Assembly (NCBI GenBank): GCA_025963385.1
Contig: JAOPUT010000243.1
Location: 1 to 64,000, forward strand
Length of the DNA: 64,000 nucleotides
Reading direction: 5' to 3'
Origin: Mycobacterium sp.
Lineage (GTDB): Bacteria; Actinomycetota; Actinomycetes; Mycobacteriales; Mycobacteriaceae
A program made the translations under genes and the position numbers. The stretch's first letter is position 1; each line of letters begins with the position of its first letter. The notes under the pieces were generated by a model. The model made no database searches and had not been told where the DNA came from. It saw only the letters and a program-made list of their open reading frames with translations. This document shows, one piece after another, positions 1 through 64,000 of the stretch.

Positions 1-2
1 CC

Positions 3-863
3 GCCACCGACTACAACATCGACTACGCGATGCTGGCATCCACCAGGATGGAACCTCTGCTGCGCGACATCCGGCTCGGGATGGAGGGCGCCGGGCTGTA
101 CTGCGAGGGCGTCAAGGGCGAGTGCAACCTGGGTCAGCAGGAGATCGGCTTCCGGTACGACGATGCGCTGGTCACCTGCGACAACCACACCATCTACAAG
201 AACGGCGCGAAGGAGATCGCCGACCAGCACGGCAAGAGCCTCACGTTCATGGCGAAGTTCGACGAGCGTGAAGGCAACAGCTGTCACATCCACCTCTCGT
301 TCCGTGGTGACGACGGTACGGCCGTGTTCGCGGACGACGACGACCCGCTCGGGATGTCGCCGATGTTCCGCAGCTTCGTCGCGGGCCAGCTGGCCACCCT
401 GCGTGAACTGACGCTCTTCTACGCACCGAACATCAACTCCTACAAGCGTTTCGTCGATGGCAGCTTCGCGCCGACCGCCGTCGCGTGGGGCATGGACAAC
501 CGCACGTGCGCGCTGCGCGTGGTCGGCCACGGGCACGGCATGCGGATGGAGTGCCGGGCGCCCGGCGGCGACGTCAATCAGTACCTCGCGGTCTCCGCGT
601 TGATCGCCGGTGGTCTGCACGGCATCGATCAGGGCCTCGAACTGCCTGCAGCGTGCGAGGGCAACGCGTACACCAGTGGGGCCGAACGGCTTCCGACCAC
701 AATGGCCGAGGCCGCCGCACTGTTCGAGGCGTCGACGGTGGCGCGCGAGGCGTTCGGCGATGAGGTCGTCGAGCACTACCTCAACAACGCCAAGGTCGAG
801 TTGAAGGCGTTCAACTCGACGGTCACCGACTGGGAGAGGCGACGTGGGTTCGAACGACTCTGA
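3..863 (+). CDS. Glutamine synthetase family protein (GlnA4-like), 5' end outside the window
   Basis: Open frame from the window edge; GS catalytic-domain motifs EGNSCHIHLSF, NSYKRFVDGSFAPT, RVVGHGHGMRMECRAPGGDVNQYLA. Confidence 0.9.
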   Translation, partial: ATDYNIDYAMLASTRMEPLLRDIRLGMEGAGLYCEGVKGECNLGQQEIGFRYDDALVTCDNHTIYKNGAKEIADQHGKSLTFMAKFDEREGNSCHIHLSFRGDDGTAVFADDDDPLGMSPMFRSFVAGQLATLRELTLFYAPNINSYKRFVDGSFAPTAVAWGMDNRTCALRVVGHGHGMRMECRAPGGDVNQYLAVSALIAGGLHGIDQGLELPAACEGNAYTSGAERLPTTMAEAAALFEASTVAREAFGDEVVEHYLNNAKVELKAFNSTVTDWERRRGFERL

Positions 864-1689
864 CGTGAACACGACCCGCCGCCCGATCGTCGGTCTCACC
901 ACGTATCTGCAGCAGGCTCAGACCGGTGTCTGGGACGTCCGTGCCAGTTTCCTGCCCGCCGTCTACGTCGAGGGCGTCACCTCGGCGGGTGGTATCGCCA
1001 CCCTGCTTCCACCGCAACCGGTGGACGACGCCATCGTCGAGCGGGTGCTCGACGGGCTGGACGGTCTGGTGATCACCGGCGGACGCGACGTCGATCCCGG
1101 GACCTACGGTCAGGCGCCGCATCCGACCACCGACGAACCGGCGCGCGACCGTGACGCGTGGGAATTCGCCCTGGTGCGTGGAGCATTGGCGCGCGGACTG
1201 CCGCTTCTCGGCATCTGCCGCGGCGCGCAGGTCCTCAACGTGGTACTCGGGGGCACGCTGCACCAACACCTGCCCGACGTCGTCGGCCACTACCAGCACC
1301 AGCTTGGCAACGCCGTGTTCAGCACGTCGTCGATCCAGACGGTGCCGGGAACTCGGCTGGCCGCCTTGATCGGCGCGTCCACCGACGCCCAGTGCTACCA
1401 CCACCAGGCCATCGCCGAGCTCGGCAAGGGACTGATGGCGAGTGCGTGGGATCGGGACGGTGTGGTCGAGGCGGTCGAAATGGTTCCTGGGGCGAGCGGA
1501 GCGACGGGGGAGGCTCCTGGGGCGAGCGGAGCGACGGGGAGGACAACAGGCCAGACCTTCGTTCTGGCCGTCCAGTGGCATCCCGAGGAACGACTCGACG
1601 ATCTGCGGCTGTTCGCAGGCGTCGTGGAGGCCGCCACGGCATACGCCTCGGGCAAGATTCAGACAACTCGGGAAAGGACCACAGCGTGA
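844..1689 (+). CDS. Gamma-glutamyl-gamma-aminobutyrate hydrolase (PuuD-like) class I glutamine amidotransferase
   Basis: GGRDVDP, LLGICRGAQVLNVVLGGTLHQHL nucleophile region and VQWHPEE motif; the start may be the downstream GTG/ATG; overlaps the next gene's start. Confidence 0.88.
   Translation: MGSNDSDVNTTRRPIVGLTTYLQQAQTGVWDVRASFLPAVYVEGVTSAGGIATLLPPQPVDDAIVERVLDGLDGLVITGGRDVDPGTYGQAPHPTTDEPARDRDAWEFALVRGALARGLPLLGICRGAQVLNVVLGGTLHQHLPDVVGHYQHQLGNAVFSTSSIQTVPGTRLAALIGASTDAQCYHHQAIAELGKGLMASAWDRDGVVEAVEMVPGASGATGEAPGASGATGRTTGQTFVLAVQWHPEERLDDLRLFAGVVEAATAYASGKIQTTRERTTA
1484..1539 (+). repeat. Two-copy in-frame 30-bp direct repeat (TCCTGGGGCGAGCGGAGCGACGGGG core) inside the PuuD-like CDS
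   Basis: Identical cores at 1484 and 1514; encodes PGASGATGE / PGASGATGR. Confidence 0.9.
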
Positions 1690-3050
1690 CCACGTCGACA
1701 CTGATCAACCCTGCGACGGAGGAGGTGCTGCGCACCGTCGAACTGCTCGACGTCCCCGCCGTGGACGACGCCGTCGCGCGCGCGAAGTCCGCGCAGAAGC
1801 AGTGGGCCAGGCTGGCCCCTGCCGAGCGGGCCGCCGCACTGCGGTCGTTCGCCGCTCAGGTCGATGCGCACGTCGACGAGCTGGCCGCGTTGGAGGTGGC
1901 CAACTCCGGGCACGTGATCGGCAACGCGGAGTGGGAGGCGGGGCACGTCCGCGACGTGCTGCAGTTCTACTCGGCTAGCCCGGAACGGATGTCCGGCAAG
2001 CAGATTCCGGTGGCAGGCGGCCTCGACGTCACGTTCAACGAGCCGCTCGGTGTCGTCGCGGTGATCGCGCCGTGGAACTTCCCGATGACCATCGCCTCTT
2101 GGGGCTTCGTGCCCGCGCTCGCCGCAGGCAACGCCGTTCTCGTCAAGCCCGCCGAGATCACCCCGCTGACCACGATGCGGCTGGCCGAACTCGGGCGCGA
2201 GGCCGGGCTGCCCGACGGCCTGTTCCAGGTGCTGCCGGGCCGGGGGTCGGTGGTGGGGGAGCGCTTCATCAGTCACCCCGACGTCCGCAAGATCGTGTTC
2301 ACCGGCTCGACCGAGGTCGGCACGCGGGTGATGGCGGGCGCCGCGCAGCAGGTGAAGCGGGTGACCCTGGAGTTGGGCGGCAAGAGCGCGAACATCGTCT
2401 TCGACGACTGTGATCTGGAGAAGGCTGCCGCTACCGCACCCTACGGCGTGTTCGACAATGCCGGTCAGGACTGCTGCGCGCGCAGCCGGATCCTGGTGCA
2501 GCGCAACGTGTACGACAAGTTCATGGAGCTCCTCGAGCCTGCCGTGAAGGGCGTCGTCGTCGGCGACCCGGCATCCAGGGACAGCGAGATGGGGCCGCTG
2601 GTGTCGCGGTCTCACTTCGAGACCGTCGCGTCCTACGTTCCCGACGACGCACCCGTCGCCTTCCGCGGTTCCGCGCCCTCAGGTCCCGGATACTGGTTCC
2701 CGCCAACGGTTCTCACCCCGCAGCGCACCGACCGCACCGTCACCGAGGAGATCTTCGGCCCCGTCGTCACGGTGTTGCCGTTCGAAGACGAGGCCGACGC
2801 GATCGAACTCGCCAACGACAGCCCGTACGGCCTGTCCGGATCGATCTGGACCGACAACCTTTCGCGGGCGATGCGGGTGTCGCGAGGGGTGGAGTCCGGC
2901 AACCTCTCGGTGAATTCGCACTCGTCGGTCCGCTACAACACACCGTTCGGTGGCTTCAAGCAATCCGGGCTCGGCCGCGAGCTCGGCCCCGATGCGCCAC
3001 TGCACTTCACCGAAACCAAGAACGTCTTCTTTGCGATTGGAGAACTCTAG
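1686..3050 (+). CDS. Aldehyde dehydrogenase family protein
   Basis: GTG start overlapping the upstream stop; PWNFPM, FTGSTEVG, LELGGKSANIVFDD, GQDCCARSR, EEIFGPVV motifs. Confidence 0.92.
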   Translation: MTTSTLINPATEEVLRTVELLDVPAVDDAVARAKSAQKQWARLAPAERAAALRSFAAQVDAHVDELAALEVANSGHVIGNAEWEAGHVRDVLQFYSASPERMSGKQIPVAGGLDVTFNEPLGVVAVIAPWNFPMTIASWGFVPALAAGNAVLVKPAEITPLTTMRLAELGREAGLPDGLFQVLPGRGSVVGERFISHPDVRKIVFTGSTEVGTRVMAGAAQQVKRVTLELGGKSANIVFDDCDLEKAAATAPYGVFDNAGQDCCARSRILVQRNVYDKFMELLEPAVKGVVVGDPASRDSEMGPLVSRSHFETVASYVPDDAPVAFRGSAPSGPGYWFPPTVLTPQRTDRTVTEEIFGPVVTVLPFEDEADAIELANDSPYGLSGSIWTDNLSRAMRVSRGVESGNLSVNSHSSVRYNTPFGGFKQSGLGRELGPDAPLHFTETKNVFFAIGEL

Positions 3051-3824
3051 ATGGATCTGACCCAGCGGCTTGCAGGCAAGGTCGCCGTGATCACCGGCGG
3101 CGCCAGCGGCATCGGGCTCGCGACCGCCAAGCGGATGCGGGCGGAGGGCGCGACGATCGTCATCGGCGACATCGACCCCGCCACGGGCAAGTCCGTCGCG
3201 GACGACCTCAACGGCACGTTCGTTCAGGTCGACGTCTCCGACCAAGTGGCGGTCGACTCGCTGTTCGACACGGCCGCCGAGACCTACGGCGCCGTGGACA
3301 TCGCCTTCAACAACGCGGGCATCAGCCCGCCGGAGGACGATCTCATCGAGGTCACCGGGATCGACGCGTGGGACCGGGTGCAGGACATCAACCTCAAGTC
3401 GGTCTTCTTCTGCTGCAAGGCTGCGTTGCGACACATGGTGCCCGCGCAGAAGGGGTCGATCGTCAACACCGCGTCGTTCGTGGCGGTGAACGGCTCGGCG
3501 ACCTCGCAGATCTCGTACACCGCGTCCAAGGGCGGCGTGCTCGCCATGTCGCGGGAACTCGGAATTCAGTACGCGCGACAGGGAATTCGGGTCAACGCCC
3601 TCTGCCCGGGACCGGTGAACACCCCACTGCTGCAGGAGCTGTTCGCGAAGGATCCCGAGCGCGCCGCACGGCGGCTGGTGCACGTGCCGATGGGGCGCTT
3701 CGCCGAACCCGACGAACTCGCGGCCGCGGTGACGTTCCTCGCCAGTGACGACGCGTCCTTCATCACCGGGTCGACGTTCCTCGTCGACGGCGGCATCACC
3801 GGCCACTACGTCACGCCGCTGTAA
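3051..3824 (+). CDS. Short-chain dehydrogenase/reductase
   Basis: TGGASGIG cofactor motif, NNAG, S-YTASKGG, C-terminal FITGSTFLVDGG. Confidence 0.92.
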   Translation: MDLTQRLAGKVAVITGGASGIGLATAKRMRAEGATIVIGDIDPATGKSVADDLNGTFVQVDVSDQVAVDSLFDTAAETYGAVDIAFNNAGISPPEDDLIEVTGIDAWDRVQDINLKSVFFCCKAALRHMVPAQKGSIVNTASFVAVNGSATSQISYTASKGGVLAMSRELGIQYARQGIRVNALCPGPVNTPLLQELFAKDPERAARRLVHVPMGRFAEPDELAAAVTFLASDDASFITGSTFLVDGGITGHYVTPL

Positions 3825-3839
3825 GGGTCGGCCCCGACC

Positions 3840-4568
3840 ATGACCTCTCCCGCACCGGATCCGCAGCAGCCCGCCAGTGAGGCCCTGCTGCGTCCGGTGC
3901 GGCTGGGCAATGCCTTCGAGGACACCGTCGGCAGGCTGCTCGAGACCATCCGGCTCGGCGTGCTGGAACCCGGCGAGTCGCTACCGCCGGAGCGCGAACT
4001 GGCCACCCGGCTCGGCGTCAGCCGCGACACCGTCCGCGAGGCCATCAAGTCGCTGTCCGACGCGGGGTACCTGGTATCGCGGCGCGGTCGCTACGGCGGC
4101 ACGTTCCTGGCCGACGACCTCCCCCCGCCGAGCGCGGACGGGGTGCGCTTCACGCGTGCTGACATCGACGACACCTTGCGGCTGCGGGAGGTGCTCGAGG
4201 TCGGTGCGGCGAGGATGGCTGCCGGCCGGACGCTGACTGCCGCCGAACGAGAGACGTTGTGGAGCAGGCTGATCGACGTCCGGGGCGCCCCGCTGGAGGA
4301 CTACCGCCGGCTGGACTCCCGGCTGCACCTGGCGATCGCCGAGGCCGCGGGCGCCCCGTCGTTGGTACCGCTCGTTGCCGAGAATCGGATGCGGCTCAAC
4401 GAACTGCTGGACCACATTCCGCTGCTGGCACGCAACATCGTGCACTCCGACGAGCAGCACGACGCGATCGTGATGGCGATCCTGGCCGGGGACGCCGACC
4501 GCGCAGGGGAGACCATGACCGCCCACGTGTGGGGATCCGCGTCGCTGCTGCATGGTTTCCTCGACTAG
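3840..4568 (+). CDS. GntR/FadR-family transcriptional regulator
   Basis: N-terminal wHTH (LPPERELATRLGVSRDTVREAIKSL) and FCD-type C-terminal domain. Confidence 0.88.
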   Translation: MTSPAPDPQQPASEALLRPVRLGNAFEDTVGRLLETIRLGVLEPGESLPPERELATRLGVSRDTVREAIKSLSDAGYLVSRRGRYGGTFLADDLPPPSADGVRFTRADIDDTLRLREVLEVGAARMAAGRTLTAAERETLWSRLIDVRGAPLEDYRRLDSRLHLAIAEAAGAPSLVPLVAENRMRLNELLDHIPLLARNIVHSDEQHDAIVMAILAGDADRAGETMTAHVWGSASLLHGFLD

Positions 4569-4681
4569 TGATCTCCGAGGAATTCCACGACTTCTTCATC
4601 GCGTCGGCCGGTGCCGAGTGTGGTCGGCGCACCGGGCCGATGAGGGGTGTCCCCGGCCGCGGGGTGGACTAAATTGCAGTT

Positions 4682-5008
4682 ATGGAGCGCGGCGGCGAGG
4701 CGGTGGTGCGACGCGCGTCGTCGGCGCTCGCCGACGTCGACATCAACGGCTGGACGCTGCGCTTCGACCTGCTGTCCGACCCGAACCGACTCGAGATCCT
4801 GCTGAGTCTGCACCGCGCGCCGGGCATCTGCGTGAGCGACCTGGCGGCCGTGGTGGGCCGATCGGAAAACTCGGTGTCCCAAGCACTCCGGGTACTCAGG
4901 CAGCAGGGGTGGGTGACCAGCACCCGGGTGGGCCGCTCGGTGGCCTACCGGTTGGAGGACGAGATCATCCACGACCTGCTGCACTGGATAGGCGCGGCGC
5001 ACGGTTGA
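4682..5008 (+). CDS. ArsR-family metalloregulator-like protein
   Basis: wHTH (LLSDPNRLEILLSLHRAPGICVSDLAAVVGRSENSVSQALRVLRQQGWV); His/Asp-containing C-terminal helix; next to a nickel transporter. Confidence 0.85.
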   Translation: MERGGEAVVRRASSALADVDINGWTLRFDLLSDPNRLEILLSLHRAPGICVSDLAAVVGRSENSVSQALRVLRQQGWVTSTRVGRSVAYRLEDEIIHDLLHWIGAAHG

Positions 5009-5039
5009 CCTGCCCATGTGGACAGGAAGCCGACATGAA

Positions 5040-5061
5040 CATCTGAACAGCTAGACAGATG
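5040..5061. promoter_or_regulatory. Candidate ArsR-type operator upstream of nicT
   Basis: 22-bp dyad CATCTG-aac-AGCT-aga-CAGATG ending 26 bp before the nicT ATG. Confidence 0.5.
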
Positions 5062-5087
5062 AGAGCGGCCCGGAATAGGGTCGAACG

Positions 5088-6179
5088 ATGAGCGTCGTCA
5101 CGCAGCCCGAAGCGAACGGCAAGCCCCGCCTCGACCGCGCCGACTGGACGTCGATCACGGGCATGGCAGGCGTCGTCCTCTTCCTGCACCTGTTCGGTTG
5201 GGGAGTGCTGGTGTTCGGCGTCGCCCCGAAGCACATCACCCTCGGGGCCACCGGGGTCTTCGGCGTCGGACTCGGACTGACGGCCTACCTGCTCGGCGTC
5301 CGTCACGCCTTCGACGCCGACCACATCGCGGTGATCGACAACACCACCCGCAAGCTCGTCGGCGAGGGCAAGAAATCGCTGTCGGCGGGCTTCTGGTTCT
5401 CCCTCGGTCACTCCAGCGTGGTGTTCGGTTTGGCGTTCCTGCTGGCCCTCGGGGTCAAGGCCCTCGTCGGGCCGGTGCAGGACGAGAACTCCTCGATGCT
5501 GCAGACGCTCGGACTGATCGGCTCGTTGGTGGCGGGAACGTTCCTCATCCTGATCGGACTCACCAACCTGTTCGCCGTCGTCGGCATCGCGAAGGTGTTC
5601 CGCGAGATGCGCAGCGGCGACTTCGACGAAGCCGAGCTGGAGCGCCAGCTCAACAATCGCGGCTTCCTGGCCCGGCTGCTCGGGCGCGTGATGCGGCGGG
5701 TCAGCAAGCCGTGGCACCTGTACCCGGTGGGACTGCTGATGGGGCTGGGCTTCGACACGGCGACCCAGGTGGCTCTGTTGGTGCTTGCCGCGGGCACCGC
5801 GGCCTTCACCCTGCCGTGGTACGCCGTACTGGTGCTGCCGGTGCTGTTCGCGGCGGGCATGAGCCTGTTCGACGCCGCCGACGGGATCTTCATGGCGCGG
5901 GCCTACGGCTGGGCATTCCTGAAGCCGATCCGCAAGGTCTACTACAACCTCACGGTGACCGTGCTGTCGGTGTTCGTCGCGCTCGTCATCGGCGGCATCG
6001 TCTTGATCGGCCTGCTGGTCGACCGCCTCGGCATCCAGTCAGGGCCGCTTGCCGTCATCGGCTCGGCCGACCTCGGCTCCGTCGGCTTCGCGATCGTCGG
6101 CATCTTCGCGGTGGTCTGGCTGGTGTCCCTCGCGGTGTGGCGCTTCGGCCGGATCGAGGAACGCTGGGACTCGCCCTAG
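5088..6179 (+). CDS. nicT: NiCoT-family nickel/cobalt transporter
   Basis: Signature RHAFDADHIAVIDN, multiple TM helices, LGFDTATQ motif. Confidence 0.92.
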   Translation: MSVVTQPEANGKPRLDRADWTSITGMAGVVLFLHLFGWGVLVFGVAPKHITLGATGVFGVGLGLTAYLLGVRHAFDADHIAVIDNTTRKLVGEGKKSLSAGFWFSLGHSSVVFGLAFLLALGVKALVGPVQDENSSMLQTLGLIGSLVAGTFLILIGLTNLFAVVGIAKVFREMRSGDFDEAELERQLNNRGFLARLLGRVMRRVSKPWHLYPVGLLMGLGFDTATQVALLVLAAGTAAFTLPWYAVLVLPVLFAAGMSLFDAADGIFMARAYGWAFLKPIRKVYYNLTVTVLSVFVALVIGGIVLIGLLVDRLGIQSGPLAVIGSADLGSVGFAIVGIFAVVWLVSLAVWRFGRIEERWDSP

Positions 6180-6196
6180 CGAGCGATGTCGCTAGG
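6175..6196. terminator. Hairpin at a convergent junction containing both stop codons
   Basis: CCTAGCGA-gcgatg-TCGCTAGG; nicT TAG at 6177-6179 and mtr stop (CTA on +) at 6192-6194 lie in opposite arms. Confidence 0.5.
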
Positions 6197-7592
6197 AGTC
6201 GACGAGACCGAGCAGCGCGTTCTCGATCACCTCCGGCAGTCCCGGATGGATCCAGTACTGATTCTCGGCGACCTGCTTCGCGGTCTGACCGAAGCTCATC
6301 GCCTGGATGACCGGTTGGATGATCGACGACGCCTGATGGCCCATCACGTGAGCGCCGAGGATGAGTCCGGTGGCGCGGTCGCCGATGAGCTTGACGATGC
6401 CGTGCTCGTCCTCCATCGCCCAGCCGTATGCGGTGTCGCCGTAGCGCTGCACCTTGGTCACCACGTCGTAGCCACCGTCCCTGGCCTCGTCCTCGGTCAT
6501 GCCCACCATGGCGATCTGCGGATCGGTGAACACCGCCGACGGGACGAAGCGGTGGTCGGAGGCGCGCATCGAGGACGTGTCATCCCAGTCGCACAGCAGG
6601 TTGTGCCGCACCACCCTCATCTCGTGATTGGCGACGTGCTTGAGCTGATACTTCGACGACACGTCGCCGAGCGCGAACACGCCACGCGCCGTGGTGCGTT
6701 GGTATTCGTCGACCACCACCAGGCCCGTGTCGTCGACCTCGACACCCGCCAGCTCGGCGTCGAGCTGATCGCCGTTCGGCACCCGCCCCGTCGCCACCAG
6801 CAGCATGTCGGCTTCGAGCGTGTCGCCGTCGTCGAACTCGAGGACGCAGTGGTCGCCCTCCTGGCGGGCACCGACGACGTTCTCGTGGGTGCGTAGATCC
6901 CACTTGCGCGTCGCGATGTCGGTGAACGGGTAGCAGATCGACTCGTCGCAGTGCGTCAGAAGCCCGTACCCCCGGACCACGATGGTGACGCGCACGCCCA
7001 GCGCGGAGAACACGTGCGCGAACTCCGCCGCCACGAAGCCGCCACCCACGATGACCAGATGCTCGGGGAGGGCGGGGATCCGCATGATGTCGTCACTGGT
7101 GTGGTACTTGACGCCGCACTCGTCGATGGCCGGCGGGACGTGGGCCCGGGACCCCGCAGCGATGACCACCTTGTCCGCGGTGAACTCGTCGCCTGCATCG
7201 GTGCGCAACGTGTAGCGCCCGTCGGGCTGGGTGGGCCCGAACCTGGTGTGACTGGCGTACACCCGCACGTTGGGCAGACTGCGCTTGTACTTCGCACCGC
7301 CGGCCGCGATCGGGTCGATGCGGCCGAACACGCGGTCCACGATGTCGGTCCAGCGCACCTTGTCCAGCGTCGAGTCGACGCCGTACCGCGAACTCTGCCT
7401 GATGGTCTGGGCGACCTCGGCGGCGTACACGAACATCTTGGTGGGGATGCAGCCGACGTTCAGGCAGGTGCCGCCGAACGTGCCCTGTTCGCAGATGGCG
7501 ACCCGCATCTCGCCGTACCTGGCGTCGACACCCGGGTCGGGGATGCTGTTGCCCGAGCCCGTTCCGATGATCGCCAGGTCGAAGTGTTCCAC
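6192..7592 (-). CDS. mtr: Mycothione reductase
   Basis: VEHFDLAIIGTGSGNS start, GGTCLNVGCIPTKMFVYAAEVA redox-active disulfide, pyridine nucleotide-disulfide reductase C-terminus HPGLPEVIENALL. Confidence 0.9.
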   Translation of the reverse strand: MEHFDLAIIGTGSGNSIPDPGVDARYGEMRVAICEQGTFGGTCLNVGCIPTKMFVYAAEVAQTIRQSSRYGVDSTLDKVRWTDIVDRVFGRIDPIAAGGAKYKRSLPNVRVYASHTRFGPTQPDGRYTLRTDAGDEFTADKVVIAAGSRAHVPPAIDECGVKYHTSDDIMRIPALPEHLVIVGGGFVAAEFAHVFSALGVRVTIVVRGYGLLTHCDESICYPFTDIATRKWDLRTHENVVGARQEGDHCVLEFDDGDTLEADMLLVATGRVPNGDQLDAELAGVEVDDTGLVVVDEYQRTTARGVFALGDVSSKYQLKHVANHEMRVVRHNLLCDWDDTSSMRASDHRFVPSAVFTDPQIAMVGMTEDEARDGGYDVVTKVQRYGDTAYGWAMEDEHGIVKLIGDRATGLILGAHVMGHQASSIIQPVIQAMSFGQTAKQVAENQYWIHPGLPEVIENALLGLVDS

Positions 7593-7596
7593 GTGT

Positions 7597-8637
7597 CTAG
7601 CTCCGTCCGGATTTGGTTGTGGTGCTTCGAGATTCGGAGCTGAGGTACTGATCCAGCCAGCGGCCGAGCTCACGGTAGGCAGCCGCCCGAGGTTCGGCCA
7701 GCGAGAGGAACACGTCGTGTTTGGCGTCGGTGATCGGCGCAATGGTCTGACGGTTCCCGACGCAGCCCGCCCACCGCGCGATCTGCTTGACGTCCAGGAC
7801 GGCGTCGCCGCGCTGAATGGCCTCCGGGTCGGGGGCCTCCTGGACGCTGTGGTCGGATCGCAGCAGGAGGTTGGGCACCCCGACGTCCAGACCGCGATGC
7901 AGCCTCGCCTGGCCGCGTCGAATGGCGTTGATCCATCCGAACGTGACGGGAAACCCGCCGAGCGGTTTCAGCTCGAGGTCGTAGTCGAACTCGCCCGCGT
8001 AGTCGCGGTGCAGGCTGGTGCCGTACCCGCCGGGGGTCGGCTTGCGGATCACGTGCAGCTTGCGGAACCGGGCCAGGGCGGCCAGTGCCGCCGACGTGGG
8101 CGCGGTGCGCAGGATCGCCGGTCCGTGCAGGTCGAAGAACGGGCTGTTGAGCACCAGTCCGCCGATCCGCGCCGCGGCGCCGCGGCTGCGGAGACGGTCC
8201 AACCACAGGGTCGCGATGAGGCCGCCCGCGGAGTGCCCGTACACGCAGACGTCGACCGGCTGACCACCGCCCGCGTCCGCCGTGACGATGCCGAGCGCAC
8301 GGTCCAGTTCGGTGTCGTAACTCGCCAGGTTGGTGGTGAAGTGCGGCGTCTGGCCCTGCCGGTGCGAGCGACCGCACTTGTGCAGGTCGAGGGCGTAGAA
8401 GGTGAACCCGCGTTCGGCGAAGTGGTCTGCCAGCTCGGTGTTGAAGAAGTAGTCGGTGTAACCGTGCAGCGCCAGCACCGCGTGCTTGCCACCGCCACCG
8501 TCGCCGCGTCGCACCAGGGTCGCGACGAGGTCGCCCTCGCCATGCGGGTCGGGGCCCAGCGGCAGGGTTTGCTGCCAGTAGCCGGGCAGCACGTCGGGTG
8601 CCCACCCGACCGCTCCGCCCGGTTCCCTCGATATCAC
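7597..8637 (-). CDS. Alpha/beta hydrolase
   Basis: ALHGYTDYFFN, VYGHSAGG nucleophile elbow, C-terminal TDAKHDVFLS. Confidence 0.85.
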   Translation of the reverse strand: MISREPGGAVGWAPDVLPGYWQQTLPLGPDPHGEGDLVATLVRRGDGGGGKHAVLALHGYTDYFFNTELADHFAERGFTFYALDLHKCGRSHRQGQTPHFTTNLASYDTELDRALGIVTADAGGGQPVDVCVYGHSAGGLIATLWLDRLRSRGAAARIGGLVLNSPFFDLHGPAILRTAPTSAALAALARFRKLHVIRKPTPGGYGTSLHRDYAGEFDYDLELKPLGGFPVTFGWINAIRRGQARLHRGLDVGVPNLLLRSDHSVQEAPDPEAIQRGDAVLDVKQIARWAGCVGNRQTIAPITDAKHDVFLSLAEPRAAAYRELGRWLDQYLSSESRSTTTKSGRS

Positions 8638-8741
8638 GGCAACACTCTATGCGGCCGCCCGGTGTGAGCGGAGGCACGAGGTGACGATGTCGACCGACCG
8701 CTTGACGGCTCCGGCCACGGGATAACCTGGTAGCACGGCAA

Positions 8742-8757
8742 GCCTGCACCGGCAGGC
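8742..8757. other. Short hairpin in the mqo leader
   Basis: GCCTGC-ACCG-GCAGGC perfect 6-bp stem, 26 bp upstream of the mqo start. Confidence 0.35.
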
Positions 8758-8782
8758 GCGACCACGAAGGGTCAAGGATCAG

Positions 8783-10288
8783 GTGTCTGAGGTAGCTAAG
8801 ACCGACGTCGTGCTGGTGGGCGCGGGCATCATGAGTGCGACGCTGGCCACACTGTTGAAGCTGATGGAGCCCGACTGGTCCATCACGCTGGTCGAGCGTC
8901 TCGACGGCGCTGCCGCCGAGAGCAGCGATCCGTGGAACAACGCGGGCACCGGCCACTCCGCGCTGTGCGAGCTGAACTACACCCCGCAGCGCTCCGACGG
9001 CACCATCGAGATCGCCAAGGCCGTTCAGGTCAACGAGCAGTTCCAGGTGTCGCGGCAGTTCTGGGCCCACGCGGTGGAGAACGGCGTCCTTCCCGACGTG
9101 CGCAGCTTCCTCAACCCGATCCCGCACGTCAGCTTCGTGCACGGCGCGGGAAAGCTCGACTACCTCAAGCGCAGGCGCGAGACGCTGGTGCAGAATCCGC
9201 TGTTCGCCACGATGGAGTACATCGACGACGAGGACGAGTTCGCCCGCCGCCTTCCCCTGATGGCCGCCAAGCGCAACTTCGCCGAACCCGTCGCACTGAA
9301 CTGGACCACGGACGGCACCGACGTCGACTTCGGTTCGCTGACCCGGCAGCTGCTCGGCTACGCGGCACAGCGCGGGATGACGACGCTGTTCGGTCACGAC
9401 GTGCGCGACCTGAAGAAGGAATCCGACGGCACCTGGACGGTGAAGGTCACCAACCGTCGCACCAGGCAGGACCGCAAGCTCAACGCGAAGTTCGTGTTCG
9501 TCGGCGCGGGCGGCGGGGCGCTGCCGCTGCTGCAGAAGTCGGGGATCGCGGAGGCCAAGGGCTTCGGTGGCTTCCCGGTCGGCGGCCAGTGGCTGCGCAC
9601 CGGAAACCCCGAACTCGCCGCCGCTCACCAGGCCAAGGTCTATGGCGCACCTCCACTGGGCGCCCCGCCGATGTCGGTGCCGCACTTGGACACTCGGGTC
9701 ATCAACGGCCGTTCCTACCTGCTGTTCGGTCCGTTCGCCGGATGGTCGCCCAAGTTCCTGAAGCAGGGCAAGGTCACCGATCTGCCGTTCTCGGTCAAGC
9801 CGAACAACCTCGGCTCGATGCTCGGCGTCGGACTCACCGAGATGAGCCTGGTCAAGTATCTGGTGGGGCAGCTGCTGCTGACCGAGCCGGACCGGGTGGA
9901 GGCATTGCGTGAGTTCGCCCCCAGCGCAGTCGATTCCGATTGGGAGCTCGACATCGCGGGTCAGCGCGTCCAGGTCATCCGCCGTAAGGGGGCCGGGGGC
10001 GTGCTCGAGTTCGGCACCACCGTGCTATCGGCGGCCGACGGGTCCATCGCGGGCCTGCTCGGCGCGTCGCCTGGCGCCTCGACGGCCGTCCCGGCCATGC
10101 TCGACGTGCTGGAGCGCTGCTTCCCCGACCGCTTCCCGGCGTGGCAGCCCAAGCTCAAGGAGATGGTGCCGTCGTTCGGCATCGAACTCTCCAACGAGCC
10201 CAAGCTGTTCGAGGAGGTCTGGGACTGGGGCACGAAGGTGCTCAAACTCGACAAGAAGGCCACGGACGTTCCTGCGGTCACCGTATGA
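8783..10288 (+). CDS. mqo: Malate:quinone oxidoreductase
   Basis: [64 protein letters not shown]. Confidence 0.95.
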
Positions 10289-10298
10289 CGGTCGCGCT

Positions 10299-10766
10299 GT
10301 GACGATCTCCCCGCGGAGAAGCTGGGCGAAGGATCTCGACGCCGCAACGCTTTACGAGCTGCTGAAACTTCGGGTCGAGGTCTTCGTCGTCGAGCAGGCC
10401 ACCCCGTATCCCGAGTTGGACGGACGTGACCTGCTCGCCGAGACGCGGCACTTCTGGCTCGAGGATGCCGACGGCAAGGTCGTCTCGACCCTGCGCCTGA
10501 TGGAGGAACATCCGGGCGGCGAGAAGGTCTTTCGCATCGGCCGGGTGTGCACCAAGCGCAGTGACCGGGGGCATGGCCACACCAGCAGGCTGATGCAGGC
10601 CGCGCTCGCCGAGGTCGGTGACGACCCGTGTCGCATCGACGCCCAGACCTACCTCGAGGAGATGTACTCCAAGCATGGTTTCGTCCGCGACGGCGACGAG
10701 TTCCTCGACGACGGCATCCCGCACATCCCGATGATCCGGCGCAGTGGACTGCACGGCGGGGGCTGA
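10299..10766 (+). CDS. GNAT-family N-acetyltransferase (ElaA-like)
   Basis: LYELLKLRVEVFVVEQATPYPELDGRD and IGRVCTKRSDRGHGHTSRLMQAAL acetyl-CoA site. Confidence 0.85.
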   Translation: MTISPRRSWAKDLDAATLYELLKLRVEVFVVEQATPYPELDGRDLLAETRHFWLEDADGKVVSTLRLMEEHPGGEKVFRIGRVCTKRSDRGHGHTSRLMQAALAEVGDDPCRIDAQTYLEEMYSKHGFVRDGDEFLDDGIPHIPMIRRSGLHGGG

Positions 10767-10772
10767 CGCCGG

Positions 10773-12659
10773 ATGACTTCTCCCGTCCCCACGCCGTATC
10801 CGTTCAGCGCCCTCGTCGGGCAGGACCAACTGCGGCTGGCGCTGATCCTGTGCTCGGTTCGGCCCGAGATCGGCGGTGTGCTGATCCGTGGGGAGAAGGG
10901 CACGGCCAAGTCGACTGCCGTTCGGGCGCTTGCGCAGGTGCTCGCCGAGGTCGACGAGGACGCCCGTCTGGTCGAACTGCCCATCGGCGCCACCGAGGAC
11001 CGCGTCGTCGGATCGTTGGACCTGCAGCGCGTTCTCCGTGACGGCGAACATGCCTTCTCACCGGGCCTTCTGGCCCGCGCGCACGGCGGTGTCCTCTACG
11101 TCGACGAGGTCAACCTTCTGCACGACCATCTGGTCGACGTGCTGCTCGACGCCGCCGCAATGGGCCGCGTGCACGTCGAGCGCGACGGTGTCTCGCACTC
11201 ACACGAGGCCCGGTTCATGCTCGTCGGCACCATGAATCCCGAAGAGGGCGAACTGCGTCCGCAGCTGCTGGACAGGTTCGGCCTGACGGTCGACGTCTAC
11301 GCATCCCGCGACGTGGACGTCCGCGTCGAGGTGATCCGGCGCCGGATGGACTTCGAAGCCGATCCCGACGCCTTCGCGGCGAAGTACGCCGCCGAGGACG
11401 TCGACCTGTCCCGCCGGATCGCGCTGGCGCGTGCCATGGTTGCCGCGGTCGTGTTGCCGGACAACGAGTTACGACGAATCGCAGCGCTGTGTGCGGCCTT
11501 CGACGTCGACGGGATGCGAGCTGACCTGGTGGTCGCGCGCACGGCGGTGGCGCATGCGGCCTGGCGGGGAGCCGGCCGGGTCGAGGAGCAGGACGTGCGC
11601 GTCGCTGCGGAGCTGGCTCTTCCGCACCGCCGTCGTCGCGACCCGTTCGACGATCCAGGACTCGATCCCGATCAGCTGGACGAGGCGATGAACCAGGCTG
11701 GCGAGGCCGCCGACGAGCAGCCGCCCGAACCCGAACCGGAGCCCGATCCGCCAGGCGGCGGGGAGGTAGACCCGGAAGGCGGTATCGACGCAACCTCCAA
11801 TGGCTCTGCGCCGCAACGCAACTCGCCATCGTCGGCATCGCGTCCCAATGGTGCGCCCGCCGCCACGTTCCGCGCCAAGGCGCTGGTCGTGCCCGGCGTG
11901 GGGGAGGGCGCCCCCGGCCGTCGCTCGCGGGCCAGGAACCGGACGGGCACCCCGATATCGGCCACCGAGGATCCCCAGGCGGGCCACGGCCTCCACGTCT
12001 TCGGCACCCTGCTGGCCGCGGCGGAGCGGCAGACCGCGGCGGGCCGTCCCAGACTCGCCCCAGCCGACCTGCGCCGCTCCATTCGCGAAGGCAGGGAAGG
12101 CAACCTGGTCATCTTCCTGGTCGACGCCTCGGGCTCGATGGCGGCACGCGACCGGATGTCCGCCGTCGGCGGCGCCACGCTGTCACTGCTGCGGGATGCC
12201 TATCAGCGTCGCGACAAGGTCGCCGTCATCACCTTCCGCGGTGAGCAGGCGAAGGTGCTGCTTCCGCCGACCTCGTCGGTGCACATCGCCAGTAGGCGGC
12301 TGGCGCGCTTCGACACCGGAGGCAAGACACCGCTGGCGCAGGGTCTGCTCGCGGCCAGGGACGTGGTGGTCCGCGAGAAGGCCCGCGACCGGGCGCGCCG
12401 CAGCCTCGTCGTGGTCCTCACCGACGGCAGGGCAACGGGTGGCCCGGATCCGCTCGGCCGCACCAGGACGGCCGCGGCTATGCTGCTCGCAGAGGGCGCG
12501 GCCGCAGTCGTGGTCGACTGCGAAACCTCCTACGTGAGACTCGGTTTGGCGCAGACGCTGGCCACTCAGCTGGGTGCGCCCGCGGTGCGGCTCGCCGAAC
12601 TGCGCGCCGACGGACTCACGCGGCTGGTCAAGTCGCAGGCCGACGCCCGCGCCGCGTGA
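10773..12659 (+). CDS. Magnesium/cobalt chelatase-type fused AAA+ (ChlI-like) and VWA (ChlD-like) protein
   Basis: [15 protein letters not shown] Walker A, YVDEVNLL, acidic/Pro linker, VWA MIDAS-type [15 protein letters not shown]. Confidence 0.92.
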
Positions 12660-12681
12660 CGCAGGAGAGGGGAGTTTCCCG

Positions 12682-13296
12682 ATGCCACAGGGTCAACCGG
12701 TCGCCGTCCCCGCCGACGGACTGACGACGCGGGCCCGTCGCAATGCCCCGCTGCTCGCGGTCCACACGGGTCCCGGCAAGGGCAAGTCGACCGCCGCCTT
12801 CGGGATGGCCCTGCGCGCCTGGAACCAGGGTTTCGACGTCGCGGTGTTCCAGTTCGTCAAGAGCGCGAAGTGGAAGGTGGGCGAGGAGGCCGCTTTTCGT
12901 GAACTGGGCCGGCTGCACGACGAGCACGGCGTCGGTGGACCCGTCGAGTGGCACAAGATGGGCTCGGGGTGGTCATGGTCCCGTAAGCACGGTTCGGAGG
13001 TCGATCACGCGGCGGCCGCGGCCGACGGCTGGGCCGAGATCGCGCGCCGACTGGCCGAGGAGCGTCATGACTTCTACGTCCTCGACGAGTTCACCTATCC
13101 GTTGAAGTGGGGCTGGGTGGACACCGACGAAGTCGTCGCGGCGCTCACCGACCGCCCAGGCACACAGCACGTCGTGATCACCGGCCGGGATGCTCCGCAG
13201 CCGCTGCTCGACGCCGCCGACCTGGTCACCGAGATGACCAAGGTCAAGCACCCGATGGACGCGGGTCGCAAGGGCCAACGCGGCATCGAGTGGTGA
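12682..13296 (+). CDS. cobO: Cob(I)yrinic acid a,c-diamide adenosyltransferase
   Basis: VHTGPGKGKSTAAFGMALRAWNQG P-loop; DFYVLDEFTYPLKWGW. Confidence 0.93.
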   Translation: MPQGQPVAVPADGLTTRARRNAPLLAVHTGPGKGKSTAAFGMALRAWNQGFDVAVFQFVKSAKWKVGEEAAFRELGRLHDEHGVGGPVEWHKMGSGWSWSRKHGSEVDHAAAAADGWAEIARRLAEERHDFYVLDEFTYPLKWGWVDTDEVVAALTDRPGTQHVVITGRDAPQPLLDAADLVTEMTKVKHPMDAGRKGQRGIEW

Positions 13297-13321
13297 CCGT
13301 CATGCCTGCTCGCGAGGCGCA

Positions 13322-14701
13322 GTGAGCAGCCCGGCCGTCGTGATTGCCGCGCCGGCCTCCGGCAGCGGCAAGACCACGGTGGCCACCGGGCTGATGGGTG
13401 CGCTGCGGCGGGCCGGCCACACCGTCGCGCCGTTCAAGGTGGGACCCGACTTCATCGATCCCGGCTACCACGCGCTCACCGCGGGCAGGCCCGGCCGCAA
13501 TCTGGATCCGGTCCTGGTCGGTGACCATCTGATCGGCCCGCTTTACCGGCACGGTAGCGATGACGCCGACATCGCCGTGGTCGAAGGTGTGATGGGACTG
13601 TTCGACGGCCGCATCGACGCGCACTCGTCCGGTCCCGCCCGAGGGTCGACGGCACACGTCGCGAGCCTGCTGGGCGCGCCGGTGGTCCTGCTCGTCGACG
13701 CCCGCGGCCAGAGCCACAGCGTCGCCGCACTGCTACACGGATTCTCGACCTTCGACCGCTCTGTCCGCCTGGCTGGGGTCATCCTCAACCGGGTGGGCTC
13801 GCCACGCCACGAGGCGGTGCTTCGTCAAGCCTGCGAGCAGGCCGGTGTGCCTGTGCTTGGCGTCGTCCCGTCCGCAGCAGAACTGTCCGTGCCGTCGCGG
13901 CATCTCGGGTTGGTGACGGCCGCCGAACACGGCCAGCGGGCGGTCGCAGCCGTCGACGCGATGACGACCCTCGTCGCCCGCCACGTCGACCTGGCGGCCA
14001 TCGTCGCGGTCGCGGCTTCACACGTCGACGCCGAGCCGTGGACGGCCCGGGTCGTCGAACCCGTCGGCGGTGACGTCACCGTCGCGCTCGCGTCGGGACG
14101 GGCATTCACGTTCGGATATCCCGAGCACGCCGAGCTGCTCGTCGCCGCGGGCGCGGACGTCATCACGTTCGACCCACTGACGGAGTCGTTGCCACCCGCC
14201 GCCGACGCGCTGGTGATACCGGGCGGATTTCCCGAGCAGTTCACCGCCGAGCTCTCGGCCAACGACGTTGTCCGCCAACAGATCAGGGACTTGGCGGGGC
14301 AGGGTGCGCCGATTCACGCGGAGTGCGCGGGCCTGACGTATCTCGTCGACGAGCTCGACGGCCATCCGATGTGCGGCGTGCTGAAGGGCACCGCTCACTT
14401 CACCGAGCGGCTGACACTGGGCTATCGCGACGCCGTGGCACTCGGCGACTCGTCGCTGCACCAGACCGGTGCGCGCGTGGTGGGGCACGAATTCCATCGC
14501 ACCGCAGTCACGTTCGCCGGAGAGCACGAACCCGCCTGGGGTTTCCGCGATGGCGCGGGGGCGGCGGTCACCGACGGCGCGATCGTCGGTGGCGTGCATG
14601 CCGCCTACCTGCACACGCACGCCGCTGCCCACCCCGACGCGGCCACCCGCTTCGTGACCGCGGCGGAGTCGCATATCCGCCGAAGCGGCGACAACCTCTA
14701 A
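13322..14701 (+). CDS. cobB: Cobyrinate a,c-diamide synthase
   Basis: IAAPASGSGKTTVATGLMGAL; FKVGPDFIDPGYH; GATase domain HAECAGLTYL. Confidence 0.93.
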   Translation: MSSPAVVIAAPASGSGKTTVATGLMGALRRAGHTVAPFKVGPDFIDPGYHALTAGRPGRNLDPVLVGDHLIGPLYRHGSDDADIAVVEGVMGLFDGRIDAHSSGPARGSTAHVASLLGAPVVLLVDARGQSHSVAALLHGFSTFDRSVRLAGVILNRVGSPRHEAVLRQACEQAGVPVLGVVPSAAELSVPSRHLGLVTAAEHGQRAVAAVDAMTTLVARHVDLAAIVAVAASHVDAEPWTARVVEPVGGDVTVALASGRAFTFGYPEHAELLVAAGADVITFDPLTESLPPAADALVIPGGFPEQFTAELSANDVVRQQIRDLAGQGAPIHAECAGLTYLVDELDGHPMCGVLKGTAHFTERLTLGYRDAVALGDSSLHQTGARVVGHEFHRTAVTFAGEHEPAWGFRDGAGAAVTDGAIVGGVHAAYLHTHAAAHPDAATRFVTAAESHIRRSGDNL

Positions 14702-14736
14702 GCTCGCCGGGTGGTGCGCACGCGAGGAGCAATGAG

Positions 14737-15936
14737 TTGACCGAGAACGCCTACCTCGTCGGCCTGCGCCTGAACGGCAAGAAGGTCGTCGTCGTCGGCG
14801 GGGGCAGCGTGGCGCAGCGGCGGATCCCGCTGCTGCTGGCCAACGGTGCCGACGTCCATGTCATCACCCGCGCCGCGACCCCCGCCGTCGAGGCGCTCGA
14901 GGGAATCACGCTAGTGCTGCGCGACTTCCGCGCCGGCGATCTCGACGGCGCGTGGTACGCAATCGCCGCGACCAGTGAGCCGGCCGTCAACGAGGCCATC
15001 GTCGCGGAGGCCGAGCGACAGCGAATCTTCTGTGTCCGGGCCGACGTGGCCATCGACGGCACCGCCGTGACCCCGGCGTCGTTCGAGTACGACGGCCTGA
15101 GCGTCGGGGTGCTGGCCGGCGGCGAGCACCGTCGTTCAGCGGCCATCCGCTCGGCCATCAACGAGGCCCTGCAGCAGGGCGTGATCGGCGACGTCCGGGC
15201 GCCCGAGTCGCAGCACACCGGCGTCGCCCTGGTCGGCGGCGGCCCAGGTGACCCCGAGCTCATCACGGTCAGGGGACGCAGGCTCCTCGCGCACGCCGAC
15301 GTCGTCGTCGCCGACCGCCTCGCCCCGCAGGAGCTGCTGGCCGAACTGCCGCCCCACGTCGAGGTCATCGACGCCGCCAAGATTCCCTATGGACGGTCGA
15401 TGGCCCAGGACGCGATCAACGAGGTGCTGATCGACCGCGCGAAGGCGGGCAAATTCGTCGTGCGTCTCAAGGGTGGCGATCCGTACGTCTTCGCGAGGGG
15501 CCACGAGGAGCTGCTGGCGTGCGCCGAGGCGGGAATCCCAGTGACCGTGGTGCCCGGTGTGACAAGTGCCATAGCGGTTCCCGCGATGGCGGGCGTTCCG
15601 GTCACGCATCGGGGCGTCACGCACGAGTTCGTGGTGGTCAGCGGTCATGTTGCGCCGGGGCACCCCGAATCGTTAGTGAATTGGGATGCACTGGCGGCGC
15701 TCTCCGGCACGATCGTGCTTCTGATGGCGGTCGAGCGGATCGAGCTCTTCGCCAGTGCGCTTCTGGAAGGCGGCCGACCTGCGGAAACGCCGGTCCTGGT
15801 GGTCCAGCACGGCACGACGGCCGCACAGCGGACGCTCAAGACCACGCTCGCCGAGGCTTCCGAACACATTCGCGCGGAGGGCATTCGACCCCCCGCGATC
15901 ATCGTGATCGGGGCGGTGGCGGCCTTCGCCACTTAA
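14737..15936 (+). CDS. cysG: Siroheme synthase: precorrin-2 dehydrogenase / uroporphyrinogen-III C-methyltransferase
   Basis: N-terminal VVGGGSVAQRRIPLLL; SAM methyltransferase LVGGGPGDPELITVRGRRLLAHADVVVADRL; likely TTG start. Confidence 0.9.
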   Translation: MTENAYLVGLRLNGKKVVVVGGGSVAQRRIPLLLANGADVHVITRAATPAVEALEGITLVLRDFRAGDLDGAWYAIAATSEPAVNEAIVAEAERQRIFCVRADVAIDGTAVTPASFEYDGLSVGVLAGGEHRRSAAIRSAINEALQQGVIGDVRAPESQHTGVALVGGGPGDPELITVRGRRLLAHADVVVADRLAPQELLAELPPHVEVIDAAKIPYGRSMAQDAINEVLIDRAKAGKFVVRLKGGDPYVFARGHEELLACAEAGIPVTVVPGVTSAIAVPAMAGVPVTHRGVTHEFVVVSGHVAPGHPESLVNWDALAALSGTIVLLMAVERIELFASALLEGGRPAETPVLVVQHGTTAAQRTLKTTLAEASEHIRAEGIRPPAIIVIGAVAAFAT

Positions 15937-15969
15937 AGAGTTCTTAAGATTACTGTAGGGTAACCCGGC

Positions 15970-17550
15970 ATGACGGCTCTCAATGATGCAGAGCGCGCCG
16001 CCATCGAACGCGATGCGGAAGACGCCGGCGAGCGGGCGCTCCCCATGCCCATCACCCAAACCCAGATCGTGAAGAGCAGCTGGTACCCCACCTGGTTGCC
16101 ATCGCGCCGCTTCGTCGCCGCGGTGATCGCGATCGGCGGCATGCAGCTACTGGCCACGATGGACAGCACCGTGGCCATCGTCGCGCTGCCGAAGATCCAG
16201 GACGAGCTCAACCTGTCCGACGCGGGCCGCAGCTGGGTGATCACCGCCTACGTCTTGACCTTCGGCGGCCTGATGCTGCTCGGCGGACGCCTCGGCGACA
16301 CGATCGGCCGCAAGCGCACCTTCATCGTCGGTGTCGCGCTGTTCACCATCGCCTCCATCTTGTGCGGCGTGGCGTGGGACGAGACCACCCTCGTCATCGC
16401 GCGGCTCGCCCAGGGGGTCGGCTCAGCCATCGCGTCACCGACGGGTCTGGCGCTGATCGCCACCACGTTCCCCAAGGGGCCGGCCCGCAACACGGCCACC
16501 GCGGTGTTCGCCGCGATGACCGGTGTCGGCTCGGTGATGGGCCTCGTCGTCGGCGGCTTCCTCACCGAATTCTCGTGGCGTTGGGCGTTCCTGGTGAACG
16601 TGCCCGTCGGCCTCCTGATGATCTATCTCGCCCGCAGGACTCTGCGCGAAACGCACAAGGAGCGGATGAAGCTCGACGCGGCGGGCGCCATCCTGGCGAC
16701 CCTCGCGTGCACCGCAGCGGTGTTCGGCTTCTCGATGGGCCCCGAGAGGGGCTGGACGGCGCCGCTGACGCTGACCTCGTGCCTGGCGGCGTTCGTGTTC
16801 TTCGCGGCCTTCCTCTACGTCGAACGTACCGCGGTCAACCCCGTCGTCCCCTTCAGCCTGTTCCGCGACCGGAACCGCGTCGCCACGTTCGCGGCGGTGT
16901 TCCTCGGCGGCGGCATCATGTTCACGCTGACCGTGCTCATCGGCCTGTACGTGCAGGACATCATGGGCTACAGCGCCCTCCGCGCCGGGATCGGCTTCAT
17001 CCCGTTCGTCATCGCGCTCGGCGTCGGCCTCGGCCTGTCGTCGTACCTGGTGTCGATCTTCCCGCCGCGCCTCTTGGTGATCGGCGGCGGCGTCACGGTG
17101 CTCGCGGCGATGATCTACGGCTCGACGCTCAACGGCGACATCCCGTACTTCCCGAACCTCGTCATTCCGATCACGGTGGGCGGCTTCGGCATCGGCATGA
17201 TCGTCGTCCCGCTGACGGTGTCGGCCATCGCGGGCGTCGGTTTCGACGAGATCGGTCCGGTCTCCGCGATCGCGCTGATGCTGCAGAACCTCGGCGGCCC
17301 CGTCGTCCTGGCGATCATCCAGGCGGTCATCACGTCCAGGACGCTGTACCTCGGCGGCACCACCGGCCCGGTCAAGTTCATGGACCACGCCCAGCTGCAC
17401 GCCCTCGACCAGGGCTACACCTACGGTCTGCTGTGGGTGGCCGCGGTGGCCGTCATCGTCGGCGTCGTCGCGCTCTTCATCGGCTACACGGCCGAGCAGG
17501 TCGCCCAGGCGCAGGAAGTCAAGGAAGCGATCGACGCGGGCGAGATCTAA
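15970..17550 (+). CDS. efpA: EfpA-family MFS (DHA2) efflux transporter, copy 1
   Basis: MDSTVAIVALPKIQDELNLSDAGRSWVITAYVLTFGGLMLLGGRLGDTIGRKR; multiple TM helices; between cysG and proS as in related genomes. Confidence 0.9.
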   Translation: MTALNDAERAAIERDAEDAGERALPMPITQTQIVKSSWYPTWLPSRRFVAAVIAIGGMQLLATMDSTVAIVALPKIQDELNLSDAGRSWVITAYVLTFGGLMLLGGRLGDTIGRKRTFIVGVALFTIASILCGVAWDETTLVIARLAQGVGSAIASPTGLALIATTFPKGPARNTATAVFAAMTGVGSVMGLVVGGFLTEFSWRWAFLVNVPVGLLMIYLARRTLRETHKERMKLDAAGAILATLACTAAVFGFSMGPERGWTAPLTLTSCLAAFVFFAAFLYVERTAVNPVVPFSLFRDRNRVATFAAVFLGGGIMFTLTVLIGLYVQDIMGYSALRAGIGFIPFVIALGVGLGLSSYLVSIFPPRLLVIGGGVTVLAAMIYGSTLNGDIPYFPNLVIPITVGGFGIGMIVVPLTVSAIAGVGFDEIGPVSAIALMLQNLGGPVVLAIIQAVITSRTLYLGGTTGPVKFMDHAQLHALDQGYTYGLLWVAAVAVIVGVVALFIGYTAEQVAQAQEVKEAIDAGEI

Positions 17551-17700
17551 CCCGTCTCGCCTGAACGTGCGGCTGCCGAGACTAGGTAGTCCACGTCCCC
17601 CGCACAGCAAATTCAGGTAGTTGCGCCCGGGTCGATTACTCGTTTCGTGACCACATACTCGTTGGCGACGTCGGCCGGGGGCTGACACGGTCGGACGGGA

Positions 17701-20700
17701 GTGATCATGTCGGTCGGTCGTGCCGAGCCAGGCTTTTCGTCGGGTGCTGCCAGATTCGTGGGGCGCGTGGGTGCGCTGGCGGTTGCGCTGGGCATCGGTT
17801 CGGCGCTGGGACACGGAGTGGGGGTCGCCCGAGCCGACGACGACGCGGGCTCGTCGAGCAGCGTGGAGCACGACGCACCGGCGCCGCACGACACCAGTTC
17901 AGTTCCGGACACCGCCGGTGTGGACGCCGGTCCGTCGGACCAAGCCGCGGAAGGTCTGCCGGAACGGGTCGCACAACGTCGGCGGGCCGCGGCCACTGGA
18001 CTCAACGAGGCCGGCGGCGGTTCCGAGACAGAGGACACGCCCGACGTCACGACGCCTCGGGCTCGCACCGTGCGCATCCACCGCGTCGACCAGGTGAGGT
18101 CTGCCGAGGACGGCCAACGAAATGCGCAGCGCGACAACGCCGGAACCGAGACCCGCTCTTCGGCGGTATCGACGGAACCCGCCGCCGCGACGAACGCGAA
18201 CGGTTCGCCGGCACCACTTGCGCCGGGCGGCCCCGGCGAGCCCGTGCTCGGCATCTTGCTGGCTGGTGCGCGTCGTGAGCCGGAGTCGACCGTGGCTACC
18301 AACGCGGTCCAGGCACGGACCGCAACGGCAGTGCCCATCGCGCCCTCGCCTGCCTACGTCCCCGCCGCCTACATCCCCACGATCGGTTTCGGACTGCTGA
18401 TCGGTCCGCACGGTTTGCTCGTCGGCAACGGGTGGGATGCCGCCGCCGATTGTGTCGGAGCGGCCTGCAACGGCGGCAACGCCGGGCTCCTGTGGGGCAA
18501 CGGCGGTAACGGAGCCAATGGCGGCCGCGGAGGAAACGCCGGGATGATCGGCAACGGTGGTGCAGGAGGCAGCGGCACGGCTCTCGGCATGGCAGGAGGG
18601 GCGGGCGGCACCGGCGGAATGGTGTGGGGCAACGGCGGACGCGGCGGCGACGGTGGACTCGGCGGCGATGGTGGCCGCGGCGGCGACGGCGGCACCTTCG
18701 CCTTCTTCGGCAATGCGGGCAACGGCGGCCGCGGTGGCGACGGCGTGCAGGGGGCGATCGGCGCGACCGGCGCGACCGGAGCCACCGGGCAGACCGGCAC
18801 CAAGGGTGCGAACGGTGCCACCGGCTCGACCGGTGTGACCGGTGCGCGTGGGTCCGACGGCGCTGACGGTGCCGACGGTGCCGACGGCGTCACGGGCGAC
18901 GTCGGCGTCGCGGGCATCGACGGGGCGACCGGCGCGCACGGCATCGACGGCGTGGACGGCATCAACGGCGCCACGGGAGCCACGGGCCGCAAGGGCGCTA
19001 CCGGGACATTGGGGGCCACCGGCGCCACCGGTTCCCGCGGATTCGATGGCATGAACCTCACCGAAGCCGACACCATCCCGGGGGCGAACGGGGTCAGCGG
19101 CGACGGGGACTATGCCGTCGGCTCGGGGCTGAGCACCATCCTCGACGCCCTCTTTGGCGACTACTACGACTTCGGCGACAACGGCTGGGTGGGCTACCCA
19201 GGCACCGATGGACAGCGCGGCGGACCCGGCGGCCGCGGTGGTGACGGCGGAAACTCTTCCGGCACGCTCCTCATCGGGGATTCCTATGGTGGCCCCGCGG
19301 GCAACGGCGGCCCCGGCTGGAATGACATCGGGGGACGGGGCGGCGATGGCGGCACCGGCGGTAGCGCGAGGGCTTACGGAGTCCACGACATCGCCATCGG
19401 CAGGGCGGGTGGCAACGGTGGCAACGGCGGCACGGGTGCCGCCGGATTCCAGGGCGGCGCGGGAGATACGGGCGGCAGTGGCGGCACGGGTGGCGACGGC
19501 ACTGCCGGCGGCCGCGGCGGCGACGGCACCGATGGAACCGATGGCGCCGCAGGTGGTGCCGGCGGGGACGGCACCGCCGGTGGAGTCGGCGGGAACGGCG
19601 CGGACGGCGTCGTCGGCGACGCTGGTCGATCCGGGCTGCAGGGCGAGACCGGTGGAGAAGGCGGCACCGGCGGCGATGGCTCGACGGGTGCGGGCGGCGG
19701 TACCGGCGGACAAGGCGCAACGGGTGGCGTCGGCGGAACGGGCGTCAGGGCCGGAGCCGGCGGAGCGGGCGGAAGCGTCGGGCTCTTCGGCCTGTTCGGC
19801 AACGGCGGTCTTGGAGGCAGCGGTGGCCTCGGCGGGATCGGCGGAACCGGCGGCACCGGCGGGACGGGCGGCGTCGGAGGAACGGGTGGCGAAGGCGGCG
19901 ACTCGGGTGACGGAGGGATCGGCGGGATCGGCGGCGCCGGTGGCGGCGGCGGTCACGGTGGACAGGGCGGCGATGCGGGTGACGGAGGAACCGGCGGCCG
20001 GGGCGGCAACGCGGGTGACGGTGGTACCGGCGGCCGGGGTGGCGACGCGGGTGACGGCGGCTCCGGTGGGGTTGGCGGTGCCGGCGGTGGCGGCGGCGCG
20101 GGTGGCACGGGTGGCAAGGGTGGGACCGGTGGTGGAGGTGCCGTCGGCGGCAAGGGTGGCAACGGCGGCTTCGGCGGCACTGCATACAACTCCAGCGGCC
20201 ACTACTACTCCGAATACCTTGATTCAACGGTGTTTTCGGGCGCAGCCGGTCTCGGCGGCAAGGGCGGCGCCGGGGGTGCCGGCGGCGCCGGGGGCGTCGG
20301 CGGGCCCGGGGGAGCCGGAGGAACGGCCGGCGCGGCGGGAGCAGGCGGTGCGGGCGGTCGCGCGGCAACCTACGCAGGCGTCGGTGCAGCGGGTGGTGTG
20401 GCCGGTAGCGCGGCCGCCGGAGGTGCCGGTGGCGCGGCAGGCCTCGCAGCCGACGGAGGTCTCGGAGGTGCAGGCGGCGCGGGCGGGTTCGGCGGAGTCG
20501 GCGGTGCCGCGGGAATCGCAGGGGCCGGCGGCACCGGCGGCGCGGCGGGGAGCGGCGGAGCCGGCGGCGCAGGTGGTGGTGGCGGAACGGGAGGTGCCGC
20601 AGGCGCGGGCGGAGCCGGTGGATGGTTCGGGACCCGGGGCGCCGATGGTATCGCGGGTGCCAACGGTGCCAACGGTGCCACCGGCTCGACGGGCGCAGGG

Positions 20701-21060
20701 GGAGCGACGGGGGCCGTCGGCGCCACGGGCGGCGCCGGCAGGACCGGAGCCGCCGGTGCCAGAGGTGGCAGCGGAGCCGTCGGTGCCACGGGAGCGAACG
20801 GCGCCCGCGGAGCCAACGGCAAGGCCGGGCAGGCAGGCTTGGACGGCCTCATCGCGGTCGACGGTGTCTCAGGCGCCGACGGCACGTCCGGGACCGACGG
20901 GGCCACCGGCCTCTCGGGGGCCGCGGGCGCGCAGGGTGCGCAAGGTCAGAAGGGCGCAACTGGGGCTGCGGGCGCGGCGGGCCAGAACGGGGACGACGGC
21001 TTGGACGGTTACCCAGGTCTGGGATACCGACCTGGCGGCTCAGGCAACGTAGCCAACTAG
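17701..21060 (+). CDS. Secreted Gly-rich PGRS-like protein with collagen-like G-X-Y blocks and no PE domain
   Basis: Signal peptide-like N-terminus (RFVGRVGALAVALGIGSALGHGVGVARA|DD), IGPHGLLVGNGWDAAADCVGAACNGGNAGLLWGNGGNGANGG junction, GGxGGxGG repeats, long GXY blocks; start GTG 17701 or ATG 17707. Confidence 0.9.
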   Translation: MIMSVGRAEPGFSSGAARFVGRVGALAVALGIGSALGHGVGVARADDDAGSSSSVEHDAPAPHDTSSVPDTAGVDAGPSDQAAEGLPERVAQRRRAAATGLNEAGGGSETEDTPDVTTPRARTVRIHRVDQVRSAEDGQRNAQRDNAGTETRSSAVSTEPAAATNANGSPAPLAPGGPGEPVLGILLAGARREPESTVATNAVQARTATAVPIAPSPAYVPAAYIPTIGFGLLIGPHGLLVGNGWDAAADCVGAACNGGNAGLLWGNGGNGANGGRGGNAGMIGNGGAGGSGTALGMAGGAGGTGGMVWGNGGRGGDGGLGGDGGRGGDGGTFAFFGNAGNGGRGGDGVQGAIGATGATGATGQTGTKGANGATGSTGVTGARGSDGADGADGADGVTGDVGVAGIDGATGAHGIDGVDGINGATGATGRKGATGTLGATGATGSRGFDGMNLTEADTIPGANGVSGDGDYAVGSGLSTILDALFGDYYDFGDNGWVGYPGTDGQRGGPGGRGGDGGNSSGTLLIGDSYGGPAGNGGPGWNDIGGRGGDGGTGGSARAYGVHDIAIGRAGGNGGNGGTGAAGFQGGAGDTGGSGGTGGDGTAGGRGGDGTDGTDGAAGGAGGDGTAGGVGGNGADGVVGDAGRSGLQGETGGEGGTGGDGSTGAGGGTGGQGATGGVGGTGVRAGAGGAGGSVGLFGLFGNGGLGGSGGLGGIGGTGGTGGTGGVGGTGGEGGDSGDGGIGGIGGAGGGGGHGGQGGDAGDGGTGGRGGNAGDGGTGGRGGDAGDGGSGGVGGAGGGGGAGGTGGKGGTGGGGAVGGKGGNGGFGGTAYNSSGHYYSEYLDSTVFSGAAGLGGKGGAGGAGGAGGVGGPGGAGGTAGAAGAGGAGGRAATYAGVGAAGGVAGSAAAGGAGGAAGLAADGGLGGAGGAGGFGGVGGAAGIAGAGGTGGAAGSGGAGGAGGGGGTGGAAGAGGAGGWFGTRGADGIAGANGANGATGSTGAGGATGAVGATGGAGRTGAAGARGGSGAVGATGANGARGANGKAGQAGLDGLIAVDGVSGADGTSGTDGATGLSGAAGAQGAQGQKGATGAAGAAGQNGDDGLDGYPGLGYRPGGSGNVAN
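18742..19056 (+). repeat. Collagen-like block 1: 35 uninterrupted G-X-Y triplets
   Basis: GVQ GAI GAT GAT GAT GQT GTK GAN GAT GST GVT GAR GSD GAD GAD GAD ... GSR GFD GMN read directly in frame. Confidence 0.9.
19204..20628 (+). repeat. PGRS-like GGxGGxGG-rich block
   Basis: Dense GGN/GGT/GGD/GGA repeats, interrupted by short tyrosine-rich stretches (e.g. YNSSGHYYSEYLDSTVFSG). Confidence 0.85.
20629..21024 (+). repeat. Collagen-like block 2 with a single AVD interruption
   Basis: GTR GAD GIA GAN GAN GAT GST ... GLD GLI [AVD] GVS GAD GTS ... GDD GLD GYP GLG. Confidence 0.88.
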
Positions 21061-21273
21061 TCTGCGCGGATGCTCCGGACCACGCTCGTCGAACCGGGCG
21101 TCGTCCGCACCGGAGTCTTCGACGCCGCGACGCGAGTCCCGCCCGGCGCCCTACCGCGGCGGGCCCGCGGTCCGGCCGCCGCAGCGGGACAACGCCGCGA
21201 CCGCCGATTTCGGGTAGCCGGCGCGGTCGGTCTTCGGTTTCGACGGGGCGAGCCGTGGGTAGGGTGTCTGGCA

Positions 21274-22779
21274 ATGTCTGCCGCGGGTGGTTCTTCAGGG
21301 TCGACTGAGCACTCGACAGCGCCATTGGCATCGTCCGTCCTCGGCATCGCGATCGTCGCCATCACGGGCATGCAGCTCATGTCGACGCTCGACGGCACCA
21401 TCGTCATCGTCGCGCTGCCCCGCATGCAGGCCGATCTCGACCTGTCCGACGCGGGCAAGAGCTGGGTCATCACCGCCTACGTGCTGACGTTCGGCGGGCT
21501 GCTGCTGCTCGGGGGTCGGGTCGGTGACGCCATCGGCCAGAAGCGCGCCTTCCTCTCTGGCGTCGGCGTCTTCACCATCGCCTCGCTGGTGTGCGGGTTG
21601 GCCAACGACGAATACACCCTGATCGCCGCCCGTGCGCTGCAGGGCATGGGTGCCGCGGTCGCCGCCCCGACCGGGCTGGCGCTCATCGCCACGACGTACG
21701 CCGTCGGGCACGCCCGTAACCAGGCCATGGCGGTGTCGGCGGGGATGCAGGCCATCGGCTCGGTGCTCGGTCTGGTGCTCGGCGGCCTGCTCACCGTCAT
21801 CTCGTGGCGGCTGGCGTTCCTGATGAACGTCCCGATCGGCATCGTCATCGTCGTCATCGCCTGGCTACGGATCGGCGAGACGCACCACGAACGGCTCAAA
21901 CTCGACGTGACGGGTGCGCTCCTGGCCACGTTGGGGTGCACGTCGGCGGTGCTGGTGTTCACCCAGGGCCCGCCACGTGGCTGGCTCGATCCGTGGGTGG
22001 TCGGCGCGGCCGTCGCCGCGGTGGTCTTCTTCGTCTCGTTCCTCTTCGCCGAGCGCACCGCCGAGAACCCGCTGGTGCCGTTCTCGGTCTTCAGCGAGCG
22101 CAACCGGGTGGCGACACTGATCTCATGGTTCCTCGGCGGAGGCGTGCTGCTGACCGTCACCGTGATGGTCGGCCTGCTGGCCCAGGACGTCCTCGGCTAC
22201 TCGGCGCTGCGGGCAGGAATCTGCTTCCTGCCGTTCGCGGTCGCCGTCGGTGTCGGCAACGTGCTGGCCACCAAGCTGTGCCCGCTGATCGCGCCACGCT
22301 GGCTGATCATCGGCGGCGGCCTGTTCGTGCTGGCCGCGATGCTCTACGGCTCCACGCTGAACCGCAGCATCCCGTACTTCCCCGATCTGTTCCTGCCGAT
22401 CGTGGTCGGCGGGTTCGGGATCGGCATCATCTCGGTGGTCCTGCCGCTGTGCGCGGTGGCCGGGGTAGGACCCCGCGAGATCGGTCCGGTGTCGGCGATC
22501 ACGCTCATGGTGCAGAACCTGGGCGGCCCGCTGGTCCTGGTCATGATCATGGCGGTGCAGACCTCGCGCACGCTGTATCTCGGCGGGACGACGGGGCCGG
22601 TGAAGAACATGACACCCGCCCAGCTCGACGCGCTCGGCTACGGCTACACGTATTCACTGCTGTGGGTCGCGGGCGTTTCCATCCTGGTGGGCATCGCCGC
22701 GTTCTGGATCGGGTTCTCCGCCCGCGACATCGCCAGGGCGCAGCACACGAAGGAAGCCGTCGAGGCAGGCGAGTTGTAG
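21274..22779 (+). CDS. EfpA-family MFS transporter, copy 2 (paralogue of 15970..17550)
   Basis: LDGTIVIVALPRMQADLDLSDAGKSWVITAYVLTFGGLLLLGGRVGDAIGQKR; shared SRTLYLGGTTGPVK and C-terminal KEAxxAGEL. Confidence 0.9.
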   Translation: MSAAGGSSGSTEHSTAPLASSVLGIAIVAITGMQLMSTLDGTIVIVALPRMQADLDLSDAGKSWVITAYVLTFGGLLLLGGRVGDAIGQKRAFLSGVGVFTIASLVCGLANDEYTLIAARALQGMGAAVAAPTGLALIATTYAVGHARNQAMAVSAGMQAIGSVLGLVLGGLLTVISWRLAFLMNVPIGIVIVVIAWLRIGETHHERLKLDVTGALLATLGCTSAVLVFTQGPPRGWLDPWVVGAAVAAVVFFVSFLFAERTAENPLVPFSVFSERNRVATLISWFLGGGVLLTVTVMVGLLAQDVLGYSALRAGICFLPFAVAVGVGNVLATKLCPLIAPRWLIIGGGLFVLAAMLYGSTLNRSIPYFPDLFLPIVVGGFGIGIISVVLPLCAVAGVGPREIGPVSAITLMVQNLGGPLVLVMIMAVQTSRTLYLGGTTGPVKNMTPAQLDALGYGYTYSLLWVAGVSILVGIAAFWIGFSARDIARAQHTKEAVEAGEL

Positions 22780-22816
22780 CGGCTGTCGTGTCGTGGTGGC
22801 GCGCTAGCGTGACGCC

Positions 22817-23500
22817 ATGACCGCCCCACTGACGCGCCAACAGATCTCCGAGGCGGTCGACCCACTGGGTTGGCGGCTGATCCTCGGGGTCGCCGTCACC
22901 CACGTCGCGGTGCCGTCGCTGACCGCCGCGGCCGCCGCCGCCTCGATCGCGGTCTCGGCCGTGGGTGCCGATGGTGACGGGCATCTGAGCGCCGACCTGC
23001 ACTCCGATCGCGTCGTCCTGCGCCTGCACACCGCGAGCGTCGGCACGGTCACCGCCGACGACCTCGGGCTGGCGCACCGGGTGACCGAGGCGCTGGCCGC
23101 GCAGGAGCTGAGCACCGTGCCTGGCGACGGATTCGCGGTGCCGCAGAACCTGGAGATCGCCATCGATGCCCTCGACATCCGACTGATCAGGCCATTCTGG
23201 AAGGCCGTCACGGGTTATGTCGAACAACCAGGCCCGCCAGACCTGCCCGACGGTGCGCTACTCGACCCGCTCCGGCGCGGGCCTGCGATCTGGTTCCAGC
23301 AGATGGACGAGCCGCGCAACCAGCGCAACCGCATCCACCTCGACGTCGACGTGCCGCCGGAACACGCCAAGGCCCGTATCGACGCGGCGGTGGCCGCGGG
23401 TGGCACGCTGCTGTCGGCGGATCGTGCGCCCGCGTTCTGGGTGCTCGCCGATCCCGAGGGCAACGAGGTGTGCGTCTGCACGTGGCAGGGGCGCGACTAG
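22817..23500 (+). CDS. VOC/glyoxalase-like protein with N-terminal degenerate pterin-4a-carbinolamine dehydratase-like domain
   Basis: N-terminal LTRQQISEAVDPLGWR...VVLRLHTASVGTVTADDLGLAHRVTEAL; C-terminal RIHLDVDVPPEHAKARIDAAVAAGGTLL...WVLADPEGNEVCVC. Confidence 0.75.
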   Translation: MTAPLTRQQISEAVDPLGWRLILGVAVTHVAVPSLTAAAAAASIAVSAVGADGDGHLSADLHSDRVVLRLHTASVGTVTADDLGLAHRVTEALAAQELSTVPGDGFAVPQNLEIAIDALDIRLIRPFWKAVTGYVEQPGPPDLPDGALLDPLRRGPAIWFQQMDEPRNQRNRIHLDVDVPPEHAKARIDAAVAAGGTLLSADRAPAFWVLADPEGNEVCVCTWQGRD

Positions 23501-23515
23501 ATAGGGTGGTCCTCC

Positions 23516-25282
23516 GTGATCACCCGCATGTCCGAACTGTTCCTGCGCACCCTGCGCGACGACCCCGCCGACGCCGAGGTACCGAGCCACAAGCTGCTGA
23601 TCAGGGCGGGCTACGTCCGTCCGGTCGGGCCCGGCCTGTACAGCTGGCTGCCGCTGGGTCTGCGGGTGTTCCGCAAGATCGAGCAGATCGTCCGCGAGGA
23701 GATGAATGCCATTGGCGGACAAGAGATCCTGCTGCCCGCGCTGGTGCCTAGGGGTCCGTACGAAACGACGAACCGCTGGACCGAGTACGGCGACGGCGTG
23801 TTCCGGCTCAAGGACCGCCGCGGCAACGACTACATGATGGGACCCACCCACGAGGAGTTGTTCACCCTCACGGTGAAGGGGGAGTACAGCTCCTACAAGG
23901 ACTTCCCGCTGCGGCTGTACCAAATCCAGACCAAGTACCGCGATGAGGCCAGGCCCCGAGCCGGCATCCTGCGCGGCCGCGAGTTCGTCATGAAGGACTC
24001 CTACTCGTTCGACGTGGACGACGAGGGGCTCAAGGCCGCCTACCACGCCCACCGCGAGGCCTACCAGCGCATCTTCGCGCGACTGGGCGTCAAGTACGTC
24101 ATCGTCTCGGCGGTGTCCGGCGCGATGGGCGGAAGCGCCTCCGAGGAGTTCCTGGCCGAGAGCGAGGTCGGGGAGGACACCTTCGTCCGCTGCCTCGAGT
24201 CGGGTTACGCCGCCAACGTGGAGGCCGTGATCACCCAGCGGCCGGAGCCGCGGTCCCCAGAAGAGGTGGCGGGGTTGCCCGAGGCCGTCGTCCACGACAC
24301 CGCCGACACCCCGACCATTGCGACGCTGGTGGACTGGGCCAACGGTGCCGATCTGCCGCAGTTCGCGGGGCGTGAGGTGGTGGCCGCTGACACGCTGAAG
24401 AACGTGCTGCTGAAGGTTCGCCAACCGGGCGGGGACTGGGAGCTGCTGGCCATCGGCGTCCCAGGGGACCGTGAGGTCGACGACAAGCGACTGGGCGCCG
24501 CGCTCGATCCCGCGGAGTACGTCATGCTCCCCGCCGAGGACTTCCCGAAGTACCCGTTCCTAGCCAAGGGGTATATCGGCCCAAAGGCGTTGCTGGCCAA
24601 CGGTGTTCGATTCCTCGTCGATCCGCGGATCGTCGACGGCACCACCTGGATCACCGGCGCCGACGAGGACGGCAAGCACGTCGTCGGGCTCGTCGCAGGC
24701 CGCGACTTCGTCCCGGACGGCACCATCGAGGCCGCCGAGGTGCGTGACGGCGATCCCTCACCGGACGGTGCGGGCGCCCTGGTGTCGGCACGTGGCATCG
24801 AGATCGGGCACATCTTCCAGCTCGGCAAGAAGTACGCCGACGCGTTCACCGTCGACGTGCTTGGGGAGGACGGCAAACCGGTCCGGCTGACCATGGGGTC
24901 CTACGGCATCGGTGTGTCCCGACTGGTCGCCGTCATCGCCGAACAGAGCCACGACGACATCGGACTGCGGTGGCCGTCGTCGGTGTCGCCGTTCGACGTG
25001 CACATCGTCATCGCCAACAAGGACGCCGAAGCGCGTACGGGCGCAACCGAACTCGCCCGTGAACTGGATCTACTGGGAGTGGAGCCGATCCTCGACGACC
25101 GCAAGGCGTCGCCGGGCGTGAAGTTCAAGGACGCCGAACTGCTGGGCGTGCCGTGGATCGTGGTGGTGGGCCGCGGTTTCGCCGACGGCACCGTGGAACT
25201 GCGTAACCGGTTCACCGGCGAGGCGCGGGAGATCGCCGTCGACGGCGCGGCCGCGACGATCTCGGCTGCGCTCGCGGGCTAG
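23516..25282 (+). CDS. proS: Prolyl-tRNA synthetase
   Basis: Class II aaRS motifs: [66 protein letters not shown]. Confidence 0.96.
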
Positions 25283-25761
25283 GTCTCGGTGCCGCCGGGG
25301 AACGCGACCGTGGTCGGCACGACGCCGAGCACGCCGCGCCACTTGGCCGCGTTCACCGCGCACTGGGTGAGGGCGGCGACCGCCAGTTCGCGGTCGGCGC
25401 CGGCCTTCGCCTGCTCGAGGACCGCCCGCCACGCCACCGCGGCGTCCTCTTCCATCCGGACGGCCAGCTTCGCCGCAGCCGTCGGGCCGTCGACGACGAA
25501 CGGCAGCTGGTAGCCGACCGCGGGAACCGGTGGCGTCACGTTGCGGGCAGTCAGTCGGGCGATGCCCTCCTCGCGCAGTTCGCGATGACCGGCCAGCGAT
25601 GCGGACACCAGTTCGTTGGCGTCGGGCGTCGTGTGCGCGGACACCAGGCCGTAGCCGTAGATGACCCCGTGCTCGCCGGTGACCGCATCGAACAGGGCGC
25701 CGTCGGCGGCATCCGACGGCCGCGACGGAGTCGGCCGCGGGGACGGACCAGGGGAGGTCAT
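25279..25761 (-). CDS. Ferritin-like DUF4439 domain protein
   Basis: [42 protein letters not shown]...WRAVLEQA; syntenic position next to proS. Confidence 0.7.
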
Positions 25762-26291
25762 GTCGCAGGCCCGACGTTGGCCAGCGCGACGGTGCCGGAC
25801 GCCGTGCAGGCCGCCGTGATCGAGCCGAGCAGGCCTGCCCGGTACCCGGACTGCTGGGTGGCCAGGAGGGTCGCGCCGTCGGCGGACTGCTTGAGTGCGG
25901 CGACCACGTCCGCCACGGTGGGCGGCTTGGGCGGTGGACCGGACGTCGTCGTCGGTGACGATGGTGACGATTCGGTCGTCGCGGTCGCCGACGTCGTCGG
26001 AGTCTCACCCGAGAACCTGGTGATCTCCTCAGTGAGCGCCTTCGCGTGAGCCGCGCGCTGCTGCGCGACGAGCGTCAGCGCAGCCGCAGTCTTGGGCGGT
26101 GCTGCTGCGGCGGCGGCAGCGGCGAGCCTGCTGTCGTCGTTCGCCCGCTCGAGCTGGGCGACGAGGGCGTCCACCTCCTGTACGGGAGGAGTCGACCCGC
26201 AGGCAGTCGCGACGGTGCCGCTCAGCAGGGCCAATGCCGTCGCGCCAAGGAGCACGCGCCGTCTGCTGACGGTGGGAAGGGTGCTCGGCAC
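25758..26291 (-). CDS. Tat/lipoprotein-type secreted hypothetical protein
   Basis: SRRRVLLGATALALLSGTVATACGS (twin-Arg-like region plus lipobox); 4-nt overlap with the downstream DUF4439 gene. Confidence 0.7.
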   Translation of the reverse strand: MPSTLPTVSRRRVLLGATALALLSGTVATACGSTPPVQEVDALVAQLERANDDSRLAAAAAAAAPPKTAAALTLVAQQRAAHAKALTEEITRFSGETPTTSATATTESSPSSPTTTSGPPPKPPTVADVVAALKQSADGATLLATQQSGYRAGLLGSITAACTASGTVALANVGPAT

Positions 26292-26457
26292 AGCAACATC
26301 CTGCCATCCCCGCCGGGCAGCCCGATCAGACGCCGTTTCCGGCGGCCTCGGAAGAATGCTTGCCATTTGCGGCTGCGCGCTGGCGTATCGTTGACATTCG
26401 GTTCCGCGCAACGTGTGGCGCAACCGTGTCCGTACAACTCAAGACGAGGAGCTCGCC

Positions 26458-27012
26458 GTGGCATCGGAGATTCCGCTACGGTCCGCACGGTTGCCGTCCC
26501 CGCAGCAGGTGATCGAGCTGCTCCAAGGTGAGTTCGGCCGCGCCGGATACGAAGTCGAGGACGTCGTCGTCGAGCCCTCGGGGCGTCCTCCCCGCGTCAC
26601 GGTGATCGCCGACGGGGACCAGGGTCTGAATCTCGACGCCCTCGCGATGCTGTCGAGGTTGGCCTCCGAGCTGCTGGACCAGTTCGACGGTTCCGATGAC
26701 GAAGCTCCCTACCTGCTGGAAGTCACCTCGCGCGGAGTGGATCGCCCGCTGACCGCCGAGCGTCACTACCGTCGCGCCCAGGGGCGAAGGGTCGAGCTGA
26801 CCCTGACCGACGGGTCGCAGGTGACCGGCCGGTTGGGTGAGACCAGTGACGGCGTCGTGCGGCTGGTGGTCCCCGATCGCGGTGCTGCACTCAAGATTCG
26901 CGAATTCTCCCTCGACGACGTCGCCAAAGCCGTTGTCCAGGTGGAGTTCTCATCGCCCAACCCGCTCGAACTCGAGTTGGCCGGGGTACCAGTCAAGGAG
27001 GGTGAAGAGTGA
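26458..27012 (+). CDS. rimP: Ribosome maturation factor RimP
   Basis: [30 protein letters not shown]; upstream of nusA. Confidence 0.93.
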
Positions 27013-28040
27013 ACATCGACATGGGTGCGCTGCATGCCATCGAGGTGGACCGGGGGATCCCGGTCGACGAACTGCTCGAGACCATCAAGTCCGCACTGCT
27101 GACCGCGTACCGACACACCCAGGGCCACGAGGCCGAGGCCCGCATCGACATCGACCGCAAGAGCGGCGTGGTGAAGGTGCTCGCGCGGGAGACCGACAGC
27201 GACGGCAACCTGATCAACGAATGGGACGACACCCCAGAAGGTTTCGGCCGGGTCGCGGCCACCACCGCCAGGCAGGTGATGTTGCAGCGGTTCCGCGATG
27301 CCGAGAACGAGCGCATGTACGGCGAGTTCTCCGCGCGTGAGGGTGACATCGTCGCGGGCGTGGTCCAACGCGACGCGCGGGAGAACGCCCGCGGCAACGT
27401 GATCGTGCGCCTCGGCACGGAGGCAAAGGGGTCGGAGGGCGTCATCCGACCCGCCGAGCAGGTCCCTGGCGAGTCCTACGAGCACGGAGATCGGGTGCGC
27501 TGCTACGTGATCGGCGTGACGCGTGGTGTGCGTGAACCCAAGATCGAGCTGTCCCGCACCCATCCGAACCTGGTACGCAAGCTGTTCTCTCTCGAGGTGC
27601 CGGAGATCGCGGACAACTCCGTCGAGATCGTCGCCGTCGCCCGTGAGGCGGGTCACCGGTCGAAGATCGCGGTCACGTCGCGGGTCCAGGGTCTCAATGC
27701 CAAGGGCGCCTGCATCGGCCCGATGGGACAGCGGGTGCGCAACGTGATGAGCGAACTGTCCGGCGAGAAGATCGACATCATCGACTACGACGAGAACCCG
27801 GCGAGGTTCGTCGCGAATGCGCTCTCGCCGTCCAAGGTGGTGTCGGTGTCCGTCATCGACGAGGCCGCGAGGGCGGCGCGCGTCGTGGTGCCCGACTTCC
27901 AGTTGTCGCTGGCGATCGGCAAGGAGGGGCAGAACGCGCGACTGGCCGCGCGGCTCACCGGTTGGCGGATCGACATCCGCAGTGACGCCGCACCGGACCC
28001 GGACGCGGAGGCCAGCCAGGAGGCTCCGCGCGAGGAGTAG
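27009..28040 (+). CDS. nusA: Transcription termination/antitermination protein NusA
   Basis: S1 and KH domains: [45 protein letters not shown]. Confidence 0.96.
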
Positions 28041-28086
28041 CAGACGCGCGTTTCTTTCTGCGGTGATCGTGACGGTAGACTGAACC

Positions 28087-28455
28087 GTGATCCAGCGCGA
28101 GAGTTCGGTCATCCGCGCGCGGAAGCACAAAAGTCCCGAAGGACCAGTGCGAACGTGTGTGGGATGCCGGAAGCGTGTGCTGGCCGTCGAACTGCTTCGT
28201 GTGGCCGCTGTCCACGCGGGAGATGGTAATCACGCCATCACCGTCGACTCAGCGGGTAACCTGCCCGGGCGGGGTGCTTGGCTGCATCCCGACCAGCAGT
28301 GTCTACAGGAGGCGATCCGGCGGCGGGCATTCGCTCGAGCGTTGCGCATCACCGGTTCGCCGGACACCTCCGCGGTGGTCGAGTACTTCACAGCACGTGA
28401 ACCCTCGGTCCGCCCGGCAACAGAACAGGTAGCGAAGAACATGAGCACACCGTGA
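28087..28455 (+). CDS. YlxR family RNA-binding protein (DUF448)
   Basis: VRTCVGCRKRV and GRGAWLHPDQQCLQEAIRRRAFARALR; between nusA and infB. Confidence 0.88.
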   Translation: MIQRESSVIRARKHKSPEGPVRTCVGCRKRVLAVELLRVAAVHAGDGNHAITVDSAGNLPGRGAWLHPDQQCLQEAIRRRAFARALRITGSPDTSAVVEYFTAREPSVRPATEQVAKNMSTP

Positions 28456-28529
28456 AGTCCCGATGACCATGCGTCATAGCTAAACCCGAGGCGCGGCCTA
28501 CTGCTGTCGCCTCCTAGACAGGAGATGTA

Positions 28530-31334
28530 GTGGCAGGCAAGGCCCGCGTGCACGAGTTGGCTAAGGAACTCGGTGTCACCAGCAAGGAAGTACTCGCCCG
28601 GCTGAGCGAACAGGGCGAATTCGTCAAATCAGCATCGTCGACCGTCGAGGCGCCCGTCGCCCGTCGGCTCCGTGAAGCGCTGGGCGGTGGCTCGAAGCCC
28701 GCCCCAGCGAAGGCTGCTCCAGCGGCCCCGAAGGCGCCGGCCGCCGACGGTCAGTCCACCAACGGTGGCGTGTCCACGGCACCCAAGCCGGCAGGTCCCA
28801 AGCCTGCTGCGCCGCGTCCCCCCGCTGCGCCGGAACCGCCACCAGCACCCGTCGTCGTGCCCGAGGTTGCCGCAGCGCCGCCAGCCCCGCCGCAGGCCGA
28901 GGCGGCCCCGGCCGCACCTGCCGCCCCGGCAGCTCCCGCGAGCCCCGCCGGTCCCGCGGGTCCCACCCCAGGTCCGCGACCCGGCCCCGTGCCCGGTGCG
29001 CCCAAGCCCGCTGCCCGCGCCCCTCGCGTCGGCAACAACCCGTTCTCCTCGCAGCAGCCCGTCGAGCGTCCCGCTCCGCGTCCCCCGCAGGGTGCAGGCG
29101 CACCGCCCCGTCCGGGTGGCCCGCCGCGTCCAGGCGGCGGACCGCGCCCGGGTGCAACCCCCGGCAACATGCCTCCGCGCCCGCCAGGCGCACGGCCAGG
29201 AGCGACCGGTCGTCCCGGTGGTCCCCGACCCGGCCCCGGCGCGCGTGGTCCCGGTGGCGGCGGACGTCCCGGCGGTCCTCCCGGTGCGGGCGGCGGCGGT
29301 AACTACCGCGGCGGCGGCGCAGGTGGCGCCGGAGCGCCAGGCGGCGCACCCGCAGGTGGCTTCCGCGGACGCCCAGGTGGCGGTGGCGGCGGTGGCCGTC
29401 CCGGTCAGCGCGGTGGCGCAGCAGGCGCCTTCGGTCGTCCCGGCGGCGCGGTCCGTCGTGGTCGCAAGTCGAAGCGGGCGAAGCGCGCCGAGTACGAGAA
29501 CATGCAGGCGCCGGTCGTCGGTGGCGTGCGGTTGCCGCACGGCAACGGTGAGACCATCCGGCTCGCCCGCGGTGCTTCGCTGGTCGACTTCGCCGACAAG
29601 ATCAACGCCAACCCGGCCGCATTGGTCCAGGCGCTGTTCAACCTCGGCGAGATGGTCACCGCTACCCAGTCGGTAGGGGACGAGACCCTCGAGCTGCTCG
29701 GCGGCGAGATGAACTACGTCGTGCAGGTGGTGTCCCCGGAGGACGAGGACCGCGAGCTGCTCGAGTCGTTCGACCTCACCTACGGCGAGGACGAGGGCGA
29801 CGAGGACGATCTCGAGTACCGCCCCCCGGTGGTCACCGTCATGGGTCACGTCGACCACGGCAAGACCCGGCTGTTGGACACCATCCGGCAGGCCAACGTC
29901 CGCGAGGGCGAGGCAGGCGGCATCACGCAGCACATCGGCGCCTACCAGGTCCTCACCGAACTGGACGGCAACGAGCGGCTCGTCACCTTCATCGACACCC
30001 CGGGCCACGAGGCGTTCACCGCCATGCGTGCCCGTGGTGCCAAGGCCACCGACATCGCGATCCTGGTGGTCGCCGCCGACGACGGCGTCATGCCGCAGAC
30101 GGTGGAGGCCATCAACCACGCGCAGGCGGCCGACGTGCCAATCGTCGTGGCGGTCAACAAGATCGACAAGGAGGGCGCAGACCCGGCGAAGATCCGGGCG
30201 CAGCTCACCGAGTACAACCTGGTTGCCGAGGACTTCGGTGGCGACACCATGTTCGTCGACATCTCCGCCAAGCAGGGCACCAACATCGACGCCCTGCTGG
30301 AAGCGGTGCTGTTGACGGCCGATGCCACGCTGGATCTGCGGGCCAACCCCGACATGGAGGCTCAGGGCGTCGCCATCGAGGCACACCTGGACCGCGGTCG
30401 TGGTCCGGTGGCCACCGTGCTCATCCAGCGCGGCACGCTGCGCGTCGGCGACTCGATCGTCGCCGGTGATGCCTACGGCCGCGTGCGTCGCATGGTCGAC
30501 GAGCACGGCGAGGACGTCGAAGAGGCGCTCCCGTCGCGTCCGGTCCAGGTCATCGGCTTCACGTCGGTGCCGGGTGCAGGTGACAACCTGCTCGTCGTCG
30601 ACGAGGACCGGATCGCCCGCCAGATCGCCGACCGGCGCAGCGCGCGCAAGCGCAACGCCCTGGCCGCGCGGACCCGCAAGCGCATCAGCCTCGACGATCT
30701 CGATGCCGCGCTGAAGGAGACCAGCCAGCTGAACCTGATCCTGAAGGGCGACAACTCCGGCACCGTCGAGGCGCTGGAGGAAGCCCTGCTGGGGATCGAC
30801 ATCGGCGACGAGGTCGAACTGCGTGTCATCGACCGCGGTGTCGGTGGCGTCACCGAGACCAACGTCAACCTGGCCTCGGCCTCGAACGCGATCATCATCG
30901 GGTTCAACGTCCGTGCGGAGGGCAAGGCTACCGAGCTGGCCAACCGCGAGGGCGTCGACATCCGGTACTACTCGGTGATCTACCAGGCCATCGACGAGAT
31001 CCAGGCTGCGCTGAAGGGCATGCTCAAGCCGATCTACGAGGAGAAGGAGCTCGGCCGCGCCGAGATCCGGGCGATCTTCCGGTCATCCAAGGTCGGCAAC
31101 ATCGCCGGCTGCCTCGTCACCTCGGGCATCATCCGACGCAACGCCAAGGCGCGCCTCATCCGCGACAACGTCGTGGTGGCCGAGACGGTCACCATCTCGT
31201 CGCTGAAGCGGGAGAAGGACGATGTCACCGAGGTGCGCGACGGTTACGAGTGTGGTCTGACCTTGACGTACAACGACATCAAGGAAGGCGACGTCATCGA
31301 GGCGTATGAGCTGGTGGAGAAGGTGCGCACCTAA
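28530..31334 (+). CDS. infB: Translation initiation factor IF-2
   Basis: [46 protein letters not shown]; Pro/Gly/Arg-rich N-terminal extension. Confidence 0.97.
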
Positions 31335-31369
31335 AATGCGCGCCTACGAACACTTGCGCGAGGAGAATC

Positions 31370-34216
<2,847 letters not shown>

Positions 34217-34227
34217 CTCCTCCGCCG

Positions 34228-34254
34228 CCTCCTCCTCCTCCTCCTCCTCCTCCT
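34228..34254 (+). repeat. (CCT)9 trinucleotide microsatellite
   Basis: Nine uninterrupted CCT units just after the dinF-like stop codon. Confidence 0.95.
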
Positions 34255-34261
34255 TTTGCGC

Positions 34262-34317
34262 GAGCGTGCGTGTCTGAGGGCGACACACCGCGGGAAAATC
34301 GAACTTTGCGCACGCTC
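34262..34317. repeat. 56-bp palindrome-ended intergenic repeat, family 1 copy A
   Basis: Terminal inverted repeats GAGCGTGCG...CGCACGCTC; ~80% identical to the reverse complement of 34985..35040. Confidence 0.8.
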
Positions 34318-34365
34318 AGCCGACGGCACCGAACAGGAGCAGGCCCTTCCGATCGTGACTTGGCG

Positions 34366-34929
34366 TCAGCTCCGGTACGCGATGACCGCCCAGCCGTAGG
34401 GTTTGGTGCGCACGTCGATGCGTTCGAAGCCCGCCGCCGTCAGCCGCTCCGGCAGAGAAGCGGGGTCGACGGGGTTGTACGTGTCGTCCTCGTGGTGGGC
34501 GGCGAGCTCGTCGCTGGCAAGGCTGTCGCTGGCCACCAGCGGCGCGCCGGGGCGCAGGACCCTGGCGACCTCGCCGAACAAGCGATCCTGCAGCTCGATC
34601 GTCGGCACGTGGTGCAGCATCGTGAAACTGGCTGCGCCCGTGAACCTTCCGTCGTCGTATGTCAGCGCGGTCGCGTCACCGTTGACGATCTCGACCGACG
34701 GCACGTCGGCGAAGCGGTCGCGGAGCATCTCGGCGAGTTCTTCGTCGATCTCGACCGACGTCAGCCGTGACACCTTCTGGCTGAGCACGTCGGTGGTGGC
34801 GCCGTAGCCGGGGCCGACCTCCAGCACGTCGTCACCGAGATCGGTTTCGCCGAGTGCCCACGGCAGGATGACTTCGCGGATGGCCTCGCGCCACTCGTCG
34901 CTGCCACACTTCTGGTGTGCCTCGTTCAC
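34366..34929 (-). CDS. SAM-dependent methyltransferase
   Basis: DDVLEVGPGYGATTDVLSQKVSRLTSVEID, FTGAASFTMLHHVP. Confidence 0.85.
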   Translation of the reverse strand: MNEAHQKCGSDEWREAIREVILPWALGETDLGDDVLEVGPGYGATTDVLSQKVSRLTSVEIDEELAEMLRDRFADVPSVEIVNGDATALTYDDGRFTGAASFTMLHHVPTIELQDRLFGEVARVLRPGAPLVASDSLASDELAAHHEDDTYNPVDPASLPERLTAAGFERIDVRTKPYGWAVIAYRS

Positions 34930-34984
34930 GGCGGCAGCCTACGCCCGGCGCCACGGCTATGGTGACGTTGCTTTCAGCGGGCAC

Positions 34985-35040
34985 GAGCGTGCGCGAACTC
35001 CGGATTTTTCACGGCGCGTCGCCCTCGGACACGCACGCTC
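34985..35040. repeat. 56-bp palindrome-ended intergenic repeat, family 1 copy B (inverted relative to A)
   Basis: GAGCGTGCG (34985-34993) ... CGCACGCTC (35032-35040); its reverse complement aligns gap-free to copy A. Confidence 0.8.
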
Positions 35041-35062
35041 GTGGCAGGCGGAGGGGGGAGGG

Positions 35063-35827
35063 TCAGCGGACCTGGGCGCGGCCGCGCTCGAACACCGCGG
35101 ATCGGCTGGCGGCGATGTCGTCACCCGTCGCGACCGCCATCCACTGCTTGGCCGACGTGGCCTCGATCCACAGGCCGGCGTTGGTCTGCTGTTCGTCGAT
35201 GCGGTGATAGGAGCCCAGCAGCGCCCGTACGGCCTTCTGGTTGTTGCCGACGATCGATGCGGCGACCTTGCGGGCCGCGGGCAGCAGGTCGTCGTGGGCG
35301 ACGACCTCGGTCACCAACCCGGCGCGCAGAGCATCGTCGGCGGACAGATAGTCACCGGTCAGACTCATCCGCCTGGCCAGCCCGACGCCGACCTTCTGCG
35401 GCAGCCGCACGCTCAGCCCCCACGTCGGCAGCAGCCCCACCCGGGCGTGGGTGTCGGCGAAACGCGCGTTCTCCGAGGCGATCAGGATGTCGCAGTACAG
35501 CGCGAGCTCGAGACCGCCCGTGACGGCGGCTCCGTTGATCGCACCGATCACCGGCTTGTTCATCGCAGGCCACTTGGGTGAGATGTCGGGGAGTTCGGTG
35601 GTGTCCCCGAGTTCCTTGAGGTCGAGGCCCGCACAGAAGACGGGGTCGGCGCCGGTGAGGATGACGACGTCCACGTCGTCGTCGGCCTCCGCGTCGCGCA
35701 GTGCCGCGTAGAACCTGGTGCGCAGCTCGGTCGACAGGGCGTTGCGGGCCTGCGGCCGGTTCAGCGTCAGCGTGCGGACGCGTTCGGTGGTGTCGATCAG
35801 CAGGACGTCGGCTTCGGTGCTCGGCAT
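35063..35827 (-). CDS. Enoyl-CoA hydratase/isomerase family protein (EchA-type)
   Basis: TLNRPQARNALSTELR, FCAGLDLKELGD, KPVIGAINGAAVTGGLELALYCD. Confidence 0.9.
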   Translation of the reverse strand: MPSTEADVLLIDTTERVRTLTLNRPQARNALSTELRTRFYAALRDAEADDDVDVVILTGADPVFCAGLDLKELGDTTELPDISPKWPAMNKPVIGAINGAAVTGGLELALYCDILIASENARFADTHARVGLLPTWGLSVRLPQKVGVGLARRMSLTGDYLSADDALRAGLVTEVVAHDDLLPAARKVAASIVGNNQKAVRALLGSYHRIDEQQTNAGLWIEATSAKQWMAVATGDDIAASRSAVFERGRAQVR

Positions 35828-35866
35828 CCCATCACCGTATCGACCGGGCGACCTATGGTTGAAGGC

Positions 35867-36133
35867 ATGTGCCGGAACATCACCGAGTTGCGCGGTCTCG
35901 AACCATCGGCGACGGCCGAGGAGATAGAGGCGGCGTCGCGTCAGTACGTCCGCAAGGTCAGCGGCATCACCCGCCCGACCGCCGCCAACTCCGATGCGTT
36001 CGAGGCGGCGGTCGCCGAGGTGACGGCGACCACGACCCGATTGCTTGGCGCGCTACCACCGCGTCGACAGCCGCCGAAGACCGTTCCTCCGCTGCGTCGC
36101 CCCGAGGTCCGGGCCAGGCTCGCAGCCAAGTGA
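35867..36133 (+). CDS. DUF2277 family protein
   Basis: MCRNITELRGLEPSATAEEIEAASRQYVRKVSGITRPTAANSDAFEAAVAEV. Confidence 0.85.
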   Translation: MCRNITELRGLEPSATAEEIEAASRQYVRKVSGITRPTAANSDAFEAAVAEVTATTTRLLGALPPRRQPPKTVPPLRRPEVRARLAAK

Positions 36134-36678
36134 ACGCACCCGCGCTCAAGGAGTGGAGCGCCGCGGTGCACGCGATGCTCGACGGTCGCCAGACCGTCCT
36201 GCTGCGCAAGGGTGGCATCCACGAGAAGCGGTTCGATCTCACCGCGGGCGAATTCGTGTTCTTCCCCACCGTCGCCCACGAACACGCCGACCGCGTGCGC
36301 CCCGAGCATCGTGATCTGCTCGACGCCGCGGCATCCGACAGCACCGAGGACCGCATCGTGGTGAGGGCGGGCGCGAAAGTGGTTGCCGCCGTGGCGGTCA
36401 ACCGACCCGAGGGGCTCGACGAGTTGCTCGACACCCACATCTGGACGGCGGAGTCGGTGCGCGCCGACCGGCTGGACTTCCGACCCAAGCACCGGCTGAC
36501 GGTGCTGGTGGTGCAGGCCCGCCCGCTGGCCGAACCGCTGCGGCTGCCGCGGGATCCCGCCTACGCGGGCTGCCGGAGCTGGGTCGACCTGCCGGTGGCG
36601 CCGGACTGGTCGGAACCCGTGCACGACGACGCCACGCTGGCCGCCGTCGCGGCGAGGGTCACGGCGTCAGTCGGCTGA
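36130..36678 (+). CDS. DUF1802 family protein
   Basis: ALKEWSAAVHAMLDGRQTVLLRKGGIHEKRFDLTAGEFVFFPTVAHEHADRV; 4-nt overlap with the upstream stop. Confidence 0.8.
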   Translation: MNAPALKEWSAAVHAMLDGRQTVLLRKGGIHEKRFDLTAGEFVFFPTVAHEHADRVRPEHRDLLDAAASDSTEDRIVVRAGAKVVAAVAVNRPEGLDELLDTHIWTAESVRADRLDFRPKHRLTVLVVQARPLAEPLRLPRDPAYAGCRSWVDLPVAPDWSEPVHDDATLAAVAARVTASVG

Positions 36679-38319
36679 CGGCGGTTGCGGACCCGCGGGT
36701 AGGACCACCCGCGACAGTCCGCCGTCGCCGTGGTGCACGGTGTGGAGGGCGGGTGCCATCGTCGTCCCCGAGATCGGTGGCTCGTCGGTGCCCAGGTTGC
36801 GGACGAAGCGAGGGTGCGATCCGCCCGCGATCATGATCCGGATCCGGGATCCGGCCGGGAATCGGTGTGCCACGGCGTCGAGTTCGAGCCGGACGACGCC
36901 GGAATCGGTGGTGAGCCTGACGAATCCCTCGCTGACGTTGACCGATCGCCCCTTCGCGTCGACCTCGCTGAGCCTGACGAACACGTCGTTGTACGGGTTG
37001 TCGCACGAATGGGCCAACTCGATCACCGGGTTGCCGACGACGTAGAGGTCGGCGGTCAGGGGGTCACCGGTGAAGTCCGCGATGTCGGGGCGCACCGAGA
37101 GTCGGGTGTCGTCGCGGTAGCCGCCCTCGGGCGAGAGGAGTCGGCCGCCGACGGTGGGAGTGGGGTCGGCGGGGTCGAATGTGAACGTCGAGGGCGCTGC
37201 CGACGCCTCTGGCGGCGTCTCCGAAAGTCGGTGCGCCGGTTGAAGATAGAGCACGTGCTCGGCCATCGCCGGGGGCCAGTTCGGCAGATCGAGCCAGTGG
37301 CCGTTGTTGACGTAGGCCCGGACCTGGCTGCGGGGTTCCGCGGGCCTGCCCCCGAGGTGTGCGTCCAGCCACGACAGCGACTCCCGGATGACCTTGGGCG
37401 CCCCCTTGGTCATCAACTGCGTATGCGTCCACGGGCCGACGGTCAGGGCCGTGGTCACGTCGCGCCCGCGCAGATGCCGGAACTGAGCGAGCGTCTGCTC
37501 GAGGAACAGGTCCTGCCACCCGCTGAACAGCAGCACGGGAACGTCGACGCGATCGAGGGCATCGGTCAGTCGCAGTGGTCCCCAGAACGGATTGTCACGG
37601 TCGGGATGCTCGACCCACGACTCCCACCACGGTGCACCCGCACCGAGCAGCGTCCGTCCCGACGCACCCATCGGCACCTGGTTGGCGGTGCGCGCCACGC
37701 GACGGCGGGACAGGCCCTGCTGCAGTGCTCCGACCAAGCGGTTGCCGTCTTCCTGACGGGACATCATGTCGCTCCACCCGAGGAAGTCGTTGATGGTGAA
37801 CGCGCCTGTGCCCCAGGCGGACTCGCTGAAGTCGTGCGGTCCGACGATGATGACCGCGGCGGCCATCTCCGGCGGCGGATCCATCAGCAGGGCCCACTGC
37901 GTGAAGCCGAGGTAGGAGAGGCCGATCGTCGCGAAGGATCCCGTGAACCAGGCCTGGTCGCGCAGCCAGGCCACCGTGTCCGCCCCGTCGGGCACCTCGT
38001 GGATCATCGGGGTGAACTCGCCACCGGACCCGAACGTCCCACGGACGCTCTGGATCACGACGTGGTAGCCGCGCGCCGCGTAGACCGCGCCGAACAGGCT
38101 CGAGAAGGGAAAGGAGCGGCCGTACGGGCAGCGGACCAGCAGCGTGCCGACGGGCTCGGCGGTCTGCGGTGCGTAGTGGTCGGCGATCAGGTCGACGCCG
38201 TCGCGCATCGGTACCCGCAGCCCACGGATCACGGTGAAGTCCGTCGTCGGCGGGGACAGGTTCAGAACTCGGCTGAGGGCGTGGGAGGCGATGCGCTTGG
38301 CGCTCATTCGGGTGGCCAC
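36667..38319 (-). CDS. CocE/NonD family hydrolase (X-Pro dipeptidyl-peptidase-like)
   Basis: VPMRDGVDLIADHYAP, GTFGSGGEFTP, FATIGLSYLGFTQWAL, C-terminal jelly-roll-like PAGSRIRIMIAGGSHPRFVRNLGT; start could be 38307 or 38319. Confidence 0.85.
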   Translation of the reverse strand: MATRMSAKRIASHALSRVLNLSPPTTDFTVIRGLRVPMRDGVDLIADHYAPQTAEPVGTLLVRCPYGRSFPFSSLFGAVYAARGYHVVIQSVRGTFGSGGEFTPMIHEVPDGADTVAWLRDQAWFTGSFATIGLSYLGFTQWALLMDPPPEMAAAVIIVGPHDFSESAWGTGAFTINDFLGWSDMMSRQEDGNRLVGALQQGLSRRRVARTANQVPMGASGRTLLGAGAPWWESWVEHPDRDNPFWGPLRLTDALDRVDVPVLLFSGWQDLFLEQTLAQFRHLRGRDVTTALTVGPWTHTQLMTKGAPKVIRESLSWLDAHLGGRPAEPRSQVRAYVNNGHWLDLPNWPPAMAEHVLYLQPAHRLSETPPEASAAPSTFTFDPADPTPTVGGRLLSPEGGYRDDTRLSVRPDIADFTGDPLTADLYVVGNPVIELAHSCDNPYNDVFVRLSEVDAKGRSVNVSEGFVRLTTDSGVVRLELDAVAHRFPAGSRIRIMIAGGSHPRFVRNLGTDEPPISGTTMAPALHTVHHGDGGLSRVVLPAGPQPPSAD

Positions 38320-38357
38320 GCTCTGCACGTTACGCACAGCGTGCGGGCGACCATTCG

Positions 38358-38969
38358 TCAGAACTTGTAGAACGGCGCCAGCTGCTGCGCCCGCTGCAGG
38401 TTGGTCTGCATGCAGTCCACGTCGTCGGCGCTGTAGGTCGGTGAGTAGAACAGGGACTGCTGGAGCACGCCGTAGCTGGTGTCGAACGCGATCATGCAAC
38501 TGAACCAGAACCGGTTGTTGCGGTCCGACGGCTTCAGGATCCAGTACTGCGCGGCACGGTGGCCGTCGATGTCCATCTCGACGGCGTCGGCGGGCAACGT
38601 CTCTTCGTAGGTTCGCCAGACGAACGCCTCGACGGCCATCTGGTAGTTGCCTGCGTCGTAGTGACACCGCAGGCCGTCCTCATGCTCCGGCGGGGTGAAG
38701 CCCAGCCCGAGGCCGTTGATCACGTCGACCGGGATGTCCTCGCACGGGTCGAACGGGCGCGGGTCCGTGGTGGCGATGACGGGCCACTTGATGCTGCTGG
38801 ACACGGCCGTCAAGGGCGCGGACGTGGATCTCAGCTCGACGGATCCGGTGCCGGATGCGGTGATGGGATTGGCCTGCCACACGACCACCACGGCCGCGAG
38901 CAGGGCACACATCGCTGACAGCAGGCGCATTCTGGCGACCATGGCACCCCTCTTGCGCTCGTTGTCCAT
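38358..38969 (-). CDS. DUF3558-like secreted protein
   Basis: N-terminal hydrophobic segment, FDPCEDIPVDVINGLGLGF...GLRCHYDAGNYQMAVEAF. Confidence 0.7.
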   Translation of the reverse strand: MDNERKRGAMVARMRLLSAMCALLAAVVVVWQANPITASGTGSVELRSTSAPLTAVSSSIKWPVIATTDPRPFDPCEDIPVDVINGLGLGFTPPEHEDGLRCHYDAGNYQMAVEAFVWRTYEETLPADAVEMDIDGHRAAQYWILKPSDRNNRFWFSCMIAFDTSYGVLQQSLFYSPTYSADDVDCMQTNLQRAQQLAPFYKF

Positions 38970-39074
38970 TGCGGGGAGTGTACAAGTCCCGATCCGGCGC
39001 CCGGACCCGAAAAGCAGAACACGTTCTAGTTGCCGGGCGAGCGCCGCGCCGGCGCGCAAGTAGGCTGGTCTGTT

Positions 39075-40034
39075 GTGTCTCCGCAGTTGCAGGACCGTCG
39101 CCATCCCACCCTCTGGGCGATCAGTGACCTTCACATCGGTCATACCGGTAACAAACCCGTCACCGAGTCGCTGTATCCGTCGTCTCCCGACGACTGGTTG
39201 ATCGTCGCCGGGGATGTGGCCGAACGCACCGATGAGATTCGCTGGTCGCTGGACCTGCTGCGCAAACGGTTCGCCAAGGTCATCTGGGTGCCTGGCAACC
39301 ACGAGCTGTGGACCACCACCAAGGATCCGATGCAGATCTTCGGTCGGGCGCGCTACGACTACCTCGTCAACATGTGCGACGAGATGGGGATCGTTACCCC
39401 CGAACACCCGTTCCCGGTCTGGACCGAGGAGGGCGGCCCAGCCACTATCGTGCCGATGTTCCTGCTGTACGACTACTCGTTCCTGCCGGAGGGCACCGGG
39501 ACCAAGGCCGAGGGCCTCGCGGTCGCCCGTGAGCGCAACGTGATCGGCACCGACGAATTCCTGTTGTCATCGGAGCCGTACGCCACCCGTGACGCCTGGT
39601 GCCGCGATCGCGTCAAGCTGACGCGCGAGAAGCTCGAGGATCTGGACTGGCTGACGCCGCCGATCCTGGTCAATCACTTCCCCCTGGTGCGCGAACCCTG
39701 TGAGGCGATGTTCTACCCCGAGTTCGCCATGTGGTGTGGCACGACCGCCACGAAGGACTGGCACACCCGGTACAACGCGTTGTGCTCGGTCTACGGTCAC
39801 CTCCACATTCCGCGCACCACCTGGTACGACGGCGTGCGCTTCGAGGAGGTGTCGGTGGGCTACCCGCGAGAGTGGCGGCGCCGCAAGCCGTATCGGTGGA
39901 TGCGCCAGATCCTGCCCGACCCGAAGTATCCGCCGGGATACCTCAATGAATTCGGCGGACACTTCGAGATCACGTCGGAGATGCGGGCCAACGCGGAGAA
40001 GATGCAGGAGCGGGTCAGAAGCAGGCGAGGATGA
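39075..40034 (+). CDS. Metallophosphoesterase
   Basis: LWAISDLHIGH, VAGDVAE, WVPGNHELW, SVYGHLH. Confidence 0.92.
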   Translation: MSPQLQDRRHPTLWAISDLHIGHTGNKPVTESLYPSSPDDWLIVAGDVAERTDEIRWSLDLLRKRFAKVIWVPGNHELWTTTKDPMQIFGRARYDYLVNMCDEMGIVTPEHPFPVWTEEGGPATIVPMFLLYDYSFLPEGTGTKAEGLAVARERNVIGTDEFLLSSEPYATRDAWCRDRVKLTREKLEDLDWLTPPILVNHFPLVREPCEAMFYPEFAMWCGTTATKDWHTRYNALCSVYGHLHIPRTTWYDGVRFEEVSVGYPREWRRRKPYRWMRQILPDPKYPPGYLNEFGGHFEITSEMRANAEKMQERVRSRRG

Positions 40035-40696
40035 CGGGCCGACTCCTGTCGGGTGTGGTGCCCCCGCCGATCGCGTCGGCCGAGTTGTACGACGATCCAG
40101 CCGATCTCGCGCCGCTGCCCGAGGAGGAGCCGCTGATCGCTCGTTCGGTCGCCAAGCGGCGCAACGAGTTCATCACCGTGCGGTACTGCGCGCGGGAGGC
40201 GCTCGGCGAACTGGGCCTGCCGCCCGCACCGATCCTCAAGGGCGACAAGGGTGAGCCGTGCTGGCCCGAAGGAGTGGTCGGCAGCCTCACGCACTGCACG
40301 GGTTTCCGCGGCGCCGTCGTCGGGCGGGCGACGGACGTCCGCTCGGTCGGCATCGACGCCGAACCCCATGACGTGTTGCCCAACGGTGTGCTCGACGCCA
40401 TCAGCCTGCCCGTGGAGCGCAACCAGCTGGCGGCACTGCCCGGTGGCGCGCACTGGGACCGAATCCTTTTCTGCGCCAAGGAGGCGACGTACAAGGCGTG
40501 GTTCCCGTTGACGCATCGGTGGCTGGGTTTCGAGGACGCGCACATCACGTTCGCGGTCGACGGATCCGGCAGTGCGGGCACCTTCGAATCCCGGATCCTG
40601 ATCGACCCGGCCGCCGAGTTCGGTCCACCGTTGACCACGCTGTCGGGTCGATGGTCGGTGGACCAGGGCCTGGTGCTGACGGCGATCGTGCTGTGA
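40031..40696 (+). CDS. pptT: 4'-phosphopantetheinyl transferase
   Basis: [34 protein letters not shown] and [14 protein letters not shown]; next to truB. Confidence 0.93.
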
Positions 40697-41574
40697 CCCC
40701 GCCCGGACTGGTGATCGTCGACAAGGCAGCGGGAATGACGAGCCACGACGTGGTGGGCCGCTGCCGCAGATTGTTCGGCACCCGCAAGGTCGGGCATGCG
40801 GGGACGCTGGATCCGATGGCCACCGGTGTGCTCGTCGTCGGCATCGAACGCGCCACCAAGATCCTCGGGTTGCTGACGGCGACGGAGAAGTCCTATGCCG
40901 CCACCATCCGGCTGGGGCAGACCACGTCCACCGAGGACGCCGAAGGCGAAGTGCTCCAGACGGTTTCGGCCGAACACGTCGCGGATGCCGACATCGAGGC
41001 GGCTGTCTCCGGACTGCGGGGCGACATCGACCAGATCCCGTCCGCCGTCAGTGCCATCAAGGTCGACGGCCAGCGGGCCTACAAGCTGGCGCGCGAGGGC
41101 AAGGTCGTCGAGCTGGCCGCCCGCAGGGTGCGGATCGAACGGTTCGACGTCGTGGCCGTGGATCGCTCCGCCGGCTTCGTCGACGTCGACGTCGAGGTCG
41201 ACTGCTCGTCGGGCACGTACATCCGCGCGCTGGCCCGTGACGTCGGAGCGGCCCTCGGCGTCGGTGGCCACCTCACGGCGTTGCGACGCACCAGGGTCGG
41301 GCGGTACGGGTTGGGGGAGGCGCACACCCTCGACGAGTTGGCCGACGAACCACGGCTGAGCCATTCCCTCGACGAGGCGTGTCTGCTGGGATTTCCGCGT
41401 CGCGACATCACCGACGAGGAGGCGGATGCCGCCGCGAACGGAAGGTCCTTGGCGTCGTTCGGAATCGACGGGGTCCACGCCGCGACGGCGCCGGACGGTC
41501 GGGTGATCGCGCTGCTTGCCGACGATGGCCCGCGCACCAGATCGGTCGTGGTCATTCGGCCGTCGACGCTGTAG
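40693..41574 (+). CDS. truB: tRNA pseudouridine(55) synthase
   Basis: [42 protein letters not shown]. Confidence 0.95.
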
Positions 41575-41634
41575 CGCGACGTGCCGACCGGCGCGAGTCC
41601 TTCACCGGTAGGGGACTGGTGGTCGACTGCTCGG

Positions 41635-42330
41635 CTAGACCACCCAGATGGCTTCTGCCGCAGGGTTTCCCAGGTCGACCGTGCTCTCGGAGGCATCGTT
41701 CGCCGGGTCCTGCACGGCCACCGAGATCATGCCTGCGAAGTCGCGGCGGGCCAGTACCCGCAGCCGGGAGTCCAGGCTGATCCCGACGCTGTCGAAGTAG
41801 CGGAGCATCTCGGGGTCGGCATCGGAGATGCGCGCCACCGTGCCCGCATCCCCGTTCTTGCACACGGACAGCTGCCGGGCAGGCGGGGTCGGCACCCTGC
41901 CGTCCGCAGCGGGGATGGGGTCGCCGTGCGGATCGCGGGTGGGATATCCGAGTTTGGCGTCGATACGCATCAGCATCCGGTCGGACACGGCGTGCTCGAG
42001 GATCTCGGCCTCGTCGTGCACCTCGTCCCAGCCGTAGCCGAGCTCACGCACCAGGAACGTCTCCATCAGACGGTGGCGGCGCACCATCGCGAGCGCCGCG
42101 GTGCGACCCTCGGCGGTCAGCGAGACGCCGCCGTATTTCTCGTGATCGACGAGGCCCTGGTCGGCGAGCTTGCGAATGGACTCCGACGCCGTGCTGGCGG
42201 ACACCCCGATGCGTTCGGCCAGCATCTTCGTGCTGACCTTGTCCACCGACCATTCCTGGGCGGTCCAGATGACCTTCAGGTAGTCCTGGGCAACCGACGA
42301 CAAGTCGGGAGTGCTGCCGTCGGGCGTCAT
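41635..42330 (-). CDS. DtxR-family metalloregulator (SirR/MntR-like)
   Basis: AQDYLKVIWTAQEWSVDKVSTKMLAERIGVSASTASESIRKLADQGLV; C-terminal FeoA/SH3-like region. Confidence 0.88.
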   Translation of the reverse strand: MTPDGSTPDLSSVAQDYLKVIWTAQEWSVDKVSTKMLAERIGVSASTASESIRKLADQGLVDHEKYGGVSLTAEGRTAALAMVRRHRLMETFLVRELGYGWDEVHDEAEILEHAVSDRMLMRIDAKLGYPTRDPHGDPIPAADGRVPTPPARQLSVCKNGDAGTVARISDADPEMLRYFDSVGISLDSRLRVLARRDFAGMISVAVQDPANDASESTVDLGNPAAEAIWVV

Positions 42331-42410
42331 AACGTCGAAGTTTAGGCAATCCTCTGCGCAACGGGGCATCTAGCGGTGTCGTCGGCTCCGGCGCGTCGTA
42401 GGCTAACCGC

Positions 42411-43385
42411 GTGCAGCGCTGGCGGGGCCAAGACGAGATCCCCACCGACTGGGGCAGATGTGTCGTCACCATCGGTGTGTTCGACGGAGTCCACCGCGGG
42501 CACGCCGAACTGATCAACCACGCCGTCAAGGCGGGTCGGTCACGCGGGGTGCCGACGGTGCTGATGACGTTCGACCCCCATCCGATGGAGGTCGTCTTTC
42601 CCGGCAGCCATCCCGCCCAGCTGACCACCCTGACCCGGCGTGCAGAACTGGTCGAGGAGATGGGCGTCGACGTCTTCCTCGTCATGCCGTTCACCTCGGA
42701 CTTCATGAAGCTGACGCCCGAGCGGTACATCCACGAACTCCTCGTCGAGCGGCTGCACGTCGTCGAGGTGGTGGTCGGTGAGAACTTCACCTTCGGCAAG
42801 AAGGCCGGCGGCAACGTCAGCATGCTGCGCAAGGCCGGGGAACGGTTCGGATTCGCCGTGGAGAGCATGTCGCTGGTGTCTGAACACCACCGCGACGAGA
42901 CCGTCACCTTCTCGTCGACCTACATCCGGTCCTGCGTCGACGCCGGTGACGTCGTGGCCGCCGCCGAGGCGTTGGGCAGACCGCACCGCGTCGAGGGCGT
43001 GGTGGTGCGCGGCGACGGCCGCGGCAGGGGGCTGGGCTTCCCGACCGCCAACGTCGCACCGCCCATGTACTCCGCCATTCCCGCCGACGGCGTCTACGCC
43101 GCATGGTTCACCGTCCTCGGCCACGGCCCCGTCATGGGCACCGTCATCCCCGGCGAGCGCTATCAGGCAGCGGTGTCGGTCGGCACCAACCCCACCTTCT
43201 CGGGTCGCACCCGCACCGTCGAGGCGTTCGTCCTCGACACGCAGGCCGACCTCTACGGTCAGCACGTCGCCGTCGACTTCGTCGCCCGCATTCGCGGTCA
43301 GGAGAAGTTCGACTCGGTCGACGACCTCGTCGTGGCCATGGAGGCGGACACCGCCAGGGCCAGGACGATCCTGTCGGCGCAGTAA
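42411..43385 (+). CDS. ribF: Bifunctional riboflavin kinase/FAD synthetase
   Basis: TIGVFDGVHRGHAELI, VVGENFTFGKKAGG, RGLGFPTANV. Confidence 0.95.
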   Translation: MQRWRGQDEIPTDWGRCVVTIGVFDGVHRGHAELINHAVKAGRSRGVPTVLMTFDPHPMEVVFPGSHPAQLTTLTRRAELVEEMGVDVFLVMPFTSDFMKLTPERYIHELLVERLHVVEVVVGENFTFGKKAGGNVSMLRKAGERFGFAVESMSLVSEHHRDETVTFSSTYIRSCVDAGDVVAAAEALGRPHRVEGVVVRGDGRGRGLGFPTANVAPPMYSAIPADGVYAAWFTVLGHGPVMGTVIPGERYQAAVSVGTNPTFSGRTRTVEAFVLDTQADLYGQHVAVDFVARIRGQEKFDSVDDLVVAMEADTARARTILSAQ

Positions 43386-43392
43386 TCTGATT

Positions 43393-43435
43393 GGGCCTCC
43401 CGGCCCGGTGATCTGGTCGGGCCTCCCGGCCCGGT
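43393..43435. repeat. Two tandem copies (26-bp period) of a GGGCC-TCCC-GGCCC hairpin module
   Basis: GGGCCTCCCGGCCCGGT at 43393-43409 and 43419-43435. Confidence 0.85.
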
Positions 43436-43553
43436 AACGATTCGGTGTGCGCGCCAACCCGCTGTTAGACTCTCCGGCGACCCAGCGTGCGCTGCAGTTC
43501 GCGGCGGCCGCGCCTCAGTTGTAATTCGCGAACCCATGGATGGAGTTTGTTTC

Positions 43554-43823
43554 ATGTCGCTCACCACCGAGCAGAAAAAAGAGATCCTCGGCCAGTACGG
43601 CCTGCACGAGACCGACACCGGTTCGCCGGAAGCGCAGATCGCGATGTTGACGAAGCGGATCTCCGATCTCACCGAGCACCTCAAGATGCACAAGCACGAC
43701 CACCACTCGCGGCGCGGACTGCTGCTGCTCGTGGGTCGCCGCCGCCGTCTGCTGAAGTACATCGCGCAGGTCGACGTGGCGCGCTACCGCTCGTTGATCG
43801 AGCGCCTCGGTTTGCGCCGCTGA
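43554..43823 (+). CDS. rpsO: 30S ribosomal protein S15
   Basis: [69 protein letters not shown]. Confidence 0.97.
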
Positions 43824-43828
43824 CCCTG

Positions 43829-44329
43829 GTGAGACCCCTTACCGCGGGCGCCGTCGCGGCGCCCGCGCTGCTCGCCGTCGCGACGGCGTTGATGGGGTGC
43901 TCATCTGCGGCGGCCGCCGACATGCAGGTGGGGGATTGCCTCAAGGTCGGTGGCCCGCCGGACCGCCTGGAGACCACCAAGGTTCAGTGCGGTAGCGCGG
44001 AGTCGGACTTCAGGGTCGTCGGCACCGTCGCGGAGACCGGCCAGTGTCCGACGGACGTCGACTCCTATTACTCGATGCGCAGTGCGTTCAGCAGCTCCGG
44101 GTCGACCGTCTGCATGGACATCGACTGGGTGGTCGGTGGCTGCATGAGCATCGACCCCCACAACGACCGCGACCCGATCCGCGTCGACTGCAACGATGCG
44201 TCCGCGCCCAATCGTCAGCGCGCCACCCAGATCATGCAGAGGGTCGCCAACGTCGACCAGTGCGCCACCGGACTCGGCTACGCCTACGACGAACGCCAGT
44301 TCACGGTGTGCGTCGAGGACGTGTCGTAG
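43829..44329 (+). CDS. LppU-like lipoprotein
   Basis: Signal with lipobox LMGCSS; VGDCLKVGG ... CMDIDWVVGGCMSID; syntenic position between rpsO and pnp. Confidence 0.8.
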   Translation: MRPLTAGAVAAPALLAVATALMGCSSAAAADMQVGDCLKVGGPPDRLETTKVQCGSAESDFRVVGTVAETGQCPTDVDSYYSMRSAFSSSGSTVCMDIDWVVGGCMSIDPHNDRDPIRVDCNDASAPNRQRATQIMQRVANVDQCATGLGYAYDERQFTVCVEDVS

Positions 44330-44383
44330 CAGCCCTCGCGGCGAGTTGGCTGATTGCCGCGGTGTAACATGAACGTGTTTTGA

Positions 44384-44457
44384 GTCCTGTTGGGCTCGAA
44401 CATGCGGTGCGGTTCGCGCATATCCGCGCGCACCGTTCCAGTGCGTCACCTCAGGAC
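44384..44457 (+). ncRNA. Candidate structured 5' leader of pnp/gpsI (nested stems)
   Basis: Outer GTCCTG/CAGGAC helix (44384-89/44452-57) enclosing a CGGTGCG/CGCACCG hairpin (44405-11/44429-35); downstream of a possible TAACAT -10. Confidence 0.4.
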
Positions 44458-44625
44458 CCGTCTACACATGGGCGGTCTTCGGTAGTGGCTGCCGGACCCC
44501 CGTCCATGGGGTCGATCCGGCCGCTTCGATCGACGGCCGTCGGGATTTCCGGGTATCTGCGCGTGACTCGCGAAAAAGGTCAGCAAAACAGCTGAACACG
44601 AGAACCAAAGAGGCCTGACACACGT

Positions 44626-46896
44626 ATGTCTGCAACTGAATTAGAAGATGGCGTTTTCGAATCGACCGCCGTCATCGACAACGGGAGCTTCGGCACCCGC
44701 ACCATCCGCTTCGAGACCGGTCGGCTGGCCAAGCAGGCCGCCGGCGCCGTCGTCGCCTACCTCGACGACGAGACCATGCTCCTGTCGGCCACCACGGCCA
44801 GCAAGACGCCGAAGGACCACTTCGACTTCTTCCCGTTGACGATCGACGTCGAAGAGCGGATGTACGCCGTGGGACGCATCCCCGGCTCGTTCTTCCGTCG
44901 CGAGGGCCGTCCCTCCACCGACGCGATCTTGACCTGCCGCCTGATCGACCGGCCGCTGCGCCCGACCTTCATCTCGGGTCTGCGCAACGAGATCCAGGTC
45001 GTCGTCACCATCCTGAGCCTGGATCCCAAGGATCTGTACGACGTGCTGGCCATCAACGCCGCATCGGCGTCCACCCAGATCTCCGGCATCCCGTTCTCCG
45101 GTCCCGTCGGCGGTGTTCGCGTGGCCTTGATCGACGGGCAGTGGGTTGCCTTCCCCACCGTCGAGCAGCTCGAGAACGCCGTCTTCGACATGGTCGTCGC
45201 CGGTCGCAAGACCGCTGACGACGTCGCCATCATGATGGTCGAGGCCGAGGCCACCGATCGCGTGATCGAGCTGATCGCCGGCGGCGCCGGCGCGCCCACC
45301 GAGGCCGTCGTGGCCGAGGGCCTCGAGGCCGCCAAGCCATTCATCGCCGCACTGTGCGACGCCCAGCAGGAACTGGCCGACGCCGCTGCCAAGCCGGTCG
45401 CCGACTACCCGGTCTTCCCCGATTACCAGGACGACGTGTTCTACGCGGTGTCCTCGGTGGCCACCGACGAGCTCTCCAAGGCGCTCACCATCGCGAGCAA
45501 GGAAGAGCGCGACGCCCGCACCGACCAGATCAAGGTCGAGGTCCTCGACCGCCTCGCCGACACGTACGCGGGTCGTGAGAAGGAGATCGGCGCGGCGTTC
45601 CGCGCGCTGACCAAGAAGCTGGTCCGCCAGCGGATCCTCACGGACCACTTCCGCATCGACGGCCGCGGCATCACGGACATCCGTGCGCTGTCCGCCGAGG
45701 TCGCCGTGATCCCTCGGGCACACGGCAGCGCCCTCTTCGAGCGTGGCGAGACCCAGATCATGGGCGTCACCACCCTCGACATGGTCAAGATGGCCCAGCA
45801 GATCGACTCGCTGGGACCGGAGACGTCCAAGCGCTACATGCACCACTACAACTTCCCGCCGTACTCGACCGGTGAGACCGGCCGCGTCGGTTCGCCCAAG
45901 CGTCGCGAGATCGGCCACGGCGCACTCGCCGAGCGCGCCCTGGTGCCGGTGCTGCCGAGTGTCGAGGAGTTCCCGTACGCCATCCGTCAGGTGTCGGAGG
46001 CGTTGAGCTCGAACGGCTCGACGTCGATGGGCTCGGTGTGTGCGTCCACGCTGTCGCTGCTGAATGCCGGTGTGCCGCTGAAGGCTCCGGTTGCTGGTAT
46101 CGCGATGGGCCTGGTGTCCGACGACGTCGAGGTCGAGGGCGGTGGCACCGAGCGTCGCTTCGTGACGCTGACCGACATCCTCGGTGCCGAGGATGCCTTC
46201 GGCGACATGGACTTCAAGTGCGCGGGCACCAAGGACTTCGTCACGGCCCTGCAGTTGGACACCAAGCTCGACGGCATTCCGTCGCAGGTGCTGGCCGGGG
46301 CGTTGGCTCAGGCCAAGGATGCTCGCATCACGATCCTCGATGTCATGGCCGAGGCCATCGACGAGCCCGACGAGATGAGCCCGTACGCACCGCGGATCAC
46401 CACGATCAAGGTGCCGATCGACAAGATCGGTGAGGTCATCGGGCCCAAGGGCAAGATGATCAACTCGATCACCGAGGAGACCGGCGCGTCGATCTCCATC
46501 GAGGACGACGGCACGGTGTTCGTCGGTGCCAGCAATGGCGAAGCGGCACAGGCTGCGATCGACAAGATCAACGCGATCGCCAACCCGCAGCTGCCCAAGA
46601 TCGGTGAGCGGTTCCTCGGAACCGTGGTCAAGACCACCGATTTCGGCGCGTTCGTGTCGCTGCTTCCGGGTCGTGACGGCCTGGTGCACATCAGCAAGCT
46701 GGGTCGCGGCAAGCGGATCGCCAAGGTCGAGGACGTGGTGAAGGTCGGCGACAAGTTGCGCGTCGAGATCGCCGACATCGACAACCGCGGCAAGATCTCG
46801 CTGGTGCTCGTGGCCGAAGAAGGTGACGCCGCCGAAGCCTCCGCCGAGACCCCGACGGATTCGGGTGCTGCACCCGCCGATGCCGCGACCGTCTAA
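44626..46896 (+). CDS. pnp: Polyribonucleotide nucleotidyltransferase / guanosine pentaphosphate synthetase
   Basis: Two RNase PH domains; KH ([30 protein letters not shown]) and S1 domains. Confidence 0.97.
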
Positions 46897-48208
46897 GTCA
46901 TCGCTCCTCACGTCTGCACCAGCAGCTAAGTTCGTTCGACGCAGCACGCTGCCCGGCGGCCTTCGCGTCGTCACGGAGTTCGTTCCGTCGGTGCGTTCGG
47001 CATCGGTGGGAGTGTGGGTGGGCGTCGGTTCACGCGACGAAGGTCAAAGCGTGGCCGGCGCCGCCCACTTCCTCGAGCATCTGCTGTTCAAGTCGACCCC
47101 GACCCGTTCGGCGGTGCAGATCGCTCAGGCGGTCGACGCCGTGGGCGGTGAACTGAACGCGTTCACCGCCCGCGAACACACCTGCTACTACGCGCACGTG
47201 CTCGACGCCGATCTCGAGCTGGCCGTCGATCTGGTGGCCGACGTCGTGCTCAGGGGCAGGTGCGCCGTCGATGACGTCGAGGTCGAGCGCGACGTCGTGC
47301 TGGAGGAGATCGCCATGCGCGACGACGACCCCGAGGACACCCTCGGGGACGTGTTCCTCTCGGCGATGTTCGGCGACCATCCGGTGGGCCGTCCCGTGAT
47401 CGGAAGCATCGAGTCGATCTCCACGATGACTCGCACGCAACTGCATTCGTTCCACGTGCGCCGATACACCCCTGAACGCATGGTCGTCGCAGTGGCGGGC
47501 AACGTCGACCACGACGACGTCGTCGCGTTGGTCAAGGAACACTTCGGGCCGCGCCTCATCGAGGGTCTTGAACCCGTCGCGCCGCGCAAGGGCACCGGTC
47601 GGGTTCCCGGTCAGCCCAGCCTGCGGGTGGTCAACCGTGACGGTGAGCAGACCCACATGTTCCTCGGGGTGCGGACGCCGGGCAGGCACTGGAAGCATCG
47701 CTGGGCACTGTCGGTGCTCAATGGTGCCCTCGGTGGTGGACTGAGTTCTCGGCTGTTCCAACAGATTCGGGAGACGCGTGGGTTGGCGTACTCGGTGTAC
47801 TCCACCATCGACACGTTCTCCGATTCCGGCGCACTGTCCGTGTACGCGGCTTGCCTACCGGAGCGGTTCGACGAGGTCACCCGGGTCTCGACCGACGTGC
47901 TGGCCGAGGTCGCCCGCGACGGGATCACCGAAGCCGAGTGGCGAATCGCCAAGGGCTCGTTGCGAGGTGGACTGGTCCTGGGTCTGGAGGACTCGGGTTC
48001 GCGGATGCACCGAATCGGTCGCAGCGAGCTCAACTTCGGAGAGCACCGGAGCATCGACGAAACGTTGGCACTCATCGATGCCGTCACGCTCGACGAGGTG
48101 AACGCGGTGGCCAAGCAGCTGTTGAATCGACCCTACGGTGCCGCGGTCCTCGGCCCGCACCGATCGAAGAAGTCACTGCCGCAAGCACTTCGGGATATCG
48201 CAGTCTGA
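46880..48208 (+). CDS. pepR: M16-family zinc peptidase (PepR)
   Basis: [23 protein letters not shown] motif; ATG inside the pnp 3' end. Confidence 0.93.
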
Positions 48209-48256
48209 CGAACCCGTCACTGGTACTGCCGCACCTGTCCGCCGCGCACTGATCGT

Positions 48257-48313
48257 CGAACGTGGATTACCCCCACGCCTTCGGCGATTTGGCGTGGGGG
48301 TAATCCACGTTCG
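48257..48313. terminator. Perfect 23-bp inverted repeat at a convergent junction
   Basis: CGAACGTGGATTACCCCCACGCC - TTCGGCGATTT - GGCGTGGGGGTAATCCACGTTCG. Confidence 0.7.
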
Positions 48314-48326
48314 GCGCCGGGGGGTG

Positions 48327-50051
48327 CTACAGGTCCAGGACCAGATTGCCATCGGGCTGGGCGATGCAGACGAGGATCGATCCCGCAGGGGGCTCCTCGA
48401 GAGGGGGCGGCTGGTACACGGTGGTGCCGTCGAGCACGTCGGTCACGCAGGTGTGGCAGACGCCGCTGCGGCACGAGTACCGGGTTGGCACGTCGCAGGC
48501 CTCGGCCATCTCGAGCAGGCTGTGGTAGTCAGGCGACCAGGCCGCGGCGATTCCGCTGCGGGTGAACGTGATTCGCGGTCCCGTGCCTGGCGGGCCGGCG
48601 GGCTGATGGGGCGGGGGATGCGGGACCGCCACGATGCCGGGGTTGATGGACGGCAGCGTGCCGAACAACTCGGAGTGAATGCTCTCGGATGCGATCCCCG
48701 CTGCGGTGAGCGCCTCGCGCATCGCGGCCATGAAGCCTTGGGGCCCACACAGATACGCGTCGGTGTCACCGGGCAGCTGCAGGGCGGCGATCGCCTGGGA
48801 ACTGAGGCGACCGCGGGTGACGTCAGCGCGGGTGGGCTCGCCTGCGGTGTACACGACGTGTGGATGGGCGTTGGGCAACTGCGCAAGGAGCCCGTCGACC
48901 TCGGCCGCGAAGGCATGCGTGTCGGCGTTGCGGGTGGTGTGGAGCCAGTAGACGTCGCGTCGGCTCTTGGCGTCCACGAGCGCGTGCAGCATGGCTAGTA
49001 CGGGTGTGATGCCAACCCCTGCGGAGATCAGCGCGACCGGCGTGGCGGCGTCGCCGAGGTAGAAGTCTCCGCGCGGCGCGGCGACGTCGAGGACGGAGCC
49101 CTCCCGTGCGTGGGCGTGCAGCCACGAACTGACCTGGCCGTGCTCCTCGCGCTTGACGCTGATGCGGTATCCGGGTGAAGCGGGATCCGCGGACAGCGAG
49201 TAGTTCCGCACCGGTGGCGGATCGCCGGCGCCGAGGACCTTGATCACGAGGTACTGCCCGGGAAGCGGTGTCGGCAGCGTCGTGTCGTCGTCGGCGTCCA
49301 GGTGGATGGACAGAACGTCGGCGCTCTCGGCCGTGGTCCCGGAGACGCGCAGCCGGCGGAAGCCATGCCACCCCGGCTCCACCCCGATCGGTGGTGCCAC
49401 CGCCTGCGCGTCGTCGGCCAGCATGTCTCGAAAGGATTGCTGCCAGCCAGGACTGAGCGCGGGAACGTCGACGACCATGCGCAGCTGCTCCGTGTTCCGG
49501 TTGGGCAGGTAGAGGAGGGCGTCCACGTCGGCGACGCTGAGTTCGTGTCTGCCGCGTCGGGTCCGTTCGATCGCGTCGCCCGCGCGGACGTAGCCCTCGG
49601 TGATGACCCTGAAGTAGAAACCCGGACGGTGATGTGAGACGAGCAGACTCGGCATGTCCGGCTCGTCGAGACGCATGCCGACCCGAAAGCAGGTGACCCG
49701 CGGCTGCGTGACCTCGAACTCGGCGTCGCCGATGCGGTATCGGTCGCCGATGCAGACGTCGTCGTCGCTGAGTCCCGAGATGGTGAAGTTCTCCCCGAAC
49801 TGGCCGGGCTGCAGGTCCTCCCGCCCGAGTTGGGACTTCCAGTAGTCGTAGGACTCGACCTGGTAGACCATCACGGCGCGCTGTTCGCCGCCGTGGCCGC
49901 CGAGATCACCTTGGCCGTCGCCGTCGACGTTGAGCCGTCGCACCATTCGCGGCCCGTCGACAGGGGTCTTGTAGATGCCGGTGTGCACCGTGCTGCCACG
50001 CCACTGCACGTCCTTGGGCATCCCGACGTTCAGTGAAACCAGAGTCCCCAC
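48327..50051 (-). CDS. Three-domain fusion: MOSC + FAD/NAD oxidoreductase + 2Fe-2S ferredoxin
   Basis: YiiM-like MOSC (GDLGGHGGEQRAVMVYQVESYDYW...GQFGENFTISGL), FNR-type RNYSLSADPASPGYRISVKRE, C-terminal YSCRSGVCHTC...C 2Fe-2S site. Confidence 0.88.
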   Translation of the reverse strand: MGTLVSLNVGMPKDVQWRGSTVHTGIYKTPVDGPRMVRRLNVDGDGQGDLGGHGGEQRAVMVYQVESYDYWKSQLGREDLQPGQFGENFTISGLSDDDVCIGDRYRIGDAEFEVTQPRVTCFRVGMRLDEPDMPSLLVSHHRPGFYFRVITEGYVRAGDAIERTRRGRHELSVADVDALLYLPNRNTEQLRMVVDVPALSPGWQQSFRDMLADDAQAVAPPIGVEPGWHGFRRLRVSGTTAESADVLSIHLDADDDTTLPTPLPGQYLVIKVLGAGDPPPVRNYSLSADPASPGYRISVKREEHGQVSSWLHAHAREGSVLDVAAPRGDFYLGDAATPVALISAGVGITPVLAMLHALVDAKSRRDVYWLHTTRNADTHAFAAEVDGLLAQLPNAHPHVVYTAGEPTRADVTRGRLSSQAIAALQLPGDTDAYLCGPQGFMAAMREALTAAGIASESIHSELFGTLPSINPGIVAVPHPPPHQPAGPPGTGPRITFTRSGIAAAWSPDYHSLLEMAEACDVPTRYSCRSGVCHTCVTDVLDGTTVYQPPPLEEPPAGSILVCIAQPDGNLVLDL

Positions 50052-50171
50052 CGCGTCTCCCGTCTCGAGGCCTCGTGACGATTGTTCAGGGGCGCGCGGT
50101 CCGGCTCAAGACCCAAATGCACATCGCCCGGCCGACGCAGGGTCAGCCGGGCGATGGGTGAAACAGGTCTG

Positions 50172-51287
50172 TCAGGCGAGCAGTGCCGCCGGGTCGGTGA
50201 AGGGCAGGCCGAGATCGGAGGCAACCTGCTCGGACACCAGTGCGCCCTCGTGTGTCGAAAGACCCTTGGCCAGTGCGGCATCCGAGGCGCACGCCGCCTG
50301 CCAGCCCTTGTCGGCCAGCTTGAGCACGTACGGCATGGTCGCGTTCGTCAGCGCGAAGGTCGACGTGCGCGGCACCGCGCCGGGCATGTTGGCCACGCAG
50401 TAGAAGACGGTGTCGTGCACGGCGAACGTCGGGTCGTCGTGCGTCGTCGGATGCGAGTCCTCGAAGCAGCCACCCTGGTCGATGGCGATGTCCACCAGGA
50501 CCGCGCCCGACTTCATGCCCGCGACGGTCGCGTTGGTGACGAGCTTGGGGGCCTTGGCACCGGGCACCAGCACCGCACCGATCACCAGGTCGGCCTGCTT
50601 GACTGCCTCTTCGAGCTCGAGGCTCGACGAGTAGCGCGTCTCGATGCTGCCGCCGTACTCGGCGTCGATCTTGCGCAGCGTGTTGACGTTCAGGTCGAAG
50701 ACGGTGACGCGAGCGCCCATCCCCTTGGCGACGGCGGCGGCGTTGTCGCCTGCCATGCCACCGCCGATGACCACGACGTTGGCCGGTGCCACGCCGGGCA
50801 CGCCGCCCATCAGGACGCCGCGGCCGCCGTGGGTGCGCATCAGGTGGTACGCGCCCACCTGCGCGGCGAGTCGGCCCGCAACCTCGCTCATCGGGGCGAG
50901 CAGGGGCAGCGCACCATCGGCGGTCTGGACCGTCTCATACGCGATGGACGTGGTGCCCGACGCCATCAGTGCGTCGGTGCACGGCCTGGACGCCGCCAGG
51001 TGAAGGTAGGTGAACAGCGTCTGGCCCTTGCGCATCCGGCCGTACTCGGACTCGATGGGCTCCTTGACCTTGAGCAGCAGTTCGGCCTCGGCCCAGACCT
51101 CGTCCGCGGTGTCGACGATCTGGGCGCCCGCGGCCTTGAAATCGCGGTCGGCGATCGCCGAGCCGTCGCCGGCGCCGGCCTGGATGAGCACCTCGTGACC
51201 ACGTCGGGTCAGCTCCGCGACACCGGCCGGGGTGATGGCCACCCGGTACTCGTTGTTCTTGATCTCGGTCGGGACTCCGACACGCAT
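50172..51287 (-). CDS. ald: Alanine dehydrogenase
   Basis: [72 protein letters not shown]. Confidence 0.96.
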
Positions 51288-51380
51288 GACCGCTCCTAAA
51301 GTCGTGTTCTGGTAGCTAAATTGTGAAGAAGATTCAGGTGAAGTACAACACCATCGATGGAGATTCGATAAGATCGACCA
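51288..51380. promoter_or_regulatory. Divergent ald/Lrp-family regulator control region
   Basis: 93-bp AT-richer spacer between divergent ald and an Lrp/AsnC gene, the arrangement known for AldR control of ald. Confidence 0.45.
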
Positions 51381-51896
51381 ATGTCAGAACGATCTTCGAA
51401 GTCGGTCGTGCCCAGCCCGGCGTCGCCGAAGAATGTTCGACCCGCTGACCTCGACGACACCGACCGGCGCATTCTGACCGCGCTGCACGGCGATGCCCGG
51501 ATGTCCAACAGTGCGCTCGCGGAGCTGGTCGGGATTGCGCCGTCGACCTGTCACGGGCGGGTGCGCCGACTCCAGGACATCGGCGTGATCCGTGGTTTCT
51601 ACGCCGACATCGATCCCGCCTCGATCGGTCTTGCGATGCAGGCGATGATCTCGGTCAGCCTGCAGTCGAATGCGCGCGGCAAGATCGGCACGTTCATCGA
51701 GCACATCCGCAAGCGCCCGCAGGTGATGGACGTCTACTTCCTCGCGGGCGCCGACGACTTCATCCTCCACGTCGCGGCGCGCGACACCGACGACCTTCGC
51801 TCGTTCGTGGTGGAGAACCTCAACGCCGACGCCGACGTGGCGGGTACCCAGACCTCGCTGATCTTCGAGCACCTGCGCGGAGCGTCGCCGCTGTGA
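51381..51896 (+). CDS. Lrp/AsnC-family regulator (AldR-like)
   Basis: LDDTDRRILTALHGDARMSNSALAELVGIAPSTCHGRVRRLQDIGVIRGF; divergent from ald. Confidence 0.9.
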   Translation: MSERSSKSVVPSPASPKNVRPADLDDTDRRILTALHGDARMSNSALAELVGIAPSTCHGRVRRLQDIGVIRGFYADIDPASIGLAMQAMISVSLQSNARGKIGTFIEHIRKRPQVMDVYFLAGADDFILHVAARDTDDLRSFVVENLNADADVAGTQTSLIFEHLRGASPL

Positions 51897-52771
51897 GTGT
51901 GGAGGAGGATCTCGACGAGCTCTACGGCGTCGCTCCGGAGGAGTTCACCGCACGACGCAAGGAACTGGTGGCGGCGGCGAAGAAGCGTGGCGACGCCGAG
52001 CCGGCCAAGCTCGTCGCCGCGGCGCGAAGGCCGACGGCGGCGGCGTGGGTGGTGAATGCACTGGTGCGGGCCGACGACACCGCACGGGCCAGGCTTGGCG
52101 ACCTCAGTGAGCGGCTACGCGCGGCGCACGCGTCCATGGACGGCGCTCGCATCCGTGAATTGTCCTCCGAGCAACGCAAACTCGTCGACCAGCTGGTGCT
52201 GGCTGGACTCAAGGCCGCCGACGTGTCCCAGCCGTCGGCGGCGCTGCGCGACGATGTGGTGGGCACGCTGCAGGCGGCCATTGCCGATCCCGACGTCGCA
52301 GCGCGTCTCGGTCGGCTGGAGAAGGCTGAAAGGTGGTCGGGCTTCGGTGATTTCGGGTCGGTCACCGCGGTGGGTGCGGCGCGCAAGCCGAAGGCTCCAA
52401 AAGCTCCGAAGGTGCCGGAGTCCGAATCGTCCGACGATCGCGAGTCGGTCGAGAGCGAGGTGGCTGCTGCGACGGAACGCGTCGCCTTGGCGCGGGCTGA
52501 CGTCGACGATGCGGAACACGCACTTCATGACGCGGATGACCTGCTGTCCGAACGTACGGCCAAGCTCGCGACCGCGCGCAGGCGCTATGAGAAGCTCCTC
52601 GAGACGCTGAGCGCCGCCGAGCGGGAGGTCGAGACCGCCGACGAAGAGGCGACGGCGGCCGAGCGAGCCGCCAAGGAGGCGGCCGATCGATTGGCCGCGG
52701 CGGCAGCTGAGCTACACGTTGCAGAAGGTGAGTTGGCAAGGCTCGACCCACCGACCAAGGCGTCGAGATAG
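51893..52771 (+). CDS. Hypothetical coiled-coil protein
   Basis: 292-aa ORF with 4-nt overlap to the upstream gene; Ala/Glu-rich heptad-like C-terminal half. Confidence 0.75.
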   Translation: MSVEEDLDELYGVAPEEFTARRKELVAAAKKRGDAEPAKLVAAARRPTAAAWVVNALVRADDTARARLGDLSERLRAAHASMDGARIRELSSEQRKLVDQLVLAGLKAADVSQPSAALRDDVVGTLQAAIADPDVAARLGRLEKAERWSGFGDFGSVTAVGAARKPKAPKAPKVPESESSDDRESVESEVAAATERVALARADVDDAEHALHDADDLLSERTAKLATARRRYEKLLETLSAAEREVETADEEATAAERAAKEAADRLAAAAAELHVAEGELARLDPPTKASR

Positions 52772-52820
52772 CGCTGGCAGTCGAATCTCCCGCAGAAATC
52801 GACTGCCAGCGCTATCTCGA
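52763..52820. terminator. Perfect 22-bp inverted repeat overlapping the upstream stop codon at a convergent junction
   Basis: TCGAGATAGCGCTGGCAGTCGA - ATCTCCCGCAGAAA - TCGACTGCCAGCGCTATCTCGA; TAG at 52769-52771 lies in the left arm. Confidence 0.7.
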
Positions 52821-52834
52821 TGTGTGGCCGACGG

Positions 52835-53782
52835 TCAGTGATTGGCCGCCAGTACCGACAGCAGCTCGTAGCCGACGTGCGCCGCGGCGATGCCGGTGAT
52901 CTCGGCGTGGTCGTAGGCGGGCGACACCTCGACGATGTCGGCGCCCACCACGTTCAGCCCGACGAGTCCCCGCAGGGTGTTCAGCAGCTCGCGCGACGTC
53001 ATGCCACCAGCCTCGGGCGTCCCGGTGCCGGGGGCGTGGGCGGGGTCGAGCACGTCGATGTCCACGGAGACGTACACGGGCCCGCCGTCCAGCCGAGTCC
53101 GCATCCGGTCGACGATGCTCTTCACACCGTCGAATTGGTAGTCGTCGGAACGGATCACCTGGAACCCGAGGACGGCGTCGTCCTCGAGGTCCTGCTTGCT
53201 GTACAGCGGGCCGCGGATGCCGATGTGCTGCGAGCGCTCCATGTCGATCAGGCCCTCCTCGCTGGCCCGCCGGAACGGTGTGCCGTGCGTGTACGGTGCG
53301 CCGAAGTACGTGTCCCAGGTGTCGAGGTGGGCATCGAAGTGCAGCACGCCGATCGGGCCGTGGTCGCGGGCCAGCGACCGCAGGATGGGCAGGGCGATGG
53401 TGTGGTCACCCCCGATGGTGAGAACGGTCGAGCCGTCCTTGCGAAGGTCGGTGATCGACGAGTCGATGGTATTGATCGCATCCTCGATGTTGAACGGGTT
53501 GACCGCGATGTCCCCGCAGTCGGCGACCTGCTGTGAGGAGAACGGCGACACATCCATCGCAGGGTTGTAGGGCCGCAACAACTTCGACGCCGCACGCACG
53601 TGGCCCGGTCCGAAGCGGGCGCCTGGCCGGTAGGACACCCCGCTATCGAAGGGGATGCCCACGATGGAGACGTCGGCGGCCGTGACCTGATCGATGCGGG
53701 GGAGCCGTGCGAACGTGGCGGGGTCGGTGTAGCGCGGGACGCGACTGGCGTCCGGTGGCCCGATGATGTTGCGGTCGCTCAT
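52835..53782 (-). CDS. Agmatinase/ureohydrolase family protein
   Basis: [48 protein letters not shown] (Mn-binding arginase-fold motifs). Confidence 0.9.
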
Positions 53783-55254
53783 CGGTTCTCCTCCTTCGTG
53801 ACGGTCGCGGCGATGTCCTTCGTGCTGCCGGGATCGGCGACCGCGGGGTCGGAGCCGATGAACGCGAGCTCAGCTGACACGTCCAACGACCTGGTGACCG
53901 CGATGTACACCAGGCCGGACACCAGCAGGCCGACCATGAACGCGATGTCGACCTCACCGAGCGCCTTGGCGGCGGGCCCGACGAAGAAGGGCAGGTCGAC
54001 GAAGGGGATTTCGGCGGCGACGCCGACCAGGAAGGCGGTCAGCCCGCGCCACGACCACGCACCGTAGATTCCGTTGGGGGTGAACAGATCTGCGATGGCG
54101 TAATGACCGCGCCGGACGAAGAAGTAGTCGGTCAGGTTCACCGCGGTCCAGGGCGCCAGCAGGTACAGCATGATGAGCAGCGTGGTGTTGAGCGCCGTGG
54201 TCGCATTCGACAGCAGCAGGCTCATCACCAGCCAAGCGACCGCCAACACCACGATGGTCACCACGCGCAGGTTGCGCGTCGGCTTGACCGACTTCAGTGA
54301 ATCGAGGCCCGTGACGACGGTGAGCATGCCGCTGTAGGCGTTGAGGCCCATCGTCGCGACGAGCACCAGTGTCGACACGACCGCGAGCACGCTGCCCAGG
54401 TACGAGAAGATGGCGTTGCCAGTCTGATTGATGCCTGCCAGGGCATCGCTGGCGCCGAGGTAGGTGGCCATCCAGGCGCCGAGCGGGATCAGCCAGGCGG
54501 GTGACGCGGAGGCGCCGAGGAACACCGACGCGATGATGGCGGACGGCTTGGTGTCGCGTGGCAGGTAGCGGCTGTAGTCGGAGACGTACGGCGCGTAGGT
54601 GATGTTGTAGGAGGCTGCGACGCTGAACTGCACCAGGAATGCGACGAACGTGAAACCGCCGGGCGTGGACGCCGTTCCGGTCACGCCGCCGAACAGCACA
54701 CCACAGGTCAGGACGATCCAGAGCGGCAGGGATATCCAGAACAGCACGCGGAAACTCTTGTGCAGCAGGTCGTGTCCGAAGATCGCGACGAGCGCGGCGA
54801 TGACCGTGATGACGACCGCTACCACCACGGGATTCCAGCCGAAGATCGATTGCAGGCCGGATTTGATGATGACGACGTCGACGACGTTGAAGCCGACGAA
54901 GGTGAAGAGCGTGCCGACGAGCGGCAGCAGCACGCCGCGGTAGCCGAACTGCGCCCTGGACTGAATCATCTGGGGGAGTCCCAGCACCGGCCCCTGGGTG
55001 GCGTGAAACGCCATGAACAACGTGCCGAACGCGATGCCGGCGATGCCCGCGACGATCGTCCACCCCAGCGACAGGCCGAGGCTCGGGCCGACGAAGCCGA
55101 GGGCGAGGGTGAAGGGCTGGAAGTTGCCGACGAACCAGAACGGACCCTGGTGCGACACCTTGCCGTGCCGCTCACCGTCGGGAACGTAGTCGATGGACCT
55201 GGTCTCGATCATCGAGCCGCGGGCTTCCGCGGTCTCGGGGATGGTGGATGACAT
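53779..55254 (-). CDS. NCS1-family purine/cytosine permease-like transporter
   Basis: Multi-[72 protein letters not shown]; 4-nt overlap with the ureohydrolase gene. Confidence 0.88.
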
Positions 55255-55379
55255 GGAGTGCTCCTACGGCAGGGGTGTGTTGCGTATCACCATGCGCCAT
55301 GAGCCCATCAGGCACTATGTCCGAATTGTTCAAAGTGTCCATTAAGATTGGGCGAAATGTACATCCATGCGGGTGAGCG

Positions 55380-56855
55380 ATGATCACCGTCGGCGACGTC
55401 GTTGCCGACGAGTCCCTGAACCTGCAGGTCGTGGCCGGTGCCGCTGGTTTGGACCGAGAGGTCACCTCCGCCCATGTCTCCGAGCTGACGTCGCCGAGGG
55501 ACTGGCTGCGCGGCGGCGAACTCCTCATGACGGTGGGGCTGCTGCTGCCGATGAAGCCTGCCGAATGCCGTGCCTATCTGTCCGAGTGCGCGGCAGCGGG
55601 CGTCGCGGGGGTCGCGCTCGGCCTCGGCCACGGGTTGCCGTACCAACACTGCCCCGTCGCCCTGCGTGAGGCGGCGCAGGAGGTCGGTGTGCCGCTGCTG
55701 GTGGTGCCCGACGAGACACCGTTCATCGCCGTCACCAAGTGGGTCTTCGAGACGATCGCCTGGCAGGAACGCCGCGACCTGCAGACCGCGATGGAGATCA
55801 ATCGCCGACTCACCGCCGTCGCGACGAGTGCCGCACCGCTGCAGGCCCTCCTGTCGGCGTGGTCGGAGAACAGCGACACCCCGTGCGTGGTGTGCGACAG
55901 CGGCGGTCGGCTGATGGCGGCGACGGCGGGCACCGACGCCGCGGTCGTCGAACGGGCCTGCCAGATCCCGTTCCATCCGCGCGCGGCGGGCGGCGGCTGG
56001 TCGATGGTCGGCGACTTCGAGGTGCACACCGTCGGAGCCGAGATGCCGCTCGCGTACGTCGTGCTGGGGGCCGACATGAACGTGACGTCTCGTGCCTCGT
56101 CGACGGTGCTGGTCTCCCTGATCGCCCTGGACATCGAGCGGCGCAACCTGTCCGATCAGCCCGAGCGGCGCCGCCGCGCCCAGGTGTTCGCCCAGTTGCT
56201 GCGACCCGGCATCAAACGCGATCGCGCACAACATCTTGCGGCCAGCGTCGGGTTGACGGGGGAGCTTTACCAGGTGGCCGTGATCGCGTCGGAGGACGTG
56301 GACTCGCTCGCGTTTCGACTCCACCTCGGTCTGGATGGAGCGCTGGTGCGGGTGAACGGCGGGCTGGTGGAAATCGCGCATTCCGATGCGACCGCGTTGA
56401 TGGACGTCCTCGGGACGCATGCAACCGGCCTGCCGACGGGCATCGGCGCCGCCACGTCACCGGAGTCGTTGGCGGTCTCGGCGATGCAGGCCCATTCACT
56501 GCTCCCGATCAGCGAGCACCTCGGCCGGATCGTCACCGCGAGCGAGGGGGAGACGGTGTCGCTGCTGCTGTCCCTTGGCACTCCGCAGGTGGTGCGCGGG
56601 TTCGCCGACGCCGTGCTCGCCCCGCTCGACCACCTCGATCCTCGCGAGCGGTTGGAACTGCTCCGGACGCTGGATCAGTGGCTGCGGGCCAACGGCGCCT
56701 GGGATCCCGCCGCGCACCGACTTTCACTGCACCGCAACACCGTCCGCAACAGGATCGACCGAATAGCGGCGTTGACCGGACGGCGTCTCAACGACGGTGA
56801 CGACCGCATGGAACTGTGGCTGGCGCTCAAGGCCAGGGCCGCCCTGCCGCAGTGA
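55380..56855 (+). CDS. PucR-family transcriptional regulator
   Basis: PucR N-terminal domain (LTSPRDWLRGGELLMTVGLLLP) and C-terminal LRANGAWDPAAHRLSLHRNTVRNRIDRI HTH; divergent from the permease. Confidence 0.88.
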   Translation: MITVGDVVADESLNLQVVAGAAGLDREVTSAHVSELTSPRDWLRGGELLMTVGLLLPMKPAECRAYLSECAAAGVAGVALGLGHGLPYQHCPVALREAAQEVGVPLLVVPDETPFIAVTKWVFETIAWQERRDLQTAMEINRRLTAVATSAAPLQALLSAWSENSDTPCVVCDSGGRLMAATAGTDAAVVERACQIPFHPRAAGGGWSMVGDFEVHTVGAEMPLAYVVLGADMNVTSRASSTVLVSLIALDIERRNLSDQPERRRRAQVFAQLLRPGIKRDRAQHLAASVGLTGELYQVAVIASEDVDSLAFRLHLGLDGALVRVNGGLVEIAHSDATALMDVLGTHATGLPTGIGAATSPESLAVSAMQAHSLLPISEHLGRIVTASEGETVSLLLSLGTPQVVRGFADAVLAPLDHLDPRERLELLRTLDQWLRANGAWDPAAHRLSLHRNTVRNRIDRIAALTGRRLNDGDDRMELWLALKARAALPQ

Positions 56856-57623
<768 letters not shown>

Positions 57624-57626
<3 letters not shown>

Positions 57627-57748
57627 CGAGCGCTTGCGCGAGGAACCGATGGCACTGACGAGCGCTTGCGCGAGGAACGGATGGCACTGACGAGCGCTTG
57701 CGCGAGGAACCGATGGCACTGACGAGCGCTTGCGCGAGGAACCGATGG
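57624..57748 (+). repeat. Four-copy 32-bp tandem repeat TGACGAGCGCTTGCGCGAGGAACCGATGGCAC between dapB and the next gene
   Basis: Copies at 57624, 57656 (one substitution), 57688 and 57720 (runs into the next gene's ATG at 57745). Confidence 0.95.
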
Positions 57749-58221
57749 AGCTGAAGAAGGACGACGGGTCGCGCGCACTGCGCATCCAACTGCTCATCGG
57801 CCTGATGTGCCTGGCGATGGTCGGGTACTTCATCCTGCTCGGGCGGGCCGGTGTCATCCTCGTCAACTCCGGTCGGCCCGCGGCGATCGGCCTGGGCCTG
57901 GCGATCTTCGTGATGCCGGCGATCGGGCTGTGGGCCATGATCGCCACGCTCCGTGCGGGTTTCGCTCATCAGCGGCTCGCTCGACTCGCCCGCGAGTCGG
58001 GCAGGGAGCTCGACGTCAGTGCGTTGCCGCGCAGGCCGTCCGGCCGCATCGAGCGTGACGCCGCCGACGAACTCTTCGACACGGTGCGGGCCGAGGTCGA
58101 GGCCGACCCCGACGACTGGCTGCGCTGGTACCGACTGGCACGCGCGTACGACTATGCGGGCGACCGTGGCCGGGCCAGGGAGACGATGAAGAAGGCCGTC
58201 GCCATGCAGGAGCGGACGTGA
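57745..58221 (+). CDS. Conserved membrane protein with C-terminal TPR-like segment
   Basis: Two TM helices, then WLRWYRLARAYDYAGDRGRARETMKKAVAMQ; downstream of dapB. Confidence 0.75.
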   Translation: MELKKDDGSRALRIQLLIGLMCLAMVGYFILLGRAGVILVNSGRPAAIGLGLAIFVMPAIGLWAMIATLRAGFAHQRLARLARESGRELDVSALPRRPSGRIERDAADELFDTVRAEVEADPDDWLRWYRLARAYDYAGDRGRARETMKKAVAMQERT

Positions 58222-58673
58222 GCAAGACGCTGCTGATCGTCCATCACACCCCGTCGCCGCATACCCAGGAGATGTTCGAGGCCGTGGTGTCCGGTGCCAC
58301 CGACCCCGACATCGAAGGCGTCGAGGTGGTGCGGCGCGCCGCGCTGACCCTCTCGCCGGCAGACATGCTCGCGGCGGACGGCTACGTCCTCGGCACACCG
58401 GCCAATCTCGGCTACATGAGTGGGGCGCTCAAGCACGCCTTCGACGTCTGCTACTACCCGTGCCTGGACGCCACCCGCGGGCGGCCGTTCGGTCTATACC
58501 TGCACGGCAACGAGGGCACCGAGGGGGCCGAGCGCGGCGTCGCGGCCATCACGACCGGCCTGGGGTGGGTCAAGGCGGCCGACACCGTGGTCGTGTCGGG
58601 ACGGCCGAGCAAGGACGACGTCGAGGCGTGTTGGAACCTCGGGGCGACGGTCGCCGCTACGCTCATGGGCTGA
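58218..58673 (+). CDS. Flavodoxin/NADPH-dependent FMN reductase-like protein
   Basis: LLIVHHTPSPHTQEMFEAV, LGTPANLGYMSGALKHAFD. Confidence 0.82.
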   Translation: MSKTLLIVHHTPSPHTQEMFEAVVSGATDPDIEGVEVVRRAALTLSPADMLAADGYVLGTPANLGYMSGALKHAFDVCYYPCLDATRGRPFGLYLHGNEGTEGAERGVAAITTGLGWVKAADTVVVSGRPSKDDVEACWNLGATVAATLMG

Positions 58674-58687
58674 CGATAGGAGCGCGC

Positions 58688-59152
58688 ATGCCTGGAATCG
58701 CAGAGCTCGCACTGGCTGGAGCCCCGATCGCCGGTGGCGCGCTACTCGGCGTCGTCGCAGGCAACCTGCGCGCCCCTGACATCCGGGCGCTGGTCAAACA
58801 GGACATGGACCTGCTGGACAGGCTTCCGCCCGAGCAGGTCGAGCGCCGCGCCGAGCTGCAGCGGGTGATCGACATCCGCATCGACGACATGATCGCCGCC
58901 GTCGACAAGCAGCGGTCGATGCTGGAGGTCGCGGCGTCCTACCGGGGAAACTGGCGCGACATCGTCGTATTCATTTGCGCGATCCTGTTCACCATCATCT
59001 GGTGGAACACCGACCACGCGCGCAACAACTACTGGCTGATGTTCGGGGTGATGATCCTCGTGTCGGTGGCCGCAGGCATCTACGCGGGACGCGGGATACT
59101 GCGGGCGATAGGGACCTATCTGCGTGGCCGAAAGGCCGAGCAGGGTCAGTAG
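58688..59152 (+). CDS. Hypothetical membrane protein
   Basis: TM segments DIVVFICAILFTIIWW and YWLMFGVMILVSVAAGIYAG. Confidence 0.7.
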   Translation: MPGIAELALAGAPIAGGALLGVVAGNLRAPDIRALVKQDMDLLDRLPPEQVERRAELQRVIDIRIDDMIAAVDKQRSMLEVAASYRGNWRDIVVFICAILFTIIWWNTDHARNNYWLMFGVMILVSVAAGIYAGRGILRAIGTYLRGRKAEQGQ

Positions 59153-60075
59153 TGGTACGTGTCGGACGGCGCGGGAACGTGATCGGGGTCGTCGCCGAAC
59201 TGCGATGAGTGGATGCCGTACGCCTTGGCCAGATCCAGGATCTTGGTGGCACGGGCGATGCGCGGCAGATCCGAGCCATTGCGGATCTCGCCTCCGTCGC
59301 GCTGAAACTCCGCGAAGAACTCGTTGGCCCAACTGATTTCGTCCTGCGACGGCGACAGCCCCTCGTTGACCGACGGGCACTGATCGGGCGTCAGGCAGAT
59401 CTTGCCGGTCATGCCGAATTCGACGGACACGGCGCTGGCCTCGATCAGCTTCAGCGCGCTCGATCCGATGGTAGGGCCGTCGATGGCGCTCGGCAGGTGG
59501 GCCGCCTTCGCCGCGATGGTGAACCGTGACCGTGCGTACGCCAGAGTGGCCGGGTTGTCCCCGAACCCGGTGTCGCGGCGGAAGTCGCCGATGCCGAACG
59601 CGAGGCGGAAGGTGCCCTTGGTCGCAGCGATCTCGGTGATGCGCTCGAGTCCCCGCGCGGTCTCGACCAGGGCGACGATCGGCACGTCGGGCAGTCGCTT
59701 GGCCGTCTCGATGACGTGGTCGACCGATTCGACCATCGCGAGCATGATCCCGCCGACCGAGGTCGTGGCCAGCATGTCGAGATCGTCGGCCCACCACTTG
59801 GTGCCGAAGCCATTGACGCGCACCCAGTCGTCGTTGCCTGCGTCGAGCCACCGCTTCACGTTGTCGCGCGCGGAGTCCTTGTCCTTGGGAGCCACCGCGT
59901 CCTCGATGTCGAGGACGACGATGTCGGCGCGGGAGTGTGCGGCCGCGGCGAACCGGTCGTACTGCGTGCCGTTGACCAGCAGCCAGCTCCTGGCGAGCAC
60001 CGGGTCGATGCGCGATCCGGGTTCCGAGAGGTCATGGCTGAAATCCGGATTCTCGCCTGTCGTCTGGTCGTACAC
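59146..60075 (-). CDS. HpcH/HpaI aldolase / citrate lyase beta-like (CitE-like) protein
   Basis: RSWLLVNGTQYDRFAAAAHSRADIVVLDIEDAVAPKDKDSARDNV; VALVETARGLERITEIA; FGIGDFRRDTG. Confidence 0.85.
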   Translation of the reverse strand: MYDQTTGENPDFSHDLSEPGSRIDPVLARSWLLVNGTQYDRFAAAAHSRADIVVLDIEDAVAPKDKDSARDNVKRWLDAGNDDWVRVNGFGTKWWADDLDMLATTSVGGIMLAMVESVDHVIETAKRLPDVPIVALVETARGLERITEIAATKGTFRLAFGIGDFRRDTGFGDNPATLAYARSRFTIAAKAAHLPSAIDGPTIGSSALKLIEASAVSVEFGMTGKICLTPDQCPSVNEGLSPSQDEISWANEFFAEFQRDGGEIRNGSDLPRIARATKILDLAKAYGIHSSQFGDDPDHVPAPSDTYHY

Positions 60076-60126
60076 CCGTCAATCGTCGCCTACCGGGTGA
60101 CGGCGAGGCAAAACGGCTCCGAGTTC

Positions 60127-60867
60127 TCAGCCCAGCTTCGCGCCGAAGAAGCTCTTCATCGCGTCCCAGTGCCGTTGGGCGGCGTCGGGGTCGTAGATGC
60201 CGTCGTGGTCGTGGACCGCGAATCCGTGTGCGGCGGGGTAGAACTCGATGGTGTGCTCGACATCGGCCGCCGTGAGCGCCTTGTCGAGGGTTTCAGCGGC
60301 CTCGTGGGTGAACGACTTGTCGTTCTCGGCGGCACCGACGTACACGGCCGCGGTGATCTGGTCGGCGAGCAGGTGCGGGCTGTTGGGATCGTCGGTCGCC
60401 AGCCCGCCGCCGTGGAACGACATGGCGGCGGCGACGCGAGCGGGAACGCGGCCCGCGACCACCAGCGACGTGCGTCCACCCATGCAGTACCCGGTGGTAC
60501 CGAACGCGGTGCCGCTGACTTCCGGCCGGGACTCCAGGTAGTCGAAGAAGGCGGCGGCGTCGCTGGCCATCCGGTCGTTGGTGATGCTGCCCATCATGCC
60601 CATCAACCGCTTGCGCTCCCCGTCGTCACCGAAGGCCGTGTTGATGTCGAAGGGTGCCCAGTCGCCGTCGCGGTAGTAGATGTCGGGCACCAGGACGGCG
60701 TAGCCGTCGCCGGCCAGCTTCTCGGCCATCTCCACCATCACGGGGCGCCTGCCCGCCGCGTCCGGATACATCACGATCCCCGGCCACGGGCCGTCACCCT
60801 CGGGTGTGGCAAGCGTGACCGGACATGTTCCGTCTGGCGTGGTGATGGTGTCTGTGATCGTCGGCAT
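60127..60867 (-). CDS. Dienelactone hydrolase family protein
   Basis: TGYCMGGRTSLVVAGRVP nucleophile elbow, FYPAAHGFAVHD. Confidence 0.9.
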   Translation of the reverse strand: MPTITDTITTPDGTCPVTLATPEGDGPWPGIVMYPDAAGRRPVMVEMAEKLAGDGYAVLVPDIYYRDGDWAPFDINTAFGDDGERKRLMGMMGSITNDRMASDAAAFFDYLESRPEVSGTAFGTTGYCMGGRTSLVVAGRVPARVAAAMSFHGGGLATDDPNSPHLLADQITAAVYVGAAENDKSFTHEAAETLDKALTAADVEHTIEFYPAAHGFAVHDHDGIYDPDAAQRHWDAMKSFFGAKLG

Positions 60868-60917
60868 GCCCTCCGTTTTACTCCCGTCCTCTGGACGTAT
60901 CCCACTGAGACTGCGCT

Positions 60918-60959
60918 GACGGCGCAAAAGTGCGAGTGACCGTCACCGTGAACGCCGTC
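60918..60959. repeat. 42-bp palindrome-ended repeat, family 2 copy A
   Basis: Terminal inverted repeats GACGGCG...CGCCGTC; direct-orientation counterpart at 61854..61895. Confidence 0.7.
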
Positions 60960-61835
60960 TCGAGTCGCAGGCCTGGCGCACACGGTGCACGATCTCGGCC
61001 CGACGATGTTCAGCGACTACACGAATGACGATCCACCCGATGGAGGTGAGGTACTCCAGTCGGATGATGTCCTTGGAGTAGACGGGACGGTCGGTGTGGT
61101 GCCTGCCGTCGTACTCGACGGCGACCATCAGGTCCTCCCAGCCCATGTCGAGGTAGTAGCGAGGAAAGCCGTCCGGTCCGCGAACCGGTATCTGAGTCTG
61201 CGGTCGGGGGAGGCCCGCATCGATCAGCATCAACCGCAGCCGGGTCTCCCGTGGCGACTCCGCGCCGGCGTCGACGAGATCGAGCACCCGGTCCAACTGC
61301 CGCAGGCCCTTGACGTGTGGATGTCCGAGCGCCAATGCCTGCACGTCGTCGACCTTCAAATGGGTAGCTCTTGCCAGTGAGTCCAGCTGGGCCACCGCCT
61401 GCTCCAAGGGACCGCGACGCCCCAGGTCGAATGCCGTCCGTTCGGCGGTGGTGACCGCCATGCCTCGGACGCTCGCCACCTCGTGGTCCAGCAGTGTCTC
61501 GTTGCGGGTCACGACGCCCGCAGGGGTCGATGGTTGGCCCAGTTCAGCTCGATCGGGCTGTCGTCGTCGACCCATTTGGTGCCCAGCATCGCCGATGCCG
61601 CCAGGCCCCCGATGACGCTCTCGCGCCCGGACCACAGCCATGCCGCGACGGTTCTGTCCCCGAGCGTGAGCGGCATCCGTTTCGGGGCGTACACGTCGGG
61701 CAGTACCCGGCGGTAGAGGGTCCGGAGCTCGTGACGGCTGAGTGCCCCGCTGGCCAGGGCCTCGCTCCCGATGAAGACTCCCTCCATGCGCCGCAGGGTT
61801 TCATGCCCTCGGAGCTGGCCGCTTGATTCATCCAC
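60943..61835 (-). pseudogene. DUF559/AbiEi-like protein gene split by an apparent 1-nt frameshift
   Basis: 5' ORF 61509..61835 (MEGVFIGSEALASGALSRHELRTLYRR...ELNWANHRP) continues in another frame as PAGVVTRNETLLDHEVASVRGMAVTTAERTAFDLGRRG... to 60943; adding one C in the CCCC run (+ strand GGGG 61523-61526) rejoins the frames as NHRPPAGVVTRNETLL. Confidence 0.75.
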
Positions 61836-61853
61836 ACCCGTTGAGGCGGTACT

Positions 61854-61895
61854 GACGGCGGGAAAGTACGAGTGACTCGCGCCCCGAGCGCCGTC
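61854..61895. repeat. 42-bp palindrome-ended repeat, family 2 copy B
   Basis: GACGGCG...CGCCGTC; over the 45-nt alignment 35/45 positions match copy A. Confidence 0.7.
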
Positions 61896-61928
61896 TCAAC
61901 CGTCGGGGTCTGGCCGTAAACTGACCTC

Positions 61929-62729
61929 GTGCCGATCGAGACGCCGTACGAAGACCTGCTGCGCCTGGTGCTCGAGACGGGGACGCCCAAGGCCGACCGC
62001 ACGGGCACGGGCACCCGTAGCCTGTTCGGCCGCCAGCTCCGGTACGACCTCGCCGCCGGTTTCCCGCTGATCACCACCAAGAAGGTGCACCTCAAGTCCG
62101 TCGTCTACGAGCTGCTGTGGTTCCTGCGAGGTGACTCCAACGTCGCCTGGCTGCACGAGCACGGCGTCACGATATGGGACGAGTGGGCTAGCGAGACAGG
62201 CGATCTCGGGCCGATCTACGGTGTCCAGTGGCGGTCGTGGCCGACGCCGTCCGGCGAGCACATCGACCAGATCAGTGCTGCCATCGACCTGCTCAAGCGC
62301 GATCCCGATTCCCGCCGCAACATCGTGTCCGCCTGGAACGTGGGAGAGATCCCGCAGATGGCGTTGCCGCCGTGCCACGCGTTCTTCCAGTTCTACGTCG
62401 CCGACGGCAAGCTCTCGTGCCAGCTCTACCAGCGCAGCGCCGACCTCTTCCTCGGCGTGCCCTTCAACATCGCCAGCTACGCGCTGCTGACCCACATGAT
62501 GGCGGCGCAAGCCGGTCTCGGCGTCGGCGAGTTCGTCTGGACCGGCGGCGACTGCCACATCTACGACAACCACGTCGAACAGGTCCGGCTGCAACTCAGT
62601 CGAGACCCTCGACCGTACCCGGAACTCGTTCTCGCGCCGCGTGACTCGATCTTCGACTACACGTACGACGACATCGCGATCGTCAACTACGACCCGCATC
62701 CGGGGATCAAGGCACCCGTCGCCGTATGA
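61929..62729 (+). CDS. thyA: Thymidylate synthase
   Basis: [60 protein letters not shown]. Confidence 0.97.
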
Positions 62730-62757
62730 GGCCTGCTGGCATGGCCGAGCATCGCCT

Positions 62758-63240
62758 ATGACGATTGGCCTCATCTGGGCCCAGTCGACCTCCGGGGTCA
62801 TCGGCCGCGACAACGGCATCCCGTGGCGTCTTCCCGAGGACCAGGCGCGATTCAAGGAACTCACGCTGGGCCACACCGTCGTCATGGGCAGGCTGACGTG
62901 GGAGTCCCTGCCCGCCAAGGTCCGGCCGCTGCCGGGGCGCAGAAATGTCGTAGTCACCAGGCAGGCTGACTTCATGGCCGAGGGCGCGACGGTGGTGAGC
63001 GGCCTCGAGGGCGCGCTCGGGGACGACGACACGTGGGTGATCGGTGGGGCGCAGATCTACGCACTCGCTCTGCCGCTGGCCACCCGCTGTGAGGTCACCG
63101 AGGTCGACGTGGACCTGCCTCGGGAGGACGGCGACGCCATCGCCCCGGCGCTCGACGAGTCGTGGGTCGGCGCCGAGGGCGACTGGCTGACGAGCGCGTC
63201 CGGCCTCCGGTACCGGTTCACGAGCTACCTGCGGGCATGA
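62758..63240 (+). CDS. dfrA: Dihydrofolate reductase
   Basis: [52 protein letters not shown]. Confidence 0.96.
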
Positions 63241-64000
63241 GGCTCAGCATCGCGCAGGCACGTCGGGTGGCCGTCGCCGCACAGGGATTCGGAGAGGCCA
63301 AGCCCGCTGTGGTGACGCGCAGTCACCTGCGACGACTGGTGTCGCGGATCCAGGTATTGCAACTGGACTCCGTGTCGGTGGCCGTGCGGGCGCACTACGC
63401 GCCGGTGTTCAGCCGCCTCGGGCCCTATGACCGCGGTGTCCTCGAGAAGGCGGCGTGGCGCCACAGCGCGCGTCAGCCGCGCCTGCTGGTCGAGTACTGG
63501 GCGCACGAGGCGGCACTGATGGCCGTCGACGACTGGCCACTCTTGCGCTGGCGGATGCGTGAATACGCCGACGGGCGGTGGGGCAAGGAGATCGTCCGGA
63601 AGAACCGGCAGCTCGCCGAGGACGTCATCGCCGCCGTCGCCGAGCTGGGCCCGTCGACGGCGGGACAGATCGAGGCGCACCTGGAGTCGGAGCCGCGCGG
63701 CCGCAAGGGCCCGTGGTGGGACCGCAGCGACACCAAGTGGGTGGCCGAGGCGCTGTTCGCGTCCGGGGCCCTGACGACCGCCACCCGCGTCGGGTTCGCC
63801 AGGCACTACGACCTGAGCGAACGCGTCCTGCCGCCGGAGGTCTTCGCGCGCGAGGTGGACGACGACGTGGCGGTCCGCGAGCTGGTGCTGAGGGCGGCCA
63901 CCGCGCTGGGCGTAGCCACCGAGACCGACATCCGCGACTACTTCCGGCTCGGCGCCGGGCAGGCCAAGCCGGTGATCGCCGAGCTGGTGGCCGCCGGCGA
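63237..64000 (+). CDS. YcaQ-like winged-helix (HTH_42) DNA glycosylase family protein, 3' end outside the window
   Basis: Open frame to the window end; [18 protein letters not shown]...[34 protein letters not shown]; 4-nt overlap with the dfrA stop. Confidence 0.85.

What the first reader, a model, noticed from the sequence alone, without database searches (positions are those of the whole stretch)
17701..21060. Chimeric surface protein: Sec-type signal, PGRS core and collagen-like G-X-Y arms, without a PE domain
The N-terminus is a signal peptide-like segment (ALAVALGIGSALGHGVGVARA-DD) rather than a PE domain. It is followed by a Cys-pair junction (DCVGAACNGGNAGLLWGNGGNGANGG). The body switches between strict G-X-Y triplets and GGxGGxGG PGRS-type repeats, so collagen-like and PGRS/polyglycine-II-like architectures are combined in one chain. 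Export without PE/ESX-5 would be a different route to the PGRS surface.
Basis: partly seen in the sequence, partly recalled or inferred. Interest (0 to 1): 0.72.

Follow-up and report, generated by a model that had tools for sequence, protein, structure and literature searches.

The report
Sec-exported PGRS–collagen hybrid surface protein
An environmental mycobacterium encodes a large glycine-rich protein built like the PGRS surface proteins of tuberculosis bacteria but with an ordinary secretion signal in place of the usual PE domain and with collagen-like segments added; it belongs to a family of PE-less PGRS proteins found in genomes that seem to lack the dedicated ESX-5 export route.

Summary
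One intact ORF (likely start ATG 17707, stop 21060) encodes a signal peptide with an AxA|D site, a polar linker, a Cys-pair junction, PGRS blocks and two collagen-like arms (35 strict G-X-Y triplets; shuffled maximum 6). No PE domain is found.

It is not a one-off. The junction profile finds PE-less PGRS proteins in 27 of 401 Mycobacteriaceae genomes and 56 named loci (mostly Mycolicibacterium, some Williamsia). None of 53 N-termini hits PE; 52 look like signal peptides (6 of 25 cytosolic controls). At least six relatives share the PGRS-plus-collagen layout. Carrier genomes have 0–6 PE domains, and the carriers tested show no ESX-5-type EccB.

The junction is still homologous to the GRPLI–PGRS start of true PE_PGRS. 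AlphaFold2 folds the first PGRS block well (pLDDT 84); its only PDB matches are polyglycine-II antifreeze bundles. The collagen arms stay unfolded as monomers.

Best reading: a Sec-exported cell-envelope protein with PGRS as anchor and G-X-Y arms as spacers. A 2025 review saw PGRS proteins in M. smegmatis but left their N-termini unresolved; this addresses that. Passage through the mycomembrane, and function, remain inferred.

The parts
   Evidence: open frame; full-length relatives
17707..17835 (+). signal peptide, aa 3-45, predicted signal peptidase I site VARA|DDD
   Evidence: conserved module A4 with invariant A-x-A-D; hydropathy rule with control
17836..18375 (+). polar linker aa 46-225; contains EPVLGILLAGARRE (aa 180-193, 18238-18279), a weaker form of a motif that follows the signal module in other proteins
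   Evidence: sequence; (loose motif scan, no control)
18376..18486 (+). junction aa 226-262 with Cys251 and Cys256 (D-C-x-G-x-x-C-N-G-G)
   Evidence: profile A1, DNA pattern, homology to GRPLI-PGRS start
18469..18741 (+). PGRS block 1, aa 257-347
   Evidence: Pfam PGRS just under cut-off; AlphaFold2 pLDDT 84; PGII bundle matches
18742..19056 (+). collagen-like arm 1, aa 348-452, 35 strict G-X-Y triplets
19057..19212 (+). non-repetitive insert, aa 453-504
   Evidence: sequence
19213..19776 (+). PGRS block 2 with mixed G-X-Y stretches, aa 505-692
19777..20190 (+). PGRS block 3 (GLFGLFGNGG start), aa 693-830
   Evidence: pLDDT 63-84 near its start
20191..20619 (+). Tyr-containing insert followed by GGA-rich block, aa 831-973
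20620..21024 (+). collagen-like arm 2, aa 974-1108, with interruptions
21074..21177 (+). remnant of a short-chain dehydrogenase gene that is whole in relative G330
   Evidence: 88.7% identity over 106 columns
15970..17550 (+). flanking DHA2 efflux gene (EfpA-like), context only
21274..22779 (+). flanking second DHA2 efflux gene, context only

Best explanation
It is a Sec-exported, PE-independent PGRS protein. The signal peptide takes the chain across the inner membrane and is removed after Ala45. Outside, the Cys251-Cys256 pair probably closes a disulfide loop that caps the first PGRS block. The PGRS blocks fold into polyglycine-II sandwiches whose hydrophobic loops seat in the cell envelope, as proposed for PE_PGRS. 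The Thr-rich, Pro-poor G-X-Y arms act as long, possibly O-mannosylated, possibly trimeric spacers of a surface or matrix protein. Shown by computation: signal-type N-terminus, no PE, homology of the PGRS start to PE_PGRS, a family of relatives, a PGII-like model for block 1. Inferred: cleavage, disulfide, passage through the mycomembrane, trimerisation, glycosylation, adhesion or coat function.
For: No PE in the target or in 53 family N-termini; conserved signal module with AxA|D site used by unrelated exported bodies; 52 of 53 signal-like against 6 of 25 controls; carriers have 0-6 PE domains and no ESX-5-type EccB where tested; junction homologous to GRPLI-PGRS; block 1 model and PGII matches; six relatives with the same layout.
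Against: No SignalP or experiment. Target's PGRS score is below the Pfam cut-off. Many family members lack a clear cleavage site in my simple rule. Foldseek TM-scores are low, about 0.3. G000 is incomplete (91%), so absence of ESX-5 there is not proof. Nothing shows how it would pass the mycomembrane.
Confidence: 0.7

Rival explanations
1. The N-terminal segment is an uncleaved signal anchor: the protein hangs from the inner membrane into the periplasm and never reaches the surface; the glycine-rich body spans or organises the cell wall.
For: Several family members have a hydrophobic segment without a clear AxA site; Sec alone does not cross the mycomembrane.
Against: The target's own signal module has an invariant A-x-A-D context in eight unrelated proteins.
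Confidence: 0.2
2. The G-X-Y arms are not functional collagen but repeat drift of PGRS-type triplets, serving at most as disordered filler.
For: The arms contain nearly no Pro (0 and 1 residues) and stay at low confidence as monomers; GC-rich repeat genes expand and contract easily (general knowledge).
Against: Arms recur at the same two places in relatives from two genera, and 35 strict triplets lie far outside shuffles.
Confidence: 0.25
3. It is a degenerate PE_PGRS that lost its PE domain and gained a signal peptide in this lineage only.
For: Homologous junction; this signal module fused to PGRS was seen only in the target.
Against: Dozens of PE-less members with a conserved Cys-pair junction in several genera, and few PE genes in those genomes.
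Confidence: 0.05

Closest known systems
PE_PGRS proteins of slow-growing mycobacteria (Pfam PGRS PF21526, GRPLI junction)
   Same: PGRS repeats and a homologous LIGNG...GGLLxGNGG start of the domain
   Different: signal peptide instead of PE; Cys pair in the junction; collagen-like arms; few PE genes and no ESX-5-type EccB found in carriers
PGRS-domain proteins of M. smegmatis and Mycolicibacterium noted by Chen et al. 2025 (PMC11939664)
   Same: very likely the same PE-less family (fast growers, clear PGRS domain)
   Different: that paper leaves the N-terminus and localisation unresolved and does not mention collagen; I could not identify the M. smegmatis genes by name here
Bacterial collagen-like surface proteins (Pfam Collagen PF01391; Scl1/Scl2, BclA, Lcl)
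   Same: strict G-X-Y runs and Pfam Collagen matches; weak Scl/Lcl model hits
   Different: far below Scl/Lcl curated cut-offs, no LPXTG anchor, almost no Pro, arms alternate with PGRS blocks
Springtail and snow flea antifreeze proteins (polyglycine-II / PPII bundles, PDB 7jjv, 3bog, 2pne)
   Same: fold type of PGRS block 1 by Foldseek, best E 1.7e-3
   Different: low TM-score (about 0.3), unrelated function and origin

Membership tests
PE_PGRS | N-terminal PE domain (PF00934) | tested here: not met
   no match in the target or in 53 family N-termini
PE_PGRS | PGRS glycine-rich repeats | tested here: met
   Pfam PGRS 23.3-24.6 bits, under the 27-bit cut-off in the target, but 46 of 53 family members match; junction homology
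PE_PGRS | GRPLI motif before the repeats | tested here: inconclusive
   literal GRPLI absent from the target; several relatives have RP[LMI]IG; profiles align
PE_PGRS | ESX-5-dependent secretion | not testable with these tools
   no ESX-5-type EccB found in the incomplete genome
Sec-exported protein | n-region, hydrophobic core and AxA cleavage site; no Tat or lipobox motif | tested here: met
   sequence; rule-based, no SignalP
PE-less PGRS family described here | Cys-pair LIGNG-type junction heading PGRS | tested here: met
   A1 match E 5.5e-26 (the target is one of the ten A1 rows), DNA pattern match
Bacterial collagen-like protein | long uninterrupted G-X-Y repeats | tested here: met
   35 triplets, Pfam Collagen 1.6e-13
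Bacterial collagen-like protein | trimeric triple helix | not testable with these tools
   arms at low confidence in a monomer model; nearly no Pro
Scl/Lcl collagen-like adhesins | match over curated cut-off, LPXTG anchor (Scl) | tested here: not met
   44.8, 44.2 and 21.2 bits against cut-offs 325, 400 and 500; C-terminus GYRPGGSGNVAN
Polyglycine-II bundle | antiparallel PGII helices packed in a sandwich | tested here: inconclusive
   confident model whose only four PDB matches are PGII/PPII antifreeze bundles, best E 1.7e-3, TM about 0.3

The most novel reading that the evidence does not exclude
PGRS is an older, Sec-exported envelope module of Mycobacteriaceae that PE proteins captured when ESX-5 appeared. 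The PGRS-collagen members are a distinct kind of bacterial surface fibre in which polyglycine-II sandwiches and collagen-type triple helices alternate in one chain.
Probability: 0.3. Interest if true: 0.8.

Novelty: new variant of a known kind. Interest (0 to 1): 0.6.

Why it matters
PGRS domains are usually discussed as PE/ESX-5 cargo of slow-growing pathogens, and the origin of the domain is open. A family with a signal peptide in place of PE, in genomes with few PE genes and (where tested) no ESX-5-type EccB, lets PGRS folding, anchoring and surface placement be tested without type VII secretion, in fast growers. It also addresses the question left open by Chen et al. 2025 about the N-termini of fast-grower PGRS proteins. 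The collagen-like arms offer a natural case of two glycine-based helical folds combined in one chain.

Tried and rejected
Frame artefact: rejected, relatives align along the body in the same frame. Tat signal and lipoprotein: rejected by sequence (no twin arginine before the hydrophobic core, no Cys before aa 251). Orthologue at the same locus in the nearest relative: not there, G330 has LysR and SDR genes. Pfam PGRS search of genomes was silent even in controls, so uninformative; replaced by the junction profile A1 and an exhaustive DNA pattern. Absence of A1 matches in PE-rich genomes was not trusted on its own, since only 15-20 of up to 309 candidates were scored; the DNA pattern covers only the strict Cys-pair form. 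Full-length AlphaFold2 model: low confidence outside PGRS block 1. Viral fold library: no significant match. Sequence search of solved structures: nothing meaningful. Papers on collagen-like proteins in mycobacteria: none relevant found.

Full report
What is there. The window lies in a 6.4-Mb, 418-contig mycobacterial assembly (91% complete, 6.6% contamination). The ORF at 17701-21060 is intact. The likely start is ATG 17707, five bases after GGGAG. Along the chain: aa 3-45 signal peptide; aa 46-225 polar linker; aa 226-262 junction with Cys251 and Cys256, the only cysteines; PGRS block 1; collagen-like arm 1 (aa 348-452, 35 strict triplets); a short non-repetitive insert; PGRS blocks 2 and 3; a GGA-rich block; a C-terminal collagen-like arm (aa 974-1108). 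Shuffling the glycine-rich body 500 times never gave more than 6 consecutive strict triplets. Pfam gives Collagen 1.6e-13, PGRS just below cut-off, and no PE domain.

Surroundings. The gene stands between two tandem DHA2 (EfpA-like) efflux genes, downstream of cysG and upstream of proS (cysG and proS named from the sequence). In most relatives that have both efflux genes these are neighbours, about 60-270 bases apart by their match coordinates. In the closest relative, G330 (94% identity in the second efflux protein), LysR-like and short-chain dehydrogenase-like genes lie between them. A dehydrogenase remnant of about 100 bases (88.7% identity) remains just after the stop codon of our gene. 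So the PGRS-collagen gene most likely replaced LysR-SDR in this lineage; that order of events is inference.

The N-terminus. The signal peptide belongs to a reusable module. Eight proteins aligned (A4) share GRxGxLAVALGxG and an invariant A-x-A-D context, yet carry different bodies: DUF4185, an S15/CocE-type hydrolase, cadherin/Ig repeats, a beta-propeller. The module occurs in 35 of 61 genomes of the genus, up to 29 times in one, and was not found in G085, G285, G069 and G124. Among PGRS proteins fetched, only the target has this exact module; L074 (Mycobacterium sp. ACS4331) has a similar second motif, DWVVLGFARRQ.

The family. A profile of the junction (A1) matches in 27 of 401 Mycobacteriaceae genomes (19 of the same genus, 8 of three other genera), up to 8 per genome. 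In an order-wide sample of 299 genomes no other family matched. In the named collection it gives 56 loci, mostly Mycolicibacterium, some Williamsia. Of 53 N-termini scanned with Pfam, 46 hit PGRS and none hit PE. With a simple hydropathy and charge rule 52 of 53 look like signal peptides or anchors; a similar rule with free choice of start accepts 6 of 25 window genes chosen as cytosolic. My start choice favours hydrophobic starts, which is why the control matters.

PGRS-collagen subfamily. L065 (M. arenosum), L080 (M. deserti), L082 (M. sp. AT1), L084 (Williamsia sp. CHRR-6), L110 (M. lacusdiani) and L212 (genome G400) share the overall layout: PGRS block 1, G-X-Y arm, PGRS blocks, GGA-rich block, C-terminal G-X-Y arm. 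In this genome all Pfam Collagen matches at E up to 1e-6 fall inside the target gene; in G018 and G400 they fall in the ORF that carries the junction.

Relation to PE_PGRS. The junction profile aligns with the GRPLI-PGRS junction of 12 PE_PGRS proteins at hhalign probability 98.2, score 68; sixty column shuffles that keep the glycine pattern reach at most 31. Another PGRS repeat stretch of the PE-less proteins also scores 53.9, as expected for a repeat family. An exhaustive DNA pattern for the Cys pair is found in 21 of the 27 carrier genomes and in none of six comparison genomes, with a single match for the reversed control. Five of those six have 72 to at least 111 PE domains and one has 13; carriers have 0-6. 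An EccB tree has a clade made only of G085 and G267 sequences, which I assign to ESX-5 from memory of its N-terminal sequence. No EccB of the carriers G000, G224, G232, G273 or G094 falls in it. One long-branch EccB of G232 is unplaced and one G085 sequence was left out by my ORF filter.

Structure. AlphaFold2 on block 1 with 50 sequences gives mean pLDDT 84.4 and pTM 0.75. Its only PDB matches at E up to 10 are springtail and snow flea antifreeze proteins, which are polyglycine-II/PPII bundles (best E 1.7e-3, TM about 0.3). In the 914-residue model block 1 is again confident while arm 1 has pLDDT of roughly 26-40. The hydrophobic loops LLW, MVW, FF, LFGLF and WF recall the hydrophobic edge that Berisio and Delogu propose to seat PGRS in the mycomembrane (PMC9436101).

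How it most likely works. Sec export, cleavage after Ala45, oxidation of the Cys pair, folding of PGRS blocks into envelope-seated sandwiches, and G-X-Y arms as spacers. The arms are Thr-rich and nearly Pro-free, so a triple helix would be weak on its own. Mycobacteria O-mannosylate some Sec-exported proteins (own knowledge), which could stabilise Thr-rich arms. Transit through the mycomembrane is unexplained.

What is known. Gey van Pittius et al. 2006 found no PE_PGRS genes in fast growers (PMC1660551), and a 2020 review places the emergence of pe_pgrs in slow growers (PMC7550000). Chen et al. 2025 report PGRS-domain proteins in M. smegmatis and Mycolicibacterium but call the annotation of their N-termini questionable and their localisation disputable (PMC11939664). 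I found no paper describing a signal-peptide PGRS family or PGRS-collagen hybrids, in an open-access library only.

Verdict. Real, not an artefact, and part of a family: a new variant of a known kind. The Sec-type N-terminus rests on good sequence evidence. Function and surface placement are inference.

Noticed in passing
window 17743-17874; loci L002, L003, L005, L006, L010, L012, L015, L164-L193: A signal peptide with unusually conserved sequence (GRxGxLAVALGxG...AxAD) heads many different exported proteins, up to 29 per genome, often followed by a Ser/Thr-rich linker and a P-x-LWxLLAxARRE motif (21 of 31 by a loose pattern, no control). No NCBIfam model covers it; it could be a sorting module comparable to YSIRK signals.
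   Followed up: partly
window 21074-21177: Remnant of a short-chain dehydrogenase gene; with the LysR-like gene it is whole in relative G330, suggesting a gene replacement between the tandem efflux genes.
   Followed up: partly
L210 (genome G052, contig C1 near 621475-621909): A different collagen-matching protein: a long GTSGTS repeat with DxDGDG segments and a C-terminal hydrophobic stretch plus SRRDGGWWF tail.
   Followed up: no
L085, L086, L088, L091, L093, L101, L117: PE-less PGRS proteins with an extra domain of about 200 aa (HLAISINGELKHQEGTA...) between signal and PGRS; one member of the set matches DUF3060.
   Followed up: no
window 22817-23500: Fusion of a pterin carbinolamine dehydratase-like and a glyoxalase-like domain next to proS.
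   Followed up: no
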